NCBI RefSeq assembly: GCF_000975265.2
Contig: NZ_CP083405.1
Location: 1,302,001-1,366,000, forward strand
Direction of reading: 5' to 3'
DNA from: Mycobacterium lepromatosis
Lineage (GTDB): Bacteria; Actinomycetota; Actinomycetes; Mycobacteriales; Mycobacteriaceae
DNA length: 64,000 bases
The notes beneath the pieces are model-generated. The model saw only the letters and a list, made by a program, of their open reading frames with translations. It did no database searches and was not told the origin of the DNA. This document shows positions 1-64,000 of the stretch, in pieces. A program made the translations under genes and the position numbers. Numbering within the stretch: position 1 is the first letter of the stretch; each line of letters begins with the position of its first letter.

Positions 1-1626
1 GGGTAACCGGGACGCCACGGCGAACACTTCGGGATCAAGGAACGGTACCCGCAGCTCCAGTGAGTTGGCCATTGTCATCTTGTCGGCCTTGACCAAGATA
101 TCGCCGCGCAGCCAGGTGAACAGGTCGATGTACTGCATGCGGGCTACCGGGTCCCAGCCGTCGGATTCGGCGTACAACGCTGCCGTGACGTCGGTGTGGG
201 TCCAGCCCGTGTGGAACCTGGGTAGCACAGCCTGCAACTGTGCGTCCGAAAAATTGCGGGCATTGCCGTAGTAGCGCTCCTCAAGCGTGAGTGATCCGCG
301 GTGTAGCAGGTTCTTGCCGCGCATGCCTTCGGGCAGAGATTTGGACAACTTGCCCATCAAGCGTCGCAGTGGCCCGGGTAGGTAGTCGAAGGGCTTCAAC
401 GACAGCGGCTCCCGGTAGATTGCGTAGCCGCCGAACAGCTCGTCGGCGCCCTCGCCGGACAACACCACCTTGACGTGCTTGCGGGCTTCGCGGGCGACGA
501 AGAACAGCGGAACCAGGGCCGGGTCAGCAATCGGTTCGTCGAGATACCAGACGATTTCCGGCAGGGCGGTGACGAACTCGCTGGGGGTAACCACCTTGGC
601 GATGTGGCGTGCACCGATTGCCTCAGCCGAGGCAGCCGCCACGTCGATCTCGGAGAATCCCTCATGCTCGAAGCCGGTGGTAAATGTAATCAGCCGTGGA
701 TTGTGCCGGATCGCCAGAGCTGCGATGGCCGTGGAGTCGATACCACCGGACAGAAACGCACCGACGGTGACGTCGGCGCGCATGTGCTTGATCACCGAGT
801 CCGTAAGCACGGCGGTGATTTCGTCGTAGCGGGTCTGTTCGGTGCCGCTGGTGATCGGTGCGGCGGCAAACCGCGGCACGAAGTAGCGGGTAATCGCCGG
901 ATCGAGCTGGTCGGGACGGATCCGTGCATAACAGCCCGATTCGAGTCGGTGCACCCCGCGATGCAGCGTCTCGGGCTCGGGCACGTACTGCAGGACTGTG
1001 TAGTGTTGTAGTGCGCGGGCGTCAATCTGCGTGTCGAATCTGATCACTTCGGCCAGGTCAAGCAGGCACTTCTTTTCGCTGGCCACCGCGGTGCCGCCGG
1101 TGCCGGTTGCCATGAACAGCGGCTTGATCCCGAAGGGGTCGCGGGCACAGAACAATTCGTGTGTGACGGTGTCCCACAGCGCGAAGGCGAACATGCCGCG
1201 CAGCCGCGTTAATATCTCGATGCCCCAGTAGTGGAAGCCGGCGACGATAGATTCACCGTCTCCGTCGGTGGCGAAAGCAGCGCCGTGCCGGATGACCAGC
1301 TCGTCGCGCAGCTCTAGGTAGTTGTAGATCTCGCCATTAAATGCTAGGACATATCGATCGGGTGTCTCCGGCGGCCCCCACCTTAGCGGCTGATGCGAAT
1401 GCGCAATGTCGATGATGGACAACCGGTTAAACCCAAACGCAACTCCTCCCGAGAACCCATCGACGTCCAGGTCGGACCAGGTGTTTGGCTCGTCAGGCCC
1501 GCGGTGACGCATTAAATGCACCGCGTGGGCCATGGCATGATAGGCCTGAAGAACGTTGTTGGTCCCACCAGAGCGGGGGTCATCAGCGCAGGACGCGGCC
1601 ACTACAAACGCCAGCAATCCACACAC
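1..1626 (-). CDS. asnB: Asparagine synthetase (glutamine-hydrolysing), 3' end outside the window
   Basis: The reverse strand is open from a GTG at 1626 to the window edge (542 codons), so the gene is intact as far as visible. About 110 C-terminal residues should lie outside, judged from the roughly 650-residue M. tuberculosis AsnB (Rv2201). It begins Met-Cys-Gly; Cys2 is the Ntn-type glutaminase nucleophile. The glutaminase domain carries RHRGPDE and FNGEIYNY. The synthetase domain carries the PP-loop SGGIDST and the stretch LSGEGADELFGGY. It converts aspartate, ATP and glutamine to asparagine in the cytosol. It is divergent from ctaC across about 190 bp, as in M. tuberculosis. The start was chosen because Cys must directly follow the initiator. 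Confidence 0.93.
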   Translation of the reverse strand, partial: MCGLLAFVVAASCADDPRSGGTNNVLQAYHAMAHAVHLMRHRGPDEPNTWSDLDVDGFSGGVAFGFNRLSIIDIAHSHQPLRWGPPETPDRYVLAFNGEIYNYLELRDELVIRHGAAFATDGDGESIVAGFHYWGIEILTRLRGMFAFALWDTVTHELFCARDPFGIKPLFMATGTGGTAVASEKKCLLDLAEVIRFDTQIDARALQHYTVLQYVPEPETLHRGVHRLESGCYARIRPDQLDPAITRYFVPRFAAAPITSGTEQTRYDEITAVLTDSVIKHMRADVTVGAFLSGGIDSTAIAALAIRHNPRLITFTTGFEHEGFSEIDVAAASAEAIGARHIAKVVTPSEFVTALPEIVWYLDEPIADPALVPLFFVAREARKHVKVVLSGEGADELFGGYAIYREPLSLKPFDYLPGPLRRLMGKLSKSLPEGMRGKNLLHRGSLTLEERYYGNARNFSDAQLQAVLPRFHTGWTHTDVTAALYAESDGWDPVARMQYIDLFTWLRGDILVKADKMTMANSLELRVPFLDPEVFAVASRLP

Positions 1627-1814
1627 AGCGCTCCAGTATGCCTCATTCGGCAATGTTCGTGGGCCCGACCATCGCCGTTGGGGCCCGCATCGTCGCCTAG
1701 GTGAGTGCCGTGGTCTACGCTGCGTAGTATTCGACATCCGAGTTAGCCGAAGATCCCGCCTTTAAGCGGGTTAGCTCCGAATCGGCTCAGCTTGTGATAC
1801 AGGAGGCGCCAAAA

Positions 1815-2876
1815 GTGACAGCTTGCAAGCCAGTCCGTTCGCAACGTGTGGGTCGGGGTATCTCTCGCCGTTTTCAGCCGCTGGCGCTGGCCGTGACACT
1901 GGGTGTGCTAGTGGTCACCTTGAGCGGATGCAGCTGGTCGGACGCGTTGGCCATGGGTTGGCCGGAAGGCATCACCCCGGAAGCCCACCTCAACCGACAG
2001 CTGTGGATCGGTGCAGTGGTCGCCTCCCTGGTCGTCGGTGTCATTGTGTGGGGCCTCATTTTTTGGTCGGCCATCTTCCACCGGAAGAAAACAACCGATA
2101 CCGAGTTGCCGCGTCAATTCGGCTACAACATGCCGCTAGAGTTGGTGCTGACAGTGACGCCTTTCCTCATCATTTCGGTGTTGTTTTATTTCACCGTTGT
2201 AGTGCAGGATAAGATACTGTATCTCGCCAAGGATCCCGAAGTTGTCATTGACGTAACGGCTTTCCAGTGGAACTGGAAGTTCGGCTATCAGCGGGTCAAT
2301 TTCAAAGACGGTACCTTGACCTACGACGGGGTCGATTCGGCCCGCAAAAAGGCCATGGCCTCCAAACCAGAGGGCAAGGACTCCCACGGTGAGGAGCTCG
2401 TCGGGCTGGTGCACGGGCGCAATACCCAGGATCGAGCCTACTTAAACTTTGACAAGGTCGAAACTTTGGGCACTACCACTGAAATTCCGGTGCTGGTGCT
2501 GCCTGCTGGCAAGCGCATCGAGTTCCAATTAAACTCCGCCGATGTGGTCCACGCGTTTTGGGTGCCGAAATTTTTGTTCAAGCGCGACGTCATGCCTAAC
2601 CCGGTGGCGAACAACTCCGTCAACGTCTTCCAGGTCGAAGAGATAACAAAGACCGGGGCATTCGTCGGCCACTGCGCCGAAATGTGCGGTACGTATCACT
2701 CGATGATGAACTTCGAAGTTCGAGTGGTCGCTCCTAACGACTTCAAGGCCTATTTGCAGCAACGGATCGACGGGAAGACCAACGTTGAAGCATTGCAGAT
2801 GATCGCTCAACCCCCACTGGCGGTGACTACCCACCCGTTTGATACCCGCCGCGGACAGCTGACCAACAGCCATTAG
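1815..2876 (+). CDS. ctaC: Cytochrome c oxidase subunit 2 (aa3 branch), lipoprotein
   Basis: 353 residues. The N-terminus has a basic stretch, a hydrophobic segment and the lipobox LSGC with Cys39. Two transmembrane segments follow, then a periplasmic cupredoxin domain. The CuA site is visible as [12 protein letters not shown] (Cys-x3-Cys-x3-His-x2-Met) plus the upstream His of HAFWVP. CtaC receives electrons from the cytochrome cc subunit QcrC in the bcc-aa3 supercomplex and passes them to subunit 1. I chose the GTG at 1815 because AGGAGG at 1801 is well spaced from it; an in-frame GTG at 1794 lies upstream of that ribosome binding site and is less likely. ctaF follows 27 nt downstream. Known ortholog: Rv2200c. 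Confidence 0.95.
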
Positions 2877-2903
2877 ATAATCTTACTCGGGTTAGGATAC
2901 GCA

Positions 2904-3323
2904 ATGCATATCGAAGCGAGGCTATTCGAGTTTGTTGCCGCGTTCTTTGTCATCCTGGCGGTGCTGTACGGAGTGCTGACTTCGGTGTTCGCCACCGGTG
3001 GTGTGGACTGGGTCGGCACTACCGCGCTAGCGCTGACCGGTGGCCTAGCGTTGATTGTTGCCACTTTCTTTCGTTTCGTGGCTCGTCGGTTGGATACTCG
3101 ACCCGAAGACTATGAAGATGCTGAGATCAGTGACGGTGCAGGGGAATTGGGGTTTTTCAGCCCGCACAGTTGGTGGCCGGTTCTGGTCGCCTTGTCGGGC
3201 TCAGTGGCGGCAGTTGGTATCGCGCTGTGGCTGCCGTGGTTGATCGTTGCCGGGGTCGTGTTTGTTCTTGCCTCGGCAGCCGGACTGGTCTTCGAGTACT
3301 ACGTCGGCCCGGAGAAGCACTGA
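2904..3323 (+). CDS. ctaF: Cytochrome c oxidase subunit 4
   Basis: 139 residues with about four hydrophobic segments and an acidic mid-loop ([22 protein letters not shown] region). This is the actinobacterial-type subunit 4 (M. tuberculosis Rv2199c, CtaF), a small accessory membrane subunit of aa3 oxidase. It lies directly downstream of ctaC, so the two are probably co-transcribed. Length and order match the family. The stop codon sits inside a short tandem duplication (listed separately). No sign of decay inside the reading frame. Confidence 0.93.
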
Positions 3324-3347
3324 TTAGATGAGAAGCACTGATTAGAT
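3312..3347 (+). repeat. Perfect 18-bp tandem duplication spanning the ctaF stop
   Basis: The unit GAGAAGCACTGATTAGAT occurs at 3312-3329 and again, without a gap, at 3330-3347. The first copy contains the last codons and the TGA of ctaF, so the second is non-coding and repeats the gene's tail. It looks like a recent slippage duplication. It does not alter the protein. Confidence 0.95.
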
Positions 3348-3529
3348 TTGGTACCGGAGAAGGTCACAATCAGGGCATCGGTTGATTAGTGGGTAGTTCG
3401 CCAAGACTTGTTTGCCCTTCTCAGTTCGGTAGGGTTGCCGAGGCAGAATGAGAATCTCCCGAGCGCGCGTGCAATGATGTAGCCGCGCGACCCGCGCGCA
3501 GGTAATGCAGTTGAACAGGGTAGGCAAAC

Positions 3530-4408
3530 ATGAGCGGGCCGAATCCCCCGGGACGGGAAAATGAAGAATCCGATTCCGGTAAAGAGCTCAGCGACGAATT
3601 GGATCCCCGTAACGGCGTAAACTCCGTTGACGAATTGGCACCCGTAACGGATAGCACTGTAGTAACAGTGAGTGACCATACCGGCGAGACCGACGTATAC
3701 TCACAGGCCTACTCGGCTCCTGAGGTTGACCAGTTCACCGATGTCTCGTACGTGCCGGCGGATCTCAAGCTCTATGACTACGACGAGTCGTTGGTCTACG
3801 ATGAGCCGGGTGCTCCGCGCTGGCCGTGGGTGGTTGGCGTTGCTGCTATCTTGGCCGCGATCGCACTGGTGGTTTCGGTGTCTTTGCTGGTCACGCGTAC
3901 CGACACCAGCAAACTTGCTACCCCAACTACTAGCCGGTCCACTTCGCCGGTGCAGGACGAAATCACCACCGCTAAGCCGCCGCCACCCAGCACGGAGACT
4001 TCGACAGCGACTGAGACGCGGACAGTGACGGTGACGCCTTTGCTGCCACCGTCGGCGACGAACACCGCAGCGCCACCATCATCGGCGGTGCCACCTCCGC
4101 CGACGACGCCCACGACTACGGCCACGACGCCGACCGGCCCTCGGCAGGTCACCTATTCGGTGACGGGCACCAAAGCGCCGGGTGACATCATTTCGGTGAC
4201 TTACGTTGATGCTTCCGGTCGGCGACGGACTCAGCACAACGTCTATATTCCGTGGTCGATGACCGTTACACCGATCTCGCAATCCGACGTCGGCTCGGTC
4301 GAGGCGTTTAGCCTCTTCCGGGTCAGCAAACTCAACTGCTTGATCACCACAAGTGACGGAACGGTGCTTTCGTCGAATAGCAACGACGCACCGCAAACGA
4401 GTTGTTGA
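3530..4408 (+). CDS. mmpS3: MmpS3-type membrane protein
   Basis: 292 residues. An acidic cytoplasmic N-terminal half (residues 1-95) is followed by one transmembrane segment ([20 protein letters not shown]), a Pro/Thr-rich extracytoplasmic linker (about 125-200) and a C-terminal MmpS domain. That domain starts [20 protein letters not shown] and ends with a paired-Cys region ([11 protein letters not shown] ... TSC). MmpS proteins usually assist MmpL lipid exporters, but MmpS3 (Rv2198c) has no adjacent mmpL and is longer than other MmpS proteins; its role is unsettled. Residues 21-40 hold an imperfect internal repeat (DELDPRNG / DELAPVTD). The stop overlaps the next start (TGATG), suggesting translational coupling. 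Confidence 0.9.
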
Positions 4409-5043
4409 TGGTGAACAGGCATTCGGTGTACCGGCGTGAGTCGGATACCATTGCGCCGGACGGCATCGATCGTATTCTGGTCGGCGTATGTGCGGCAGTC
4501 TGGCTGGTGCTGATCGGGGTGAGTGTAGCTGCGATTGTTGCATTGGAAGATCTGGGGCGTGGCTTTCACAAGATGGCGAATAACCCGCACACCACCTGGG
4601 TGTTGTACAGCATCATCGTCGTTTCCGCGCTGATTATCGCAGGGGCTGTGCCGGTATTGTTGTGGGCTCGCCGCATGGCTCGGGTTGAGCCGCCGACCCG
4701 ACTGACGGGTGTGCCGACGCGCGGAGGAGTCAGGAAACTGGTCGGCGCCGAGCGTTCCACAGCGCGTATCGAGGCCGAGCGGGTATGTGCGGAGATGGGT
4801 CAGACGGTCGCGCAACCCGGCGATTGGTTGGAGGCGGCAGCATGCCAGATCTGGCTGCGCGGCGCGGTTGGATTGACTGGCACGATGGGGGCCGCGTTGG
4901 TCGCGGTTGCGGCTTCGACCTATCTGATGGCTGTTGGTTGCGACGGCGCGTCGTGGGTTGGTTACGTTCTAGCCGGGATCGTCACGGCGGTTATGCCGGT
5001 GATCGAGTGGATCTATGTTCGGAAGTTACGTTGCTTGGGTTGA
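4408..5043 (+). CDS. Conserved membrane protein (Rv2197c-like)
   Basis: 211 residues from the ATG at 4408, which shares one base with the mmpS3 stop. There are two hydrophobic segments in the N-terminal half (around 25-45 and 65-85), a cytoplasmic-looking basic/acidic middle, and two more near the C-terminus (about 150-195). It resembles M. tuberculosis Rv2197c, a membrane protein of unknown function always found downstream of mmpS3. GTG at 4411 is an alternative start. No catalytic motif is visible. It converges with qcrB across about 125 nt. Confidence 0.82.
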   Translation: MVNRHSVYRRESDTIAPDGIDRILVGVCAAVWLVLIGVSVAAIVALEDLGRGFHKMANNPHTTWVLYSIIVVSALIIAGAVPVLLWARRMARVEPPTRLTGVPTRGGVRKLVGAERSTARIEAERVCAEMGQTVAQPGDWLEAAACQIWLRGAVGLTGTMGAALVAVAASTYLMAVGCDGASWVGYVLAGIVTAVMPVIEWIYVRKLRCLG

Positions 5044-5169
5044 CGCGGATAAGCGGTCTGGCTCGATAGGTGTTCCTCTCTGACCTGTGCTCGACTTCCC
5101 TGCTAGCTAGTCCTTTCGCTGCTGCGCGGCTAGGGTTTTCGCACTACGTCGTATGTATCGTTGCCGAGC

Positions 5170-6825
5170 TTAATGCTTGCCGCGTTCCCCATGCGGGGAA
5201 CCGACGATGCTGTCTTGGTGTTCGCGCAACGCGGTAAGTGCACGTTGCTCTGCGGCATGCTTTGCCTCGCGCAGTGCCGCATCCTCGGATACCGGATCTG
5301 CGAACAAGAAGCTACCGCTACTGGGTGAGCCAGCCGAACCCAGTTTGTTCATCCGCTTGGGAACAGCAGCGCCCTGGTACTCGAGCGGTACTGGGTGGCC
5401 GTGATCGTCTACCGGGCCGAGCGGCTGGTGCAGCTCGATGTACGCCCCATGCGGTAGCCGTTTGATGATGCCGGTCTCGATGCCATGTTCGAGTACCGCT
5501 CGGTCGCTACGTTGCAGCCCGATACACCACCGATAGGTGATGAAGTAGACGAGCGGTGGAAGTATCACCATGCCGATGCGACCGATCCACGTCGTCGCGT
5601 TGAGCGAGATGTGGAACTTTAACGCGATGATGTCGTTCATCGCCGCGAGCGTGAGCACTATGTAGAAGGCGATCGCCATGGCCCCGATTGAGGTGCGCAC
5701 CGGAACGTCACGCGGCCGTTGCAGTAAGTTGTGGTGGGCGTAGTCGCCGGTGAACCGCTTCTCCAGGAACGGATAGGTGATTAGCAGGACGAAAACCAGG
5801 CCCATGATCACCGCGACCCAAACTGGTGCGGGTACGGTGTGGTGCCAGAAATAGAACTCCCAGGCTGGCCAGATACGGGCCAAGCCCTCGGTCCACATCA
5901 TGTAGAAGTCTGGCTGCGAGCCAGCTGACACCTGAGATGGTTTGTAAGGGCCTAGGTTCCAGATTGGGTTGATCTGCAGCAAGCCGCCCATAAGACCCAG
6001 GACGCCAACAATGGCTGCGAAGAACGCGCCCGACTTGAACGCAAACACCGGCATTACTCGCACACCGACGACGTTGCACTCGGTGCGGCCGGGTCCGGGG
6101 AACTGGGTGTGCTTCTGGAACCACACCAACGCTAGATGCAGCCCTATAAGTGCGAGGATGACCCCCGGGATTAGCAGGATGTGCAGTGCGTAGAGCCGAG
6201 GGATCAAGATAGTTCCGGGGAAATCGCCCCCAAACAGCGCCCAGTGCAGCCAGGTCCCGACCACCGGTATACCTAGCGTGATCGACGACAGTGCGGCCCG
6301 TAGGCCGATGCCCGACAACAGGTCGTCGGGCAGCGAGTAGCCGAAGTAGCCTTCAAACATGGCCAGGATCAGTAGTAGCGAACCGATAACCCAGTTGGTC
6401 TCGCGCGGCCGCCGGAAAGCTCCGGTGAAGAAGATGCGTGCCAGGTGTACCATGGTCGCCGCGGTGAACATCAATGCAGCCCAGTGGTGGATTTGACGGA
6501 CGAAAAGGCCGCCTCGGACTTCGAAGGAAATGTCTAGCGTCGATTGGTACGCGCGTGACATCTCGACCCCGCGTAATGGTTGGTAGACGCCGTTGTAGGT
6601 GACATCAGTCATCGACGGATCGAAGAACAGCGTGAGGTACACACCGGTGAGCAGCAGCACGATGAAGCTGTACAGCGCGATTTCGCCGAGCAAGAACGAC
6701 CAGTGCGTCGGAAAGACCTTGTTGAGCTGCCGGCGCAGCGCTGCCGACGGGTGATATCGCGTGTCGATGGCTTCAGCTTGGCGGGCCAGGACATCACCGA
6801 TATCCGGAACGAATTTTGGACTCAT
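5170..6825 (-). CDS. qcrB: Menaquinol:cytochrome c reductase cytochrome b subunit
   Basis: 551 residues, many transmembrane segments. Heme-ligand histidines pair as His113/His127 and His215/His230. The quinol-site motif appears as PDFY (residues 305-308), the actinobacterial equivalent of PEWY. It oxidises menaquinol in the bcc complex and passes electrons to hemes b and the Rieske centre. The start overlaps the qcrA stop by 4 nt, so the qcrC-qcrA-qcrB operon is translationally coupled. A C-terminal cytoplasmic extension of about 120 residues is present, as in other mycobacteria. Thr312 aligns with Thr313 of M. tuberculosis QcrB, the residue known for resistance to imidazopyridine inhibitors (inference from a one-residue offset at the N-terminus). 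Confidence 0.96.
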
Positions 6826-8006
6826 GTTGTGCGTTCCCAGAATGCTGGCCCGACCGGTTCGACAAAGTCACCGTTGGCAACCAGATACCCGTCGGTATCG
6901 ATGGTGATGGGCAGTTGCGCCAATGCGCGCGCGGCTGGACCGAATATCGGCTTGGCGTAGTGCAGCGCGTCGAACTGAGATTGGTGACAAGGGCACAGGA
7001 TTCGGTAGGATTGCTGTTCGTATAGTGAGGATGGGCAACCCAAATGCGAGCAGATTTTGGTGAAGGCGAAGAATTCGCCGAAGTTGAAATTCTCCTGTCC
7101 TCGGCGTTTGACCACACGAGGCATATCACTGGGGCGGATGCGGATGAGCATTACCGGGTTGCGGATACCCATCTTGATTGCTGTCAATTTCTCGTGTGAT
7201 TCCATGGTGGTTCCGTCGCCGTCGGACTTGCGCCACGGGAAGACGGTCTCCATCCCGCCGGCGTCGACGTCTTCCGGACGCATCCGGATAAACGGTGCTC
7301 CCGAGTGCGACCCGGTAGCTCTCGCCAGATAGATCGTCTCGCCGTGGTAGCGTGGAGTCCAGCCGGAAGTCCAAAGCACGGCCTTCATCCCATTCGCGGT
7401 GGGCACGACTGGTTTCCAGGGGTTTTTGATGAAACCGCCAATAAACGCCACCAACGTGCTGAGGCCAAACGCCCCCAAGCCCACGCCCAACGACAGTCCG
7501 ACTAGCTTGCGGCGCCTGATCGTTGAGCTCTCAAAAGCATCGGTTAGGTTCGCCACGACCGTCTTGCGGTCGATCTCACGCGATGTGCCGTCATGGCGTT
7601 CCTGGATCGAAATCTCTTCTGGGATGAATCTCTTCTGAAATTGCACCGCGCCAATAGCGATCGCCAGGATGGACAGGCCGAAGGTCAGACCATACAGAGG
7701 GGTGGCAATGGTGTAGAGGAAGCTGCCTGCGGCCTCTTTGGGTTTGTACTCCCACGGCCAGAACAGGAAGATCAGTAGTAACGTCAGACCCAATACGCCA
7801 CCCAGCAAAAGCCAGAAGGCTATCCTTCGTTCGGTGCGCTTTTCCGCCTTGGTGCCTTCGATCGGCCAGCGCTGCTCCTGGTAGACGGTGTTGACACCAT
7901 CGAGCTGACCGCCCAGGGCTACTAGTTCCTCGCGTGACATTGCCCCCTGTGCCGCTTCGTCGAGCTCCCGGGAAGCGCCGACACCGTCTTTCGGGTCAGC
8001 GTTCAT
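6822..8006 (-). CDS. qcrA: Rieske iron-sulfur subunit of the bcc complex
   Basis: 394 residues from the ATG at 8006, which overlaps the qcrC stop as ATGA. An in-frame start at 8024 is possible but would overlap qcrC further. Three N-terminal transmembrane segments precede the Rieske domain, as usual for actinobacteria. The 2Fe-2S ligands are visible in CSHLGC and CPCHQSQF near the C-terminus. The protein transfers electrons from menaquinol to the diheme QcrC. Ortholog of Rv2195. Intact. Confidence 0.95.
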
Positions 8007-8866
8007 GCTCGTGCCCCAATCCACAGTGCCAGTCCGATGGCGGTGACCATCCCGATGATCCAGATCGCCATCCCCTCCGGTGCAGGGCCGAAGCCACCGA
8101 GACTGTAGCCGCCCGGCTGGCGTTCTTCGATGACGGTTCGCACGTAGCCGATGATGTCCTTCTTTGCTTCGAAGGAAAGCTGGCGGTCGGCGAACTTGGG
8201 CATGTTCTGTGGGCCGGTCAGCATCGCGGTGAGGATTTGCTGTTCGTTGGCGGGCCCGAGGTCGGGCGCGTACTTACCGGACGACAGTGCACCACCTTTT
8301 CCGGTGAAGTTGTGGCACGACGCGCAGTTTAGTCGGAACAAGTCGCCGCCGCGACCCAGGTCGGTACCGCGCAGTGATTGCATCGCAACGCTACCGTCGG
8401 GGTTATGTGCCACGGTAGGCCCACCGCCGTTGGCCTGGACGTAGGCACCGATTGCGTCGATTTGTGACTCGTTGAAAATGGGGTTTTTACGCGCTACCTG
8501 GGCTTCACCGCGCATAGCGGGCATTCGGCCGGTCGATACCTGGAAGTAGACGGCCGCTTCGCCGACCCCAATCAGACTCGGCCCGTGGTCGGGCACGCCT
8601 TGCAGGTTGGCGCCGTGGCACGATACGCAGGAGGTATCGAACAGTTGCTTGCCGGTACGTAGCAGCGCTGACGAGTCCTCATCGGCGACGGCTACTTGCG
8701 GGGTCGGGGTCAGGACTGCCGCCAGTCCCCCAGAAACGGTCAGCGCTACCAGTAGCAACAAGCCTCCCGATAACCGGCGGCGCAAACGCCGCCGCGAACG
8801 CTCACTGCCTCGTTCTGGTGGCTGGCTGCATCGCCTACCGGATCGAGTGAAACCCAGTTTCTTCAA
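8003..8866 (-). CDS. qcrC: Diheme cytochrome c subunit of the bcc complex
   Basis: 287 residues. An Arg-rich N-terminus (about residues 11-35) and a hydrophobic segment lead into two cytochrome c domains with heme sites CVSCH and CASCH. A C-terminal membrane anchor follows ([20 protein letters not shown]). QcrC replaces a soluble cytochrome c by handing electrons directly to CtaC. The coding strand of the Arg-rich stretch forms a small 8-bp GC hairpin near 8775. It lies 61 nt downstream of ctaE in the same operon. Ortholog of Rv2194. Confidence 0.95.
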
Positions 8867-8927
8867 CCGATCACTCCTGTCGTTTTCTGTTTGGGCCTTG
8901 CGTGGGTTCTGTTTGGAGCTTGCCGGC

Positions 8928-9536
8928 TCATCGGATGAAATAGATCACGGTGAACAAAGCGATCCACACGATGTCAACGAAATGCCAGTAATAGGAGACG
9001 ACGATGCTGGCGGTCGCCTGGGCCGGTGTGAACTTGCTCATCGTAGTGCGGGCCAGCAGGAAAATGAAGGCGATCAGGCCACCAGTGACGTGCAGTCCGT
9101 GGAAGCCGGTGGTCAGATAGAACACGCTGCCGTACGCGCTACTGGGGATGGTGGTGCCATGAGTTATCAAGTGGTAATACTCGTAGCCTTGGCCGAGAAC
9201 GAAAAACAGGCCCATTAATAAGGTGATCACATACCAGCGGCGTAACCCGAAGACGTCGCCTCGTTCAGCCGTGAACACTCCCATCTGGCAGGTGAACGAT
9301 GACGCGATGAGCACCAGCGTTACCGGGACGGCTTGGTAGAGATTTAGTTCGGTCGACGGCGGCCACTTCCCGCCAGCCTGAGCACGCGCAGTGAAGTACA
9401 TCGCGAACAGTCCAGCAAAGAACATCAGCTCACTGGAAAGCCAGACTACGGTACCGACACTGACCATGTTGGGTCGATTCAACGAATGCACCCGCGACGT
9501 AATTGCAGTACCCAAGGTGCCTACAGTGCTCGTCAC
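8928..9536 (-). CDS. ctaE: Cytochrome c oxidase subunit 3
   Basis: 202 residues with five transmembrane segments and the conserved sequences [23 protein letters not shown] and [14 protein letters not shown] that typify subunit 3. It is part of the aa3 oxidase core and the first gene of the ctaE-qcrC-qcrA-qcrB operon. It is divergent from trpD; the 138 bp between their starts should hold both promoters, but I see no strong consensus there. Ortholog of Rv2193. Confidence 0.95.
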
Positions 9537-9674
9537 ATCCGCAAGTATGACGTTTTGTAGTTGTTAAATTCTACCCGGGGAGGCAAATCAGTTGCCCGCG
9601 TCGCTTTTGCACCGTTGGCGGCGTGCTTTGGAGGCGTTTGGAAGGGCAAGTGGTCTGCATGGGACCATTGGTCG

Positions 9675-10775
9675 GTGGCTTTGTTATCGCAACCGCCTTC
9701 TTCTCGCAGCGACACCGGATCGGTATTGTCTTGGCCGCAGGTCTTGGGGCGTTTGACAGCAGGGCAGGATCTCGCGCAAGGCCAGGCTGCCTGGGCGATG
9801 GGCCAGGTCATGACTGGAAACGCGCGGCCAGCCCAGATCGCTGCGTTCGCGGTGGCGATGAAGATGAAGGTCCCCACCGTGGCCGAAGTCAGCGAGCTCG
9901 CTGACGTCATGCTCAGCCACGCGCGTAAGCTGCCCACAGACGCGATCCGCCAAGATATCGGAGACACCGTCGACATTGTCGGGACTGGGGGAGATGGTGC
10001 TAACACAGTCAACCTGTCCACCATGGCCGCGATCGTAGTTGCGGCCGCGGGTATACCGGTGGTCAAACATGGCAACCGGGCCTCGTCCTCGCTGTCAGGC
10101 GGAGCTGACACTCTGGAAGCACTGGGGGTGCGTATCGACCTTGGACCCGAACAGGTCGCGAATAGTCTTGCCGAAATCGGGATTGGGTTCTGTTTCGCAC
10201 CGCTGTTTCAACCGTCTTACCGGCACGCATCTGCGGTGCGCCATGACATCGGGGTGCCAACCGTGTTCAACATCCTCGGGCCGCTGACCAATCCGGCCTG
10301 GCCACGGGCCGGATTGATCGGCTGTGCGTTCGGCAATCTCGCCGAGGTGATGGCGGGGGTGTTCGCTGCGCGCCGCTCCAGCGTGCTGGTAGTATATGGC
10401 GACGACGGACTCGACGAATTGACCACCACCACTACCAGCACGATCTGGCGTGTGCAGGCGGGCACGGTGGATAAACTTACTTTTGATCCCGCAGGATTCG
10501 GGTTTGCGTGTGCCGACCTCGACGAGCTGTTAGGCGGGGATGCGCAAACCAATGCGGCGGAGGTGCGTGCCGTACTAGCCGGGGACAAGGGCCCGGTCCG
10601 CGACGCCGTTGTTCTCAACGCCGCCGGTGCGATCGTCGCCCACGCTGGGCTATCCAGCCGCGCTGAGTGGTTGCCCGCGTGGGACGATGCTTTGGCGCGT
10701 GCCAGCGCGGCTATCGACTCGGGTGCCGCCGAACAGCTCCTTGCGCGATGGGTGCGGTTTAGTCAGCAGGTCTAA
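9675..10775 (+). CDS. trpD: Anthranilate phosphoribosyltransferase
   Basis: 366 residues from the GTG at 9675; the frame is open upstream to 9561, but that part is unlike the family and the chosen start gives the usual length (about 370). PRPP and anthranilate site motifs are visible: [35 protein letters not shown] and the Mg-binding [13 protein letters not shown]. It catalyses the second step of tryptophan synthesis in the cytosol. It stands alone, not in a trp operon, as in M. tuberculosis (Rv2192c). Intact. Confidence 0.93.
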
Positions 10776-10784
10776 ATCCCACTC

Positions 10785-12440
10785 CCAGAAACCGTCAGTG
10801 TGCTCGGCAGCCAGCCTGTGCCGAGCGCGCCGATGTAGCCCGCGTTGCCCGGGTGCTTGCCGTGTGCAGCTGGGAGGCTCAGCCAGCTGATGCCCAAACG
10901 TGCGCACATCGGCGTGGCCAGTCGGCGCACGATTAGCGCGGTCTTTTCGATCAGCACGCCGCCTAGTGGGGTTGGTGCCGGCAGGATTGTCTGGGTGTCG
11001 GGGTGGAGATGGCATCGGCGGCACCCCACGTCTGGGCGGTGCCAGCTGCGGTGAGTTTGGCCGTGGTGGATAACGACGAGGTGATAGCCACTCTGACCGT
11101 CGGGGCCGGCCAGCTTAGCGGCGATCAGCTCGGTCAGCGTGACTAGGGTACCTGGGAGCTTGCCACGTCACAGAGCCTTGACAGCGGTTAGTCTGGTGTT
11201 ATCCGGGCTGTCGATCAACGCGGTCTTGTTGGCATGTATTGTGAGTTTGTGGCGTTTCAAGAAGTGGGGGCAGGCCGTTTTGTGCAGCGGCGATCCGCAC
11301 GATATCCGTTCGCACTCCCGTAAACTTGCCCCTGCAGCGTCACTGGTGCGGCGGCGTCGGTATGGGACCGAAACGGGTCGGTGGCGCGGTGCACTCGCCA
11401 CTGAACGTCGGGGAGCGGGGAACCTCGCGTCGGTCAGCGTCACCCGCTACTGTTGCGGAAACCGCGACTGACGGTTGTACAATCGCGCATGCGCAGCTAG
11501 TACTCGCAGTTCACGCAAGGCCGGCTTCTAGTTTGTGTATACATTCGACGTGGTCGACCGTGCTGGTCAAACGACCCATACTCCTTCCTCTGGCCGCGTA
11601 GGTCCGCGCTGTTGAAATATGGCCTTACCTGATGGCGTAGGTCGACAGTGGTGCCGACGTAAAACGCCTCGCCTAACGGTCCGCGGAACAGGTAGACGCT
11701 CGTTCGATGCGGCAGGCCGTAAACGAGACTCCGTTTCCGACGCTATGTTGGCGTAACATCGGGAGATACGAGCATGGTTTGGTCAAGGTGTGCATACCCT
11801 GGTTGTCTACTCGCTCGGTGAGTGCGTGCAACACTTCGACGGTGGCGGCGGGCATCTTCGAGAGTTCGATGGGTGGGCTTGCGCAGCTTTAGTGGGCAAA
11901 CAGCCGCGCCCACACGGCCAGTTGCACCGTACGCAGCACCGGAGGTCGTGGCCAGCTGAGATCGCACTGTTGCGCGGCGGCCCGCAGGCATCTGATGTCG
12001 AACCCGGCGTTGCGGGCGACTAGCACCGAATCGCCGGGGAACTCCAAGAACATCGGCAGTACGACATCGATGGTGGAAGCATCACACACCGTCGATTTCG
12101 CGCTTATGCTGGTGAGGTGCGCGATCTGGAATCGGGTATTGCGCTGGGGGTTGACCAGAGGCGAGCTCACTTAGCCCAGTGCCGCCGCGAACCTTGATCG
12201 CGCCGATCTCGGTGATCGCGTCGGGGGCAGTTCCCTCGGTACTGGTTGTGTGTAAGCCAGTGGTCTCGAGGTCCACCATAGACAACAGTGGTCTTGCGTA
12301 ACGGCAGCTTTTCGGGGCCCCCGGCTGTCGCCGGTGCTCCGGCCACATTGGCGAGATTCAGCCAAGTTGCATCGGTCAGACTTATAGCTGTGACGTTTAG
12401 CAGATCCAACGGACAGTGTTACGGCCATCGTGATGCGACG
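10785..12440 (-). pseudogene. Remnant of exonuclease/UvrC-like (GIY-YIG) protein, Rv2191-type
   Basis: On the reverse strand, fragments in different frames read in the right order. A DnaQ-like 3'-5' exonuclease start appears at about 12300 ([10 protein letters not shown] ... [14 protein letters not shown]). Its continuation at about 12060-11900 reads [29 protein letters not shown] nuclease core at about 11710-11630 reads [21 protein letters not shown]-terminal tail ends near 10790. Frameshifts and stops break it many times. M. tuberculosis Rv2191, next to trpD on the opposite strand, has exactly this exonuclease plus UvrC-type order. No function is expected. Confidence 0.85.
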
Positions 12441-12977
12441 GCAGTCGAAAGATAAAGATGTCGGTGCCGGCGGCTAGCGTGCGACAGTTCGACTTCGTTA
12501 GCTTGACTGACTCGACCCGAAACGATTCAGACCTGATGGCATAAAGCGGCGGATCCGATATCAAAGGCATAGCGTCGCTCGAGCCATGGTCGGCGGTGGT
12601 GATCGACGGTGATGACTGCGCGATGAGCGGACCTCGGGATGCCGTGACTGTATCATCACCGTGCTGATGAGGGTATCGGAGACCCCTTTGCAGGACAAAC
12701 GTGCTGCTTTGGCAGTGCCCACCGACGTCGGATTGGCGCCCCGGTTGCTTCTTCTGGTGCCGATCCACGGCGATCGCTGGATCGGGTTCGCTTGAGTGCC
12801 TGGACCTGCCAAAACCCTTGGGTCGCCGGTTCGGGTGCGATGCTCTCAAGCGGGTAACTGAAATCTTTCTATTTTCTTAACGATCCCATTTGGACAACGT
12901 CGATATCATTTCGTAACCTGTTTGAGATCTAAAGCTTCCTCAATGGCCAAGTGCCTTTGGCAGTTTAAGGAAAAACT
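12441..12977 (+). other. Gene-free stretch upstream of ripC
   Basis: No open frame here has mycobacterial codon bias or a recognisable family. The last ~130 bp (from about 12850) turn AT-rich, with runs of T and A, and probably hold the ripC promoter. AAGGA at 12967 serves as ribosome binding site for the TTG start of ripC. The rest is probably decayed sequence between the Rv2191-like remnant and ripC. Confidence 0.5.
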
Positions 12978-14108
12978 TTGAGACTTGGCTGCAAGCATCA
13001 TCCGGTCGTGCGCCTGAGTGCGTGCTTTGTTGTCGGAACGCTAGCAGGGTTCGCTGTGTTATCTCGTGTCCTTGTCGCCACCGCGACGGCCGACCCTGCC
13101 GGGGATGCGCTGGCGAAACTTAATGAGCTATCCCGCCAAGCTGAGCAGACCACCGAAGCGGTGCACAGCGCGCAACTTGACCTGAGTGACAAGTTGGCAG
13201 CTCAACGGGCGGCAGATAAGAAGTACATGGAAGATCAGGCTGCTCTGGCGGACGCCAAGATGCGCTTGGCTATGTTCCAGGATGCGGTCAACAAATCTGC
13301 CGCCGCTACGTACATGGGTGGTCATATCGACGACATGATCGCCCTATTGACAGCGTACTCACCGCAACAATTGATCGACAAGTCCGCTCTACAGCGAGTG
13401 CTAGCTATTCAAATGGCTGCACAGATGGCCAACTACCGGGCTGCCGGGGAACAGGCTGTCAAGGCAGAGCAGGCATCCGCGAAGTCCGCTGCCGACGCTA
13501 AGCACGCAGCCGACCAGGCTGCCGCAGTACAGGCAGGCCTGCAGTCCAAGCAGAGTCAGTTACAGGTCCAAATCGGAATCGTCAAATCACAGTACCTTTC
13601 GTTGTCGCCTAGCCAGCGTACCACACTTGCAGAGCCTGGGCCAGTTCCGGCGGTGGCTACTCTGCCTGATGCGGCATTAGCTGGCGGCGGTAGCCCGCCA
13701 GCTAATGCCGCATCGCCCGGCGGATTGCCCGGGGTTGCTCTAGCCCCTTTCGCAGGTGGTGGCGACCGCGCAGCTGTTGTGCAGGCGGCGCTGACCCAGA
13801 TCGGAAGTCCCTATGTTTGGGGTGGCGCGACGCCCGGTGGATTCGACTGTTCCGGATTGGTGATATGGGCGTACCAGCAGGCCGGTATTGCGCTGCCTCA
13901 TTCCAGCCAGGCCCTGGCTCGCGGTGGTCAGCCGGTGTTGCTGTCGGAACTGCAGCCCGGTGATGTGCTGACTTTCTACTCGGACGCTTCGCATGCCGGC
14001 ATCTACATTGGGGACGGTATGATGGTCCATTCCTCTACCTACGGTGTGCCGGTGCGCGTGGTGCCGATGAACTCATCCGGCCCGATCTATGATGCCCGCC
14101 GCTACTAA
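12978..14108 (+). CDS. ripC: Secreted NlpC/P60 peptidoglycan endopeptidase RipC
   Basis: 376 residues. A signal-peptide-like N-terminus ends near residue 39 (ATADPAGD). A long coiled-coil region follows (about 42-205), then a Pro/Ala/Gly linker (215-262) and an NlpC/P60 domain (263-376). Catalytic residues are visible as Cys291 (FDCSGL), His339 (SHAGIYIG) and His351 (MVHSS). RipC (Rv2190c) cuts peptidoglycan stem peptides and is known to be activated by FtsEX. The TTG start has the spaced ribosome site AAGGA and aligns with the MRL start of the M. tuberculosis protein. The linker is encoded partly by a perfect palindrome, described separately. Confidence 0.92.
   Translation: MRLGCKHHPVVRLSACFVVGTLAGFAVLSRVLVATATADPAGDALAKLNELSRQAEQTTEAVHSAQLDLSDKLAAQRAADKKYMEDQAALADAKMRLAMFQDAVNKSAAATYMGGHIDDMIALLTAYSPQQLIDKSALQRVLAIQMAAQMANYRAAGEQAVKAEQASAKSAADAKHAADQAAAVQAGLQSKQSQLQVQIGIVKSQYLSLSPSQRTTLAEPGPVPAVATLPDAALAGGGSPPANAASPGGLPGVALAPFAGGGDRAAVVQAALTQIGSPYVWGGATPGGFDCSGLVIWAYQQAGIALPHSSQALARGGQPVLLSELQPGDVLTFYSDASHAGIYIGDGMMVHSSTYGVPVRVVPMNSSGPIYDARRY
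13668..13714. repeat. Perfect 20-bp-arm inverted repeat inside ripC
   Basis: Arm 1 (13668-13687) is GATGCGGCATTAGCTGGCGG. Arm 2 (13695-13714) is its exact reverse complement, with a 7-nt loop (CGGTAGC). It encodes linker residues 231-246 (DAALAGGGSPPANAAS), outside the folded domains. A perfect 20-bp arm is not expected by chance in a coding gene. Confidence 0.96.
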
Positions 14109-14479
14109 ACGTCTCGCACTGGGTCGTTTTGCCGCCAGCGCCGGCGGTTTCCGGTCATGCTAGTTGGGCTATGGTTGTTATTGCGTTGGTTCGGGCCTCA
14201 TAGATCAAGTGGGCTGCGCCGTTCCGTGCGTCACTCGTCGTTTCCGCTCGCAGCCGGGTCCACACACCGGTAAGGTCATTCACTGGTCGTCGGTGACTGC
14301 ACTGTCAAGCTGCTAGACGTTAGCGGGCCGGTAACCGACTATCTGCTGTCTTGCGTTGCGGCACGAGTATCGGCCGTCGCAGTCGACGCAGTTGAAGCCT
14401 TCTGGGGGGAGAGTGGACTGGTCGCTCGACATCTCGGTGTTGCCCGCCGCCACGGACTGGCAGTTCCATGCAGCAGCCG

Positions 14480-14764
14480 GCGGGGTGGCGGTATCGCAGT
14501 GGGGGTGATATCGCGGCGGTGGCGGTTGCAGACTGCGTCGCTCCGGCTCGTCGGGTGGCTGTCGGCCAACGGATCATGTTTGCGCCGGGTGTGGCCAACA
14601 TAGCTGATCTGGAACTACGAATAGTGCTTTTCCATAAGCTTTTTCACTACATGGCGCACGCCGACATTGCCGTGGATACACCTCGATGGTTGACCAAGAG
14701 GGTGGCAGATTTCGTCGCTCGACTGAACACTGCGGTGCCTGCCGACGCACGCTCGGCGGCCTAG
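14480..14764 (+). pseudogene. Remnant of Rv2189c-like protein with decayed peptidase-like motif
   Basis: A frame ending at 14764 reads QRIMFAPGVANIADLELRIV, then LFHKLFHYMAHADIAVDTPR and WLTKRVADFVARLNTAVPAD. The layout resembles a zinc-peptidase-like HExxH ... TPRWLxEGxADF arrangement, but here it is HKLFH and WLTKRVADF, so the catalytic Glu and the second acidic residue are Lys. Rv2189c lies between ripC and pimB' in M. tuberculosis, matching this position. The upstream stretch 14109-14479 should carry the N-terminal half, but I see no readable part of it. GCCGCC...GGCGG followed by TTT at about 14130 could be a weak ripC terminator. Confidence 0.7.
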
Positions 14765-15035
14765 ATGCTGCCGCCGGGTATCGACCTGGGCGGCAGCAGG
14801 CGTCGTCTTATGATCGCGTGTGGTGGTTTGCGTGCTTCGTCGTCGATACCTTCGTGACGGCGAAACGACGCGCATTTTACCTGGCCGCGTATGGTGTGTG
14901 TCGGATATGCCGACCCGCTCATCACCGTCCGGCAAGGGTACTGGGCTCCGATTCGGTCGCCTTGCGCGCGAACTGGCGGTCCTGATTGACCCGATTGGCC
15001 GAGCGCTTTGCACACCGCCACGAAGTCGGTTGCGC

Positions 15036-15053
15036 CGCCAGGCTAGCCTGGCG
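15036..15053. repeat. 18-bp perfect palindrome just before the pimB' start
   Basis: CGCCAGGCTAGCCTGGCG is fully self-complementary and ends 3 nt before the GTG start of pimB'. It takes the place where a ribosome binding site would normally be; none is obvious. It could be an operator or an RNA hairpin that limits initiation. The surrounding stretch 14765-15035 shows nothing else I can name. Confidence 0.8.
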
Positions 15054-15056
15054 CAG

Positions 15057-16214
15057 GTGAGCCGGGTCCTGCTGGTAACCAATGACTTTCCGCCCCGACG
15101 TGGTGGTATCCAGTCTTATCTGGGGGAGTTTGTTGATCTTCTGGTCAAGGTCGGGTCGCATGACGTTATAGTGTACGCACCGCACTGGACAGGTGCCGAC
15201 ACTTTTGATGAAAACGTTGCCCATGATGGCGGTTATCGGGTAGTGCGCCATCCAGGCACGATGATGCTGCCCGGCTTGGCGGTCGATGCCCGTATGCGCC
15301 GGCTGATCGCTGACCATGGCATCGACACTGTGTGGTTCGGCGCGGCAGCGCCGCTGGCCCTGCTGGCGCCGCGTGCCCGAAAGGCGGGAGCGACCCGGGT
15401 GCTGGCCAGCACACACGGTCACGAAGTGGGCTGGTCGATGCTGCCGGTTGCACGTTCGGTGCTGCGTCGCATCGGTGACGGTACCGACGTTGTGACATTC
15501 GTCAGCCGTTACACGCGATCGCGTGTAACGGCTGCCTTCGGTCCCAGGGCCGTGTTGGAATACCTCCCGCCAGGTGTGGATGCTGATCGATTCCGGCCTG
15601 ATCCGGCGAGCCGAGCCGAGCTGCGTGACCGCTACCGGTTGGGTGAGCGGCCAACTGTCGTGTGCCTGGCGCGGCTAGTGCCGCGCAAAGGCCAAGACAT
15701 GCTGATCAGGGCATTACCATCGATCCGGCAGCGGGCTGACGGGGCCGCGTTGATGATTGTCGGGGGCGGCCCGTATCTCGGAACGCTGCGTAAGTTGGCC
15801 CAGCGGTGTGGGGTTGCCGACCACGTGATATTCGCCGGAGGCGTGGCGGCTGTCGAACTACCCGCTCACCACGCGCTGGCTGACGTATTTGCAATGCCGT
15901 GCCGCACCCGCGGTGGGGGCATGGACGTTGAAGGTTTGGGCATCGCGTTCCTGGAGGCCTCGGCTACCGGAGTGCCGGTAATCGCTGGCAAATCCGGTGG
16001 AGCTCCGGAAGCTGTGCAGCACAACAAGACTGGACTGGTGGTTGACGGTCGGTCGGTGAATATGGTGGCTGACGCGGTCACCGAGTTACTGACCGATCGT
16101 GACCGGGCCGCTGCTATGGGCGCGGCTGGACGGCACTGGGTAACAACCGAGTGGCGCTGGGACACACTGGCAGCTCGGCTGGCGGATCTGCTGCGCGGCA
16201 ACGACAGCCGCTAG
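15057..16214 (+). CDS. pimB: Phosphatidylinositol mannosyltransferase PimB' (GT4)
   Basis: 385 residues from the GTG at 15057, identical in length to M. tuberculosis Rv2188c. The frame is open further upstream (to 14820), but the family begins [20 protein letters not shown] as here. GT-B fold signs are the N-terminal RRGGIQSYL acceptor loop, RLVPRKGQD (GDP-mannose phosphate binding) and [20 protein letters not shown] (the E-x7-E region). It adds the second mannose to PIM1, forming PIM2, at the inner membrane face. Residues 150-159 are encoded by a perfect 30-bp palindrome. The stop overlaps the convergent fadD15 stop. Confidence 0.92.
15504..15533. repeat. Perfect 30-bp palindrome inside pimB'
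   Basis: The half-site AGCCGTTACACGCGA (15504-15518) is followed at once by its reverse complement (15519-15533), with no loop. It encodes residues 150-159 ([10 protein letters not shown]). As I recall it, the M. tuberculosis protein reads SSYTRSRFASA here, so the substitutions cluster in this segment. Confidence 0.96.
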
Positions 16215-18013
16215 TCTTTCTCGTAGATCAACTCAATGTCGGAGGCGAACTTTTGGGCGACCACATTGCGCTTCACCTTCATCGTCGGCGTTAGTTCGCC
16301 GGTCTGCTCGGTGAAATCAACCGGCAAAATGCGGAATTTGCGGATCGACTCAGCATGTGACACAGACAGGTTGGCCTGTTTGACGGCCGCGTCCACTTCG
16401 GCCACCAAATCAGGGTCGGTGGTCAGATCGCCTACCGCCGCGTCGGCTGCCTTGCTGTTGCGCTGCTTCCAACCATCGAAGGTCTCGGGGTCGATGGTGA
16501 TTAGCGCACCTACGAATGGCTTGGCGTCCCCGACGACCATCGCCTGGCTGATCAGCGGGTGAGCCCGCAGCTGATCTTCTAATACCGCGGGGGCAACATT
16601 CTTACCGCCGGCGGTGACGATGATCTCCTTCTTGCGGCCAGTGATGGTCAAGAAGCCGTCTTCGTCGATAGCACCGAGATCGCCTGTTTTAAACCAGCCT
16701 TCGGTAAACGCCTCGACGGTTGCTTGTTCGTTATGCCAATAGCCGCTGAACACCACATCGCCGCGTACCAACAGCTCGCCGTCGTCTGCGATGCGCATAC
16801 TGTTGCCCGGCAGCAGCTTTCCAACGGTCCCCACCTTCACATTGCCGGCCTGGTTAAGTGTGATGGCCGCACTGGTCTCGGTCAGTCCATAGCCTTCGTG
16901 GATGGTGAGTCCCACCCCACGATAGAAGTGACCTAGCCTCGCACCTAAGGGTGCGCCGCCCGACACTGAAGTATGGCAATCACCGCCAAGCGCCGCGCGC
17001 AACTTGTGGTAGACTAGTCGGTCAAAAACCGCGTGCTTAGCGCGCAAGAGCAGCCCTGGGCGGCCGCGGTGGGAGGCCTCACTCCACTCAATCGCAGTCT
17101 GTGCGGCCATCGCGAAAACTCGACTTTTGCCTTCGTTGGCCGCGTTTTGCCTAGAAGTATTGTACACCTTCTCGAACACCCGTGGCACAGACACCACCAC
17201 CGTCGGCTTAAACACCGCCAACATCGGCAGCAGATTCTTGATGTCGCTGGTGAACCCGACGGTCATCTTGTAGGTGAAGGCAGACAAGGTGAGAGCTCGG
17301 GCTAGTACGTGAGCCAGTGGCAAGAAAACCAGCAGCCGCTGGCCGGGCTGCAACAACGTCGGGAGGCATTCTTTGGCGCCCCGGACCTCGTAGAGCAGGT
17401 TGGAGTGTGTGAGTTGACAGCCTTTGGGGCGACCGGTGGTGCCCGAGGTATAGATAAGTGTCGCTGGGTCCTGGGCGCGTAGCGCCTTGAGCCGGTTGGT
17501 CAGCTGAGCCGCGTCGACTGATGCGCCGGCTTCAGCGAGTTGGTCGAGCGCCTTGGCGCCCGCGCCGTTGATCTGTAGCACCTGACGCAGGGCGGGCAGC
17601 TCGCCGGCAAGTTGATTGACCATCGTCGCGTGCGCATCGGTCTCTGCGAACACCAACACCGCACCTGAGTCCTGCAGCATCCAGCGTACCTGCTTGGCTG
17701 ACGAGGTTTCGTAGATCGGCACGGTTACCGCGCCCACGGATAAGATCGCCAGGTCGAGGATAGCCCACTCGAAGCAGGTGGCCGAAAAGATAGATACCCG
17801 GTCGCCTGCCTGCATCCCCAGCGCAATCAAACCAAGTGCCGCGGAGCGAATTTGACTGGCCGCTTCAGCGCATGTCACGTCGGTCCAGACGCCGTCGATC
17901 TGGCGTTGATAGATGACCAAGTCGGGATCATTGCGCTCGTGCTCGAAGACCACGGCCGCGATATTGTCGTGCTCGCCGACGGAAAATCGGGTTGGGACGC
18001 TGGACTCACGCAC
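16211..18013 (-). CDS. fadD15: Long-chain fatty-acid-CoA ligase FadD15
   Basis: 600 residues from the GTG at 18013, equal to M. tuberculosis FadD15 (Rv2187); the longer frame from 18067 adds 18 residues unlike the family. The adenylate-forming signature [11 protein letters not shown], the motif EGYGLTETS and the C-terminal [15 protein letters not shown] are present. It activates long-chain fatty acids to acyl-CoA through an acyl-AMP. It has the organisation of bacterial long-chain FACS proteins. It converges with pimB', the two stops sharing a CTAG. Intact. Confidence 0.92.
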
Positions 18014-18182
18014 TCCATTGACCTCGCTTGACCTTGAGACGTTTCCGGGGCTGGCTTGCTGTCGCACAGCCTAGCCGAGCGTTCATAGCGGACGGAGGTG
18101 ATTGGTCAGGGTACCACTCCGGCTTGGCTGCCGGCTCGCCTCTGTATCCACCTATTAGATTACGTGTGTGAAGCTGAGGCCC

Positions 18183-18590
18183 ATGAATTCCACGAATAGC
18201 ATTCAGATCGCAGACGAGACGTATGTTGCTGCTGACGGCGCACTGATAGGTGCCGCAGTCGCTGATCGGTCGAGCTGGCACCGGTGGTGGCCTGATCTGC
18301 GGCTGCAGGTTGTCGAGGACCGGGCGGAAAAGGGAATCCGATGGGCGGTGACGGGAGCCCTGACCGGCACTATGGAGATCTGGCTGGCACCCTTAATAGA
18401 GGAGCTGGACGGAGTGGTGCTGCACTATTTCCTGCATGCTGAACCGGCCGGCGTAGCGGCCTGGCAGTTGGCCAAAATGAATATGGTTAAAGTGACGCAC
18501 CGCCGCCGGGTGGCAGGCAAGGCAATGGCTTTTGAAGTGAAAATGACACTCGAACGGTCGCGCCCCATTGGGGTTTCTCCGGTAATTTAG
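18183..18590 (+). CDS. SRPBCC/polyketide cyclase-like protein (Rv2186c-like)
   Basis: 135 residues from the ATG at 18183; a GTG at 18168 is possible. The sequence SSWHRWWPDLRLQVVEDRAE and the length suggest the START/SRPBCC lipid-binding fold, as in its tandem neighbour Rv2185c. M. tuberculosis carries Rv2186c-Rv2185c-Rv2184c in this order. The ligand is unknown. It is the first gene of a same-strand run to 21629 and is divergent from fadD15. Confidence 0.78.
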   Translation: MNSTNSIQIADETYVAADGALIGAAVADRSSWHRWWPDLRLQVVEDRAEKGIRWAVTGALTGTMEIWLAPLIEELDGVVLHYFLHAEPAGVAAWQLAKMNMVKVTHRRRVAGKAMAFEVKMTLERSRPIGVSPVI

Positions 18591-18628
18591 CTCTGATGGA
18601 TGTTGGCTCGAACTCGAAAGAGTACCAT

Positions 18629-18642
18629 TTCCTTCGAAGGAA
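18629..18642. repeat. 14-bp palindrome upstream of the Rv2185c-like gene
   Basis: TTCCTTCGAAGGAA is perfectly self-complementary and lies 70 nt before the Rv2185c-like start. Size and place suit a dimeric repressor site, but no regulator can be named from sequence. Confidence 0.5.
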
Positions 18643-18712
18643 TCGAGACACTCTCGCAGATGACCGCGGTCGACCCGTTTTGCGGGACGGGAACCGGAAA
18701 GGGAGTATCTAG

Positions 18713-19147
18713 GTGGCAGATAAAACTACGCAAATGTTCTACATCGATGCGAATCCAGATGAGGTGATGAAGACGATTGCCGACATCGAATCCTACCCGC
18801 AATGGATTTCGGAGTATAAGGAAGTCGAAGTTTTAGAGGTCGACGACGAGGATTTCCCGAAACGGGCGCGCATGTTGGTGGACGCAAAGATTTTCAAAGA
18901 CACCCTGATTATGTCCTATAATTGGCCAGCGGACCACCAATCAGTTAGCTGGATTCTCGAATCGAGCTCGCTGCTAAAGTCCCTCGAAGGCTCATATCGC
19001 CTGGCACCTAAGGGGTCTAGCACTGAGGTTACCTACGAGCTTGCGGTCGACCTTGCTATCCCAATGATCGGTATGCTCAAACGTAAGGCGGAACGCAGGT
19101 TGATTGATGGGGCGTTGAAGGACCTGAAGAAGCGAGTCGAGGGCTGA
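18713..19147 (+). CDS. SRPBCC/polyketide cyclase-like protein (Rv2185c-like)
   Basis: 144 residues, the same length as Rv2185c. The N-terminus (YIDANPDEVMKTIADIESYPQWISEYKEVEV) is typical of the SRPBCC coenzyme Q-binding/polyketide cyclase superfamily, whose members bind hydrophobic ligands in a helix-grip cavity. The C-terminus is strongly basic (KRKAERRLIDGALKDLKKRVEG). The GTG start follows GGGAG at a workable distance. The ArsA-type gene follows 20 nt later, so they are probably co-transcribed. The ligand is unknown. Confidence 0.82.
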   Translation: MADKTTQMFYIDANPDEVMKTIADIESYPQWISEYKEVEVLEVDDEDFPKRARMLVDAKIFKDTLIMSYNWPADHQSVSWILESSSLLKSLEGSYRLAPKGSSTEVTYELAVDLAIPMIGMLKRKAERRLIDGALKDLKKRVEG

Positions 19148-19167
19148 GTAATTCTAGTAGATGCCGG

Positions 19168-20271
19168 GTGCCGGCTTCGGCCCAGATCAGTCTTTTCGTT
19201 GGCAAAGGCGGGGTAGGAAAGTCCACCCTGGCGGCCGCCACAGCAGTACGTGATGCGGGCGAGGGCCGGCGGGTGTTGGTGGTCTCCGCCGGCCAGGCGC
19301 ATTCGCTGGGTGATGTACTGGGTGTCGTGGCCGTGCCCACCGGGCACGGCCAACCTGTTCGGGTGCTTGGCTATGACGTTGAGGCGGGTGGCGGTTTTCT
19401 CGACGCGCTAGCACTGGACACGCTGGCTCTAATCGAGGCCCGATGGCGGGATGTGGTCGACGACTTGGACCGGCGATTTTCCGAGTCCGAGTTGAGCAGC
19501 ATTGCTCCCGAAGAACTTTCAGCTTTGCCGGGCATCCAGGAGGTGTTCGGTCTGTACACGGTCGGCGAGTTTGCGACAGCTGGGCGATGGGATCGCATTG
19601 TGGTCGACTGCGCCTCGACCGCAGATGCGTTGCGCATGTTGACTCTGCCCTCCACCGTGGGTCTCTACATGGAGCGTGGGTGGCCACGCCATCGCAGGCT
19701 CAGCATCGCTGGCGGCGACGCCCCATCGGCGGCGGTGATGGAGTTGTTAGAGCGCATCAGTACCAGCGTTGAGCGGCTTGGTGCATTGCTGACTGATGGT
19801 TCACTAGTCAGTGCGCACCTGGTACTGACCCCAGAGCGGGTAGTCGCGTCTGAGGCGATTCGGACGCTGGGTTCGTTGGCGCTGATGGGCATACGGGTCG
19901 AGGAGTTGATCGTCAATCAGGTGCTGGTACGAGATGAGTTGTATGAGCACCGAAGCCTGCTTGATCACCCAGTGTTCTCCTGGTACGCGGAACACATCTG
20001 TGAGCAACGCGCCGTCCTCGATAAACTCGACTCTACCATCGGTGACGTCGCGCTGGTAGTGATTCCGTACTTGTCCGGAGAACCGATTGGCCCCAAGGCG
20101 CTGGCCGCGCTGCTGGACGTTGCTCATCGTCGGCGCGGAACCGCGCCGACGGGTCCGTTACATCCCATTGTTGACCTAGAGTCCGGATCGGGACTGGAGT
20201 CTGTGTACCGATTGCGACTAGCGTTACCCCAGCTCGATTTCGCAGCGTTGACTCTGGGGGCGAATCGATGA
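19168..20271 (+). CDS. ArsA/Get3-type ATPase (Rv2184c-like)
   Basis: 367 residues from a GTG. The deviant Walker A motif GKGGVGKST (residues 12-20) and the later IVVDCAST stretch mark the ArsA/Get3 (SIMIBI) class. The arsenite or tail-anchored-protein role of the family is not established for this mycobacterial branch; Rv2184c is uncharacterised. The gene holds two perfect 11-bp-arm hairpins, at 19328-19352 and 20128-20151. It sits between SRPBCC genes and a small Cys-containing protein in a conserved block. Confidence 0.82.
   Translation: MPASAQISLFVGKGGVGKSTLAAATAVRDAGEGRRVLVVSAGQAHSLGDVLGVVAVPTGHGQPVRVLGYDVEAGGGFLDALALDTLALIEARWRDVVDDLDRRFSESELSSIAPEELSALPGIQEVFGLYTVGEFATAGRWDRIVVDCASTADALRMLTLPSTVGLYMERGWPRHRRLSIAGGDAPSAAVMELLERISTSVERLGALLTDGSLVSAHLVLTPERVVASEAIRTLGSLALMGIRVEELIVNQVLVRDELYEHRSLLDHPVFSWYAEHICEQRAVLDKLDSTIGDVALVVIPYLSGEPIGPKALAALLDVAHRRRGTAPTGPLHPIVDLESGSGLESVYRLRLALPQLDFAALTLGANR
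19328..19352. repeat. 11-bp-arm hairpin in the Rv2184c-like gene (first)
   Basis: TGGCCGTGCCC, the loop ACC, then the exact complement GGGCACGGCCA. It encodes residues 54-62 (VAVPTGHGQ), between the P-loop region and the rest of the domain. Confidence 0.9.
20128..20151. repeat. 11-bp-arm hairpin in the Rv2184c-like gene (second)
   Basis: CGTCGGCGCGG, the loop AA, then CCGCGCCGACG. It encodes residues 321-328 (RRRGTAPT), a likely loop near the C-terminus. Confidence 0.9.
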
Positions 20272-20412
20272 CGATCTGATAGTCAGTGCCGGTGGGACGC
20301 GGTGCAGAGTTCGGTTGGCCTCTGTCCTGCGCCGGTGCATGGTGCTGGATGCGCAGCTGCGGGGCAGCGAGTTAACAGTTCGTTTTCGGTCGGATCCGGA
20401 GGTGTGGCCGAT

Positions 20413-20793
20413 ATGAGTGGGTTTTATCCCGACATCGGTCCGGAGCTGCGCAAGCTTGCCAAGGCGACCCTGGATGGGATCGACCCTGCGGTGCGGTCCG
20501 TTGCTGCATTAGCAGCGGGTGCTAAAGGCACTGGCAAATGCCAGCAGGAATGGTGCCCGGTATGCGCACTGACCGCGTTGGTCACTGGTGAGCAGCATCC
20601 GTTGCTAACTGTCATCGCCGATCACAGTGTCGCTCTGTTGGATGTGATTGGCGCCATCGTCGACGACATCAATCAGTCGAACAAAACCCCGCCGGACGGC
20701 CCGCCCGACGGGGGCCTGGACACCGACGGACCAGCCCGGACCAGTACAGCTAACGGTGCCGTGCGAACACGCTACCAGCCCATACCTGTTTAG
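20413..20793 (+). CDS. Small conserved protein (Rv2183c-like)
   Basis: 126 residues from the ATG at 20413; the upstream in-frame extension to 20302 is not conserved. It contains a short Cys-rich stretch CQQEWCPVCAL (residues about 43-53) that could bind a metal, and a Pro/Gly/Asp-rich C-terminal tail. M. tuberculosis Rv2183c has the same organisation and unknown function. Together with the ArsA-type ATPase upstream and the acyltransferase downstream it forms a conserved run. Confidence 0.78.
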   Translation: MSGFYPDIGPELRKLAKATLDGIDPAVRSVAALAAGAKGTGKCQQEWCPVCALTALVTGEQHPLLTVIADHSVALLDVIGAIVDDINQSNKTPPDGPPDGGLDTDGPARTSTANGAVRTRYQPIPV

Positions 20794-20891
20794 TGTCGGG
20801 GACTGATTGGCTGGAGTGGAAAGTGGTCCCGCCTATACATAATCGGTACAGTTGGCGCAGAACACCGTCTGATTCGGGGAGAGAGAGGGAT

Positions 20892-21629
20892 ATGTGGTAC
20901 TGGCTATTTAAGTACATTTTCATGGGTCCCGCGCTTTCCATGCTTGGTCGACCGAAAGTCGAAGGCCTGGAATACGTCCCGAGTTCTGGTCCGGCGATCC
21001 TGGCCAGTAATCATCTCGCAGTGGCTGACAGTTTTTATCTGCCGCTTGTGGTACGCCGCCGGATCACCTTCCTTGCGAAATCGGAATATTTCACCGGAAC
21101 CGGCTTGAAAGGCTGGTTCACCAGCTGGTTCTACCGCGCTACCGGCCAAGTGCCCATCGACCGCACTGACGCCGACACAGCCGAGGCCGCGTTGAACACC
21201 GCCAAGCGGTTGCTTGGCCACGGCAAATTGCTCGGTATGTATCCTGAGGGCACCCGTTCGCCCGACGGTCGACTATATAAAGGCAAAACCGGGGTGGCCC
21301 GGTTGACTTTGCAGACCGGGGTTCCGGTGCTACCGGTGGCCATGATCGGCACCAACTTGATCAATCCTCCGGGCAGCAAATTGTGGCGATTTGGGCGGGT
21401 CACCGTGCGTTTTGGCAAGCCGATGGACTTCTCACGTTTCGAGGGGTTGGCTGGTAACCGCGTCATCGAGCGAGTTGTCACCGACGAAGTGATTTACGAG
21501 CTGATGGAGCTGTCCGGTCAGGAGTACGTCGACATTTACGCCGCTAGTGTGAAGGCCTGCAGCAACGGTGCCAACGTTGCCAGATTGACCAACGAGGCCG
21601 TGCGCATACCCGATACCGCCGTGGGATAG
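20892..21629 (+). CDS. 1-acylglycerol-3-phosphate O-acyltransferase family protein (Rv2182c-like)
   Basis: 245 residues from the ATG at 20892 (preceded by GAGAGAGGGA), matching Rv2182c. The PlsC acyltransferase motifs are clear: block I SNHLAVADSFYLP (H-x4-D), a later block VPIDR, and PEGTRSPDG. It should acylate lysophosphatidic acid or a related lysophospholipid at the membrane. An open frame extends upstream to 20793 but lacks family similarity. It converges with Rv2181, 9 nt apart. Confidence 0.9.
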   Translation: MWYWLFKYIFMGPALSMLGRPKVEGLEYVPSSGPAILASNHLAVADSFYLPLVVRRRITFLAKSEYFTGTGLKGWFTSWFYRATGQVPIDRTDADTAEAALNTAKRLLGHGKLLGMYPEGTRSPDGRLYKGKTGVARLTLQTGVPVLPVAMIGTNLINPPGSKLWRFGRVTVRFGKPMDFSRFEGLAGNRVIERVVTDEVIYELMELSGQEYVDIYAASVKACSNGANVARLTNEAVRIPDTAVG

Positions 21630-21638
21630 CCTTGATCA

Positions 21639-22925
21639 TCAGCTGACAGCCGACACTGGCGTCAGCAGTGCCTGTTTTTCCGAATCCTGTGACGTCACGC
21701 GGGTAGTGACGGTAAGTCCAGCAGCAACAATGACTGCCAACGCCCACCACACATAGGACATCCCGGCAAGTTGACGCCACCACACTGCGGTTACCTCCTG
21801 ATGCTGCGGAAGCAGGCTGATGGGTGTCCATTTCATCAGCGCCACTCCGGCAGCGCTGATCACCGCCACAGCCACGTTCTGGCGTCGCCAGCTTAAGACT
21901 CCTGTTACCAGCACTGCTGGCAGCATCCATACCCAGTGATGCGACCACGACACAGGTGAAACGACCAACCCGAACAAGGCGACGCAGATTACTGCCAGCA
22001 TTGGCTCGCCGGCCCGCAGTACCCGTCGCATCGTCCATGCGGTTGCGGCCAACACGAGCAAGCAACCGGCTGCCCAGAGCAGGAAACGCTCGTGCTCCCC
22101 AAGCCCGAGCCTGGCGAGGGCACCCGCGATGTTCTGGTCAGTGTTTAATGCCGCGGCACCGATCCGTTCGGTGTTGTGTACGGTGTGAGTCCAGTACTCC
22201 CATGAATCGCGCCAGGCGAGCACGAAACCAACCAGCGTCGCGCCTGCGAAGGATGCCCAAGACGTCAGTGCTGTGCGGTTGTCGCGGCGCAGCACGAAAT
22301 AGAGCAGAAATACTGCTGGAGTGAGTTTCAAGGCGATGCCCAAACCCAGCATCAGCCCGCGTGGCCATGGTGTGCGTCGTGGCACGCAGTCGGCGATCAC
22401 TAGAGTCATCAGTACGACGTTGATCTGGCCGAAGGCGAAATTCGAACTGATTGGCTCTAACCAGATCGCTGCCGGAGCCACGATGATCGATGCCAACCAC
22501 AGCCGGCGCAACCAGGCCGGCCCGGGCACCGCTCGCGACATGGCCCACACGTCCAGGCGGGTCAGCACGATCATCGTCGAGACGATTAGCAACACCAACG
22601 TTGTTAGCGTGATCGCCACGCTGGCGGCCGGCATGTGTAACCAGGCGAACGGGCAGAACGCGATGGCCGCCAGCGGCGGGTAGGTAAACGGTAAATTCAG
22701 CCCGATGGGTGTGTGAAATAACACATCGCCGCTGTATAGCGGACGCCCGTCCAGCCAGGCCCGACCGCCCATCTGATAGATGTCAATATCGATGCGGTAC
22801 GGAGTGTGCCCCAGCAATTGCCAGGCCACTTGTCCCAGTGCTGCCACAGCTAGCAACCAAAGCAGGCAGCAGCGCCCGATCTGCCTGTGTTGACTGCCCA
22901 TGTCAGACGTTTGCTGTTTACTCAT
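21639..22925 (-). CDS. Polyprenol-phosphate-mannose-dependent alpha-(1->2)-mannosyltransferase (Rv2181 type)
   Basis: 428 residues with about ten hydrophobic segments, a GT-C (GT87) glycosyltransferase. Visible family features are the early periplasmic loop ([23 protein letters not shown] ... NLPFTYPP) and [11 protein letters not shown]. Rv2181 (called MptC in some papers) is known to add alpha-1,2-mannose branches to the mannan core of lipomannan and lipoarabinomannan using polyprenyl-phosphate-mannose outside the membrane. The gene is intact and is one of two mannan genes here (with mptA). Confidence 0.9.
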
Positions 22926-22979
22926 GTCGCAGAACAGCGTAATGGGTGTCGCCGTGCCCGCGATGTGCCACAGTGCGGC

Positions 22980-23690
22980 TCACAACATTGTGTGGGAGTG
23001 CTGGTTTGCCTTTCTAAGGTGGTCCGCTGGTTCGTGCCTAGACTGCCGTGCTGGTTTCGCTGATGACATCATCGACTGTGGCCGATTGCTATAACGGTGC
23101 TGTCTGCTTGCTTTCATCCTGACGTTTTTTGTTACCCGAACTTTCGTGCGCTTGATCCGCCACAGTGCCTACGCTGGTTGCTCAAGTGGTGGCAATCGCG
23201 CGATATTCACATCAGGTTGGTGCATTAGTTAGTACTGTGGTGTTCGGCGTGGTGCTGTTAATGATCTCCGGCCTGACACTGGTGACCTTGTATGTAGACG
23301 GGAGGTAGTCCAAATTCGCCTTGGCCACAACGTCGTTCGAGATCTTGGTCGCGTTGGTGCTCGACGTGCATGCGTTAGTCCTGCACTTGTTCGACGTCTA
23401 CTGGTCAGAAGATGAGCGCACGTTGGTGGATGTGTTTTTCACAGCGGCGGCGGTGGGACTGCTGATTTTGGGCTTGCATCTGCTGATGTTTTTCTGCCGA
23501 TGTAGCATTCCGACGACTCCGTGGTGCTGCGGGCCGAAGTGGGCGGCATGCTGGCTTTGCTGCTGGCTGTGGTGTTATTGTTAATAAGGTTAAGGTGTGG
23601 AGTGGCCTGCTCGGTATGTTCATCCTCGTCCTGCTGGTCATCGCGTAATGCATGCCTTGTGGCTTTGCGCTACTCAGCACTCAGCCGGGT
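22980..23690 (+). pseudogene. Decayed integral membrane protein (Rv2180c-like position)
   Basis: Hydrophobic segments survive in different frames, such as VVFGVVLLMISGLTLVTLYV (about 23240), SFEILVALVLDVHALVLHLF (about 23330), AVGLLILGLHLLMFF (about 23450) and GMLALLLAVVLLL (about 23545). The frames are broken by stops. In M. tuberculosis the integral membrane protein gene Rv2180c lies between Rv2181 and Rv2179c on this strand. Identification rests on position and hydrophobicity, not on a diagnostic motif. Confidence 0.6.
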
Positions 23691-23737
23691 AAGATGCTGT
23701 GCTCAGCGTAACAGGAACGCACACTGGGTCGCCCGGT

Positions 23738-23750
23738 AGTGTGTGTGTGT
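23738..23750 (+). repeat. GT dinucleotide microsatellite
   Basis: (GT)6G, uninterrupted. It lies in the roughly 300 nt between the Rv2180c-like remnant and the RNase AS gene, where I see no gene. Such tracts vary by slippage. Confidence 0.8.
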
Positions 23751-23997
23751 GCCAAGCTGTTGTTGCAGTGCGTGATCGTCGGCACCTCGTGGCCTGCCCG
23801 ACGAGCGCGCCGTCGACGCCTAGCTGGATTTTGACATGCACCTCCGTGACTTCACTCGAGGGCGCATTTTCTGCCTTGGTCGGTAACAGAGTCGGTGGAG
23901 TCGTCAGCAAGTCGGGTGCGGAAAAGCCTTACTCCCGAATTGTAGAAAGGGGATGGGAACCGGACCCGTATCGCGGGCACCGCGCTCTTGACTGCCA

Positions 23998-24498
23998 ATG
24001 CGGTACTTCTACGACACTGAATTCATTGAAGACGGCCGCACCATCGAGCTGGTCTCGATCGGGGTGGTCGCCGAGGATGGACGCGAATATTACGCTGTGT
24101 CAAATGAATTCGATCCGGCGCGGGCTGGTAATTGGGTACGCGTCAATGTGCTTTCTAAGCTGCCACCGCTGGCCTCTCAGTTGTGGCGCTCGCGCAGGCA
24201 AATCCGTCTAGATCTGGAGGAGTTTTTCGGTGTTGACGGTCCGGAGCTGACCGAGCCGATCGAATTGTGGGCCTGGGTGGGCGCCTACGACCACGTGGCC
24301 TTGTGTCAGTTGTGGGGCCCGATGCCAGACCTGCCGGAGGCGTTGCCTCGTTTCACTCGGGACATCCGGCAGTTGTGGGAAGACCGGGGTTGTCCCCGGA
24401 TGCCGCCGCGACCGCGTGACCTGCACGACGCGTTGGTAGACGCCCGTGACCAGCTGCGCCGATTCCGGCTCATCACGTCCGCAGACGATGTAGGCTAG
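23998..24498 (+). CDS. 3'-5' exoribonuclease RNase AS (Rv2179c-like)
   Basis: 166 residues beginning MRYFYDTEFIEDGRTIELVS. The YDTEF gives the first Asp/Glu pair of a DEDDh exonuclease; WAWVGAYDHVAL and DLHDALVDARDQLRRF supply further acidic/His positions. M. tuberculosis Rv2179c was shown structurally to be an adenylate-specific RNase (RNase AS) acting on single-stranded 3' ends. The stop codon lies in a 14-bp palindrome GTAGGCTAGCCTAC (24490-24503). aroG starts 78 nt downstream on the same strand. Confidence 0.9.
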   Translation: MRYFYDTEFIEDGRTIELVSIGVVAEDGREYYAVSNEFDPARAGNWVRVNVLSKLPPLASQLWRSRRQIRLDLEEFFGVDGPELTEPIELWAWVGAYDHVALCQLWGPMPDLPEALPRFTRDIRQLWEDRGCPRMPPRPRDLHDALVDARDQLRRFRLITSADDVG

Positions 24499-24534
24499 CC
24501 TACCGACGTGCTGAGCAAGGTGCGTTCGACGTGA

Positions 24535-25965
<1,431 letters not shown>

Positions 25966-25977
25966 GTACTTTAACGC

Positions 25978-27252
25978 TCAAAGCAGTCCGCTCAGGTGGT
26001 TTCCGATTGTCCATGCCACTGTCGCAGCCAACCCGGCGGTTGCCATCACCACCCCTACCCAGATCAACACCATCCGGCGAGCGTGCTGTCGTGCCCAGAT
26101 GAATTCGCTGATTGCGATACCGGCGAATTGGACTGACACCGGTTCGTACTCGTACTCGTCGGGGGAGTCGATATCGGGCTCAGCTAGTCTTCTTCGCGCC
26201 GAGCAGTCCCCCAGTCTGCGGGTAAACTGGTGGGTGGGTTGAGGTATGGGTGCGTTTACGGCCGGCTGCACGTGTTGCTCAACTGGCCGCTCGACCACGC
26301 GACTGCGGTGCAGTGCCGCCGATCGGTATTGGGCGGTGTTGCGCGGCGCGGGTACTCGGAATGGCGGCAGCGCCAATTCCTCCGCTATGGCGTCCACGTG
26401 AGCGGCCATCTCTATCGCGTCGGCATATCGACCGCTAGGGTCGCGGACCGTCGCGTGTGCCACCAGCTCGTCGAATTGCGGTGGTACACCGGTAATCACC
26501 GCGCTGGCGCGGGGGACATCGGTCTCCAGCCTTTGATAGGCGATCGACAGCGCCGAGTCGCCGATAAACGGTGTGTGTCCGGTTAGCAGCTCGTAGGTCA
26601 TGATCCCCGCAGAGTAAACATCACTGCGGGGACTGGTGTCGCCGTCGCGGACCTGCTCGGGGGACAGGTAGGCCACGGTACCCAGGATGATACTTGTCGA
26701 GGTGATGCCAGCGGCTGCGACGGCACGTACCAATCCGAAATCGGCGATCTTGACTTCGCCGTCGTAGGAAATCAGGATGTTTTCGGGCTTGACGTCGCGG
26801 TGCACCAGGCCTGATCGATGGGCGGCTGCCAGGCCGCCTAGCACCGGGCGAAGCACCGCCACGACGGCGTGTGGTGGCATCGGGCCGCGTTCGGCCAGCA
26901 GTTCGCGCAGCGTGCCACCCTCGATGAGTTCCATCACCAGGAATGGGTTACGGCCATCTAGGCCTTGGTCGTAGACTGCGACCAGCCCAGGGTCCTTCAG
27001 CCGTGCGACGGAGCGGGCCTCGAGCTGAAAGCGGGTCAGGAGCTGGTCGTCGCCAGCGTAGCGAGAGTCCATCACCTTTACCGCGACGGGGCGATCGAGC
27101 CGGATGTCGACGCCGCGGTACACTGTCGCGGTGCCGCCGTTGGCGATCTTGGCTTTTAGGAGGTAACGGCCATCGAGCAACGCGCTGTCCAACGGGTCCT
27201 GATGCAGACTGGCACGGCCTGGGGAAGCTCCAGGTAATTCAGTCGTTTCCAC
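25978..27252 (-). CDS. pknL: Serine/threonine protein kinase PknL
   Basis: 424 residues. The kinase domain spans about 30-290 with the glycine loop ANGGTATVYRG, Lys59 (AVKVMD), catalytic loop HRDVKPEN (Asp153), DFG (Asp171) and the activation segment up to SPEQ. A Pro/Arg-rich juxtamembrane linker and one transmembrane segment (about 394-415) end the protein, with almost no extracellular part. PknL (Rv2176) phosphorylates the divergent neighbour Rv2175c. The linker is longer than in the 399-residue M. tuberculosis protein. Intact, notable because reduced genomes of this clade keep few kinases. Confidence 0.93.
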   Translation of the reverse strand: METTELPGASPGRASLHQDPLDSALLDGRYLLKAKIANGGTATVYRGVDIRLDRPVAVKVMDSRYAGDDQLLTRFQLEARSVARLKDPGLVAVYDQGLDGRNPFLVMELIEGGTLRELLAERGPMPPHAVVAVLRPVLGGLAAAHRSGLVHRDVKPENILISYDGEVKIADFGLVRAVAAAGITSTSIILGTVAYLSPEQVRDGDTSPRSDVYSAGIMTYELLTGHTPFIGDSALSIAYQRLETDVPRASAVITGVPPQFDELVAHATVRDPSGRYADAIEMAAHVDAIAEELALPPFRVPAPRNTAQYRSAALHRSRVVERPVEQHVQPAVNAPIPQPTHQFTRRLGDCSARRRLAEPDIDSPDEYEYEPVSVQFAGIAISEFIWARQHARRMVLIWVGVVMATAGLAATVAWTIGNHLSGLL

Positions 27253-27305
27253 CGGACCATCATAGGTGTGGTAAGCGGGGTTGGGCGTGAGAATTTAGGC
27301 TCATT

Positions 27306-27737
27306 GTGCGTGCCAGCTTCTACACTTGCACGGTGGGTAGTATTCCAGCTGGTGACGACGTTTTGGAGCCCGACGAGCCAACATACGACCTGACCCAGGT
27401 CGCTGAGCTACTCGGTATACCGGTCAGCAGAGTGCACCAACAGTTGCGAGAAGGCTATTTGGTTGCCTTGCGACGTGGCGATGGTTTGGTAGTGCCGCAG
27501 ATTTTTTTCACCAATTCCGGTGCGGTGGCGAAAAGCCTGCCTGGACTTTTGACGATCTTGCATGATGGCAATTTTCATGAAACTGAAATTTTGCGTTGGT
27601 TATTCACTCCAGATCCGTCGCTTACCCTCACTCGCGACGGTAGTCGGGATGTCGTTAGCAACGCCCGTCCCGTTGACGCGTTGCATGCCCATCAGGCTCG
27701 GGAAGTAGTGCGCCGAGCGCAGGCTATGGCGTATTAA
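27306..27737 (+). CDS. DNA-binding winged-helix protein, PknL substrate (Rv2175c-like)
   Basis: 143 residues from the GTG at 27306; a later GTG at 27333 is possible. The winged helix-turn-helix is visible as YDLTQVAELLGIPVSRVHQQLREGYLVALRRGDGLVVPQ, followed by a conserved C-terminal domain (LPGLLTILHDGNFHETEILRWLFTPDPSLT). Rv2175c is known to bind DNA and to lose binding when PknL phosphorylates Thr9. With the first GTG, residue 9 here is also Thr. The start is 53 nt from the divergent pknL start; the stop overlaps the mptA stop (TTAA). Confidence 0.87.
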   Translation: MRASFYTCTVGSIPAGDDVLEPDEPTYDLTQVAELLGIPVSRVHQQLREGYLVALRRGDGLVVPQIFFTNSGAVAKSLPGLLTILHDGNFHETEILRWLFTPDPSLTLTRDGSRDVVSNARPVDALHAHQAREVVRRAQAMAY

Positions 27738-29245
27738 GCGGTATCTGGCGCTTGATAGAGCGCGTGCCAGACTATTAGTGCACAGGCTGTGGCTAGTGAA
27801 AAATGCAGCCATGAATACATGCCGTGTGATCCGTCGGGTTTGAAAATTACCATGACCCAGGCGGAGAACCCTGCGATGGTTGCCAGCTTTTGCCGTGACT
27901 GGGTTAACGGCGCTGCTACCGCCAGTGGCCACGAGTAATACCACGGCAGAGCAGCGGGAACAAACAGCACCACAATCAGCATTGACCACGCGATACCGGT
28001 CAGCGCGGATCGGTCGTTGCGGCGGTATCGCCACCACAACAGTGGCAGCGATACCGCGATGATTACGATTCCGATAAACCGGGTCACCCGCAGCACGCCG
28101 TAGAAGTCGGTGGCGAAGAAACCGTTGGCCAGAACGTTTACCAGGTTCGCTACCGCGGTCGGTACGGTAAGCCAGTTGATGATCTTCACCGATCCGGCCA
28201 GCGCAGTCAGCCACCCTAAGCCTACACTGGCCACAGTGGACAATACCGCGAACACTGCAGCGAAGATTAACAGTGCTGTCGCAGTGGCCGCCAAGAAAGC
28301 TTGGGCTGGTCGGTAGCTCCGTCGGTCGTGCAGCTGGCGCATCCACACCCAGACCATGAAGGGCAATGAGATTCCAGCGGTCGCCTTGACTGCGATTGCG
28401 ACTGTGATGAGGGCGGTACCCGCGACATTGCGGCCCTGGAAGATTAGTGCGACGCCAGCGGTCATCAGGCCCACCATCAGCATCTCGTTGTGAACCCCGC
28501 CCATCAGATGGATGAGCACTAGCGGGTTGAGAACGCAGGTCCACAGCGCGGTTGCGCCGTTGGCGCCGAAATGGTATGCCAGTCGAGGGGTGGCCCAGAT
28601 CAACAGTGCCAATCCGGGCAGCATGCACAAGCGCAGCAGCATGGTTCCGGTCACCACATTGTTGCCCACTGTGAGCGTGACGAACTTCGCAACCAGAATG
28701 AATGCTGGACCGTAGGGTGCGGTGGTTATCGTCCAAATGGGACTTACGTTGTCCAGCAAAGCATTCGGGTTGCCGACCGGACTAACCAGGTAGGGATCCA
28801 GGCCGTCGCGCAACAGCGCGCCCTGAGCGAGATACGAGTAGGTGTCCCGGCTGAAGACTGGTACCGACAGCAGCAACGGCGCCAACCAGAAGCCGATGGT
28901 GGCCCGCATCATGAACTCGGTGGCTTGGCCCGCCAGGACACGTCGGCCCAGTCGTAGCCAAGCAATGAGCATCAGGCTCACTCCCATCCACAGTAAAATC
29001 GACGACAGCACCAATCCGTGGCCGAAGCGCAGCCAGGACATGCAAATCAATTCGAGCAGTGGGTCGTGTTGGCGGATGCTGCCTGCCCCCAACCCGCCTG
29101 TGGTGATCAGCAGCGAACCCAGCAACCCAAGCTTTGCGGGTCCGGACTCCGGGCCGGCGGCGAACTTACGAAGCCGTGAAAAATATTGGTTGATATATCG
29201 TTTTTTCGGCGAGTCTGCTTCCGGTGTGCACGTCGGAGTGGTCAT
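27734..29245 (-). CDS. mptA: Alpha-(1->6)-mannosyltransferase MptA
   Basis: 503 residues, about a dozen hydrophobic segments, a GT-C enzyme using polyprenyl-phosphate-mannose. The loop GGVHNEMLMVGLM matches the family's conserved H-N-E/D segment. MptA (Rv2174) elongates the distal half of the alpha-1,6-mannan core of lipomannan and lipoarabinomannan. The cytoplasmic N-terminus (about 45 residues) is charged. The upstream neighbour on the same strand, idsA2, is ruined, so any former co-expression is lost. Confidence 0.92.
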   Translation of the reverse strand: MTTPTCTPEADSPKKRYINQYFSRLRKFAAGPESGPAKLGLLGSLLITTGGLGAGSIRQHDPLLELICMSWLRFGHGLVLSSILLWMGVSLMLIAWLRLGRRVLAGQATEFMMRATIGFWLAPLLLSVPVFSRDTYSYLAQGALLRDGLDPYLVSPVGNPNALLDNVSPIWTITTAPYGPAFILVAKFVTLTVGNNVVTGTMLLRLCMLPGLALLIWATPRLAYHFGANGATALWTCVLNPLVLIHLMGGVHNEMLMVGLMTAGVALIFQGRNVAGTALITVAIAVKATAGISLPFMVWVWMRQLHDRRSYRPAQAFLAATATALLIFAAVFAVLSTVASVGLGWLTALAGSVKIINWLTVPTAVANLVNVLANGFFATDFYGVLRVTRFIGIVIIAVSLPLLWWRYRRNDRSALTGIAWSMLIVVLFVPAALPWYYSWPLAVAAPLTQSRQKLATIAGFSAWVMVIFKPDGSHGMYSWLHFSLATACALIVWHALYQAPDTA

Positions 29246-30225
<980 letters not shown>

Positions 30226-30602
30226 AATTGCTGCAGTAGCTGCCTCCAGGTCCACGTATTTAGGCGGCCTCGTCGCGCCGATCACGCAGACATTGTCGCA
30301 ATTGGCAGGTAGAATGGTACATGGTCAACTCGACGGTCGTGGCCGATTCTATGCTCAGCTCGATGCCCCTTTCCGTTCGGTGTGTCCAGTGTATTCCACA
30401 GTGGTGGCGTGGATGTTTTCGTGTGGCTCGGGCGGTGCTAACTAACTGTGGTGGCCCACGTTGCTTCGACGTAACCTCATAGCTTTGCCCCTATGCTGGC
30501 CAGAAGACCTGCGTTAGCTGGCGCGTCTGGCCCAGCACGATAGGTTTGGCGCAGCGTGGCGTCGCCGGAAGAAAACTAGTCATTTGATACCCGAGGAGCC
30601 GT
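30226..30602 (+). other. Gene-free gap before the Rv2172c-like gene
   Basis: No frame here has a recognisable family. It should contain the 5' edge of the idsA2 remnant and the promoter of the Rv2172c-like gene. CCGAGGAGCC immediately before 30603 serves as ribosome binding site. Confidence 0.5.
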
Positions 30603-31517
30603 GTGACCCTCAACACCATCGCGCTCGAGCTGGTGCCACCGAACGTGGACCATGGTCAGGAGCGGGCAGTCGAAGATGCGCGCAAGGTGGTTCAATACTC
30701 CGCCGAATCCGGCCTTAGCGGCCGGATTCGGCACGTGATGATTCCGGGGATGATAGTCGAGGAAGACGATCGGCCCATTCCGATGAAGCCAAAGCTGGAC
30801 GTGCTCGACTTCTGGTCGATGGTCAGACCGGAGTTGCCCGGGATCAATGGGCTGTGCACTCAGGTCACAGCGTTCATGGATGAGGCATCGCTGGGTCGGC
30901 GGCTCGCCGATCTATCCGCTGCCGGCATGGAGGGTGTGGTTTTTGTCGGTGTACCGCGCACGATGAATGACGGTGAGGGCTCCGGTGTCGCACCGACCGA
31001 CGCCTTGTCGATGTATCGTGAGTTGGTGGCTAACCGTGGCGTGATCGTCATCCCCACCAGGGACGGCGAGCAGGGTCGGCTGAATTTCAAGTGCAATCAG
31101 GGCGCGACCTACGGCATGACCCAGTTGCTGTATTCCGATGCAATCGTGCGTTTTCTTACCGAGTTCGCCAAGCACACCGACCATCGGCCCGAACTCTTGC
31201 TGTCGTTCGGCTTCGTGCCGAAGGCCGAAAGCCGGGTCGGCTTGATTAATTGGCTTATTCAGGACTTGGGAAATGCCGCAGTGGCCGGTGAGCAGGAGTT
31301 CGTCAAACGGTTGGCGGGCAGCGAACCTGCTCAAAAGCGACAACTCATGCTCGATCTGTACCAGCGCGTGATAGACGGCGTCGCCGAACTAGGCTTTCCA
31401 CTGAGCATCCATTTCGAAGCGACGTATGGTATGTCCCCAGCGGCTTTCGATACCTTCGCGGAGATGGTTTCCTATTGGCCACCAGCTTGCGTGGGACAGT
31501 CGGGCGAGTCAACATAA
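30603..31517 (+). CDS. Non-canonical methylenetetrahydrofolate reductase (Rv2172c-like)
   Basis: 304 residues from a GTG with the ribosome site GAGGAG. It is full-length and similar throughout to Rv2172c, which published work identifies as an unusual MTHFR that reduces 5,10-methylene-THF without the classical FAD dependence. It feeds methyl groups to methionine synthesis. Recognisable parts include MIPGMI, CTQVTAFMDEASL and FNLKC-like LNFKCNQGATYGMTQLLYSDA. The last ~15 residues (WPPACVGQSGEST) differ from the M. tuberculosis tail and overlap the convergent lppM end by 9 nt, so the 3' end may be slightly displaced. Residues 34-43 fall in a perfect hairpin. Confidence 0.85.
   Translation: MTLNTIALELVPPNVDHGQERAVEDARKVVQYSAESGLSGRIRHVMIPGMIVEEDDRPIPMKPKLDVLDFWSMVRPELPGINGLCTQVTAFMDEASLGRRLADLSAAGMEGVVFVGVPRTMNDGEGSGVAPTDALSMYRELVANRGVIVIPTRDGEQGRLNFKCNQGATYGMTQLLYSDAIVRFLTEFAKHTDHRPELLLSFGFVPKAESRVGLINWLIQDLGNAAVAGEQEFVKRLAGSEPAQKRQLMLDLYQRVIDGVAELGFPLSIHFEATYGMSPAAFDTFAEMVSYWPPACVGQSGEST
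30702..30732. repeat. 13-bp-arm perfect hairpin inside the Rv2172c-like gene
   Basis: GCCGAATCCGGCC, the loop TTAGC, then the exact complement GGCCGGATTCGGC. It encodes AESGLSGRIR. From memory the M. tuberculosis segment reads AECGIGGRIR, so again the differences cluster in the palindrome. Confidence 0.95.
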
Positions 31518-32216
31518 CCGGGATCGGGACGAGCTGTCCCGCGGTACTTGCAGTCCCGCGGAGCGTTTTCGCTCGCTCCAGGCCAACAGCGCGACCACAC
31601 TGGCAGCCGAGAACGATGCAATACCCAGCCAGATGGCGGCTCCGGTGAAGGAACGGGTATCGGGATCGGTGTAGCGGGCTTGTGCGCTCATGGTGCTAAC
31701 TACGCCTGGTTTAAGTTTCCACGCCACAACCTCGGTCTCGATGCGGTCACCGTTGGTGGACGTCACGACTCCGGGGAAGGCGACGGTTAATTCGACGTCG
31801 GCATCGGGATCGGTCACCGAGGTCAGATCTGCCCGGCCTTCCAGGATCACCAGGTTGCTGTTGCGGCGCAGCGACAGGTTCATGCCGGCGGCGCTGGAGT
31901 TCATGTTGGCCAGCTGCGGCAACTCGGCGAACGTCAAGTCGGAGAACACCGCTTGTGACCCGACATAGCCATCGCTATCGTAGTTCGATACCGACACCTT
32001 TTGGTTGAACGGCAAATTGCCGTTAAGCCGTGGGCCAGTGTCATTGTTATTTTTCGGTTTTGCCGCGGCGATGATCTCCCCGGATACTAGGTTGTCAGGT
32101 GAAATGGTGATCGAGGCCTTGACCCGCAAGCATCCGGTAGCCAACGGCACCAACACCAGTAGCAGTGCGCCGGCCAGCATGCGCCGCCACCGAGCGGTGC
32201 ATACTCGGGTGAACAC
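31509..32216 (-). CDS. lppM: Lipoprotein LppM
   Basis: 235 residues from the GTG at 32216; ATG at 32180 (223 residues) is an alternative and an open frame reaches 32291. The N-terminus is basic-hydrophobic, ending in the lipobox-like ATGC at Cys29. A conserved ectodomain follows (AAKPKNNNDTGPRLNGNLPF ... GSQAVFSDLTFAELPQLANM), then a C-terminal transmembrane segment (IWLGIASFSAASVVALLAW) and a short basic tail. LppM (Rv2171) is linked in the literature to phagosome maturation block and PIM binding. The short tail overlaps the end of the Rv2172c-like gene. Confidence 0.87.
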   Translation of the reverse strand: MFTRVCTARWRRMLAGALLLVLVPLATGCLRVKASITISPDNLVSGEIIAAAKPKNNNDTGPRLNGNLPFNQKVSVSNYDSDGYVGSQAVFSDLTFAELPQLANMNSSAAGMNLSLRRNSNLVILEGRADLTSVTDPDADVELTVAFPGVVTSTNGDRIETEVVAWKLKPGVVSTMSAQARYTDPDTRSFTGAAIWLGIASFSAASVVALLAWSERKRSAGLQVPRDSSSRSRLC

Positions 32217-32307
32217 CGGGGGGAGTCTGGCGAGCACCAGGTCATCGTGCCAGACTCGTTGAGTCGTTTCGGCGACCCCTCCGAAGAGCACGTCGGGGAC
32301 CGCACTG

Positions 32308-32940
32308 TTACAGCGGAAGAGCGCGACCTAAGATTGCGAATGCCCGTGGATCGCCAGCGAAGTAGTGGCAGCGGATGATGTCCATGAAACCCAGCCGCCG
32401 GTATAATCGCCACGCTCGGTTGGTTCCGCCGTTAGTTTCTGGTGTGGAGAGCAGCACGTTGTTTTCACGGCGATTAGCGAGCAGCCGGCGGGTCAATGCT
32501 TCGCCGATGCCGCGGCCTTGGGTACGAGGATGAATGTGCAATTCGGTCAACTCGAAATAACTGGTCATTAGCCGAGCGATTTCAAGCGTTGGCAAGCCAC
32601 CGCGTTGCAAGCCCCGGATAACCTGCTGTTGCCACCACTGACCCGGTGCCCCAGGGTAGCCGTAGGCCACGCCGAGCAATGGTGCGTTGCTTAGTTCGTC
32701 AGCTGACGGCGTCGGATGGGTAGGACTGTCGGCCGTGTCGGCTAAGTCTGTTGCTTCAATTCCGACCTCGACGGCGGCCACCGCTTGCCAGCCCGGTCGC
32801 CAGATGTGCTCCAGCCATATTCCGGCACGTAGATTTTCGGTGTCCCGTGGGTATTGCATCGCGTCAACATAGACGTCCAAGGCCTCGCTGAGGCGCCGTT
32901 CCATTTCGTTTGGCGACAAATTGATAAGGAATATCGCCAA
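32308..32940 (-). CDS. GNAT acetyltransferase (Rv2170-like)
   Basis: 210 residues. The GNAT core is visible as LTELHIHPRTQGRGIGEALTRRLL, the acetyl-CoA pyrophosphate loop Q/RxxGxG/A, followed by NRAWRLYRRLGF. Rv2170 has been reported to acetylate isocitrate dehydrogenase and isoniazid. The length matches the ortholog. It lies 91 nt upstream of lppM on the same strand. Intact. Confidence 0.85.
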   Translation of the reverse strand: MAIFLINLSPNEMERRLSEALDVYVDAMQYPRDTENLRAGIWLEHIWRPGWQAVAAVEVGIEATDLADTADSPTHPTPSADELSNAPLLGVAYGYPGAPGQWWQQQVIRGLQRGGLPTLEIARLMTSYFELTELHIHPRTQGRGIGEALTRRLLANRRENNVLLSTPETNGGTNRAWRLYRRLGFMDIIRCHYFAGDPRAFAILGRALPL

Positions 32941-33260
32941 TTCGTGGTGTCCTCCTCAGTAATACCAATATCCAATGACTCGGTGAGATGTATCTATGCA
33001 ATCATTATCGGATGGCATGGCCGTCAACCGACGAAGGGGTGTAGCAACACATCGACGACCCGGCTTGCTTCCGTAAGTAGTTCATGGCCCATGGGGATTC
33101 CGGGCTGTGTCGTCATGGCGGTGCGGCTTGGATAGAATCGACCGAGAATCAGTGGTATGGCATAGGTTGACCTCGTATCATTGAAAGTTAGTTGCCCACA
33201 CCAACGGGCATCCGCGTTCTATCGATAGTTACGTGTTAACCTGTCGGCAAGGAGGGACGA
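32941..33260 (+). other. Spacer between divergent Rv2170-like and Rv2169c-like genes
   Basis: It holds divergent promoters. On the reverse strand near 33115-33026 a short frame reads MTTQPGIPMGHELLTEASRV and stops shortly after; it may be the tail of a lost gene or chance. AAGGAGGGACGA just before 33261 is a strong ribosome binding site for the downstream gene. Confidence 0.45.
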
Positions 33261-33665
33261 ATGCCACTCTCCGATCATGAGCAGCGGATGCTCGATCAGA
33301 TCGAGAGCGCTCTCTACGCCGAAGACCCCAAGTTCGTGTCGAGTGTACGCGGTGGGGGGGTGCGTACACCGACCACGCGGCGGCGCACCCAAGGTGCGAC
33401 GTTGTTTGTCATTGGTCTGGGGATGTTGGTTTGTGGGGTTGCATTTAAGGCCACCATGATCGGAAGCTTTCCGATTCTTAGCGTCTTTGGCTTTGTCGTG
33501 ATGTTTGGTGGTGTGGTGTTTGCCATTACCGGTTCGCGATTGTTCGGCAGGGCGAACCACCCGGGTTCGGCGCCTGGGACATCGCGTCAGCGTCGTTCGA
33601 AGGGCGCAGCGGGATCGTTCACTAGTCGTATGGAGGATCGGTTCCGGCGTCGCTTCGATGAATAG
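33261..33665 (+). CDS. DUF3040-type membrane protein (Rv2169c-like)
   Basis: 134 residues beginning MPLSDHEQRMLDQIESALYAEDPKF, the hallmark of actinobacterial DUF3040 proteins. Two hydrophobic segments follow (about 46-65 and 70-92), then a basic, Ser/Gly-rich tail. Function unknown. AAGGAGG gives an unusually good ribosome site. A run of seven G at 33354-33360 encodes part of RGGGVRT and would be a slippage hotspot. A strong hairpin terminator follows 30 nt after the stop. Confidence 0.85.
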   Translation: MPLSDHEQRMLDQIESALYAEDPKFVSSVRGGGVRTPTTRRRTQGATLFVIGLGMLVCGVAFKATMIGSFPILSVFGFVVMFGGVVFAITGSRLFGRANHPGSAPGTSRQRRSKGAAGSFTSRMEDRFRRRFDE

Positions 33666-33694
33666 CGGAACCCCCAGCCGACCTACACACATAT

Positions 33695-33721
33695 AACGGG
33701 GCAGCCACTGGCTGCCCCGTT
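33695..33721 (+). terminator. Strong hairpin terminator after the Rv2169c-like gene
   Basis: Arms of 12 bp (AACGGGGCAGCC / GGCTGCCCCGTT) around an ACT loop, followed by TCGTT. Mycobacterial terminators often lack a long U-tract, so this is a good candidate. It separates the Rv2169c-like gene from the dcw cluster. A second, weaker 9-bp inverted repeat (GCTCACTGT / ACAGTGAGC) lies about 20 nt further on. Confidence 0.8.
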
Positions 33722-33963
33722 TCGTTCCCCGAGCTCACTGTTAGCCCGATTCGGGAGCACAGTGAGCCGTGAAGGGCCTGATCCAAGCTCCACTGGGCTA
33801 CACCAGGGTGCCCGTACCGTGTTTTAGGGCTTTGAAATGCGGTTTCTGATGTTCCGATCGGGTTGGGAGGTGTCTTCGGGTGCCCCTGGTTCGGCCTCGA
33901 GGTGGTGAATAGCCGCAAAAATTCGATTGCTCTACCCTATTAAATGGGTCTTTATGGGGCAAA

Positions 33964-33987
33964 GTGGTGGATTGTGGGGTATGGTGA
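33964..33987 (+). promoter_or_regulatory. Candidate MraZ operator: GTGG-type direct repeats
   Basis: GTGG at 33964, GTGG at 33974 and GTGA at 33984 recur at exactly 10-bp steps, with GTGT at 33993, about 50-70 bp before the mraZ start. MraZ is known to bind short G-rich direct repeats with 10-bp periodicity upstream of its own operon. The match is by spacing and composition only. The rest of 33740-34036 shows no gene. Confidence 0.55.
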
Positions 33988-34036
33988 CTGAAGTGTTTGG
34001 GCGAGGCGGGACACGGTCTTGACGGGAGGTCAGCAG

Positions 34037-34468
34037 GTGTTTCTCGGCACTTACACGCCCAAACTCGACGACAAGGGGCGGCTGACGTTGCCCGCCAAAT
34101 TCCGCGATGCGCTGGCAGGGGGTTTGATGGTAACCAAGAGCCAAGACCACAGCTTGGCTGTCTATCCCCGGGCGGAATTCGAGCAGCTAGCGCGCCGAGC
34201 TAGCAAGGTGTCGCGAAGAAACCCCGAAGCCAGGGCGTTCTTGCGCAATCTCGCCGCTGGAACCGACGAACAACATCCCGACCTGCAAGGCCGTATCACG
34301 TTGTCGGCCGACCACCGTCGCTATGCCAACCTTTCCAAGGACTGCGTGGTGATTGGAGCCGTCGATTACCTTGAGATCTGGGACGCACAGGCTTGGCATG
34401 ACTACCGACAGACCCACGAAGAGAACTTCTCCGCGGCCAGCGATGAAGCACTTGACGACATCATCTAG
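34037..34468 (+). CDS. mraZ: Transcriptional regulator MraZ
   Basis: 143 residues from the GTG at 34037, preceded by GGGAGGT; the upstream in-frame ATG-like start at 34019 (TTG) is inside that ribosome site. Two AbrB-type SpoVT domains carry the conserved [14 protein letters not shown] and [15 protein letters not shown]. It is the first gene and autoregulator of the dcw cluster in many bacteria. Length and sequence match Rv2166c. Between it and rsmH lie 223 nt containing a very long hairpin. Confidence 0.95.
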
Positions 34469-34534
34469 TGGGTGGCGATTCGCTGCATCCGGCTCCGCCG
34501 CTCTTGCGATCGCCACGAGATCTAAGGCGGATGC

Positions 34535-34625
34535 CTCCGCATTGTGGTCTCTGTCCGAAGGCACGACCCTGGCGTACTTCCCCAACGCCAGGGTCGTGCC
34601 TTCGGACAGAGACCACAATGCGGAG
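34535..34625. repeat. Perfect 41-bp-arm inverted repeat between mraZ and rsmH
   Basis: 34535-34575 is exactly complementary to 34585-34625 with a 9-nt loop (ACTTCCCCA). It starts CTCCGCATTGTGGTCTCTGT and contains AGGCACGACCCTGGCG. It begins 66 nt after the mraZ stop and ends 66 nt before the proposed rsmH start. No U-tract follows, so it is not a classic terminator. Read in the rsmH frame it encodes [10 protein letters not shown] ... VVPSDRDHN, which resembles the annotated N-terminus of the M. tuberculosis protein (from memory), so the structure may be older than this lineage. Confidence 0.96.
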
Positions 34626-34691
34626 ATGTTTGCATTCCTCGGGGCGGTTCCGAGAGGCAACAGGTGCCGCCAAGCCAGGGGAGGTGGCGAG

Positions 34692-35714
34692 GTGGCTAAC
34701 GGCTCAAGTGTTTTCGGGCATGTGTCTGTCTTTGCGCAACGGTGTGTCACGCTGCTTACCCCTGCGTTGACCCGCCATCATGCTGATGGGTCCAATGCGG
34801 TCCTGGTGGACGCCACCCTCGGCGCTGGTGGGCATGCAGAGCGATTCCTGACCGAATTTCCGGGTTTGCGGCTGATTGGACTTGACCGCGACCCGAGCGC
34901 CCTGGATATCGCCCGGACTCGGCTAATGCGATTTGCCGACCGGGTCACGTTAATCCATACGCGTTATGACCTCCTCGCTGTGGCACTGAACAAATTTGGT
35001 TATGCCGCAGTGGAATCGGTCGATGGCGTGCTGTTCGATCTAGGTGTCTCGTCCATGCAGCTGGACCGTGTCGAGCGAGGTTTTTCCTACGCTCAAGACG
35101 TGCCGTTGGACATGCGGATGGACCCGGGGTTACCTGTTAGCGCGGCCGATATCGTCAACAACTATGACGAGGCCGCATTAGCCGATCTCCTTCGCCGGTA
35201 TGGTGAGGAGCGATTCGCACGCCGCATCGCTGCGTACATCGTCCGCCGGCGTGCCCACACTCCGTTCACTTCGACTGCCGAGCTGGTAGCTCTTTTGTAC
35301 CAGGCGGTTCCGGCGCCGGCCCGGCGCACCGGCGGCCATCCGGCCAAGCGCACGTTTCAGGCACTGCGGATCGCGGTCAACGACGAGTTGAACTCGCTGA
35401 GCAACGGCCTTCCCGCTGCGCTGGATGCGCTAACTGTGGCCGGGCGCCTCGTGGTGCTGGCCTATCAGTCGCTCGAGGACCGGATAGTCAAACGCGTGTT
35501 TGCCGACGCGGTCGCCTCTCGCACGCCGGCGGGCCTCCCGATCGAACTTCCGGGCCATGGACCGCGATTCCGGTTGTTGACGCGCGGCGCTGAACACGCA
35601 GATGCTGCTGAGATCGAACGCAATCCCCGCAGTGCCGCCGTGCGATTACGGGCCCTACAACGAACCGAGCATGGAGTGGAACCGCAGCAGCCAACTAGGA
35701 GGGGCGACTCATGA
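34692..35714 (+). CDS. rsmH: 16S rRNA (cytosine1402-N4)-methyltransferase RsmH
   Basis: 340 residues from the GTG at 34692, which has an excellent ribosome site (GGGGAGGT, 7 nt spacing) and directly precedes the family's conserved start ([18 protein letters not shown]). The frame is open far upstream, through the 41-bp hairpin and into mraZ; orthologs are often annotated longer. SAM-binding and core motifs are visible: [44 protein letters not shown] and [12 protein letters not shown]. It methylates C1402 of 16S rRNA. Its stop overlaps the next start by 4 nt. Confidence 0.9.
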
Positions 35715-36850
35715 AGGCTCAGCGTGACATGTCGATCCGCCGTGGCGGCAGTGGTCGTCCGGGTGGACGCGACGATGCTGCCCGCAGTGGCAAGCGCACT
35801 GCTAATGATGCGGGGTCACGTCGCCTCCGAACGCACGCTGGCAAGATCTCGGCTTCCGCCCGTGAAGTCGGGGTGCCGAAATCTGGCCCACGAACCAGCC
35901 CGATGTCTCGACCGGTCGAGCGGCCAGCTCGTCCCAGAAGCACCACGCAGGCTAAGGCGCGGGCAAAGGCACGGAAAGCCAAGGCGCCCAAAGTTGTCCG
36001 CTCTCGGTTGGGTGAGCGTTTGGTCGCCCGGTTGGCATTGATAGACCTGAGTCCGCGGACATTGGCGAACAAAGTTCCGTTTGTTGTGCTGGTAATCAGT
36101 TCTCTCGGCGTTGGGCTGGGCCTCACGCTGTGGTTGTCCACTGATTCTGCTGAGCGTTCGTACCAGCTTAGCGATGCCCGTGAGCAGGCTCGGATGTTGC
36201 AGCAACAGAAGGAAGCGCTCGAACGTGATGTGCGCGAAGCAGAATCTGCGCCGGCGCTGGCCGAGGCGGCTCGCAAGCAGGGTATGATCCCGACCAAGGA
36301 TACTGCCCACTTGGTCCAGGACCCGGAAGGTAACTGGGTGGTTGTAGGTATGCCCAAGCCAGCCGACGGCGTTCCGCCGCCGCCGTTGAACACGAAGCTT
36401 CCTGACACAGGTCCTCCGTCGCTGAAACCGTCGGCAAGTCCCTTGGAGGTCCCGGTTCGGGTGGTACCGGGCCCCGGTGACCCATCCCCGCCGGCGAGGT
36501 CTGGACCGGAGATGTTGTTGCGCGCTCCTGACGGTGCAACGACTTTGGGCGGTCAACATCTACCTCAGGAACTTCCGCAGTTACCCGGTATACCCAACGG
36601 ACCGGTCGCTGGGCAGGTGCAGGTCCCGGAGCTGATGCCGACGCCGGGGTTGTCAATTCCAAGCGGCGCGATGCGCGTACCAGTGCCCGCGCCGGCACCG
36701 GAGGAAGTGCCAGTTCGGCTGCAACCGGAGCTGATGCCTCCCGCAGCCACGGGTCCGGCTATATCTATATCGACGACCCCGGTGCCCGCGCCGGCTAACG
36801 GTGAGCAGTTCGGCCCCGTTACGGCCACAGCGCCAGGGACGTTGCGGTGA
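35711..36850 (+). CDS. FtsL-like division protein (Rv2164c-like), Pro-rich
   Basis: 379 residues. A basic, Ala/Lys-rich cytoplasmic N-terminus (1-120) is followed by one transmembrane segment (about 122-143), a short coiled coil (150-180, [19 protein letters not shown]) and a long Pro-rich extracytoplasmic tail. This topology and the position between rsmH and pbpB are those of FtsL. The Pro-rich tail is a mycobacterial addition. ATGA overlaps at both ends indicate translational coupling with rsmH and pbpB. Confidence 0.82.
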
Positions 36851-38874
36851 GACGCGGCGACGCTCACCGCCCCGGCTCGTCGAGGTCGACACAGCTGGGG
36901 AACAGCTCCAGCACACCGCCTGTTCGGCAACCGAAGCGGCTTAGTCAGCCAGAGAAAGCTAGGAAAGCCAAGGACACCAAAAAATCTCGTCCAGCGGTCA
37001 CGCCGGATGTAGTAACGGCGGGTCATTCAGCGCGGAAGCGGCGCACTCGGCAGGTGGTCAAAGTAGGAACTGACGGTCCATCTTTCATCTTCCGACATCG
37101 AGGCGGCAACGTGGTTATCTTCGCGTTGATGCTGGTAGCGGCGACGCAGTTGTTCAGCCTGCAGGTCTCAAATGCCGCGGGTCTGCGTGCACAGGCGGCC
37201 GGACAACTCAGGGTCACTGACGTCGAAAGGGCGGTCCGCGGAAGTATCACCGACCGCAACAACGAGCAACTTGCTTTCACTACCGAATCACGCGCGTTGA
37301 CGTTTCAGCCAAAGAAAATTCGCCAGCAGTTGGAGGAAGCCAAACAGAAAATGCCATCCGCTCCTGACCCGCAGCAGCGCCTGAAAGATATCGCCAAGGA
37401 GGTCGCGGGTCGGTTGAGCAACAAACCCGATGGTCCGTCGCTGCTGAAGAAGCTGCAAAGCAACGACAATTTCGTCTATTTGGCGCGCGCCGTCGATCCT
37501 GCCGTAGCCGAGGCGATCTCCGCAAAATATCCCGAAGTCGGATCTGAACGGCAGGACCTGCGCCAGTATCCGGGCGGATCGCTAGCGGCTAACATCGTCG
37601 GCGGCATCGACTGGGACGGCCACGGGTTGCTGGGTCTTGAGGACTCCCTGGACTCCGTGTTGTCCGGAACCGACGGTTCGGTCACCTACGACCGTGGGTC
37701 CGACGGCGTGGTTATCCCTGGCAGCTATCGCAATCGGCACCGGGCGGTCAACGGTTCGACCGTTCAGCTCACTATCGACGACGACATCCAGTTCTACGTG
37801 CAGCAACAGGTGCAGCAGGCAAAGAATTTGTCCGGCGCCCATAATGTTTCTGCTGTCGTCCTGGATGCCAAGACCGGTGAAGTACTTGCCATGGCCAACG
37901 ACAACACCTTCGATCCGTCGCAAGACATTGGTCGCCAAGGCGATAAACAGCTGGGTAACTTGGCGGTTTCCTCGCCATTTGAGCCGGGCTCAGTTAATAA
38001 GGCCATCACCGCCTCCGCGGTCATTGAATATGGGTTGTCTACTCCCGATGAGGTGTTGCAGGTTCCTGGCTCGATCCGGATGGGTGGTGTGTCCGTCCAT
38101 GATGCGTGGGAGCACGGTGTGGTGCCCTACACCACCACTGGAGTGTTCGGAAAGTCTTCCAACGTCGGCACGTTGATGCTGGCCCAGCGTGTCGGACCGG
38201 AACGCTTTTACGACATGGTTCGCAAGTTCGGTTTAGGTCAACGCACCGGTGTGGGGTTGCCCGGTGAGAGCGAGGGGCTGGTACCGTCCATCGACCAATG
38301 GTCGGGCAGCACATTTTCGAACTTGCCTATAGGGCAAGGTCTTTCGACAACTTTGCTACAGATGACCGGAATGTATCAGGTTATTGCTAATGACGGGGTG
38401 CGCATACCACCGCGGATTATTAAGGCTACTATCGCAGCTGACGGCACGCGGACGCAAGAACCGCGGCCGGACGGCATTCGGGTGGTGTCGCAGCAGACTG
38501 CCCAGACTGTGCGGAAGATGCTGAGCGCCGTGGTGCAAAGCGATCCGATGGGTTACCAGCAGGGCACAGGGCCCGCGGCCGGGGTATCCGGCTATCAGAT
38601 TGCCGGCAAGACAGGTACTGCGCAGCAGGTTAATCCCTCCTGCAGATGCTACTTTGACGATGTCTACTGGATTACCTTTGCCGGAATGGCTACCGTCGAC
38701 AATCCCCGCTACGTCATCGGCACCATGATGGACAACCCCGAGCGCAATGCGGATGGTACGCCCGGTCATAGTGCGGCCCCACTTTTCCATAACGTCGCGG
38801 GCTGGCTGATGCAACGTGAGAACGTGCCGCTATCCCCGGATCCGGGACCACCGTTGACGTTGCAGGCCACCTAG
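36847..38874 (+). CDS. pbpB: Penicillin-binding protein PbpB (FtsI/PBP3), septal transpeptidase
   Basis: 675 residues. A long basic N-terminus is followed by one transmembrane segment (about 88-108), a pedestal domain and a transpeptidase domain. Active-site motifs are SVNK (Ser382, Lys385), SSN (437-439) and KTG (588-590). It crosslinks septal peptidoglycan with FtsW. The start is a GTG overlapping the previous stop. Unlike M. tuberculosis, where PE_PGRS38 and other genes follow, only 112 nt separate it from murE. Intact. Confidence 0.95.
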   Translation: MRRGDAHRPGSSRSTQLGNSSSTPPVRQPKRLSQPEKARKAKDTKKSRPAVTPDVVTAGHSARKRRTRQVVKVGTDGPSFIFRHRGGNVVIFALMLVAATQLFSLQVSNAAGLRAQAAGQLRVTDVERAVRGSITDRNNEQLAFTTESRALTFQPKKIRQQLEEAKQKMPSAPDPQQRLKDIAKEVAGRLSNKPDGPSLLKKLQSNDNFVYLARAVDPAVAEAISAKYPEVGSERQDLRQYPGGSLAANIVGGIDWDGHGLLGLEDSLDSVLSGTDGSVTYDRGSDGVVIPGSYRNRHRAVNGSTVQLTIDDDIQFYVQQQVQQAKNLSGAHNVSAVVLDAKTGEVLAMANDNTFDPSQDIGRQGDKQLGNLAVSSPFEPGSVNKAITASAVIEYGLSTPDEVLQVPGSIRMGGVSVHDAWEHGVVPYTTTGVFGKSSNVGTLMLAQRVGPERFYDMVRKFGLGQRTGVGLPGESEGLVPSIDQWSGSTFSNLPIGQGLSTTLLQMTGMYQVIANDGVRIPPRIIKATIAADGTRTQEPRPDGIRVVSQQTAQTVRKMLSAVVQSDPMGYQQGTGPAAGVSGYQIAGKTGTAQQVNPSCRCYFDDVYWITFAGMATVDNPRYVIGTMMDNPERNADGTPGHSAAPLFHNVAGWLMQRENVPLSPDPGPPLTLQAT

Positions 38875-38986
38875 CGGTGTGGGCATCGCCGACGTCGGCG
38901 TTAGTTAGAGCGTGACGTTTACTTGCTCATTTTCGCGTTAGCGTCGATTTCGCCGTCCTGTGCTGGAGCCGGTGCGCCCGGGTAGG

Positions 38987-40609
38987 GTGTCATCGCTGGT
39001 CATGGTTGACGGAGGTGTGACTGAGGTGATGGCGGTGCCGGCTGGGCTGCGTCCCAGCGCCACTGCGGGCGTGCGGCTCCCTGAGCTTGTGGCCCAGGTT
39101 GGTGCGGTGCTGGCCGACGGCCCCGGACAGGTGGCGACTGTCCCAGACATTCCGGTGACCGGTGTGACGCTGCGGGCCCAGGAGGTGCTGTCTGGTGATC
39201 TGTTCGCCGCTCTGGCCGGTGCGTCCACCCACGGCGCTCGGTATGCTGGCGTTGCTCTCGAACGAGGTGCCGTCGCGGTGCTTACCGACGTTGAAGGGGT
39301 CGCCAGGTTTACAGCACAGGCCAGCAGCGTTCCAATACTTATACATCCGTCACCCCGCAGCGTGCTCGGTGGTCTTGCCGCCACGGCATATGGAAATCCC
39401 TCCAACCGGATGACGGTTATTGGGATTACCGGAACATCGGGTAAGACGACTACCACCTATATGGTTGAGGCTGGCCTACGGGCTGCTGGGCGAGTGGCTG
39501 GGCTAGTCGGTACCATCGGCATCCGGATCGACGGTGTCGACATCCCTAGCGTGCTGACTACGCCGGAGGCTCCTGCGCTGCAGGCGATGCTCGCGGCGAT
39601 GGCCGAACGGGGGGTGGAAACCGTGGTCATGGAGGTGTCTAGTCACGCGTTGAGTATGGGTCGGGTGGGCGGCACCCAGTTCGCAGTGGCCGGTTTCACC
39701 AATCTGTCTCGCGACCACCTCGATTTTCACCCCAGCATGGAGGAATACTTAGAAACCAAGGCGATGCTGTTCGATCCGCATTCATTGCTGCGGGCTTACA
39801 ACGTCGTGGTATGCATCGACGACGACGCTGGGCGCGCGACGGCCGCCCGGGCTGGTGAAGCCATCACAGTCAGCGCCCTAGGGCAACCCGCATCTTGGCG
39901 CGCGACGGACGTTGCGCCACTGGGTGCCGGAGCCCAGGAGTTCACCGCCGTAGACCCCGCCGGTGTCCAGCACCGGGTCGGTATCCGGTTACCCGGCCGC
40001 TACAACGTCGCTAATTGTCTTGTCGCCCTGGCGGTTCTCGATGTTGTTGGGGTGTCGCCGGAGCAGGCTGCCCTGGGGCTTTGGGACATCCGAATCCCCG
40101 GGCGACTGGAACGGATCGACCGCGGCCAGGATTTTCTTGCGTTGGTCGACTATGCGCACAAGCCAGGCGCGCTACACTCGGTGCTGACCGCCCTACTGCA
40201 GCCGGACCATCGGCTGGCAGTGGTGTTCGGTGCTGGCGGCGAGCGTGACCCGGGCAAACGGGCTCCGATGGGCGAGATTGCCGCTGAGCTAGCCGATTTG
40301 GTCGTCGTTACCGACGACAACCCGCGCGGCGAGGATCCGGCGGCAATTCGTCGTGACATTCTGGCCGGTACCGTCGCGGCTGGCGGTGCGGCGCGGGTCG
40401 TCGAGATTGGTGACCGGCGGGCCGCGATCCAATACGCGGTTGCTTGGGCGGGTCCTGGTGACGTGGTGCTGCTGGCGGGCAAAGGTCATGAAACCGGACA
40501 GCGGGGCGCTGCCGAGACCCGCTCCTTCGATGACCGGGTGGAGCTGGCTCGGGCGCTGCAGGCCCGCGACGCCCGACGGCTTCCCGCTCCTGGGCGAGCG
40601 CGCCAATGA
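38987..40609 (+). CDS. murE: UDP-MurNAc-L-Ala-D-Glu:meso-DAP ligase
   Basis: 540 residues from the GTG at 38987 (MSSL, as in the M. tuberculosis protein); the frame opens upstream at 38960. The ATP loop is [10 protein letters not shown], and [11 protein letters not shown] and the DAP-specificity motif DNPRGEDP are present. It adds meso-diaminopimelate to the stem peptide in the cytosol. The stop overlaps murF by 4 nt. The 112 nt upstream contain nothing recognisable of the PE_PGRS gene found there in M. tuberculosis. Confidence 0.94.
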
Positions 40610-42159
40610 TCGACCTGACGGTTGCCCAGATTACCGAGATCGTCGGTGGCACGTTGGTCGATATCTCTCCCGAGGAGGCTACCGAGCGCCGCGTCACCGG
40701 CAGCGTGGAATTCGATTCGCGGGCTGTTGTCCCCGGCGGTCTATTCCTGGCCTTGCCGGGGGCCCGCTCAGACGGGCATGACCACGCTGCCTCGGCGATA
40801 GCGGCCGGTGCGGTCGCTGTGTTGGCTGCTCGGCCGGTCGGCGTTCCCGCCATCGTAGTTGTTCCTGACCCTCGCACGGGCGACGGCGGGCTGACTGGGG
40901 TGCTTGAGCACGATGCAGACGGATCGGGCGCGGCGGTGCTGGCCGCGTTGGCCAAGTTGGCCCAGGCGGTGGCCGCGGAGTTGGTAGCTGGCGGGCTGAC
41001 CATCATTGGGATTACCGGATCGTCAGGGAAGACGTCCACCAAAGACTTGGTGGCCGTCGTGCTGGAGTCGCTCGGTAAGGTGGTGGCGCCGCCTGAGTCG
41101 TTCAACAATGAATTGGGTCATCCCTGGACAGTGTTGCGTGCAACCCGTAGCACGGACTATCTGATTCTGGAGATGTCGGCACGTCGTCCCGGTAATATTG
41201 CCGCGTTGGCGGCGATCGCTCCGCCAACGGTAGGGGTTGTCCTCAACGTCGGCACTGCGCACCTAGGTGAGTTCGGCTCCCGGGACGCCATCGCGCGGGC
41301 TAAAACCGAGCTGCCGCAAGCTATTATGCAATCCGGTGTGGTCATACTCAACGTCGATGACCCGGCGGTGGCGGCGATGGCCGATGCGACCGCGGCCCGC
41401 GTGATTCGGGTTAGTCGCGGTAGTCGTAGCGATCTGGGGTCGCCAAACAGCCCAGACGTTTGGACTGGTCCGGTGTCGCTCGACGAACTTGCTAGGCCGC
41501 GCTTCACGCTGCATACGCGACATCCGCGCGCCGGCGCCACCGAAATCCAACTCGGCGTGTACGGCGACCACCAGGTCACCAACGCCTTGTGCGCGGCTGC
41601 GGTCGCGATGGAATGCGGCGCTAGCGTCGAGCACGTGGCGGCTGCGCTCGCCGCGACGGGGCCGGTGTCGCGGCATCGGATGCAGGTGACCACGCGCGCT
41701 GACGGGGTGACGGTGATAGATGACACCTACAACGCCAACCCCGACTCGATGCGGGCCGGGCTGCAGGCCCTGGCTTGGATCGCGCATGGCGGGACCCATG
41801 ATAAGAACCAGCGAGGTTCCTGCGCTCGACGAAGCTGGGCGGTGTTGGGTGAGATGGCCGAGCTTGGGGAGGATTCGATAATCGAACACGATCGCATCGG
41901 CCGGCTAGCGGTGCGCTTAGATGTGTCTCGACTCGTTGTCGTGGGAGGGGGAAGGTCGATAAACGCCATGCACCGCGGAGCGGTTATGGAAGGTTCGTGG
42001 GGCTTAGATACGGTTAACGTGGCCGACCCCGTTGCTGCCCTGGAATTGTTGCGGGCTGAAGTACGACCTGGCGACGTGGTCCTGATCAAGGCGTCGCATT
42101 CGGTCGGGCTAGGGGCGCTGGCTGATGTACTGGTGGGCGACGGGGCCCCCCGCCCATGA
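40606..42159 (+). CDS. murF: UDP-MurNAc-tripeptide:D-Ala-D-Ala ligase
   Basis: 517 residues. ATP loop [10 protein letters not shown], then [10 protein letters not shown], the central motif [13 protein letters not shown] and [11 protein letters not shown] are all present. It completes the pentapeptide precursor. Four-nt overlaps with murE and mraY indicate coupling. A short extra basic stretch ([20 protein letters not shown]) separates the central and C-terminal domains. Confidence 0.94.
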
Positions 42160-43235
42160 GACAGATCCTTGTCGCCGTAGCCGTCGCTCTGGTTGTGTCT
42201 ATCCTGTTGACCCCAGTGCTAATCCGGTTGTTCACCAAGCACGGCTTCGGTCATGAAATCCGTGAGGACGGCCCACCCAGCCACCACGCCAAACGGGGAA
42301 CCCCGTCGATGGGCGGTGTTGCCATCGTTGCCGGCATCTGGGCTGGCTACCTGGGCAGTCATCTGGCAGGCTTGGCGTTTGACGGTGAAGGTGTATCGGC
42401 GTCGGGTGTGTTGGTGCTGGGTCTTGCTACCGCGCTGGGCGGCGTCGGATTCCTCGATGATCTGATCAAGATCCGCAGGTCTCGCAACCTTGGGTTGAAC
42501 AAGAAAGCCAAGACCGTAGGGCAGATCACAGTCGCGGTGCTGTTCGGGGTGCTGGTGTTGCAGTTCCGCAATGGCGCCGGCTTGACACCGGCCAGCGCGG
42601 ATCTGTCCTACGTGCGTGAGATCGCGACCGTCACCTTGGCACCGGTGTTATTTGTGTTGTTCTGCATGGTCATCGTCAGCGCCTGGTCAAATGCGGTCAA
42701 CTTCACCGACGGCTTAGACGGGCTGGCCGCTGGCAGCGTGGCGATGGTCACCACCGCCTATGTTTTGATCACTTTTTGGCAATATCGCAATGCGTGCGTG
42801 ACGGCGCCGGGCTTGGGTTGCTATAACGTTCGCGATCCACTGGACCTGACGCTGATAGCGGCTGCTACGGTGGGCGCGTGTATCGGCTTTTTGTGGTGGA
42901 ATGCCGCACCAGCCAAGATTTTCATGGGCGATACCGGGTCCCTATCTTTAGGCGGCGTGATCGCCGGCTTGTCGGTCACCAGTCGCACTGAGATTCTCGC
43001 GGTCGTGCTGGGTTCGCTGTTCGTTGCCGAAATCACCTCGGTTGTATTGCAGATCTTGTCCTTTCGGACCACCGGTCGCCGGGTGTTCCGGATGGCGCCG
43101 TTCCACCATCATTTTGAGTTGGTCGGTTGGCCCGAAACCACGGTGATCATTCGTTTTTGGCTGCTCACGGCGATCACTTGCGGTCTGGGCGTGGCCCTGT
43201 TCTACGGTGAGTGGCTAGCCACCATTGGCGCTTGA
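42156..43235 (+). CDS. mraY: Phospho-MurNAc-pentapeptide translocase (MraY/MurX)
   Basis: 359 residues with about ten transmembrane segments. Family motifs are [17 protein letters not shown] (43-nt-type Asp-Asp pair), [21 protein letters not shown] and PFHHHFE. It transfers phospho-MurNAc-pentapeptide to decaprenyl phosphate, making lipid I at the inner membrane. In mycobacteria it is also called MurX. The end overlaps or abuts murD. Confidence 0.95.
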
Positions 43236-43236
43236 C

Positions 43237-44715
43237 GTGCTTGACACGCTGACACCGGGCGCGCCCGTATTAGTAACTGGTGGCGGGGTGACCGGGCGGG
43301 CGGTGCTGGCGGCGCTGACCCGTTTTGGTATGGAAGCAACGCTGTGTGACGACGACCCAGCCGCCCTGCAGCAATACGCTGACAACGGGGTGGCGACCGT
43401 GAATGCAGTTACCGCCACACAGCAGATGTTCGAGCAGGGAAGAAAATACGTCCTGGTGGTCACCAGCCCAGGCTTCGCGCCGACCGCCCCTGTGCTCGTC
43501 GCCGCGTCGGCGGCGCGGGTGCCTATATGGGGCGATGTGGAGTTGGCTTGGCGACTCGATGCCGCGGGCTACTACGGGCCGCCACGTCGCTGGCTCGTGG
43601 TGACGGGTACGAACGGCAAAACGACGACGACGTCGATGCTGCACGCGATGTTGGCGGCAGATGACCGGCGTAGTCTGCTGTGCGGCAACATCGGCCGCCC
43701 GGTTTTGGATGTTTTAAATGAGTTTGCCGAGTCCTCGGACGTTCTTGCTGTCGAGTTGTCCAGTTTTCAGCTGTACTGGGCGCCTTCGCTACGACCGGAG
43801 GCCGGGGTGGTGCTCAACATTGCCGAAGACCACCTCGACTGGCATTCGACAATGGCCGAGTACACCATGGCGAAAGCCCGAGTGCTGACTGGCCGGGTGG
43901 CGGTGGTTGGGCTGGACGACAGCCGGGCCGCGGCACTGCTGGATACTACGGTAGCGCCGGTCCGGGTCGGCTTCCGGCTCGGCGAACCAGCCGTGGGTGA
44001 GCTCGGGGTGTGTGACGGTTATCTCGTTGATCGTGCGTTTGCTGACGACCTGGACTTGATGCCGGTTGCGTCGATACCGGTGTCGGGCCCGGTCGGAGTT
44101 CTCGACGCGTTGGCCGCTGCGGCACTGGCTCGCAGCGTCGGTGTAGGGGCGACCGCGATCGCCGACGCGGTCGCATTGTTTCGGCTGGGTCGGCACCGAG
44201 CGGAGGTGGTGGCCGTCGCCGACGGGATCCGATACGTTAATGATTCCAAGGCCACCAACCCGCACGCGGCCCTTGCCTCGGTGCTAGCTTACCCGCGTGT
44301 GGTGTGGGTGGCCGGTGGCCTACTCAAGGGCGCATCCGTCGATGCGGAGGTTGCGCGCATGGCGCCTCAGCTGGTCGGTGCGGTGCTGATCGGCCGAGAT
44401 CGCGCGATGGTTGCCGAGGCGTTATCACGACACGCGCCCAATGTTCCCGTCATCCAGGTTGTAGCAGACGAGGATGCTGGTATGCATGCGGTTGCCATTG
44501 TGTCTGGTACTGATGTGATAAATATTAATGATAATGATGTTGGCGGGACTATTGGTACTCGTGTGATGGCTGTGGCCGTGGCGGCGGCCCGGGACTTAGC
44601 CCAACCCGGTGATACCGTACTGTTGGCACCGGCTGGCGCGTCGTTTGACCAATTCAGCAGTTACGCCGACCGCGGTGACAAATTCGCGGCTGCCGTACGC
44701 GCAGCGATCCGGTAG
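43237..44715 (+). CDS. murD: UDP-MurNAc-L-alanine:D-glutamate ligase
   Basis: 492 residues from the GTG one base past the mraY stop; a TTG at 43225 (496 residues, overlapping mraY) is equally possible. ATP loop [35 protein letters not shown] and [11 protein letters not shown] are present. It adds D-glutamate to UDP-MurNAc-Ala. Residues about 422-446 are encoded by a strikingly AT-rich run (44510-44545; [15 protein letters not shown]) unlike the rest of the gene. Otherwise intact. Confidence 0.93.
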
Positions 44716-44721
44716 GCCGGT

Positions 44722-46311
44722 GTGGGTAACACGCTGGGCCGGGATAGGGGCCGGGGCGCGGGAGACAACAACAGTGCGCAGGTCGCCACGACCGTGGAGG
44801 CGGTTGAGTCCGGCACTGCTACGACCGCCGAAGCGAAGGTCAAACGAGCTGGCTCTCTGAGGGCGGGAGTACGCGGCCCTCGGACCCGGTTCGATGCTTG
44901 GCTGGGCCGGCCGATGACCTCCTTTCATCTGATCATTGCTGTAGCTGGATTGCTGACGGCACTAGGTCTGATCATGGTGTTGTCGGCCTCAGGTGTGCGG
45001 TCCTACGGCGATGACGGATCGGCCTGGACTATTTTCAGCAAACAGGTCTTGTGGACGATCATTGGTCTCATCGGCGGCTATTTTTCATTGCGGATGTCGA
45101 TACGGTTCATCCGGCGCATTGCATTCTCCATTTACGTCATCACCATTATTTTGTTGGTGCTGGTGCTCATCCCGGGAATTGGCAATATCGCCAACGGGTC
45201 GCGTAAATGGTTTGTGATCGCCGGCTTTTCGATGCAGCCTTCCGAGCTGGCCAAGATTGCTTTCGTCATTTGGGGTGCGCATCTGCTGGCTGCCCGCCGG
45301 ATGGAACGAGCATTGCTGCGCGAAATGCTGATTCCGTTGGTGCCAGCCGCGGTCATCGCGCTGGGCTTGATCGTGGCTCAGCCTGATCTCGGACAGACAG
45401 TGTCACTGGGCATCATCCTTTTGGCCCTGCTCTGGTATGGTGGACTTCCGCTGCGCGTCTTCATCACATCGTTGCTCGCGGTCTTTATTGCGGGAGCGAT
45501 CCTGGCGATGTCAGCGGGTTATCGGTCAGAACGGGTGCGGTCCTGGATGAATCCCGAGGCAGATCCGCAAGACACCGGCTACCAGGCTCGGCAGGCAAAA
45601 TTCGCTTTGGCCCACGGGGGCATCTTCGGCGACGGCCTTGGCCAGGGTGTTGCCAAGTGGAACTATCTGCCCAACGCTCACAACGATTTCATCTTCGCGA
45701 TCATCGGCGAGGAACTCGGCTTAGTTGGCGCATTGGGACTGTTGGGACTTTTCGGGCTGTTTGCCTACACTGGGATGCGGATCGCGCGGCGGTCGGCCGA
45801 CCCTTTCTTGCGGCTGCTGACCGCCACCACGACGATGTGGGTGTTGGGCCAGGCGTTTATCAACATCGGCTATGTGATCGGGGTGTTGCCGGTGACTGGT
45901 TTGCAGCTGCCTTTCATTTCTGCCGGTGGAACATCGGCGGCAGCAATACTTTTCATGGTCGGCATTATGGCTAATGCGGCTCGTCATGAGCCAGAGGCGG
46001 TGGCGGCGCTGCGGGCCGGGCGCGACGACAAGGTGAACCAGCTGCTACGGCTGCCGCTGCCGTATCTGCCGCCCCGGGTGGAGACGTTCCGTGACCGCAA
46101 GCAGGCTCGTCCGCAACCCGGCAAGGCGTCGGTTGGCTGCAAGCCCGCCCGCAAAGCCACCCGGGAGCCTGACCGGCCGCTGCTGCCGGCGTTCCCCCGA
46201 GTGGCTGATCGGCCGGAGCACCGATCAGGGCATTCTAGAGTTGGTCAGCTACGTGCCGGTCAACATTATACATCGCGCGTTCGTGTATTAGAAGGTCGGC
46301 GTTACGGGTGA
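44722..46311 (+). CDS. ftsW: Septal peptidoglycan glycosyltransferase FtsW
   Basis: 529 residues, SEDS family. A cytoplasmic N-terminus of about 65 residues is followed by ten transmembrane segments. Family segments include [38 protein letters not shown] and [20 protein letters not shown] long basic C-terminal tail (about 430-529) follows; in M. tuberculosis the tail binds FtsZ. It polymerises lipid II with PbpB. The GTGA overlap with murG indicates coupling. Confidence 0.94.
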
Positions 46312-47519
46312 ACGACTCGGTTAGTGAGCCGACCGGCGGGCGAGGGAGCAGCCCGTCGGTCGACGGTGCCGCATTATCGATTAATCTCCCCTTGTCGGTC
46401 GTGCTGGCGGGCGGTGGTACCGCCGGCCATGTGGAGCCTGCAATGGCCGTCGCCGATGCACTTTCCGCGCTGGATCCGCAGGTTCGGATCACCGTGTTGG
46501 GCACTTCGCGTGGGCTGGAGACCAAGCTAGTGCCCGAGCGCGGCTATCACCTCGAGTTGATCACACCGGTGCCATTGCCGCGTAAGCTCACTGGCGACCT
46601 GGCCCGGCTCCCACTACGAGTGTGGCGTGCTGTCCGAGAGACCCGCGCGGTGTTCGAGGTCTTTGAGGCCCATGTGGTGGTGGGTTTTGGCGGGTACGTG
46701 GCACTGCCAGCGTACCTCGCCGCACGTGGTATCCCCAGGTTGCGGCGTCGTATCCCGGTGGTGGTTCACGAGGCCAACGCCCGGGCCGGCATTGCCAATC
46801 GTGTAGGTGTGCGCACTGCCGACCGGGTGCTCTCGGCAGTACCTGGTTCCGGATTACGCGGTGCCGAGGTAGTGGGAGTGCCGGTCCACGCGGCTATAAC
46901 CACGCTGGACCGCTCGGCATTGCGAGGTGAAGCCCGCAAGCATTTCGGCTTCACCGACGACGCGCGGGTGTTACTGGTGTTCGGTGGTTCTCAGGGTGCA
47001 GTTTCGCTAAATCGGGCTGTCGCCGGTGCCGCTGCGGACCTGGCCGCCTCGGGAGTGGCCGTGCTGCATGCCCACGGACTCAAGAACACCCTCGAGCTGC
47101 GCACATCCGAATACGGTGAGCCGCCGTACGTAGCGGTGCCCTACCTTGACCGAATGGACCTAGCGTACGCTGCTGCCGACCTAGTGATTTGTCGGGCCGG
47201 TGCAATGACGGTCGCCGAAGTGTCGGCCGTCGGCTTGCCAGCCATCTATGTACCGTTGCCAATCGGCAACGGTGAGCAACGACTCAATGCGCTGCCGGTG
47301 GTCAACGCCGGCGGTGGCATGATGGTCGCTGACGCCGACTTGACGCCCGGTCTGGTGGCGCAGCAAGTTGTCAGGTTGTTCAGCGACCCGGCGCAGCTGG
47401 CGGCAATGACGGCGGCCGCCGCGCGAGTGGGACATCGCGATGCGGCACATCATGTCGCCAATGCGGCACTGGATCTGGCACGTGCAGAGCGTGACACGTT
47501 GTCTGGACGGAAACCATGA
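46308..47519 (+). CDS. murG: UDP-GlcNAc:lipid I transferase MurG
   Basis: 403 residues. The N-terminal [15 protein letters not shown] loop, [42 protein letters not shown] and the donor-site [17 protein letters not shown] are all seen. It converts lipid I to lipid II on the inner membrane face. About 25 Ser/Gly-rich residues precede the domain. A 9-bp-arm hairpin (ACCGTTGCC / GGCAACGGT) lies at 47252-47273. Coupled to murC by a 4-nt overlap. Confidence 0.95.
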
Positions 47520-49003
47520 AAGTCGGGCAGTTGCCTCCCGAGTTGCAGCGGGTGCACATGGTGGGCATTGGGGGATCCGGGATGTCGGGCATTGCTCGCA
47601 TCCTGCTGGACCGGGGCGGGCTGGTGTCTGGCTCAGATGTTAAGGAGTCGCGTGTTGTGCACGCACTGCGGGCGCGTGGCGCGTTGATCTGTATCGGACA
47701 TGACGCGTCATTGCTGGACCTGCTGCCTGGCGGCGTTACCGCAGTCATTACCATCCATACCGCCATCCCCAAGACCAACCCCGAGCTGGTCGAAGCCCGG
47801 AGACGCGGCATTCCGGTTCTATTGCGACCGGCCGTGTTGGCCAGGCTGATGGATGGGTGCACCACACTTATGGTCGCCGGCACACACGGCAAGACCACGA
47901 CGACGTCGCTGCTCGTTGTGGCTTTGCAGCACTGTGGATGTGACCCGTCCTTTGTGGTCGGCGGTGAACTTGCCGCGGTGGGCACCAACGGCCACCACGG
48001 CCTAGGCGACTGCTTCGTTGCCGAGGCCGATGAAAGCGATGGCTCGCTACTGGAATACACGCCCAACGTAGCGGTGGTCACCAACATCGACTCCGACCAC
48101 CTGGATTTCTACGGTAGTGTCGATGCTTACGTCAGGGTGTTCGACTCCTTTGTGGAGCGACTCGCACTGGGGGGAGCGCTCGTTGTGTGTACCGACGATC
48201 CTGGGGCAGCCGTGCTGGCCCGGCGCACCGCTGAGCTGGGGATCCGGGTGTTGCGCTACGGTTCCGACGACAGGCCAGGCGAAACCTTGGCCGCCAGGTT
48301 ATTGTCGTGGGAGCAACAGGGCACCGGAGCGGTCGCGCACATCCAGTTGGCTGGTCAACTAAACTCACGGGTGATGCGGCTACCGGTACCCGGGCGACAC
48401 ATGGCGCTCAATGCGCTGGGCGCGTTGCTGGCGGCGATCGAGATTGGCGCGTCGATCGATGAGGTGCTCGACGGGCTGGCTGGCTTCGGGGGTGTGCGTC
48501 GCCGCTTTGAACTGGTCGGGACTTCGGGAGTCGGTCAGGCTTCGAATTCGCTGGTGCGGGTGTTCGACGACTATGCCCATCATCCAACGGAGATCAGGGC
48601 GACGCTAGCGGCGTTCCGCATAGTGCTTGAGCAGAGCGGCGGCGGACGCTGCATCGTGGTGTTTCAGCCACATCTATATTCGCGAACAAAGGCGTTGGCC
48701 AGCGAATTTGGTCGTGAGCTGAGTGCTGCCGATGAGGTGTTCATCGTTGGCGTCAACGGTGCCCGCGAACAACCGCTCGCTGGCGTCAGCGGAGCCAGTG
48801 TTGCTCAGCATGTCAGCGTGCCGGTCCGCTATATACCAGACTACTCGGCGGTCGTTGCAGAGGTTGCTGCGGCGGCTGGCCCCGGCGACGTCATCGTCAC
48901 GATGGGTATCGGTGACGTGGGCCTGCTGGGGCCGGAGATCGTTGCTGCGCTGCGGGCCCGGGCCAACTGCAATACTCCCGGCCGGTCGAGCGTGTTGCAG
49001 TGA
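47516..49003 (+). CDS. murC: UDP-MurNAc:L-alanine ligase
   Basis: 495 residues. [13 protein letters not shown] (dinucleotide-type loop), [10 protein letters not shown] (ATP loop), [19 protein letters not shown] and DDYAHHPTE are the family markers. It adds the first amino acid of the stem peptide. Four-nt overlaps at both ends. Intact. Confidence 0.95.
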
Positions 49004-50025
49004 CAGAACCGGACGAGGGCGCACCAGTCAACCATTCGGCGACGATGTGGGCTGCGGTGGAGGTATCGCCCGTTTGCGGTGGACAACCGGACGATTCGGG
49101 CGTGGTGACGGAGGACTCCGGAGTCTTTGTCGATGCTGCGATCGTTGCACCGCTCACGACCCTAACGCGAGACGTGCCAGCGCAGGACGACCGCTACGAG
49201 TTCGAGGGGCCTCGCCGACGGGCCCGACGTGAGCGGGCTGAACGCCGTGCCGCGCAGGCGCGCGCCATCGCGATCGAAGAAGCTCGCCGTGAGGCTAAAC
49301 GCCGTATCCATGGGCAGATGAGCAACGAGCCCAACTCCCCCAAACCGGTTGCGCGCGGCGTTGTTCGGGGCCTGAAGACGCTGTTCGCGACGATGATTTT
49401 TAGTATCGCCGGGCTCGGTCTTGGGTTGGCCCTCTATTTCACGCCGGCGATGTCAGCGCGCAACATCGTGGTTACCGGGATCGAGACGGTGACCCGCGAG
49501 GAAGTTCTCGATGCGGCCGGAGTGCAGCTTGGGACACCACTCCTGCAGATCAACACTAACCAGGTCGCTGACCAGGTAGCAGCGATCCGGCGAGTGGCCA
49601 GTGCGCGGGCACAGCGTCAGTACCCGTCAGCGCTGCGGATCACCATTGTTGAGCGGGTGCCGGTGGTGGTGAAGGACTTTCCCGATGGCTCGCACCTTTT
49701 TGACCGCGATGGCGTCGACTTCGCGACCGCTCCGCCGCCATCGGCGTTGCCTTATATCGATGTCAGTCATCCCGGACCGATCGATCCGCCGACCAAGGCT
49801 GTGCTGATGGTACTGCTCGCGTTGCGTTCTGAGGTTGTAAGTCAGGTGGCCCGGATCGCAGCCCCGTCGGTGTCGTCGATCAGCCTTACCTTGACAGACG
49901 GGCGGGTGGTGATCTGGGGGAGTACCGACCGCACCGAGGAGAAGGCCGAGAAGCTGGCTGCGCTATTGACCCAGCCTGGGCGGACATACGACGTGTCTAG
50001 CCCCGATTTGCCGACCATGAAATAG
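49000..50025 (+). CDS. ftsQ: Cell division protein FtsQ
   Basis: 341 residues. A long charged cytoplasmic N-terminus (about 1-120) includes an Arg/Ala-rich helix ([18 protein letters not shown]). One transmembrane segment follows (about 127-147), then a POTRA domain ([20 protein letters not shown]) and a beta domain. It links early and late divisome proteins. The GTG start overlaps murC by 4 nt. No ftsA follows, as normal in mycobacteria. Confidence 0.92.
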
Positions 50026-50289
50026 CGGCGGGGCATATACCTGTCAAACGTAGCGTTGGCACATCATGATGAACCGCAGAAAAAAACCGTGGCGCGTCGG
50101 CGCGCCTGCTCGGTTAGCACCTGTCATAGCCATACGGTGCTGGTTACACGGAGCTACTTGACATAACTCTAAGTCTATAGTTGAGGTTGATGTTTTGCCA
50201 AGCAGACACACCGCCGGGAGGAACCCACACCCATCAGGGAGCTCAAACCCGCCAGGGCAAGTTAGTCCCACCACGGAGGAAGACGAATG
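50026..50289 (+). promoter_or_regulatory. ftsZ leader region
   Basis: 260 nt without a gene, where promoters of ftsZ are known to lie in related mycobacteria. TTGACA occurs at 50158 and TATAGT at 50176, but the 12-bp gap is too short for a standard pair, so I do not call a promoter precisely. CGGAGGA at 50274-50280 is a strong ribosome site. It precedes two consecutive ATG codons (50287, 50290). Confidence 0.5.
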
Positions 50290-51429
50290 ATGACCCCCCC
50301 GCATAATTACCTTGCCGTCATCAAGGTTGTGGGTATCGGTGGCGGTGGTGTTAACGCCGTCAACCGGATGATCGAGCAGGGCCTCAAAGGCGTGGAGTTC
50401 ATGGCGATTAACACTGATGCGCAGGCGTTGTTAATGAGCGATGCCGACGTCAAGCTCGATGTCGGGCGGGACTCCACTCGCGGGCTGGGCGCCGGTGCGG
50501 ACCCGGAGGTCGGGCGCAGGGCCGCCGAAGATGCCAAGGACGACATCGAAGAACTGCTGCGCGGGGCGGATATGGTGTTCGTCACGGCGGGTGAAGGCGG
50601 GGGTACCGGCACCGGAGGGGCACCCGTCATTGCGAGCATCGCACGCAAGCTAGGCGCGTTGACTGTCGGTGTGGTCACCCGGCCGTTCTCGTTCGAGGGC
50701 AAGCGGCGCAGTAATCAGGCCGAGAACGGTATCGCGGCGTTGCGGGAGAGTTGCGATACCCTCATCGTGATCCCCAACGACCGATTGCTGCAGATGGGTG
50801 ATACCGCGGTATCCTTGATGGATGCGTTCCGCAGCGCCGACGAGGTGCTGCTGAACGGCGTGCAAGGCATAACCGACCTGATCACCACGCCGGGACTGAT
50901 TAACGTCGATTTCGCCGACGTTAAGGGCATCATGTCGGGTGCGGGCACCGCGTTAATGGGCATCGGCTCGGCGCGCGGTGATGGTAGGTCACTCAAGGCG
51001 GCCGAAATCGCTATCAACTCCCCCTTGCTGGAAGCGTCGATGGAGGGCGCCCAGGGGGTACTGATGTCGATCGCCGGTGGCAGCGACCTGGGCCTGTTCG
51101 AGATTAACGAGGCGGCCTCGTTGGTCCAGGACGCCGCGCATCCGGACGCCAACATCATTTTCGGCACCGTCATCGACGATTCGTTGGGTGACGAGGTACG
51201 AGTCACTGTGATCGCGGCGGGCTTTGAAGCCAACGGACCGGGCCGCACGCCCGTGATGGGAAGTACTGGCGGCGCGCACCGGATCGAGTCGGCGAAGGCC
51301 GGCGCGCTCACTTCGACGTTGTTTGAGCCTGTCGACGCTGCCAGTGCGCCGCTACACACCAACGGTGCGGCTCTAACTATCGGCGGCGATGACGACGACG
51401 TAGACGTGCCGCCGTTCATGCGTCGCTGA
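50290..51429 (+). CDS. ftsZ: Cell division GTPase FtsZ
   Basis: 379 residues from the second ATG ([15 protein letters not shown]), the family start; the first ATG at 50287 is better spaced from GGAGG and would add one Met. The tubulin signature [15 protein letters not shown] and the T7-type loop NVDFADVK are present. The C-terminal peptide [13 protein letters not shown] binds SepF and FtsW. A run of seven C (50294-50300) lies in codons 2-4, where slippage would destroy the frame. It polymerises into the division ring. Confidence 0.97.
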
Positions 51430-51451
51430 CGCCGGGCCGGGGACCTTTGAA

Positions 51452-52186
51452 GTGGGAGGATTTGCCAATACTGGACAGGTGAGCGTTCGCATCCGTCGAG
51501 TGAGCGCAATGCGGGCGGGTGGCGTTTCGCCATCGCTGTTCGATTCCTTGAACCTCGGTGACTATGTCGGTGACGACCCGACTGCGGTGGCCACTCACCG
51601 TGCTCGGCTGGTCGCTGCCACTGGACTGGGTGTCGATCGGGTGGTGTGGATGAGCCAGGTCTACGGTGATCGAGTCAAGATGGTTCATGAGCCGTGTGAC
51701 ACTGCGGTCGATGACACCGACGCTTTGGTGACCAGAATATTTCAGCTGGTATTGGCGGTCTTTACGGTCCACTATATGCCAGTGTTGCTGGCCGATGCGC
51801 ATGCTGGAGTGACCGCGGCGGTCGACGTCGGGTGGTTGGGGGTTCGGCAAGGTGTAGTGGCTCGTGCGGTGGATATAATGATGGCCCTGGGTGCGCACGT
51901 TGGAGACATTGCAGTGCTGCTTGGTCTGGCGGTTAGTGGCCGTAACTATGAGGTGCCCGCAGCGATGGCCGACGAGGTCGAGGTGGTGTTGTCAGATAAC
52001 TGCACCACCACCTCAGCCGGAACTTCCGGCCTCGATTTACGGGTTGGAATCGCTTGCCAGCTCTGCGATTTAGGTGTCATGCCGATCGAAGCCTATCCAC
52101 GCTGCACGGTGGCCGGCCAGACGTTGTTCAGTCACCGCCAGACCGCGTCAACAGGGCGACTGGTGTCGCTGGTCTGTATGGAGTGA
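51452..52186 (+). CDS. pgeF: PgeF/YfiH-family protein lacking its metal ligands
   Basis: 244 residues, full length and uninterrupted, clearly the Rv2149c/YfiH (multicopper-oxidase-like, peptidoglycan-editing purine-nucleosidase) family: RAGGVS, FNLGDHVGDD-like SLNLGDYVGDD and AVSGRNYEVP. The three residues that bind Zn/Cu in the family are all changed. QVHG is QVYG (Tyr71), ADCxPVL is VHYMPVL (Tyr108), and AHAGWRG is VDVGWLG (Asp125). It is therefore probably catalytically dead, a gene decaying without stop codons. It lies between ftsZ and the Rv2148c-like gene, 5 nt from the latter. A later GTG at 51479 is an alternative start. Confidence 0.85.
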   Translation: MGGFANTGQVSVRIRRVSAMRAGGVSPSLFDSLNLGDYVGDDPTAVATHRARLVAATGLGVDRVVWMSQVYGDRVKMVHEPCDTAVDDTDALVTRIFQLVLAVFTVHYMPVLLADAHAGVTAAVDVGWLGVRQGVVARAVDIMMALGAHVGDIAVLLGLAVSGRNYEVPAAMADEVEVVLSDNCTTTSAGTSGLDLRVGIACQLCDLGVMPIEAYPRCTVAGQTLFSHRQTASTGRLVSLVCME

Positions 52187-52191
52187 CCGCC

Positions 52192-52965
52192 ATGGCGACG
52201 GATCTTGGCCTGCAGGGCGACCGCGAATCCGAATTAATGCATGCGTTGACGGCGGTGCGTTCCCGGCTTGCGGCCGCCTCGCAAGCCGCGGGGCGCAATG
52301 TCGGCGAAATCGAACTTTTACCTATTAGTAAATTCTTTCCAGCAACTGATGTTGCGATTTTGTCTCGCTTGGGTTGTCGGTCTGTTGGTGAATCGCGGGC
52401 ACAGGAAGCTTCAACGAAAGCTGCTGAACTCACTGAGTTGTTAGGGGTTTCTCGGGAGGCGAAATCGCGTATGCACTGGCACATGGTGGGTCAAATTCAA
52501 CGCAACAAGGCGCAGTCGTTGGCGCAGTGGGCGCACACCGCTCATTCGATCGACAGCTCGCAATTAGTCACGGCGCTCGATCGGGCGGTAGCCGCGGCGT
52601 TGGCCGGCGGTCGTCGCGAGCAGCCGTTGCGGGTCTATGTTCAGATAAGTCTCGATGGCGACATATCGCGCGGTGGTGTCAACGTGACCGCGCCCGGCGC
52701 AGTTGACCGGGTCTGCGCGCAAGTCGATGAGTCGAAAAGCCTGGAGTTGATCGGGTTGATGGGCATCCCGCCGTTGGGGTGGGATCCCGACCAGGCTTTT
52801 GAACAGTTGCGATCGGAACATCGCCGGGTGCTGCGGTCACATCCGGATGCGATCGGGCTGTCCGCTGGTATGTCTAACGATTTTGAGATAGCGGTCAAAC
52901 ATGGTTCGACGTGTGTGCGTGTCGGTACCGCGCTATTGGGTCCAAGCCGGTTACGGTCGCTATAA
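52192..52965 (+). CDS. PLP homeostasis protein (YggS/PLPBP family, Rv2148c-like)
   Basis: 257 residues from the ATG at 52192. The fold-type III alanine-racemase-like barrel is recognisable by [14 protein letters not shown] (Lys for the PLP Schiff base), [56 protein letters not shown]. It controls free pyridoxal phosphate. It follows pgeF by 5 nt and precedes sepF, the standard dcw tail order. Intact. Confidence 0.92.
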
Positions 52966-53032
52966 GGTAGTCACTATAGTCACATCTTCATCACAGACAC
53001 CAGAACTTTCAGGCCTAGAAGGGGATCACGCA

Positions 53033-53665
53033 ATGAGCACACTGCACAAGGTCAAGGCCTATTTCGGAATGGCTCCGATGGAAGACTACGACGACGAGTA
53101 CTTTGACGATCGCTCTCCCACCCACGGCTACGGGCGTCCCCGGTTTGAGGAAGGGTACGGCCGCTATGAAGGGCGCGACTACGGTGACCTGCGTGGCGAG
53201 CTGACCGGCTATCCGCCGCTAGGGTACCGTGGCGGCTATGGGGATGAGCATCGCTTCCGCCCGCGCGAGTTCGACCGGCCTGACCTGAGCCGCCCGCGCT
53301 TGGGATCGTGGTTGCGAAATTCCACCCGAGGAGCTTTGGCGATGGACCCGCGCCGAATGACCATGCTGTTTGACGAAGGTAGCCCGCTGTCGAAGATAAC
53401 CACGCTGCGACCTAAGGACTACAGCGAGGCGCGCACTATTGGCGAGCGGTTTCGAGATGGCACCCCGGTCATCATCGATTTGGTGTCGATGGACAATGCT
53501 GACGCCAAGCGCCTGGTCGATTTCGCCGCGGGCTTGGCCTTTGCGTTGCGCGGATCCTTCGACAAGGTCGCAACCAAGGTGTTCCTGCTGTCGCCAGCCG
53601 ACGTTGACGTATCCCCTGAAGAGCGTCGTCGGATCGCCGAAACCGGTTTTTACGCCTACCAGTAG
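53033..53665 (+). CDS. sepF: FtsZ-anchoring division protein SepF
   Basis: 210 residues from the ATG at 53033 ([15 protein letters not shown], an amphipathic membrane-binding helix); an open frame extends to 52901 but is not conserved. The middle is acidic and Tyr/Gly/Arg-rich. The C-terminal DUF552 domain ([20 protein letters not shown] ... [18 protein letters not shown]) binds the FtsZ tail. It replaces FtsA in actinobacteria as membrane anchor. AGGGGATCACGCA precedes the start. Confidence 0.92.
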
Positions 53666-53783
53666 ATCAGTTTATCATTAGATCCTACCACAACATATGG
53701 GTCCGACCTCAGAGTCGGTACTCTGGCAGTAGCCGTATTTGTAGACGGTGATTGGTACCCTCATTGGTAAGGTCGGGCTTTAG

Positions 53784-54074
53784 TTGGCGTTGTTTTATCA
53801 GATATTTGGGTTGGCGCTGTTCGTCTTTTGGCTGCTGCTGATCGCTCGGGTTGTCGTTGAGTTCATTCGCTCATTTAGTCGTGATTGGCGCCCCAGCGGG
53901 GTTACTGTGGTAATCTTAGAGACCATCATGTCGATCACCGATCCGCCGGTGAAGTTGTTACGGCGGTTGATTCCGCAACTCACCATCGGCGCGGTCCGCT
54001 TCGATTTGTCCATCATGGTGTTGTTGCTGGTTGTGTTCATCGGCATGCAATTGGCTTTAAGCGCTGCGGCCTAA
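53784..54074 (+). CDS. YggT-family membrane protein (Rv2146c-like)
   Basis: 96 residues, start TTG at 53784 by length match to Rv2146c. Two hydrophobic segments (about 7-25 and 72-92) flank the conserved SFSRDWRPSGVTVVILETIMSITDPPVKLLRRLIPQ. YggT proteins sit between sepF and wag31 in Gram-positive dcw clusters; their role in division or osmotic tolerance is unclear. Intact. Confidence 0.87.
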   Translation: MALFYQIFGLALFVFWLLLIARVVVEFIRSFSRDWRPSGVTVVILETIMSITDPPVKLLRRLIPQLTIGAVRFDLSIMVLLLVVFIGMQLALSAAA

Positions 54075-54329
54075 GTGCCTAAGTCATGCCCCCGCCGCTC
54101 CGGAAGCAGGCGACGGTTCGGCCACGTTTTGACGACGGTTTGCTCCGTGTGATTTCAAATCTAAGGGTTGAGATTTAATTGGCCTTACAGTTTGAAATTC
54201 TTTACTTAAATTATTAGATAACGGTAACAGTCGGTTCTGGTGTGACAGGATGGACGGTAGTTGCGCGATGGCTACCACGCCGTTCTACACTTTCCAAATC
54301 GTTTGACAAGGGAATTGAGGGGACGAACA
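54075..54329 (+). promoter_or_regulatory. AT-rich wag31 upstream region
   Basis: The stretch 54150-54230 is AT-rich (many T and A runs, e.g. TTACTTAAATTATTAGATAA) against the GC-rich background. It probably holds the wag31 promoter. GAGGGGACGAACA before 54330 is the ribosome site. No gene seen. Confidence 0.45.
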
Positions 54330-55130
54330 ATGCCGCTTACACCAGCCGACGTCCACAACGTGGCGTTCAGTAAGCCGCCCATCGGCAAGCGTGGCTATAA
54401 CGAAGATGAGGTCGACGCTTTCCTCGACCTGGTTGAGAATGAGTTGACTCAGCTCATTGAAGAGAATTCCGACCTACGCCAGCGGATCGAGGAGCTGGAT
54501 CACGAACTGGCTACAGGTGGCGGTCCCGGTGCCGGCCCTGTTATCGCCGCGCAGCCCACTCAGGCGCTTTCCACTTTCGAACCCGAACCGGTGCCTGCCA
54601 AGCAGGCACCGGTGGCAGTGGCTGCCGAGACGGCCGAAGAACTGGCGATGAAGGCTACTAGGGTGTTGAGCCTAGCTCAGGATACCGCCGACCAGCTCAC
54701 CAGTACGGCCAAGGTCGAATCAGACAAGTTGTTGGCCGATGCGCGTGCCAATGCCGACCAAATTCTTGGTGAGGCTCGCCTCACGGCGGAGGCCACCGTT
54801 GCCGAGGCCCAGCAACGCGCCGACGCGATGCTGGCCGACGCCCAGACTCGCTCCGAGGTCCAGTCACGTCAAGCCCAGGAGAAGGCCGACGCCCTGCAAG
54901 CCGAAGCCGAGCGTAAGCATTCTGAGATTATGGGAGCCATCAGCCAGCAGCGCACGGTGTTGGAAGGCCGACTCGAACAGTTACGTACCTTCGAACGCGA
55001 GTATCGGACCCGGCTCAAGACCTATCTGGAATCTCAGCTTGAGGAACTTGGTCAGCGTGGGTCGGCTGCACCGGTTGATTCCAATGCGGATGCTGGTGGA
55101 TTCGACCAGTTCAATCGAGGTAATAATTAG
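54330..55130 (+). CDS. wag31: Polar growth organiser Wag31 (DivIVA)
   Basis: 266 residues from the ATG at 54330. The N-terminal DivIVA domain ([31 protein letters not shown]) binds curved membrane. A linker (about 62-105) joins it to a long coiled coil (110-245). Wag31 (Rv2145c, antigen 84) marks the growing poles. Thr77 (PTQAL) sits where the M. tuberculosis protein has the PknA site Thr73 (inference). The linker contains a perfect 12-bp-arm hairpin. The frame extends upstream to 54261 without conservation. Confidence 0.96.
54587..54613. repeat. 12-bp-arm hairpin inside wag31
   Basis: ACCGGTGCCTGC, the loop CAA, then GCAGGCACCGGT. It encodes residues 86-95 (PVPAKQAPV region) in the flexible linker between the DivIVA domain and the coiled coil. 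Confidence 0.95.
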
Positions 55131-55203
55131 CCGAGAAGCGTGCCGGACTCCACGATCGGCACACTAGGTGGCAGTCCTAACTTGTCGGCTGGAGGAGCTG
55201 TCA

Positions 55204-55437
55204 ATGCTGATCATTGCACTGGTGTTGGCTCTCATTGGGCTCGTTGTGCTGGTGTTTGCGGTCGCTACCAGCAATTCGCTGATGGCTTGGGTATGTATTG
55301 GTGCAAGTGTCCTGGGCGTGGTGTTGCTAATCGTTGACGCAGTGCGGGAACACCAGCGCATTGATGCGGCCAACAAGGAGGATAAGGAAGACACGGACCA
55401 GGGCGATGAGGCTGCCTATGTCGAATACCTGGACTAA
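55204..55437 (+). CDS. Small membrane protein (Rv2144c-like), shortened
   Basis: 77 residues from the ATG at 55204, preceded by GGAGGAG. Two hydrophobic segments (MLIIALVLALIGLVVLVFAV and WVCIGASVLGVVLLIVDAV) are followed by a charged tail. M. tuberculosis Rv2144c is about 118 residues, so the acidic tail is shorter here. Function unknown. It is the last gene of the conserved dcw block before the synteny break. Confidence 0.82.
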   Translation: MLIIALVLALIGLVVLVFAVATSNSLMAWVCIGASVLGVVLLIVDAVREHQRIDAANKEDKEDTDQGDEAAYVEYLD

Positions 55438-56157
55438 GTGCCAGCGGGGATCTCAGTGGGAGCCCTAGAGGCGGGCGGCCAGGAAGGCGACACCGGCAGC
55501 AGTGACTTGTCGGGGTAGGGGCCGGACACGGACACGAGTGAGGAATCGGCGATAACCACCGACGACCACGGTAACGACCGGGTTGCCATGTAGACGTTGG
55601 ATGAGAAGCCACCTCGGGCGCCCGTAGCGCCCTAGGCGGCTATTTTTCAGCGGCCCTGTGATGTGCTGTTGGTGGTGGGTGTGGTGAGGAGTCGCGAACC
55701 TGATCGTCGAGTGATTTTGTGACAATCCGAGCAGACCTGTCCAACCGCATCAAACACGGTTAGCGCGCGTCGCGCACACCACATCGTGGGCTTCGCGCGA
55801 GAGCTCACGGCAGGCTGACCGTCGGCCCGACAGGTATCGCAACAATATATTTATAATATTTATTGAGATTTGGGGGTCGAGTCGGACCTCGTGCTCTGTA
55901 GGGCACGGGACAGCCGTCAGCATGCTGGCTCGGCGGCGCACACTCGGATCAGCCAGCTCGGCCGATCACAGACACGCCTCCCGAACCGAACCGCGGTGAC
56001 CGCGGTGTGACGTCAACTCTAAATTTCCGCATCGAAATCCAAGCCGCGTATCTGGCCGAAATCGATTCCGGGAGAACCCTTTATGACTAGGTCTTGGCTT
56101 CCGTGCGAGCCAGTATTGAACGGTGCATCGCTGGGGTAATTGAAGCCTAGGGTGTTG
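55438..56157 (+). other. Gene-free decayed stretch after the dcw block
   Basis: 720 nt without a convincing gene. The reverse frame at 55725-55465 reads PRWLLIQRLHGNPVVTVVVGGYRRFL and then RVRVRPLPRQVTAAGVAFLA, which may be a remnant, but I cannot name it. An unusually AT-rich patch lies at 55841-55870 (AACAATATATTTATAATATT). This is where M. tuberculosis order (Rv2144c onward) breaks. Confidence 0.5.
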
Positions 56158-56908
56158 TTGGTTTTGTGTGGTTGAGGGGTGTGGTGGGTTATGTGGTGGG
56201 GATCGGTGGTGTGGGTTGTGTTGGTGGTTTAGGGTTGGTCGCGGCGTAGGTGGGCTGCTTGCAAGGGCCGCTGAGTAGTTGGTGTTGGTCACCGGCCGCG
56301 ACATCGAAGCTGGCGATGCTGGGGGTGCGTCTGGTGTGGCGGGTGGCCGGGGATCAGTTGCGCTTTTCTGGTGATGTGTTAGCCCGCCACGCGCACAAGT
56401 CACCAGATCACGCCGTGGATGGCTTTTATCTTCCTTCCGCGGTCGATCCCCACAAAAAGTCAAGTACTGCCCTAGGCTAGAGCACCGCCGTACGCGTCAT
56501 CACCGGCTGCGAGGTCATCGACGAACTGTGAAACCAACACGGCACCAACACAGCCGGGGGCACACCGGCTGGCCGAGGGCCGGTGAACAAACAGACACCC
56601 CACAGCCATAGCATGCACCCGAAAGCGCCCCCAACACCCAGCGCCAACAAGATCTAGGCTAGCCCACCAAACTCCCGACCGTATCGGCCAGCGATGGCAC
56701 ACCAGAACACTACTTCACCTGCCACCTATGAAACCGACCAACAATTCCTGCCACAAACACCAACACCCCCGGCCACCACACAACAACAACGGCTCGGGCG
56801 AGCAGTTCAGGTGCACCAAATGCGGCAGTGACCAAGCCAGCTAAAACTGGGGTCGACAACATCTCAACAGATATGGCGCCAAGTCCTAGGGCCAGCAGTA
56901 CCAAACCG
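56158..56908 (+). repeat. 751-bp inverted repeat, copy A
   Basis: This segment recurs in reverse at 59948-60698 with the same length. I found two mismatches (near 56273 and in the 56770s) when comparing the readable parts. Copy A is continuous with the 5' part of the RDD-family remnant at 56909-56988, whereas copy B begins abruptly, so A is probably the source. No transposase or terminal inverted repeats are visible, and it does not resemble RLEP as I remember it. Confidence 0.93.
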
Positions 56909-56988
56909 TAGCAGATCAGCCAATCGACCAGCAGCGCCGCCAGCCGATGCCCTATCGGAGCCAGTGATCCCGGCCTGTGCTCCGGCAA
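56475..56988 (-). pseudogene. Decayed RDD-family membrane protein (Rv2219A-like)
   Basis: The reverse strand from 56988 reads MPEHRPGSLAPIGHRLAALL and VDWLICYGLVLLALG, the typical first helix of RDD proteins. It then loses the pattern and stops at 56710. Further down, VDDLAAGDDAYGGAL near 56490 resembles the family's C-terminal HDLAAGTAVV. The gene is divergent from glnA1, a neighbourhood that supports the Rv2219A assignment. Most of it is inside repeat copy A. Confidence 0.65.
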
Positions 56989-57294
56989 AGCCGAAAGTCG
57001 CGTGGGGTTATTCGGAGCGTGAGGCCGAGGTCATCGGCCGATCCGATGGTCGGGCTCGACTAGCCTGCCGGCAACAGCCGTCTTCTCAAGGCGAGGTCGC
57101 GACGAACCGCTGCACCTCACCGGCAGACCAGATACGATCTTACAGTCCATGGCCCCGCAATAGAACCCGCGTGCAACCGGCCTCTGTTTGCGGGTGCATG
57201 GTCAAGTAACCTCGGCGCAATGTGGGGAGCTTACCAGTAATAACCAGCTCCATAGCGTCAGATCGTGGAGCAGGAAAATACTAAGGAGCATTTT
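56989..57294 (+). promoter_or_regulatory. glnA1 upstream region
   Basis: About 300 nt between the divergent RDD remnant and glnA1. No clear -35/-10 pair is assigned. AAGGAGCATTTT precedes the GTG of glnA1 and is its ribosome binding site. Nothing else is recognised. Confidence 0.5.
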
Positions 57295-58731
57295 GTGACG
57301 GAAAAGACGCCCGACGACGTCTTCAAACTAGCCAAGGATGAAAAAATCGAATTTGTCGACGTTCAGTTTTGTGACTTGCCCGGAATAATGCAGCACTTCA
57401 CTATTCCGGCTTCGGCCTTCGATAAGAGCGTGTTCGAGGACGGGCTGGCCTTTGACGGTTCATCGATTCGTGGGTTCCAGTCGATCCACGAGTCCGATAT
57501 GCTGCTGTTTCCTGACCCGGACACCGCACTCATCGATCCGTTCCGTGCAGCTAAGACACTGAATGTCAACTTCTTCGTCCATGACCCGTTCACCTTCGAG
57601 CCATACTCTCGCGACCCGCGCAACATAGCTCGCAAGGCTGAAAACTATTTGATTAGCACTGGTATCGCTGACACCGCGTACTTCGGTGCCGAGGCCGAAT
57701 TCTACATCTTCGACTCGGTGAGTTTCGACTCACGCTCGAACGGTTCGTTCTACGAAGTCGATGCGATTTCTGGGTGGTGGAACACCGGCGCGGCGACCGA
57801 GTCCGACGGCAGCCCCAACCGCGGCTACAAGGTTCGCCACAAGGGTGGGTACTTTCCGGTGGCTCCCAACGATCAGTACGTCGACCTGCGCGACAAGATG
57901 CTTACCAACCTGACCAACGTTGGCTTCGTTCTGGAGAAGGGCCACCACGAGGTGGGCACCGGTGGGCAGGCTGAGATCAACTACCAGTTCAACACACTGT
58001 TGCATGCGGCCGATGACATGCAACTGTACAAGTACATTGTCAAAAACACCGCGTGGCAGAACGGCAAGACAGTCACCTTCATGCCCAAGCCGCTGTTCGG
58101 TGACAATGGCTCCGGCATGCATACTCACCAGTCGTTGTGGAAAAACGGCACCTCGCTAATGTACGACGAGATCGGCTATGCCGGTTTGTCAGACACCGCA
58201 CGCCACTACATCGGAGGCCTACTTCACCATGCACCGTCGTTGTTGGCGTTCACTAATCCGACCGTGAATTCCTACAAGCGTTTGGTTCCCGGCTATGAGG
58301 CGCCGATTAAATTAGTGTACAGCCAGCGTAACCGGTCCGCATGTGTGCGTATCCCGATCACCGGCAACAACCCGAAGGCCAAGCGGCTGGAGTTCCGCTG
58401 TCCCGATGCATCGGGCAACCCCTACCTGGCGTTCTCCGCCATGTTGATGGCTGGCCTGGACGGCATCAAGAACAAGATCGAGCCTCAAGCCCCGGTTGAT
58501 AAGGACCTCTACGAACTGCCACCGGAGGAGGGCGTAGACATTCCGCAGGCGCCCACCCAGCTGGCTGCGGTAATCGACCGACTCGAGGAAGACCACGACT
58601 ACCTAACTGAAGGAGGAGTGTTCACACCCGACTTGATCGAGACGTGGATCCACTTCAAGCGCGAGAACGAGATCGAACCGGTCAACATTCGACCGCATCC
58701 GTACGAGTTTGCGCTGTACTACGATGTCTAA
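57295..58731 (+). CDS. glnA1: Glutamine synthetase type I, GlnA1
   Basis: 478 residues from the GTG at 57295 ([20 protein letters not shown]), the family length; an upstream in-frame GTG at 57265 lacks a ribosome site. [12 protein letters not shown], the Mg/ATP residues in AEAEFYIFD and [12 protein letters not shown], and the adenylylation Tyr406 in [10 protein letters not shown] mark the GS-I beta type. It makes glutamine from glutamate and ammonia. It lies between two inverted 751-bp repeats and is the only intact gene after 55.4 kb. No glnE or glnA2 neighbours are present. Confidence 0.96.
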
Positions 58732-58809
58732 GGGGGACGCGGAAACCCTCTTGATGATCAACCAAAGCGGGTTTCTGCAATTTAGGCCCGGGGCTGACGT
58801 CCGATAATC

Positions 58810-59757
58810 ACCCGCGACATGTTGACTGGCTGTCCCTCAGCCATTTCGGCAACCTCTAGCCAAGCTCCTGAAGACTTCAGAATACACCGTAGTTTCGGGT
58901 TCTAGTCGTTGCTAAAACGTCATGCGTGGAGCATGACGCGAAAGCGGCTCCATAGAACACCGAAGCTGATGACAGTACGTAGCTAGCTGTCCAAAGTCAG
59001 GTCCTTGCGGAAGCGTCACTTTTGTGTCGGCCAATGTGATGGCTGGTCCGACACAGCATCCGCGGCATGGTAAGAATACCGTTTGATGTTGGCATCCTCG
59101 GCGCACCGATATCGGTAATAGTGAGTGCCGTCAGTACGGTGAAATCATCTAGCGACAAACTGTTTCTAATTCGCAATTCCCTGCAGCCGGTCGTCCGCCA
59201 CGATAGCGTGATCGGTCCCGATGAGGTCAACCAGCTAGCCGTTGTGGCGCCCAGCGCTGCGCAATTGCGGTCTCGTCCAATCCCCGATATAGAATCGGTA
59301 TAGGCCGGTAGGATTGGCTGTATCTCCAAACACCATGTCCGGTAGAACTCACCGTCGAATTGCGTCCAGCCCGGTTGCCGCAGCGCCCGCATCAAGTCAA
59401 AAATTTCTTCGATACTTTTGCCGCGGGCAGCGAACAAGCTCTCCCATAAAGGCGAATTCCTGTTGTTACCAACTAACGCCGATGTCGAGCTCCACTCGTC
59501 CGGACGGCAAGAATGCCGCGGTGCCAATGGCTTTGGTCGCCGAGTAAGGATAGCCCATCGCGGGCATGTAGATGATGGTGACAAACCGCAGCCGGATGGT
59601 GACTTGGGTGTAGGGGATACGGGGTGTTTAGGGTCTCCAAATTAACCACGTGGTACGGAATCCCGATGCTGTTGTCGTAACCGAGGTCGTCGTCGGCCTT
59701 GGCGCTCTCGGTGATTTCCCGGGTGTTTAAGAACGCGTTGCTGATGCCGAATTTCAT
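58810..59757 (-). pseudogene. Decayed LLM-class F420-dependent oxidoreductase
   Basis: Starts well, with AGGAAG then ATG at 59757: MKFGISNAFLNTREITESAK. The next readable parts are DLGYDNSIGIPYHVVNLETL, PAMGYPYSATKAIGTAAFLP and SGRVELDIGVSW, followed by an in-frame stop. After a frame change come ARGKSIEEIFDLMRALRQPG and WTQFDGEFYRTW; traces end near 59000. These are the standard segments of luciferase-like monooxygenases (Rv2161c-type and relatives). Frameshifts and stops make it non-functional. The 78 nt after glnA1 contain no strong terminator (only GAAACCC ... GGGTTTC). Confidence 0.82.
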
Positions 59758-59947
59758 TCAGCTTCCTGCGCCCATACTGGCTCGATAAGTACCCTTTCCT
59801 CTTCGAGAATGATCTCTGCGTAACCCGCAGGACAGCAGCATGAATAGGATTTGGCATCTTTCGACATGGTCAACGAAAGTCTCGATGCGAAGCGCGCCAA
59901 ATGGGAGTATCGCGCATATACTTAACGGTGGTGGTGCCGGTGAACAG

Positions 59948-60698
59948 CGGTTTGGTACTGCTGGCCCTAGGACTTGGCGCCATATCTGTTGAGATGTTGT
60001 CGACCCCAGTTTTAGCTGGCTTGGTCACTGCCGCATTTGGTGCACCTGAACTGCTCGCCCGAGCCGTTGTTGTTGTGTGGTGGTCGGGGGTGTTGGTGTT
60101 TGTGGCAGGAATTGTTGGTCGGTTTCATAGGTGGCAGGTGAAGTAGTGTTCTGGTGTGCCATCGCTGGCCGATACGGTCGGGAGTTTGGTGGGCTAGCCT
60201 AGATCTTGTTGGCGCTGGGTGTTGGGGGCGCTTTCGGGTGCATGCTATGGCTGTGGGGTGTCTGTTTGTTCACCGGCCCTCGGCCAGCCGGTGTGCCCCC
60301 GGCTGTGTTGGTGCCGTGTTGGTTTCACAGTTCGTCGATGACCTCGCAGCCGGTGATGACGCGTACGGCGGTGCTCTAGCCTAGGGCAGTACTTGACTTT
60401 TTGTGGGGATCGACCGCGGAAGGAAGATAAAAGCCATCCACGGCGTGATCTGGTGACTTGTGCGCGTGGCGGGCTAACACATCACCAGAAAAGCGCAACT
60501 GATCCCCGGCCACCCGCCACACCAGACGCACCCCCAGCATCGCCAGCTTCGATGTCGCGGCCGGTGACCAACACCAACTACTCGGCGGCCCTTGCAAGCA
60601 GCCCACCTACGCCGCGACCAACCCTAAACCACCAACACAACCCACACCACCGATCCCCACCACATAACCCACCACACCCCTCAACCACACAAAACCAA
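59948..60698 (-). repeat. 751-bp inverted repeat, copy B
   Basis: Reverse complement of 56158-56908. Its edge at 59948 falls inside the RDD remnant reading (GLVLLALGLGAISVEMLSTP), with unrelated sequence before it. With copy A it encloses 3039 bp, including glnA1 and the LLM remnant. Near-identity in otherwise decaying non-coding DNA indicates recent duplication or gene conversion. Confidence 0.93.
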
Positions 60699-61621
60699 AC
60701 CAGCAAGAAATAACCACCAACAACCAGCACAACCACGATATCGCGGGTGCGCCTCAGTGCGCAGATGCCCGGCGGCATCGCATAGCAACCCGGGTTAGGA
60801 TCAATGCTGTGGTGAATATCAGCCACAACAGCCTGATCAAAGCGTTAACCGTGCTGCCCAACCGGGCCACCGCAACCCCCGGCCGTCAGAACCGTCGTTG
60901 CGGCGTTGTAGGCTTTCGGGCCACGAGCCATGCCGGCAGCCTACTCAGCTCGGTGTCGGTAGTTGGTGTGCTCGGCAGTACCTTGGGAGCCAGGACTACC
61001 AGCGTTTTGACTCGCATCGGCGACCGTAATCGTAACTGTCTAACCCTACCCGCAGGCTTCAAAGAATCCATCTCGCCCGACAAATTGAAACGTCTGGTCG
61101 CACAAATCTCCGAAAAACCTGAAACCATGCAACACTACTATCGTTGATCACGATAGCCTTGCTTGACCAAACTCTCCAAAACCTGGCCTACAAGCCATAA
61201 TACTTGTCCAACACTAGCAAATCCAAGGTTGTTCCATTCGAAATCAATCGGGCTAATAAATAGGCAAACTAATGCAGTGTGCGAGCTGATCTCAATAACA
61301 TCTCGATGTCTTCTATTTATAATGTTCCCAGCGGCTGTGCCCTAACGTGGTTGCGATTTCGAGACCAGCACGGGCTAAAACGATTCCGGAGCGGACCACT
61401 GTCCTAGATGGTGACATCGTTGTGGGTCGGCTGCGTCAACAGCAATGCAGGCCAGGGGGATCAAGAGAATTTATACGTTCTACAGTTTCGATCAGTAGAG
61501 TGGAGAATATGGTGTTATTGCGAATTCAGATCTATTTAATTGCTCGATTTTGGGTCCACATGGTCTTTGGTCGCGATGTGAAGGATGCGATACTTGCCCC
61601 GGACCGGGAGAAAAACGAGTC
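60699..61621 (+). other. Decayed stretch, no gene recognised
   Basis: About 920 nt. A forward frame at 60809-61147 (112 codons, ending EKPETMQHYYR) is open but matches no family I know. AT content rises after 61180. In M. tuberculosis, PPE genes precede Rv1810; I see no PPE motif here. Confidence 0.45.
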
Positions 61622-61926
61622 ATGAGACTGCTGTTTGCGCTTCTCGGCGCTACCGCCATGATCGGTCTCGCTGCTCCCGCCTGTGCCGGCCCAGATGGCG
61701 ACGGCAAGGGCCTCCTCGCTGCTCTGCAGCAGACCGACATTGGCTTCAACGAAGCAGGGTCAAGCTGTCGTGTCCGCCAAAGCGGTATGTACGTGCTTGC
61801 CACAACGGCGAATCGCGTCTGGAACTAATCCAAGACCACAATCCCGAACTTACCATGGATTACGCAGCAAAGTTAGCTGTGCTTACGGCGAAATACTACT
61901 GCTTCCACCAAATCTCTACGGCATAG
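61622..61926 (+). pseudogene. Decayed secreted DUF732 protein (Rv1810-like)
   Basis: Three pieces in three frames read in order. The signal peptide and N-terminus are MRLLFALLGATAMIGLAAPA then GPDGDGKGLLAALQQTDIGF (from 61622). QAVVSAKAVCTC follows, then ESRLELIQDHNPELTMDYAA and KLAVLTAKYYCF to 61926. DUF732 proteins are small exported mycobacterial proteins with this layout and a C-terminal YC motif. Two frameshifts disable it. The next remnant is mgtC, as Rv1810-Rv1811 in M. tuberculosis. Confidence 0.85.
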
Positions 61927-62129
61927 CGCGACCCTGCAACGTGGGAGGATTGTCAACTCATCGCTGGATCAGTTTTTGTTTTGACCCAGCGGTTCACCCG
62001 CCAGCAACGGTTCGGTCGTAATTTAACCGATTCGGTAAGGAGACTTGCCGTTCACCTGTGTCTGGTTGGTTGCCGACGGCAAGATCGTTGCGAGGGTGGT
62101 GGTAGGCGCTCATCCCCGTTATCGGGAAA

Positions 62130-62815
62130 GGATGCGGTGTCATGCACACTACTGGGCATCGCTGATTTCGCGCTCCGACTGGCCGTTGGGATGAGTTGGG
62201 CGACCTTATCGGCTTCGAGCGGCAATCGCGGGCACGCATGGCCGAGCCTGCGCACTCAACGTATTGGTGGCCGCCGGGTGGCCAGCCTGGTTGGTGCGCC
62301 ATGCAGCCGCCATCGAGGACAGCAGCTCCATCAGAGGCGCGTCTTATGTGGTGGCTGAAGTCCGGTTTCTCGACGGCAGTAGGTGTGCTGGCTGCCTCTG
62401 GGCACCTGCTATTCATCGTGATGGCCACCGGTAACATCGTTGCCATACTTAATATTATTGGGTCGCTTACTTGGCCGGTTGATCGACCGCGACAACGTCA
62501 TCGAAGAGGACAAACGCCTGCGGCCATAATCAAGTACAGTTGATCTGTAGTCGTAAATGTGGAAAAGTATGCGTTCGTCCACATCGTGCAACACATCAGC
62601 AGCAATGACATCACCCTGCGTGCTATATTCTCCGAGAAGGCCGATGTTGACAACATTGGTTTGGCAGCACAATTGTTTGTGGACGATGATACGCTGGCAA
62701 AATTGGAGCGACTGGTGGCGGCACTTTCACGACATCCCAGCATATACGCCGTTCACCGGTACGTGGGCAATCAAGCGCAGGCAGACCGAGGCCTGAACAA
62801 GTCGGGCCTCAGCTA
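62130..62815 (+). pseudogene. mgtC: Decayed MgtC-family virulence protein (Rv1811-like)
   Basis: Ordered fragments across frames are IADFALRLAVG (about 62160), IGFERQSRARMAEP (62200), AVGVLAASGHLLFIVMATGN (62380), LGRLIDRDNVIEEDKRLRP (62480). The C-terminal ACT-like domain reads EKYAFVHIVQHISSNDITLR ... LAKLERLVAALSRHPSIYAV to 62815. The whole order matches MgtC (Rv1811), needed by M. tuberculosis in low Mg2+ and macrophages. At least two frameshifts and one stop (62528) break it; only the last 85 codons are still open. Confidence 0.85.
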
Positions 62816-62819
62816 GGGG

Positions 62820-64000
62820 GGGCTGCCGGTCCAGTGCGGTCGTGGCTAGCAAGTCGGAGCGGTGGCTGGTCGATGGTGGATGGGTCCTACGGGTATTGAA
62901 GGTGCGCTTGGTGGCCTTGGTCTGTGTGCCATCGGCGACCACCACCTGTTCCCATTCTGGGGGTGACACCGCTACCAGCCGACTCTAGATCGAGAACCCT
63001 TACTTATCTCAGGGGACGCGAAGAGTCAGCATCGGTTCTCTGGGCAAGTTATTGATGACGTTGTAGCCGGCATAGCGTCTCATCGGGCGTCCATGGTTAT
63101 ACGACATCACCGACAGGTGCTTGCTATCCGTCTGGGCCCGCAGCCACGTCACCGGCAGCGAACATCGAGGGTACGCCGGTTATTCGTAGATAGTCGTCGA
63201 CTGGTACCCGGCCTAGTCGGTCGCGTGCGATCGATATTTGATTTGCTCGGTTTGTGAAGCTGGCTCGCATGCCGTACTATGGTGGTTGCGTTCAGCCGCT
63301 CTCCCTACGGGAGCGGCCCGCCGCCCGCGCTGACGGCGGCGACGTCGGCTCCTGTCCCGGTCTCAACGCCGTTACCCGTCAAGGCTTGCTCGATCACCAG
63401 TCGCGCCAACACGCCCATCGGAGCCAACCAAGAGATTATGATCGATCGGCACCACCCGCGGTGCAATGCCGTCCAGGGCAAACAGTGTCCGAAGCCTGCT
63501 CGTCAGCTCGCAGGCCGCCTCGATTCCGGTTGGCCCAGCACCGATCACGATGATTGCGGTCGGGGAGGGCTGCAGCATCTTGGCCGCGCTCTGGGCTAAG
63601 GTACGCAAGTGGTGCTCCAATTCGAGGGCGTCGTCGTAGGTGTCGATGTCAAAATCGAACTTGCGCAGATCACTGAATGGTGGATTTGAGTACCTGGTTG
63701 CCTACGGTCAGCACGAGTCGGCTGTGGCTGTAGGTCGTACGTTTAACGTGGTGACTGTGTTGGCGTTGGTGTCGATCGCGGTGACTTCTGTGGCGACATG
63801 CACAACTCCGGCCAGGTCGAGGACATCAGCTAGCGCAATGCGGAAGCCGCTCAAATTGGTCTCATAGTTGTGAACCCGGATAGTATGAATAAGGGGCTTG
63901 GCACTCAAAAATGTGATGTCGACTGTGCCTGCTAACACCTTGCGCTCGTCGAGTTGCTCGCTGGTAGGCACCGAGCACCGTCCACAGTCCCGCGAACCTA
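62820..64000 (-). pseudogene. Decayed NDH-2-type FAD dehydrogenase (Rv1812c-like), cut by window edge
   Basis: Reverse-strand fragments in order are VDITFLSAKPLIHTIRVHNY and EVTAIDTNANTVTTLN (63970-63710), then LRTLAQSAAKMLQPSPTAII and VIGAGPTGIEAACELTSRL (63620-63500), the second GxGxxG dinucleotide fold. KHLSVMSYNHGRPMRRYAGY follows near 63100, then a C-terminal ATKRTFNTRRTHPPSTSHRS segment near 62900. Frameshifts separate them. The convergent arrangement with mgtC is the Rv1811/Rv1812c arrangement. The N-terminal FAD loop lies outside the window. Confidence 0.82.

Follow-up and report, generated by a model that had tools for sequence, protein, structure and literature searches.

A palindrome between mraZ and rsmH in Mycobacterium lepromatosis as a local copy of the mraW RNA hairpin within a conserved reading frame

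Introduction

Between mraZ and rsmH, at the head of the dcw cluster of Mycobacterium lepromatosis, lie two arms of 41 nt that are 100% complementary and stand 9 nt apart. What is this structure, and how did its arms come to be perfect? A first, sequence-only reading had seen in it a selected structure heading the cluster, plausibly acting as RNA, and had named selection, templated repair and a mobile origin as possible sources of its perfection. Here, the locus is compared with its counterparts across the genus Mycobacterium and beyond. The window is the whole stretch of DNA analysed, 64,000 nt of the M. lepromatosis genome (assembly GCF_000975265.2, contig NZ_CP083405.1, positions 1,302,001 to 1,366,000 of the forward strand), and positions are counted from its first letter. 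The features discussed are as follows.

34037..34468, + strand: mraZ (TIGR00242, 108.1 bits against a cut-off of 98.35, on 34019-34465), with its stop TAG at 34466-34468
34443..34445, + strand: ATG in frame with rsmH and 23 nt upstream of the mraZ stop, the proposed start of a long RsmH
34443..35714, + strand: long RsmH frame, open, 423 aa, with the hairpin inside it (TIGR00006, 276 bits, residues 117-407)
34471..34519, + strand: MIRU-like dispersed repeat, after the mraZ stop and before the hairpin, with similar stretches elsewhere in the genome among the matches listed
34529..34635, + strand: match to Rfam RF01746, mraW RNA (94.8 bits, E 3e-21, gathering score 50)
34535..34575, + strand: left arm of the hairpin, complementary to the right arm
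34576..34584, + strand: apical loop ACTTCCCCA; the conserved loop sequence TACTTCCCC occupies 34575-34583
34585..34625, + strand: right arm of the hairpin, complementary to the left arm
34678..34684, + strand: GGGGAGG, a Shine-Dalgarno (SD)-like site of the short RsmH, read from the sequence
34692..35714, + strand: short RsmH frame, from a GTG behind the SD-like site (TIGR00006)

The start of mraZ is likely the GTG at 34037, which GGGAGG precedes. The rsmH product belongs to the 16S rRNA C1402 methyltransferase family TIGR00006.

The palindrome and its surroundings

Recomputed pairing confirmed the perfect arms and the 9-nt loop, and the very stable stem foreseen for them was also found. As RNA, the segment 34469-34690 (222 nt) has a folding energy of -147.6 kcal/mol, compared with -90.65 +/- 5.16 kcal/mol in shuffled sequences (z -11.0), and none of 200 shuffles reached the native energy. 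The hairpin also lies midway between its neighbours, with 66 nt on either side (34469-34534 and 34626-34691). This arithmetic is correct, but the symmetry appears accidental, because across 161 mycobacterial loci the distance from the mraZ stop to the loop takes 14 values and that from the loop to the downstream start takes 29.

The palindrome is present in a single copy in the M. lepromatosis genome, where searching up to E 10 added one 20-nt match (E 0.9). A dispersed or mobile repeat was rejected for this reason; templated repair, another of the proposed sources of perfection, does find support. At the hairpin itself, no intrinsic terminator (a suitably sized stem with a T run behind it) and no sigma-70-type promoter was found.

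The stretch before the hairpin is a dispersed repeat that we take to be MIRU-like. Similar stretches in other mycobacterial genomes occur in tandem with a spacing of about 55-57 nt, and MIRU-like sequence also precedes the hairpin in the two closest genomes outside the leprosy pair, once in G592 and twice in G619. The predicted fold pairs TCGCCAC of this repeat (34510-34516) with GTGGCGA at about 34683-34690, just behind the rsmH SD-like site, a pairing that could hide the short start in the leprosy lineage. Further upstream, before mraZ, TGGG and TGGGG words are repeated at 33940-33985; these presumably resemble MraZ binding boxes.

A copy of the mraW RNA

The covariance model of RF01746 matches the hairpin well above its gathering score and directly upstream of the rsmH/mraW methyltransferase core. 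Judged by this match, the leprosy-bacillus palindrome is a local copy of the conserved mraW RNA hairpin, with which it shares the model, the site before rsmH/mraW, the loop and the stem. The sequence-only reading did not mention that the element was already catalogued. Weinberg et al. (2010; PMC2864571) listed RF01746 for Actinomycetales as an RNA that probably regulates in cis, and its Rfam type is Cis-reg. The mraW RNA is reported as a core mycobacterial RNA, present in single copy with few exceptions (PMC9569102), and is among the annotated RNAs named in a small-RNA sequencing study (PMC8600241). The minus strand is matched too, at 70.9 bits, because the palindrome is symmetric. Other Rfam candidates at the hairpin (MIR918, mir-4520, F6 and others) all fell under their own gathering scores.

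All 198 genomes of the genus carry RF01746 at or above the gathering score, so the hairpin is not missing from any related mycobacterium in this set. In a sample of 298 genomes of the order, of which 35 among the matches listed belong to the genus itself, 145 exceeded the cut-off and 269 reached E 0.1. One of 14 control genomes exceeded the cut-off, and any match at all was found in two (Thermus composti and Corynebacterium glutamicum).

The mycobacterial copies differ from the catalogued cis-regulatory element in that the reading frame around them is conserved; those of the leprosy lineage have, in addition, lost the conserved mismatches. Neither the open frame through the hairpin nor the perfect arms of the leprosy lineage appear in the open-access descriptions that we found.

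A conserved structure with conserved mismatches

Covariation was assessed in an alignment of 150 distinct mycobacterial hairpins out of 153, from which both leprosy loci and L063 were excluded. The stem comprises 36 pairs, in which 92.4% of cells are paired, and 14 of the 36 pairs have changed on both sides. The covariation score was 0.121, compared with 0.069 in shuffles; none of 500 shuffles reached the native value, and slid structures scored lower. These numbers are somewhat flattering, since the shuffles ignore relatedness and the structure was derived from the same sequences. Aligning the spacer across mycobacteria had been suggested from the outset, and its outcome, together with the genus-wide presence of RF01746, upholds the idea that the dcw cluster is headed by a selected structure that plausibly acts as RNA.

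The loop is nearly invariant: TACTTCCCC was found in 180 of 181 genomes, with ACTTCC as the search anchor, which was not found in the remaining genome. Several oppositions within the stem are just as regular in being unpaired. A C-U opposition beside the apical stem is unpaired in 150 of 150 hairpins (C-U itself in 149), a mainly U-U opposition is paired in only 6 of 150, and a mainly C-A opposition in 28 of 150. Twenty non-mycobacterial loci, when folded, gave mismatched stems of the same kind. In a number of Rhodococcus-type and related loci (L088, L090, L091, L093, L095, L119 and L337), the element is doubled or branched, with two CTTCCCC loops separated by about 39-41 nt.

The rsmH frame through the hairpin

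In 180 of 181 mycobacterial genomes, the rsmH frame stays open from the enzyme core back across the hairpin and beyond the end of mraZ, G045 being the only one in this set that breaks it; the spacer is therefore more than plain non-coding sequence. The 181 genomes are the 198 of the genus less 14 left out and three that were unusable (G147 and G162, contig ends; G149, N gaps). Counted by unique mycobacterial loci, the frame is open in 160 of 162. These include 19 named loci, and L073, titled a Bifidobacterium breve MAG, was counted as mycobacterial by its sequence; L236, which has no loop anchor, was dropped from later counts, leaving 161. Ten further genomes of the genus and 18 of the 19 named loci agree on the open frame, the exception being L063, which contains undetermined bases. 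Of another set of 12 loci, eight were inspected, and seven were open and one, G534, broken. Real-looking breaks thus number two, in G045 and G534.

This frame has persisted through extensive length change. On a FastTree tree, at least 31 and at least 76 length changes were inferred on the two sides of the loop, with zero and two phase changes, respectively; the two are L171 (the locus of G045) and L063. Between the mraZ stop and the short start, none of the 161 loci has a stop in the rsmH frame, and 97 and 37 loci have one in the other two frames. A start codon with an SD-like site between the hairpin and the core occurs in the rsmH frame in 120 of 161 loci, and in the other frames in 44 and two. 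Outside the genus, the frame is open in only six of 61 unique loci, which are spread over the phases as 22/20/19, and in four of 20 further loci.

Two loci have unusual spacers. In L222 (G155), a 24-nt unit is repeated several times between the hairpin and the rsmH start, with the frame intact. In L216 (G149), two mraZ-rsmH units stand in tandem with N gaps, and the hairpin peptide lies in a long open frame in both; this may be a true duplication or an assembly merge.

A start codon inside mraZ

An in-frame ATG inside the end of mraZ is present in 181 of 181 genomes, at -23 in 176 and at -20 in five, and persists even where the MraZ amino acid has changed. Where the site encodes Asp, the codon is GAT in 155 of 155 cases in the genus, compared with 309 of 1484 Asp codons elsewhere in mraZ; outside the genus, GAT accounts for one of 29 Asp codons at the same site. 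Since an ATG at -23 requires a codon ending in AT, keeping it forces the use of a disfavoured Asp codon.

A search of 156 loci revealed no SD-like site at 4-17 nt upstream of this ATG, which means that initiation at it must depend on the translation of mraZ. Ribosomes that finish mraZ are the likely source.

Synonymous entropy over the last 16 mraZ codons is 0.32 bits (11 scored), compared with 1.03 bits upstream (45 scored). From GAA GAG AAC TTC TCC onwards, within the last 48 nt of the gene (34418-34465), synonymous sites show unusual fixation. This fixation reaches further upstream than overlap with the proposed ATG explains, and the end of mraZ may hold a second signal.

Is the extension translated?

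If ribosomes start at the internal ATG, they would produce an N-terminal extension of RsmH encoded by the hairpin. Differences between close pairs of sequences are nearly even over the three codon positions from the hairpin to the short start (76/85/94; 42 pairs) and up to the SD-like site (29/30/33; 13 pairs). Beyond the short start, position 3 has the most differences (41/36/72), as it does in the RsmH core (556/336/1826). Position 3 is not the most variable one in either arm (left, 92/68/42; right, 51/110/78). Selection on the extension peptide was therefore not seen by this measure, and it is the frame that has been kept in the spacer, not the peptide. To judge by codon positions, protein-type constraint begins at the short start.

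The usual description of RF01746, though not the model itself, places the element in an untranslated leader. In Mycobacterium, the evidence on this point is divided, with conservation of the frame and ATG on one side and flat codon positions in the spacer on the other. Taken together, these patterns suggest that mycobacterial RsmH likely has a translated N-terminal extension that holds the RNA element. Ribosomes would pass through the hairpin, and the RNA rather than the peptide would carry the function.

Perfect arms in the leprosy lineage

Perfect pairing is an exception in the family, not the state that is kept. Uninterrupted Watson-Crick pairing from the loop extends over at most 8 bp in 159 of 161 loci, and reaches 41 and 40 bp only in the M. 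lepromatosis window and in G114, respectively. G114 is a second leprosy-type genome, 93% identical over the region among the matches listed; all 41 pairs are standard in both leprosy-type loci, with one U-G in G114. The closest other genomes among the matches listed are G592 (3.1 Mb, 85%) and G619 (4.2 Mb), whose kinship we infer to fit M. uberis and M. haemophilum, respectively. Both have mismatched hairpins.

Imperfect inverted repeats can be made perfect when one arm is copied from the other, a process termed quasi-palindrome correction by template switching and seen mainly in laboratory mutants. Comparison with the relatives gives some support to such templated repair. The leprosy left arm is somewhat nearer to the reverse complement of the relatives' right arm than to their left arm. 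Against G592, the values are 37/42 and 34/43 positions for G114, and 37/42 and 33/43 for the window (G000); against G619, they are 34/41 and 32/42 for G114, and 33/41 and 31/42 for the window. The left arm carries the right arm's extra bases. In the other direction, the right arm now bears the base that pairs with the left arm at the C-U opposition, as it also does at an outer position in G114, and a single base of the leprosy stem matches neither G592 arm. The perfect arms were thus likely derived by arm-to-arm copying, although the margin in these comparisons is small. The outcome is that of the laboratory cases, with the difference that the leprosy version is fixed in a lineage and lies inside a conserved RNA element.

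The arms have also gone on changing together. The window and G114 differ at 23 of 260 positions, five of them within the 82 arm bases, and all five keep pairing: two pairs have changed on both sides and one C-G has become U-G. In a simple simulation, five random substitutions kept all pairs with a probability of 0.006. Repeated copying and selection would each account for this joint change equally well in these sequences. All 41 pairs are standard in both loci even though the leprosy species reportedly diverge by 9.1% and separated about 13.9 million years ago (PMC9248898).

RNA evidence from relatives and comparable systems

Published RNA data describe transcripts from this stretch in a relative. 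In M. tuberculosis, the small RNA candidate 1359 gave Northern bands of 60 and 30 nt and lies within the annotated Rv2165c, upstream of a GTG 53 codons into the gene and behind GGGGAGG. Miotto et al. (2012; PMC3526491) judged the long annotated start to be wrong, preferred this GTG, and reported a sigma-B-like promoter sequence before the candidate. Read in the direction that agrees with their text, their coordinates (GTG at 2429447, RNA at 2429342-2429373) would place the RNA at about bases 54-85 of the annotated gene. The promoter argues for a transcription start rather than processing. Candidate 1359 arises from the first 53 codons of Rv2165c, which is the hairpin's stretch in mycobacteria; it is treated as an intergenic small RNA, and the account given of it does not name RF01746. 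On these coordinates, the candidate may correspond to the 3' arm of the hairpin from the loop onwards.

In C. glutamicum, the 3' end of the motif is close to a 5' end that has been called a transcription start; in C. diphtheriae, the start site is described downstream of the motif. Some of the rsmH message in Corynebacterium may therefore lack the hairpin. More than 90% of mapped cleavages in M. smegmatis are reported to have C at +1 (PMC6448022), and the hairpin loop holds a C run. An account of M. tuberculosis operons has the dcw operon start at murE, and mraZ and rsmH are not named in that passage (PMC3605390).

Two known systems invite comparison. The rpfB-ksgA-ispE RNA switch of M. tuberculosis likewise couples a cell-wall gene with an rRNA methyltransferase gene, but is described as a transcriptional switch found in pathogenic mycobacteria only (PMC6009663), whereas the hairpin is genus-wide and no terminator-like site was found at it. 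UpsM of Rhodobacter sphaeroides is likewise an RNA element heading a dcw cluster; it precedes the cluster, belongs to another phylum and is comparable to the hairpin in position (PMC5089854).

Alternative explanations

The main rival is a plain untranslated, cis-regulatory leader of rsmH, in which the open frame would be incidental. The Rfam type of the element agrees with this, as does the loss of the frame in most loci outside Mycobacterium, where the element works without translation. An SD-like site precedes an in-frame short start in 120 of 161 loci, Miotto et al. (2012; PMC3526491) prefer that start, and a codon-position signal is missing in the spacer and present after the short start; all of these point the same way. 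Such a leader does not explain why the frame has been kept in 180 of 181 genomes despite at least 107 inferred length changes, nor why the ATG within mraZ persists, in this genus only, in spite of codon bias. We regard a plain leader as unlikely, though well worth bearing in mind.

Alternatively, as the sequence-only reading had suggested along with a possible role as attenuator or mRNA stabiliser, RNase III might cut the stem and part the mraZ message from that of rsmH, in which case a two-form RsmH would be unneeded. M. lepromatosis has both a 41-bp perfect duplex and an uninterrupted RNase III gene, and cleavage itself is putative. In C. glutamicum, RNase III is reported to cleave mraZ mRNA, a cut needed for efficient division (Maeda 2016, cited in PMC8247434). 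That cut, however, is described within the mraZ coding region, and the usual stem of the family is mismatched every few pairs. Separation of the messages by RNase III seems improbable on this evidence.

The loop itself offers another possibility, as CUUCCCC could pair with the rsmH SD-like site GGGGAGG and mask it. In the window, an uninterrupted run of seven pairs, including one G-U, could form, and a run with a score of 12 or more is allowed in 134 of 161 loci. The real loop nevertheless ranks only sixth among 21 orders of the same letters when set against the real SD regions, and its distance to the start varies widely; because the loop is invariant, it offers no covariation by which to judge the pairing. 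This pseudoknot is possible, yet performs no better than other letter orders, and was rejected as a candidate; we consider masking by the loop quite improbable.

The stretch might also be merely the RsmH N-terminus, with the hairpin a by-product of coding constraint. Conservation of the frame in 180 of 181 genomes and a recurring peptide of 14 letters in the extension would fit. This explanation is already contradicted by the same hairpin and loop occurring in other phases outside the genus (Nocardia, Rhodococcus and Gordonia). Double changes such as that from GCG..GCC to ACG..GTC alter two amino acids yet keep a pair (18 of 150 hairpins have an unpaired A-C there), and the third codon position is not the most variable one in the arms. 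A coding by-product is accordingly very unlikely.

An element acting as DNA, whether an operator, a recombination site or a mobile repeat, is scarcely credible, for although the sequence is a perfect DNA palindrome that RF01746 matches on the minus strand by symmetry, it is single copy, its G-U pairs and both-side changes point to RNA, and uninterrupted arms occur in only two of 161 loci.

A proposed mechanism and its implications

The preferred reading is that the RF01746 hairpin lies in a likely translated extension of RsmH, that it would act in processing and in the control of translation between mraZ and rsmH, and that its arms were perfected later in the leprosy lineage. Drawn from comparative sequence data, this composite reading has, in our estimation, an even chance of being right. 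It builds on the family identity, the covariation, the near-invariant loop, the conserved frame and ATG, and the lineage-specific loss of mismatches. From these we infer a course of translation, processing, switching between two forms of RsmH, and copying.

Ribosomes fresh from mraZ would reinitiate at the overlapping ATG, traverse and open the hairpin, and make the long RsmH. When few ribosomes arrive, the hairpin would fold, and its C-rich loop or its stem would be cut or bound. The downstream piece would keep its own GGGGAGG-GTG start and yield the short RsmH. Later, in the common ancestor of both leprosy-type genomes, template switching would have perfected the arms, with much of the left arm rewritten from the right and a few right-arm bases from the left.

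More tentatively, and with doubt outweighing confidence, mycobacteria may have made an ancient leader RNA of actinobacteria part of the RsmH coding sequence, so that one stretch would serve both as regulatory hairpin and as translated N-terminal tail. Ribosomes arriving from mraZ would then set the balance between the long and short forms, and in the leprosy lineage copying between the arms would have frozen the sensor in a mismatch-free state. If the proposed working is correct, the start of an rRNA methyltransferase gene would move across the whole genus, including its major pathogens, and a catalogued orphan RNA would gain a testable setting. Translation of MraZ, a division regulator, would be tied to ribosome maturation, and the leprosy hairpin would represent a natural case of a quasi-palindrome turned perfect.
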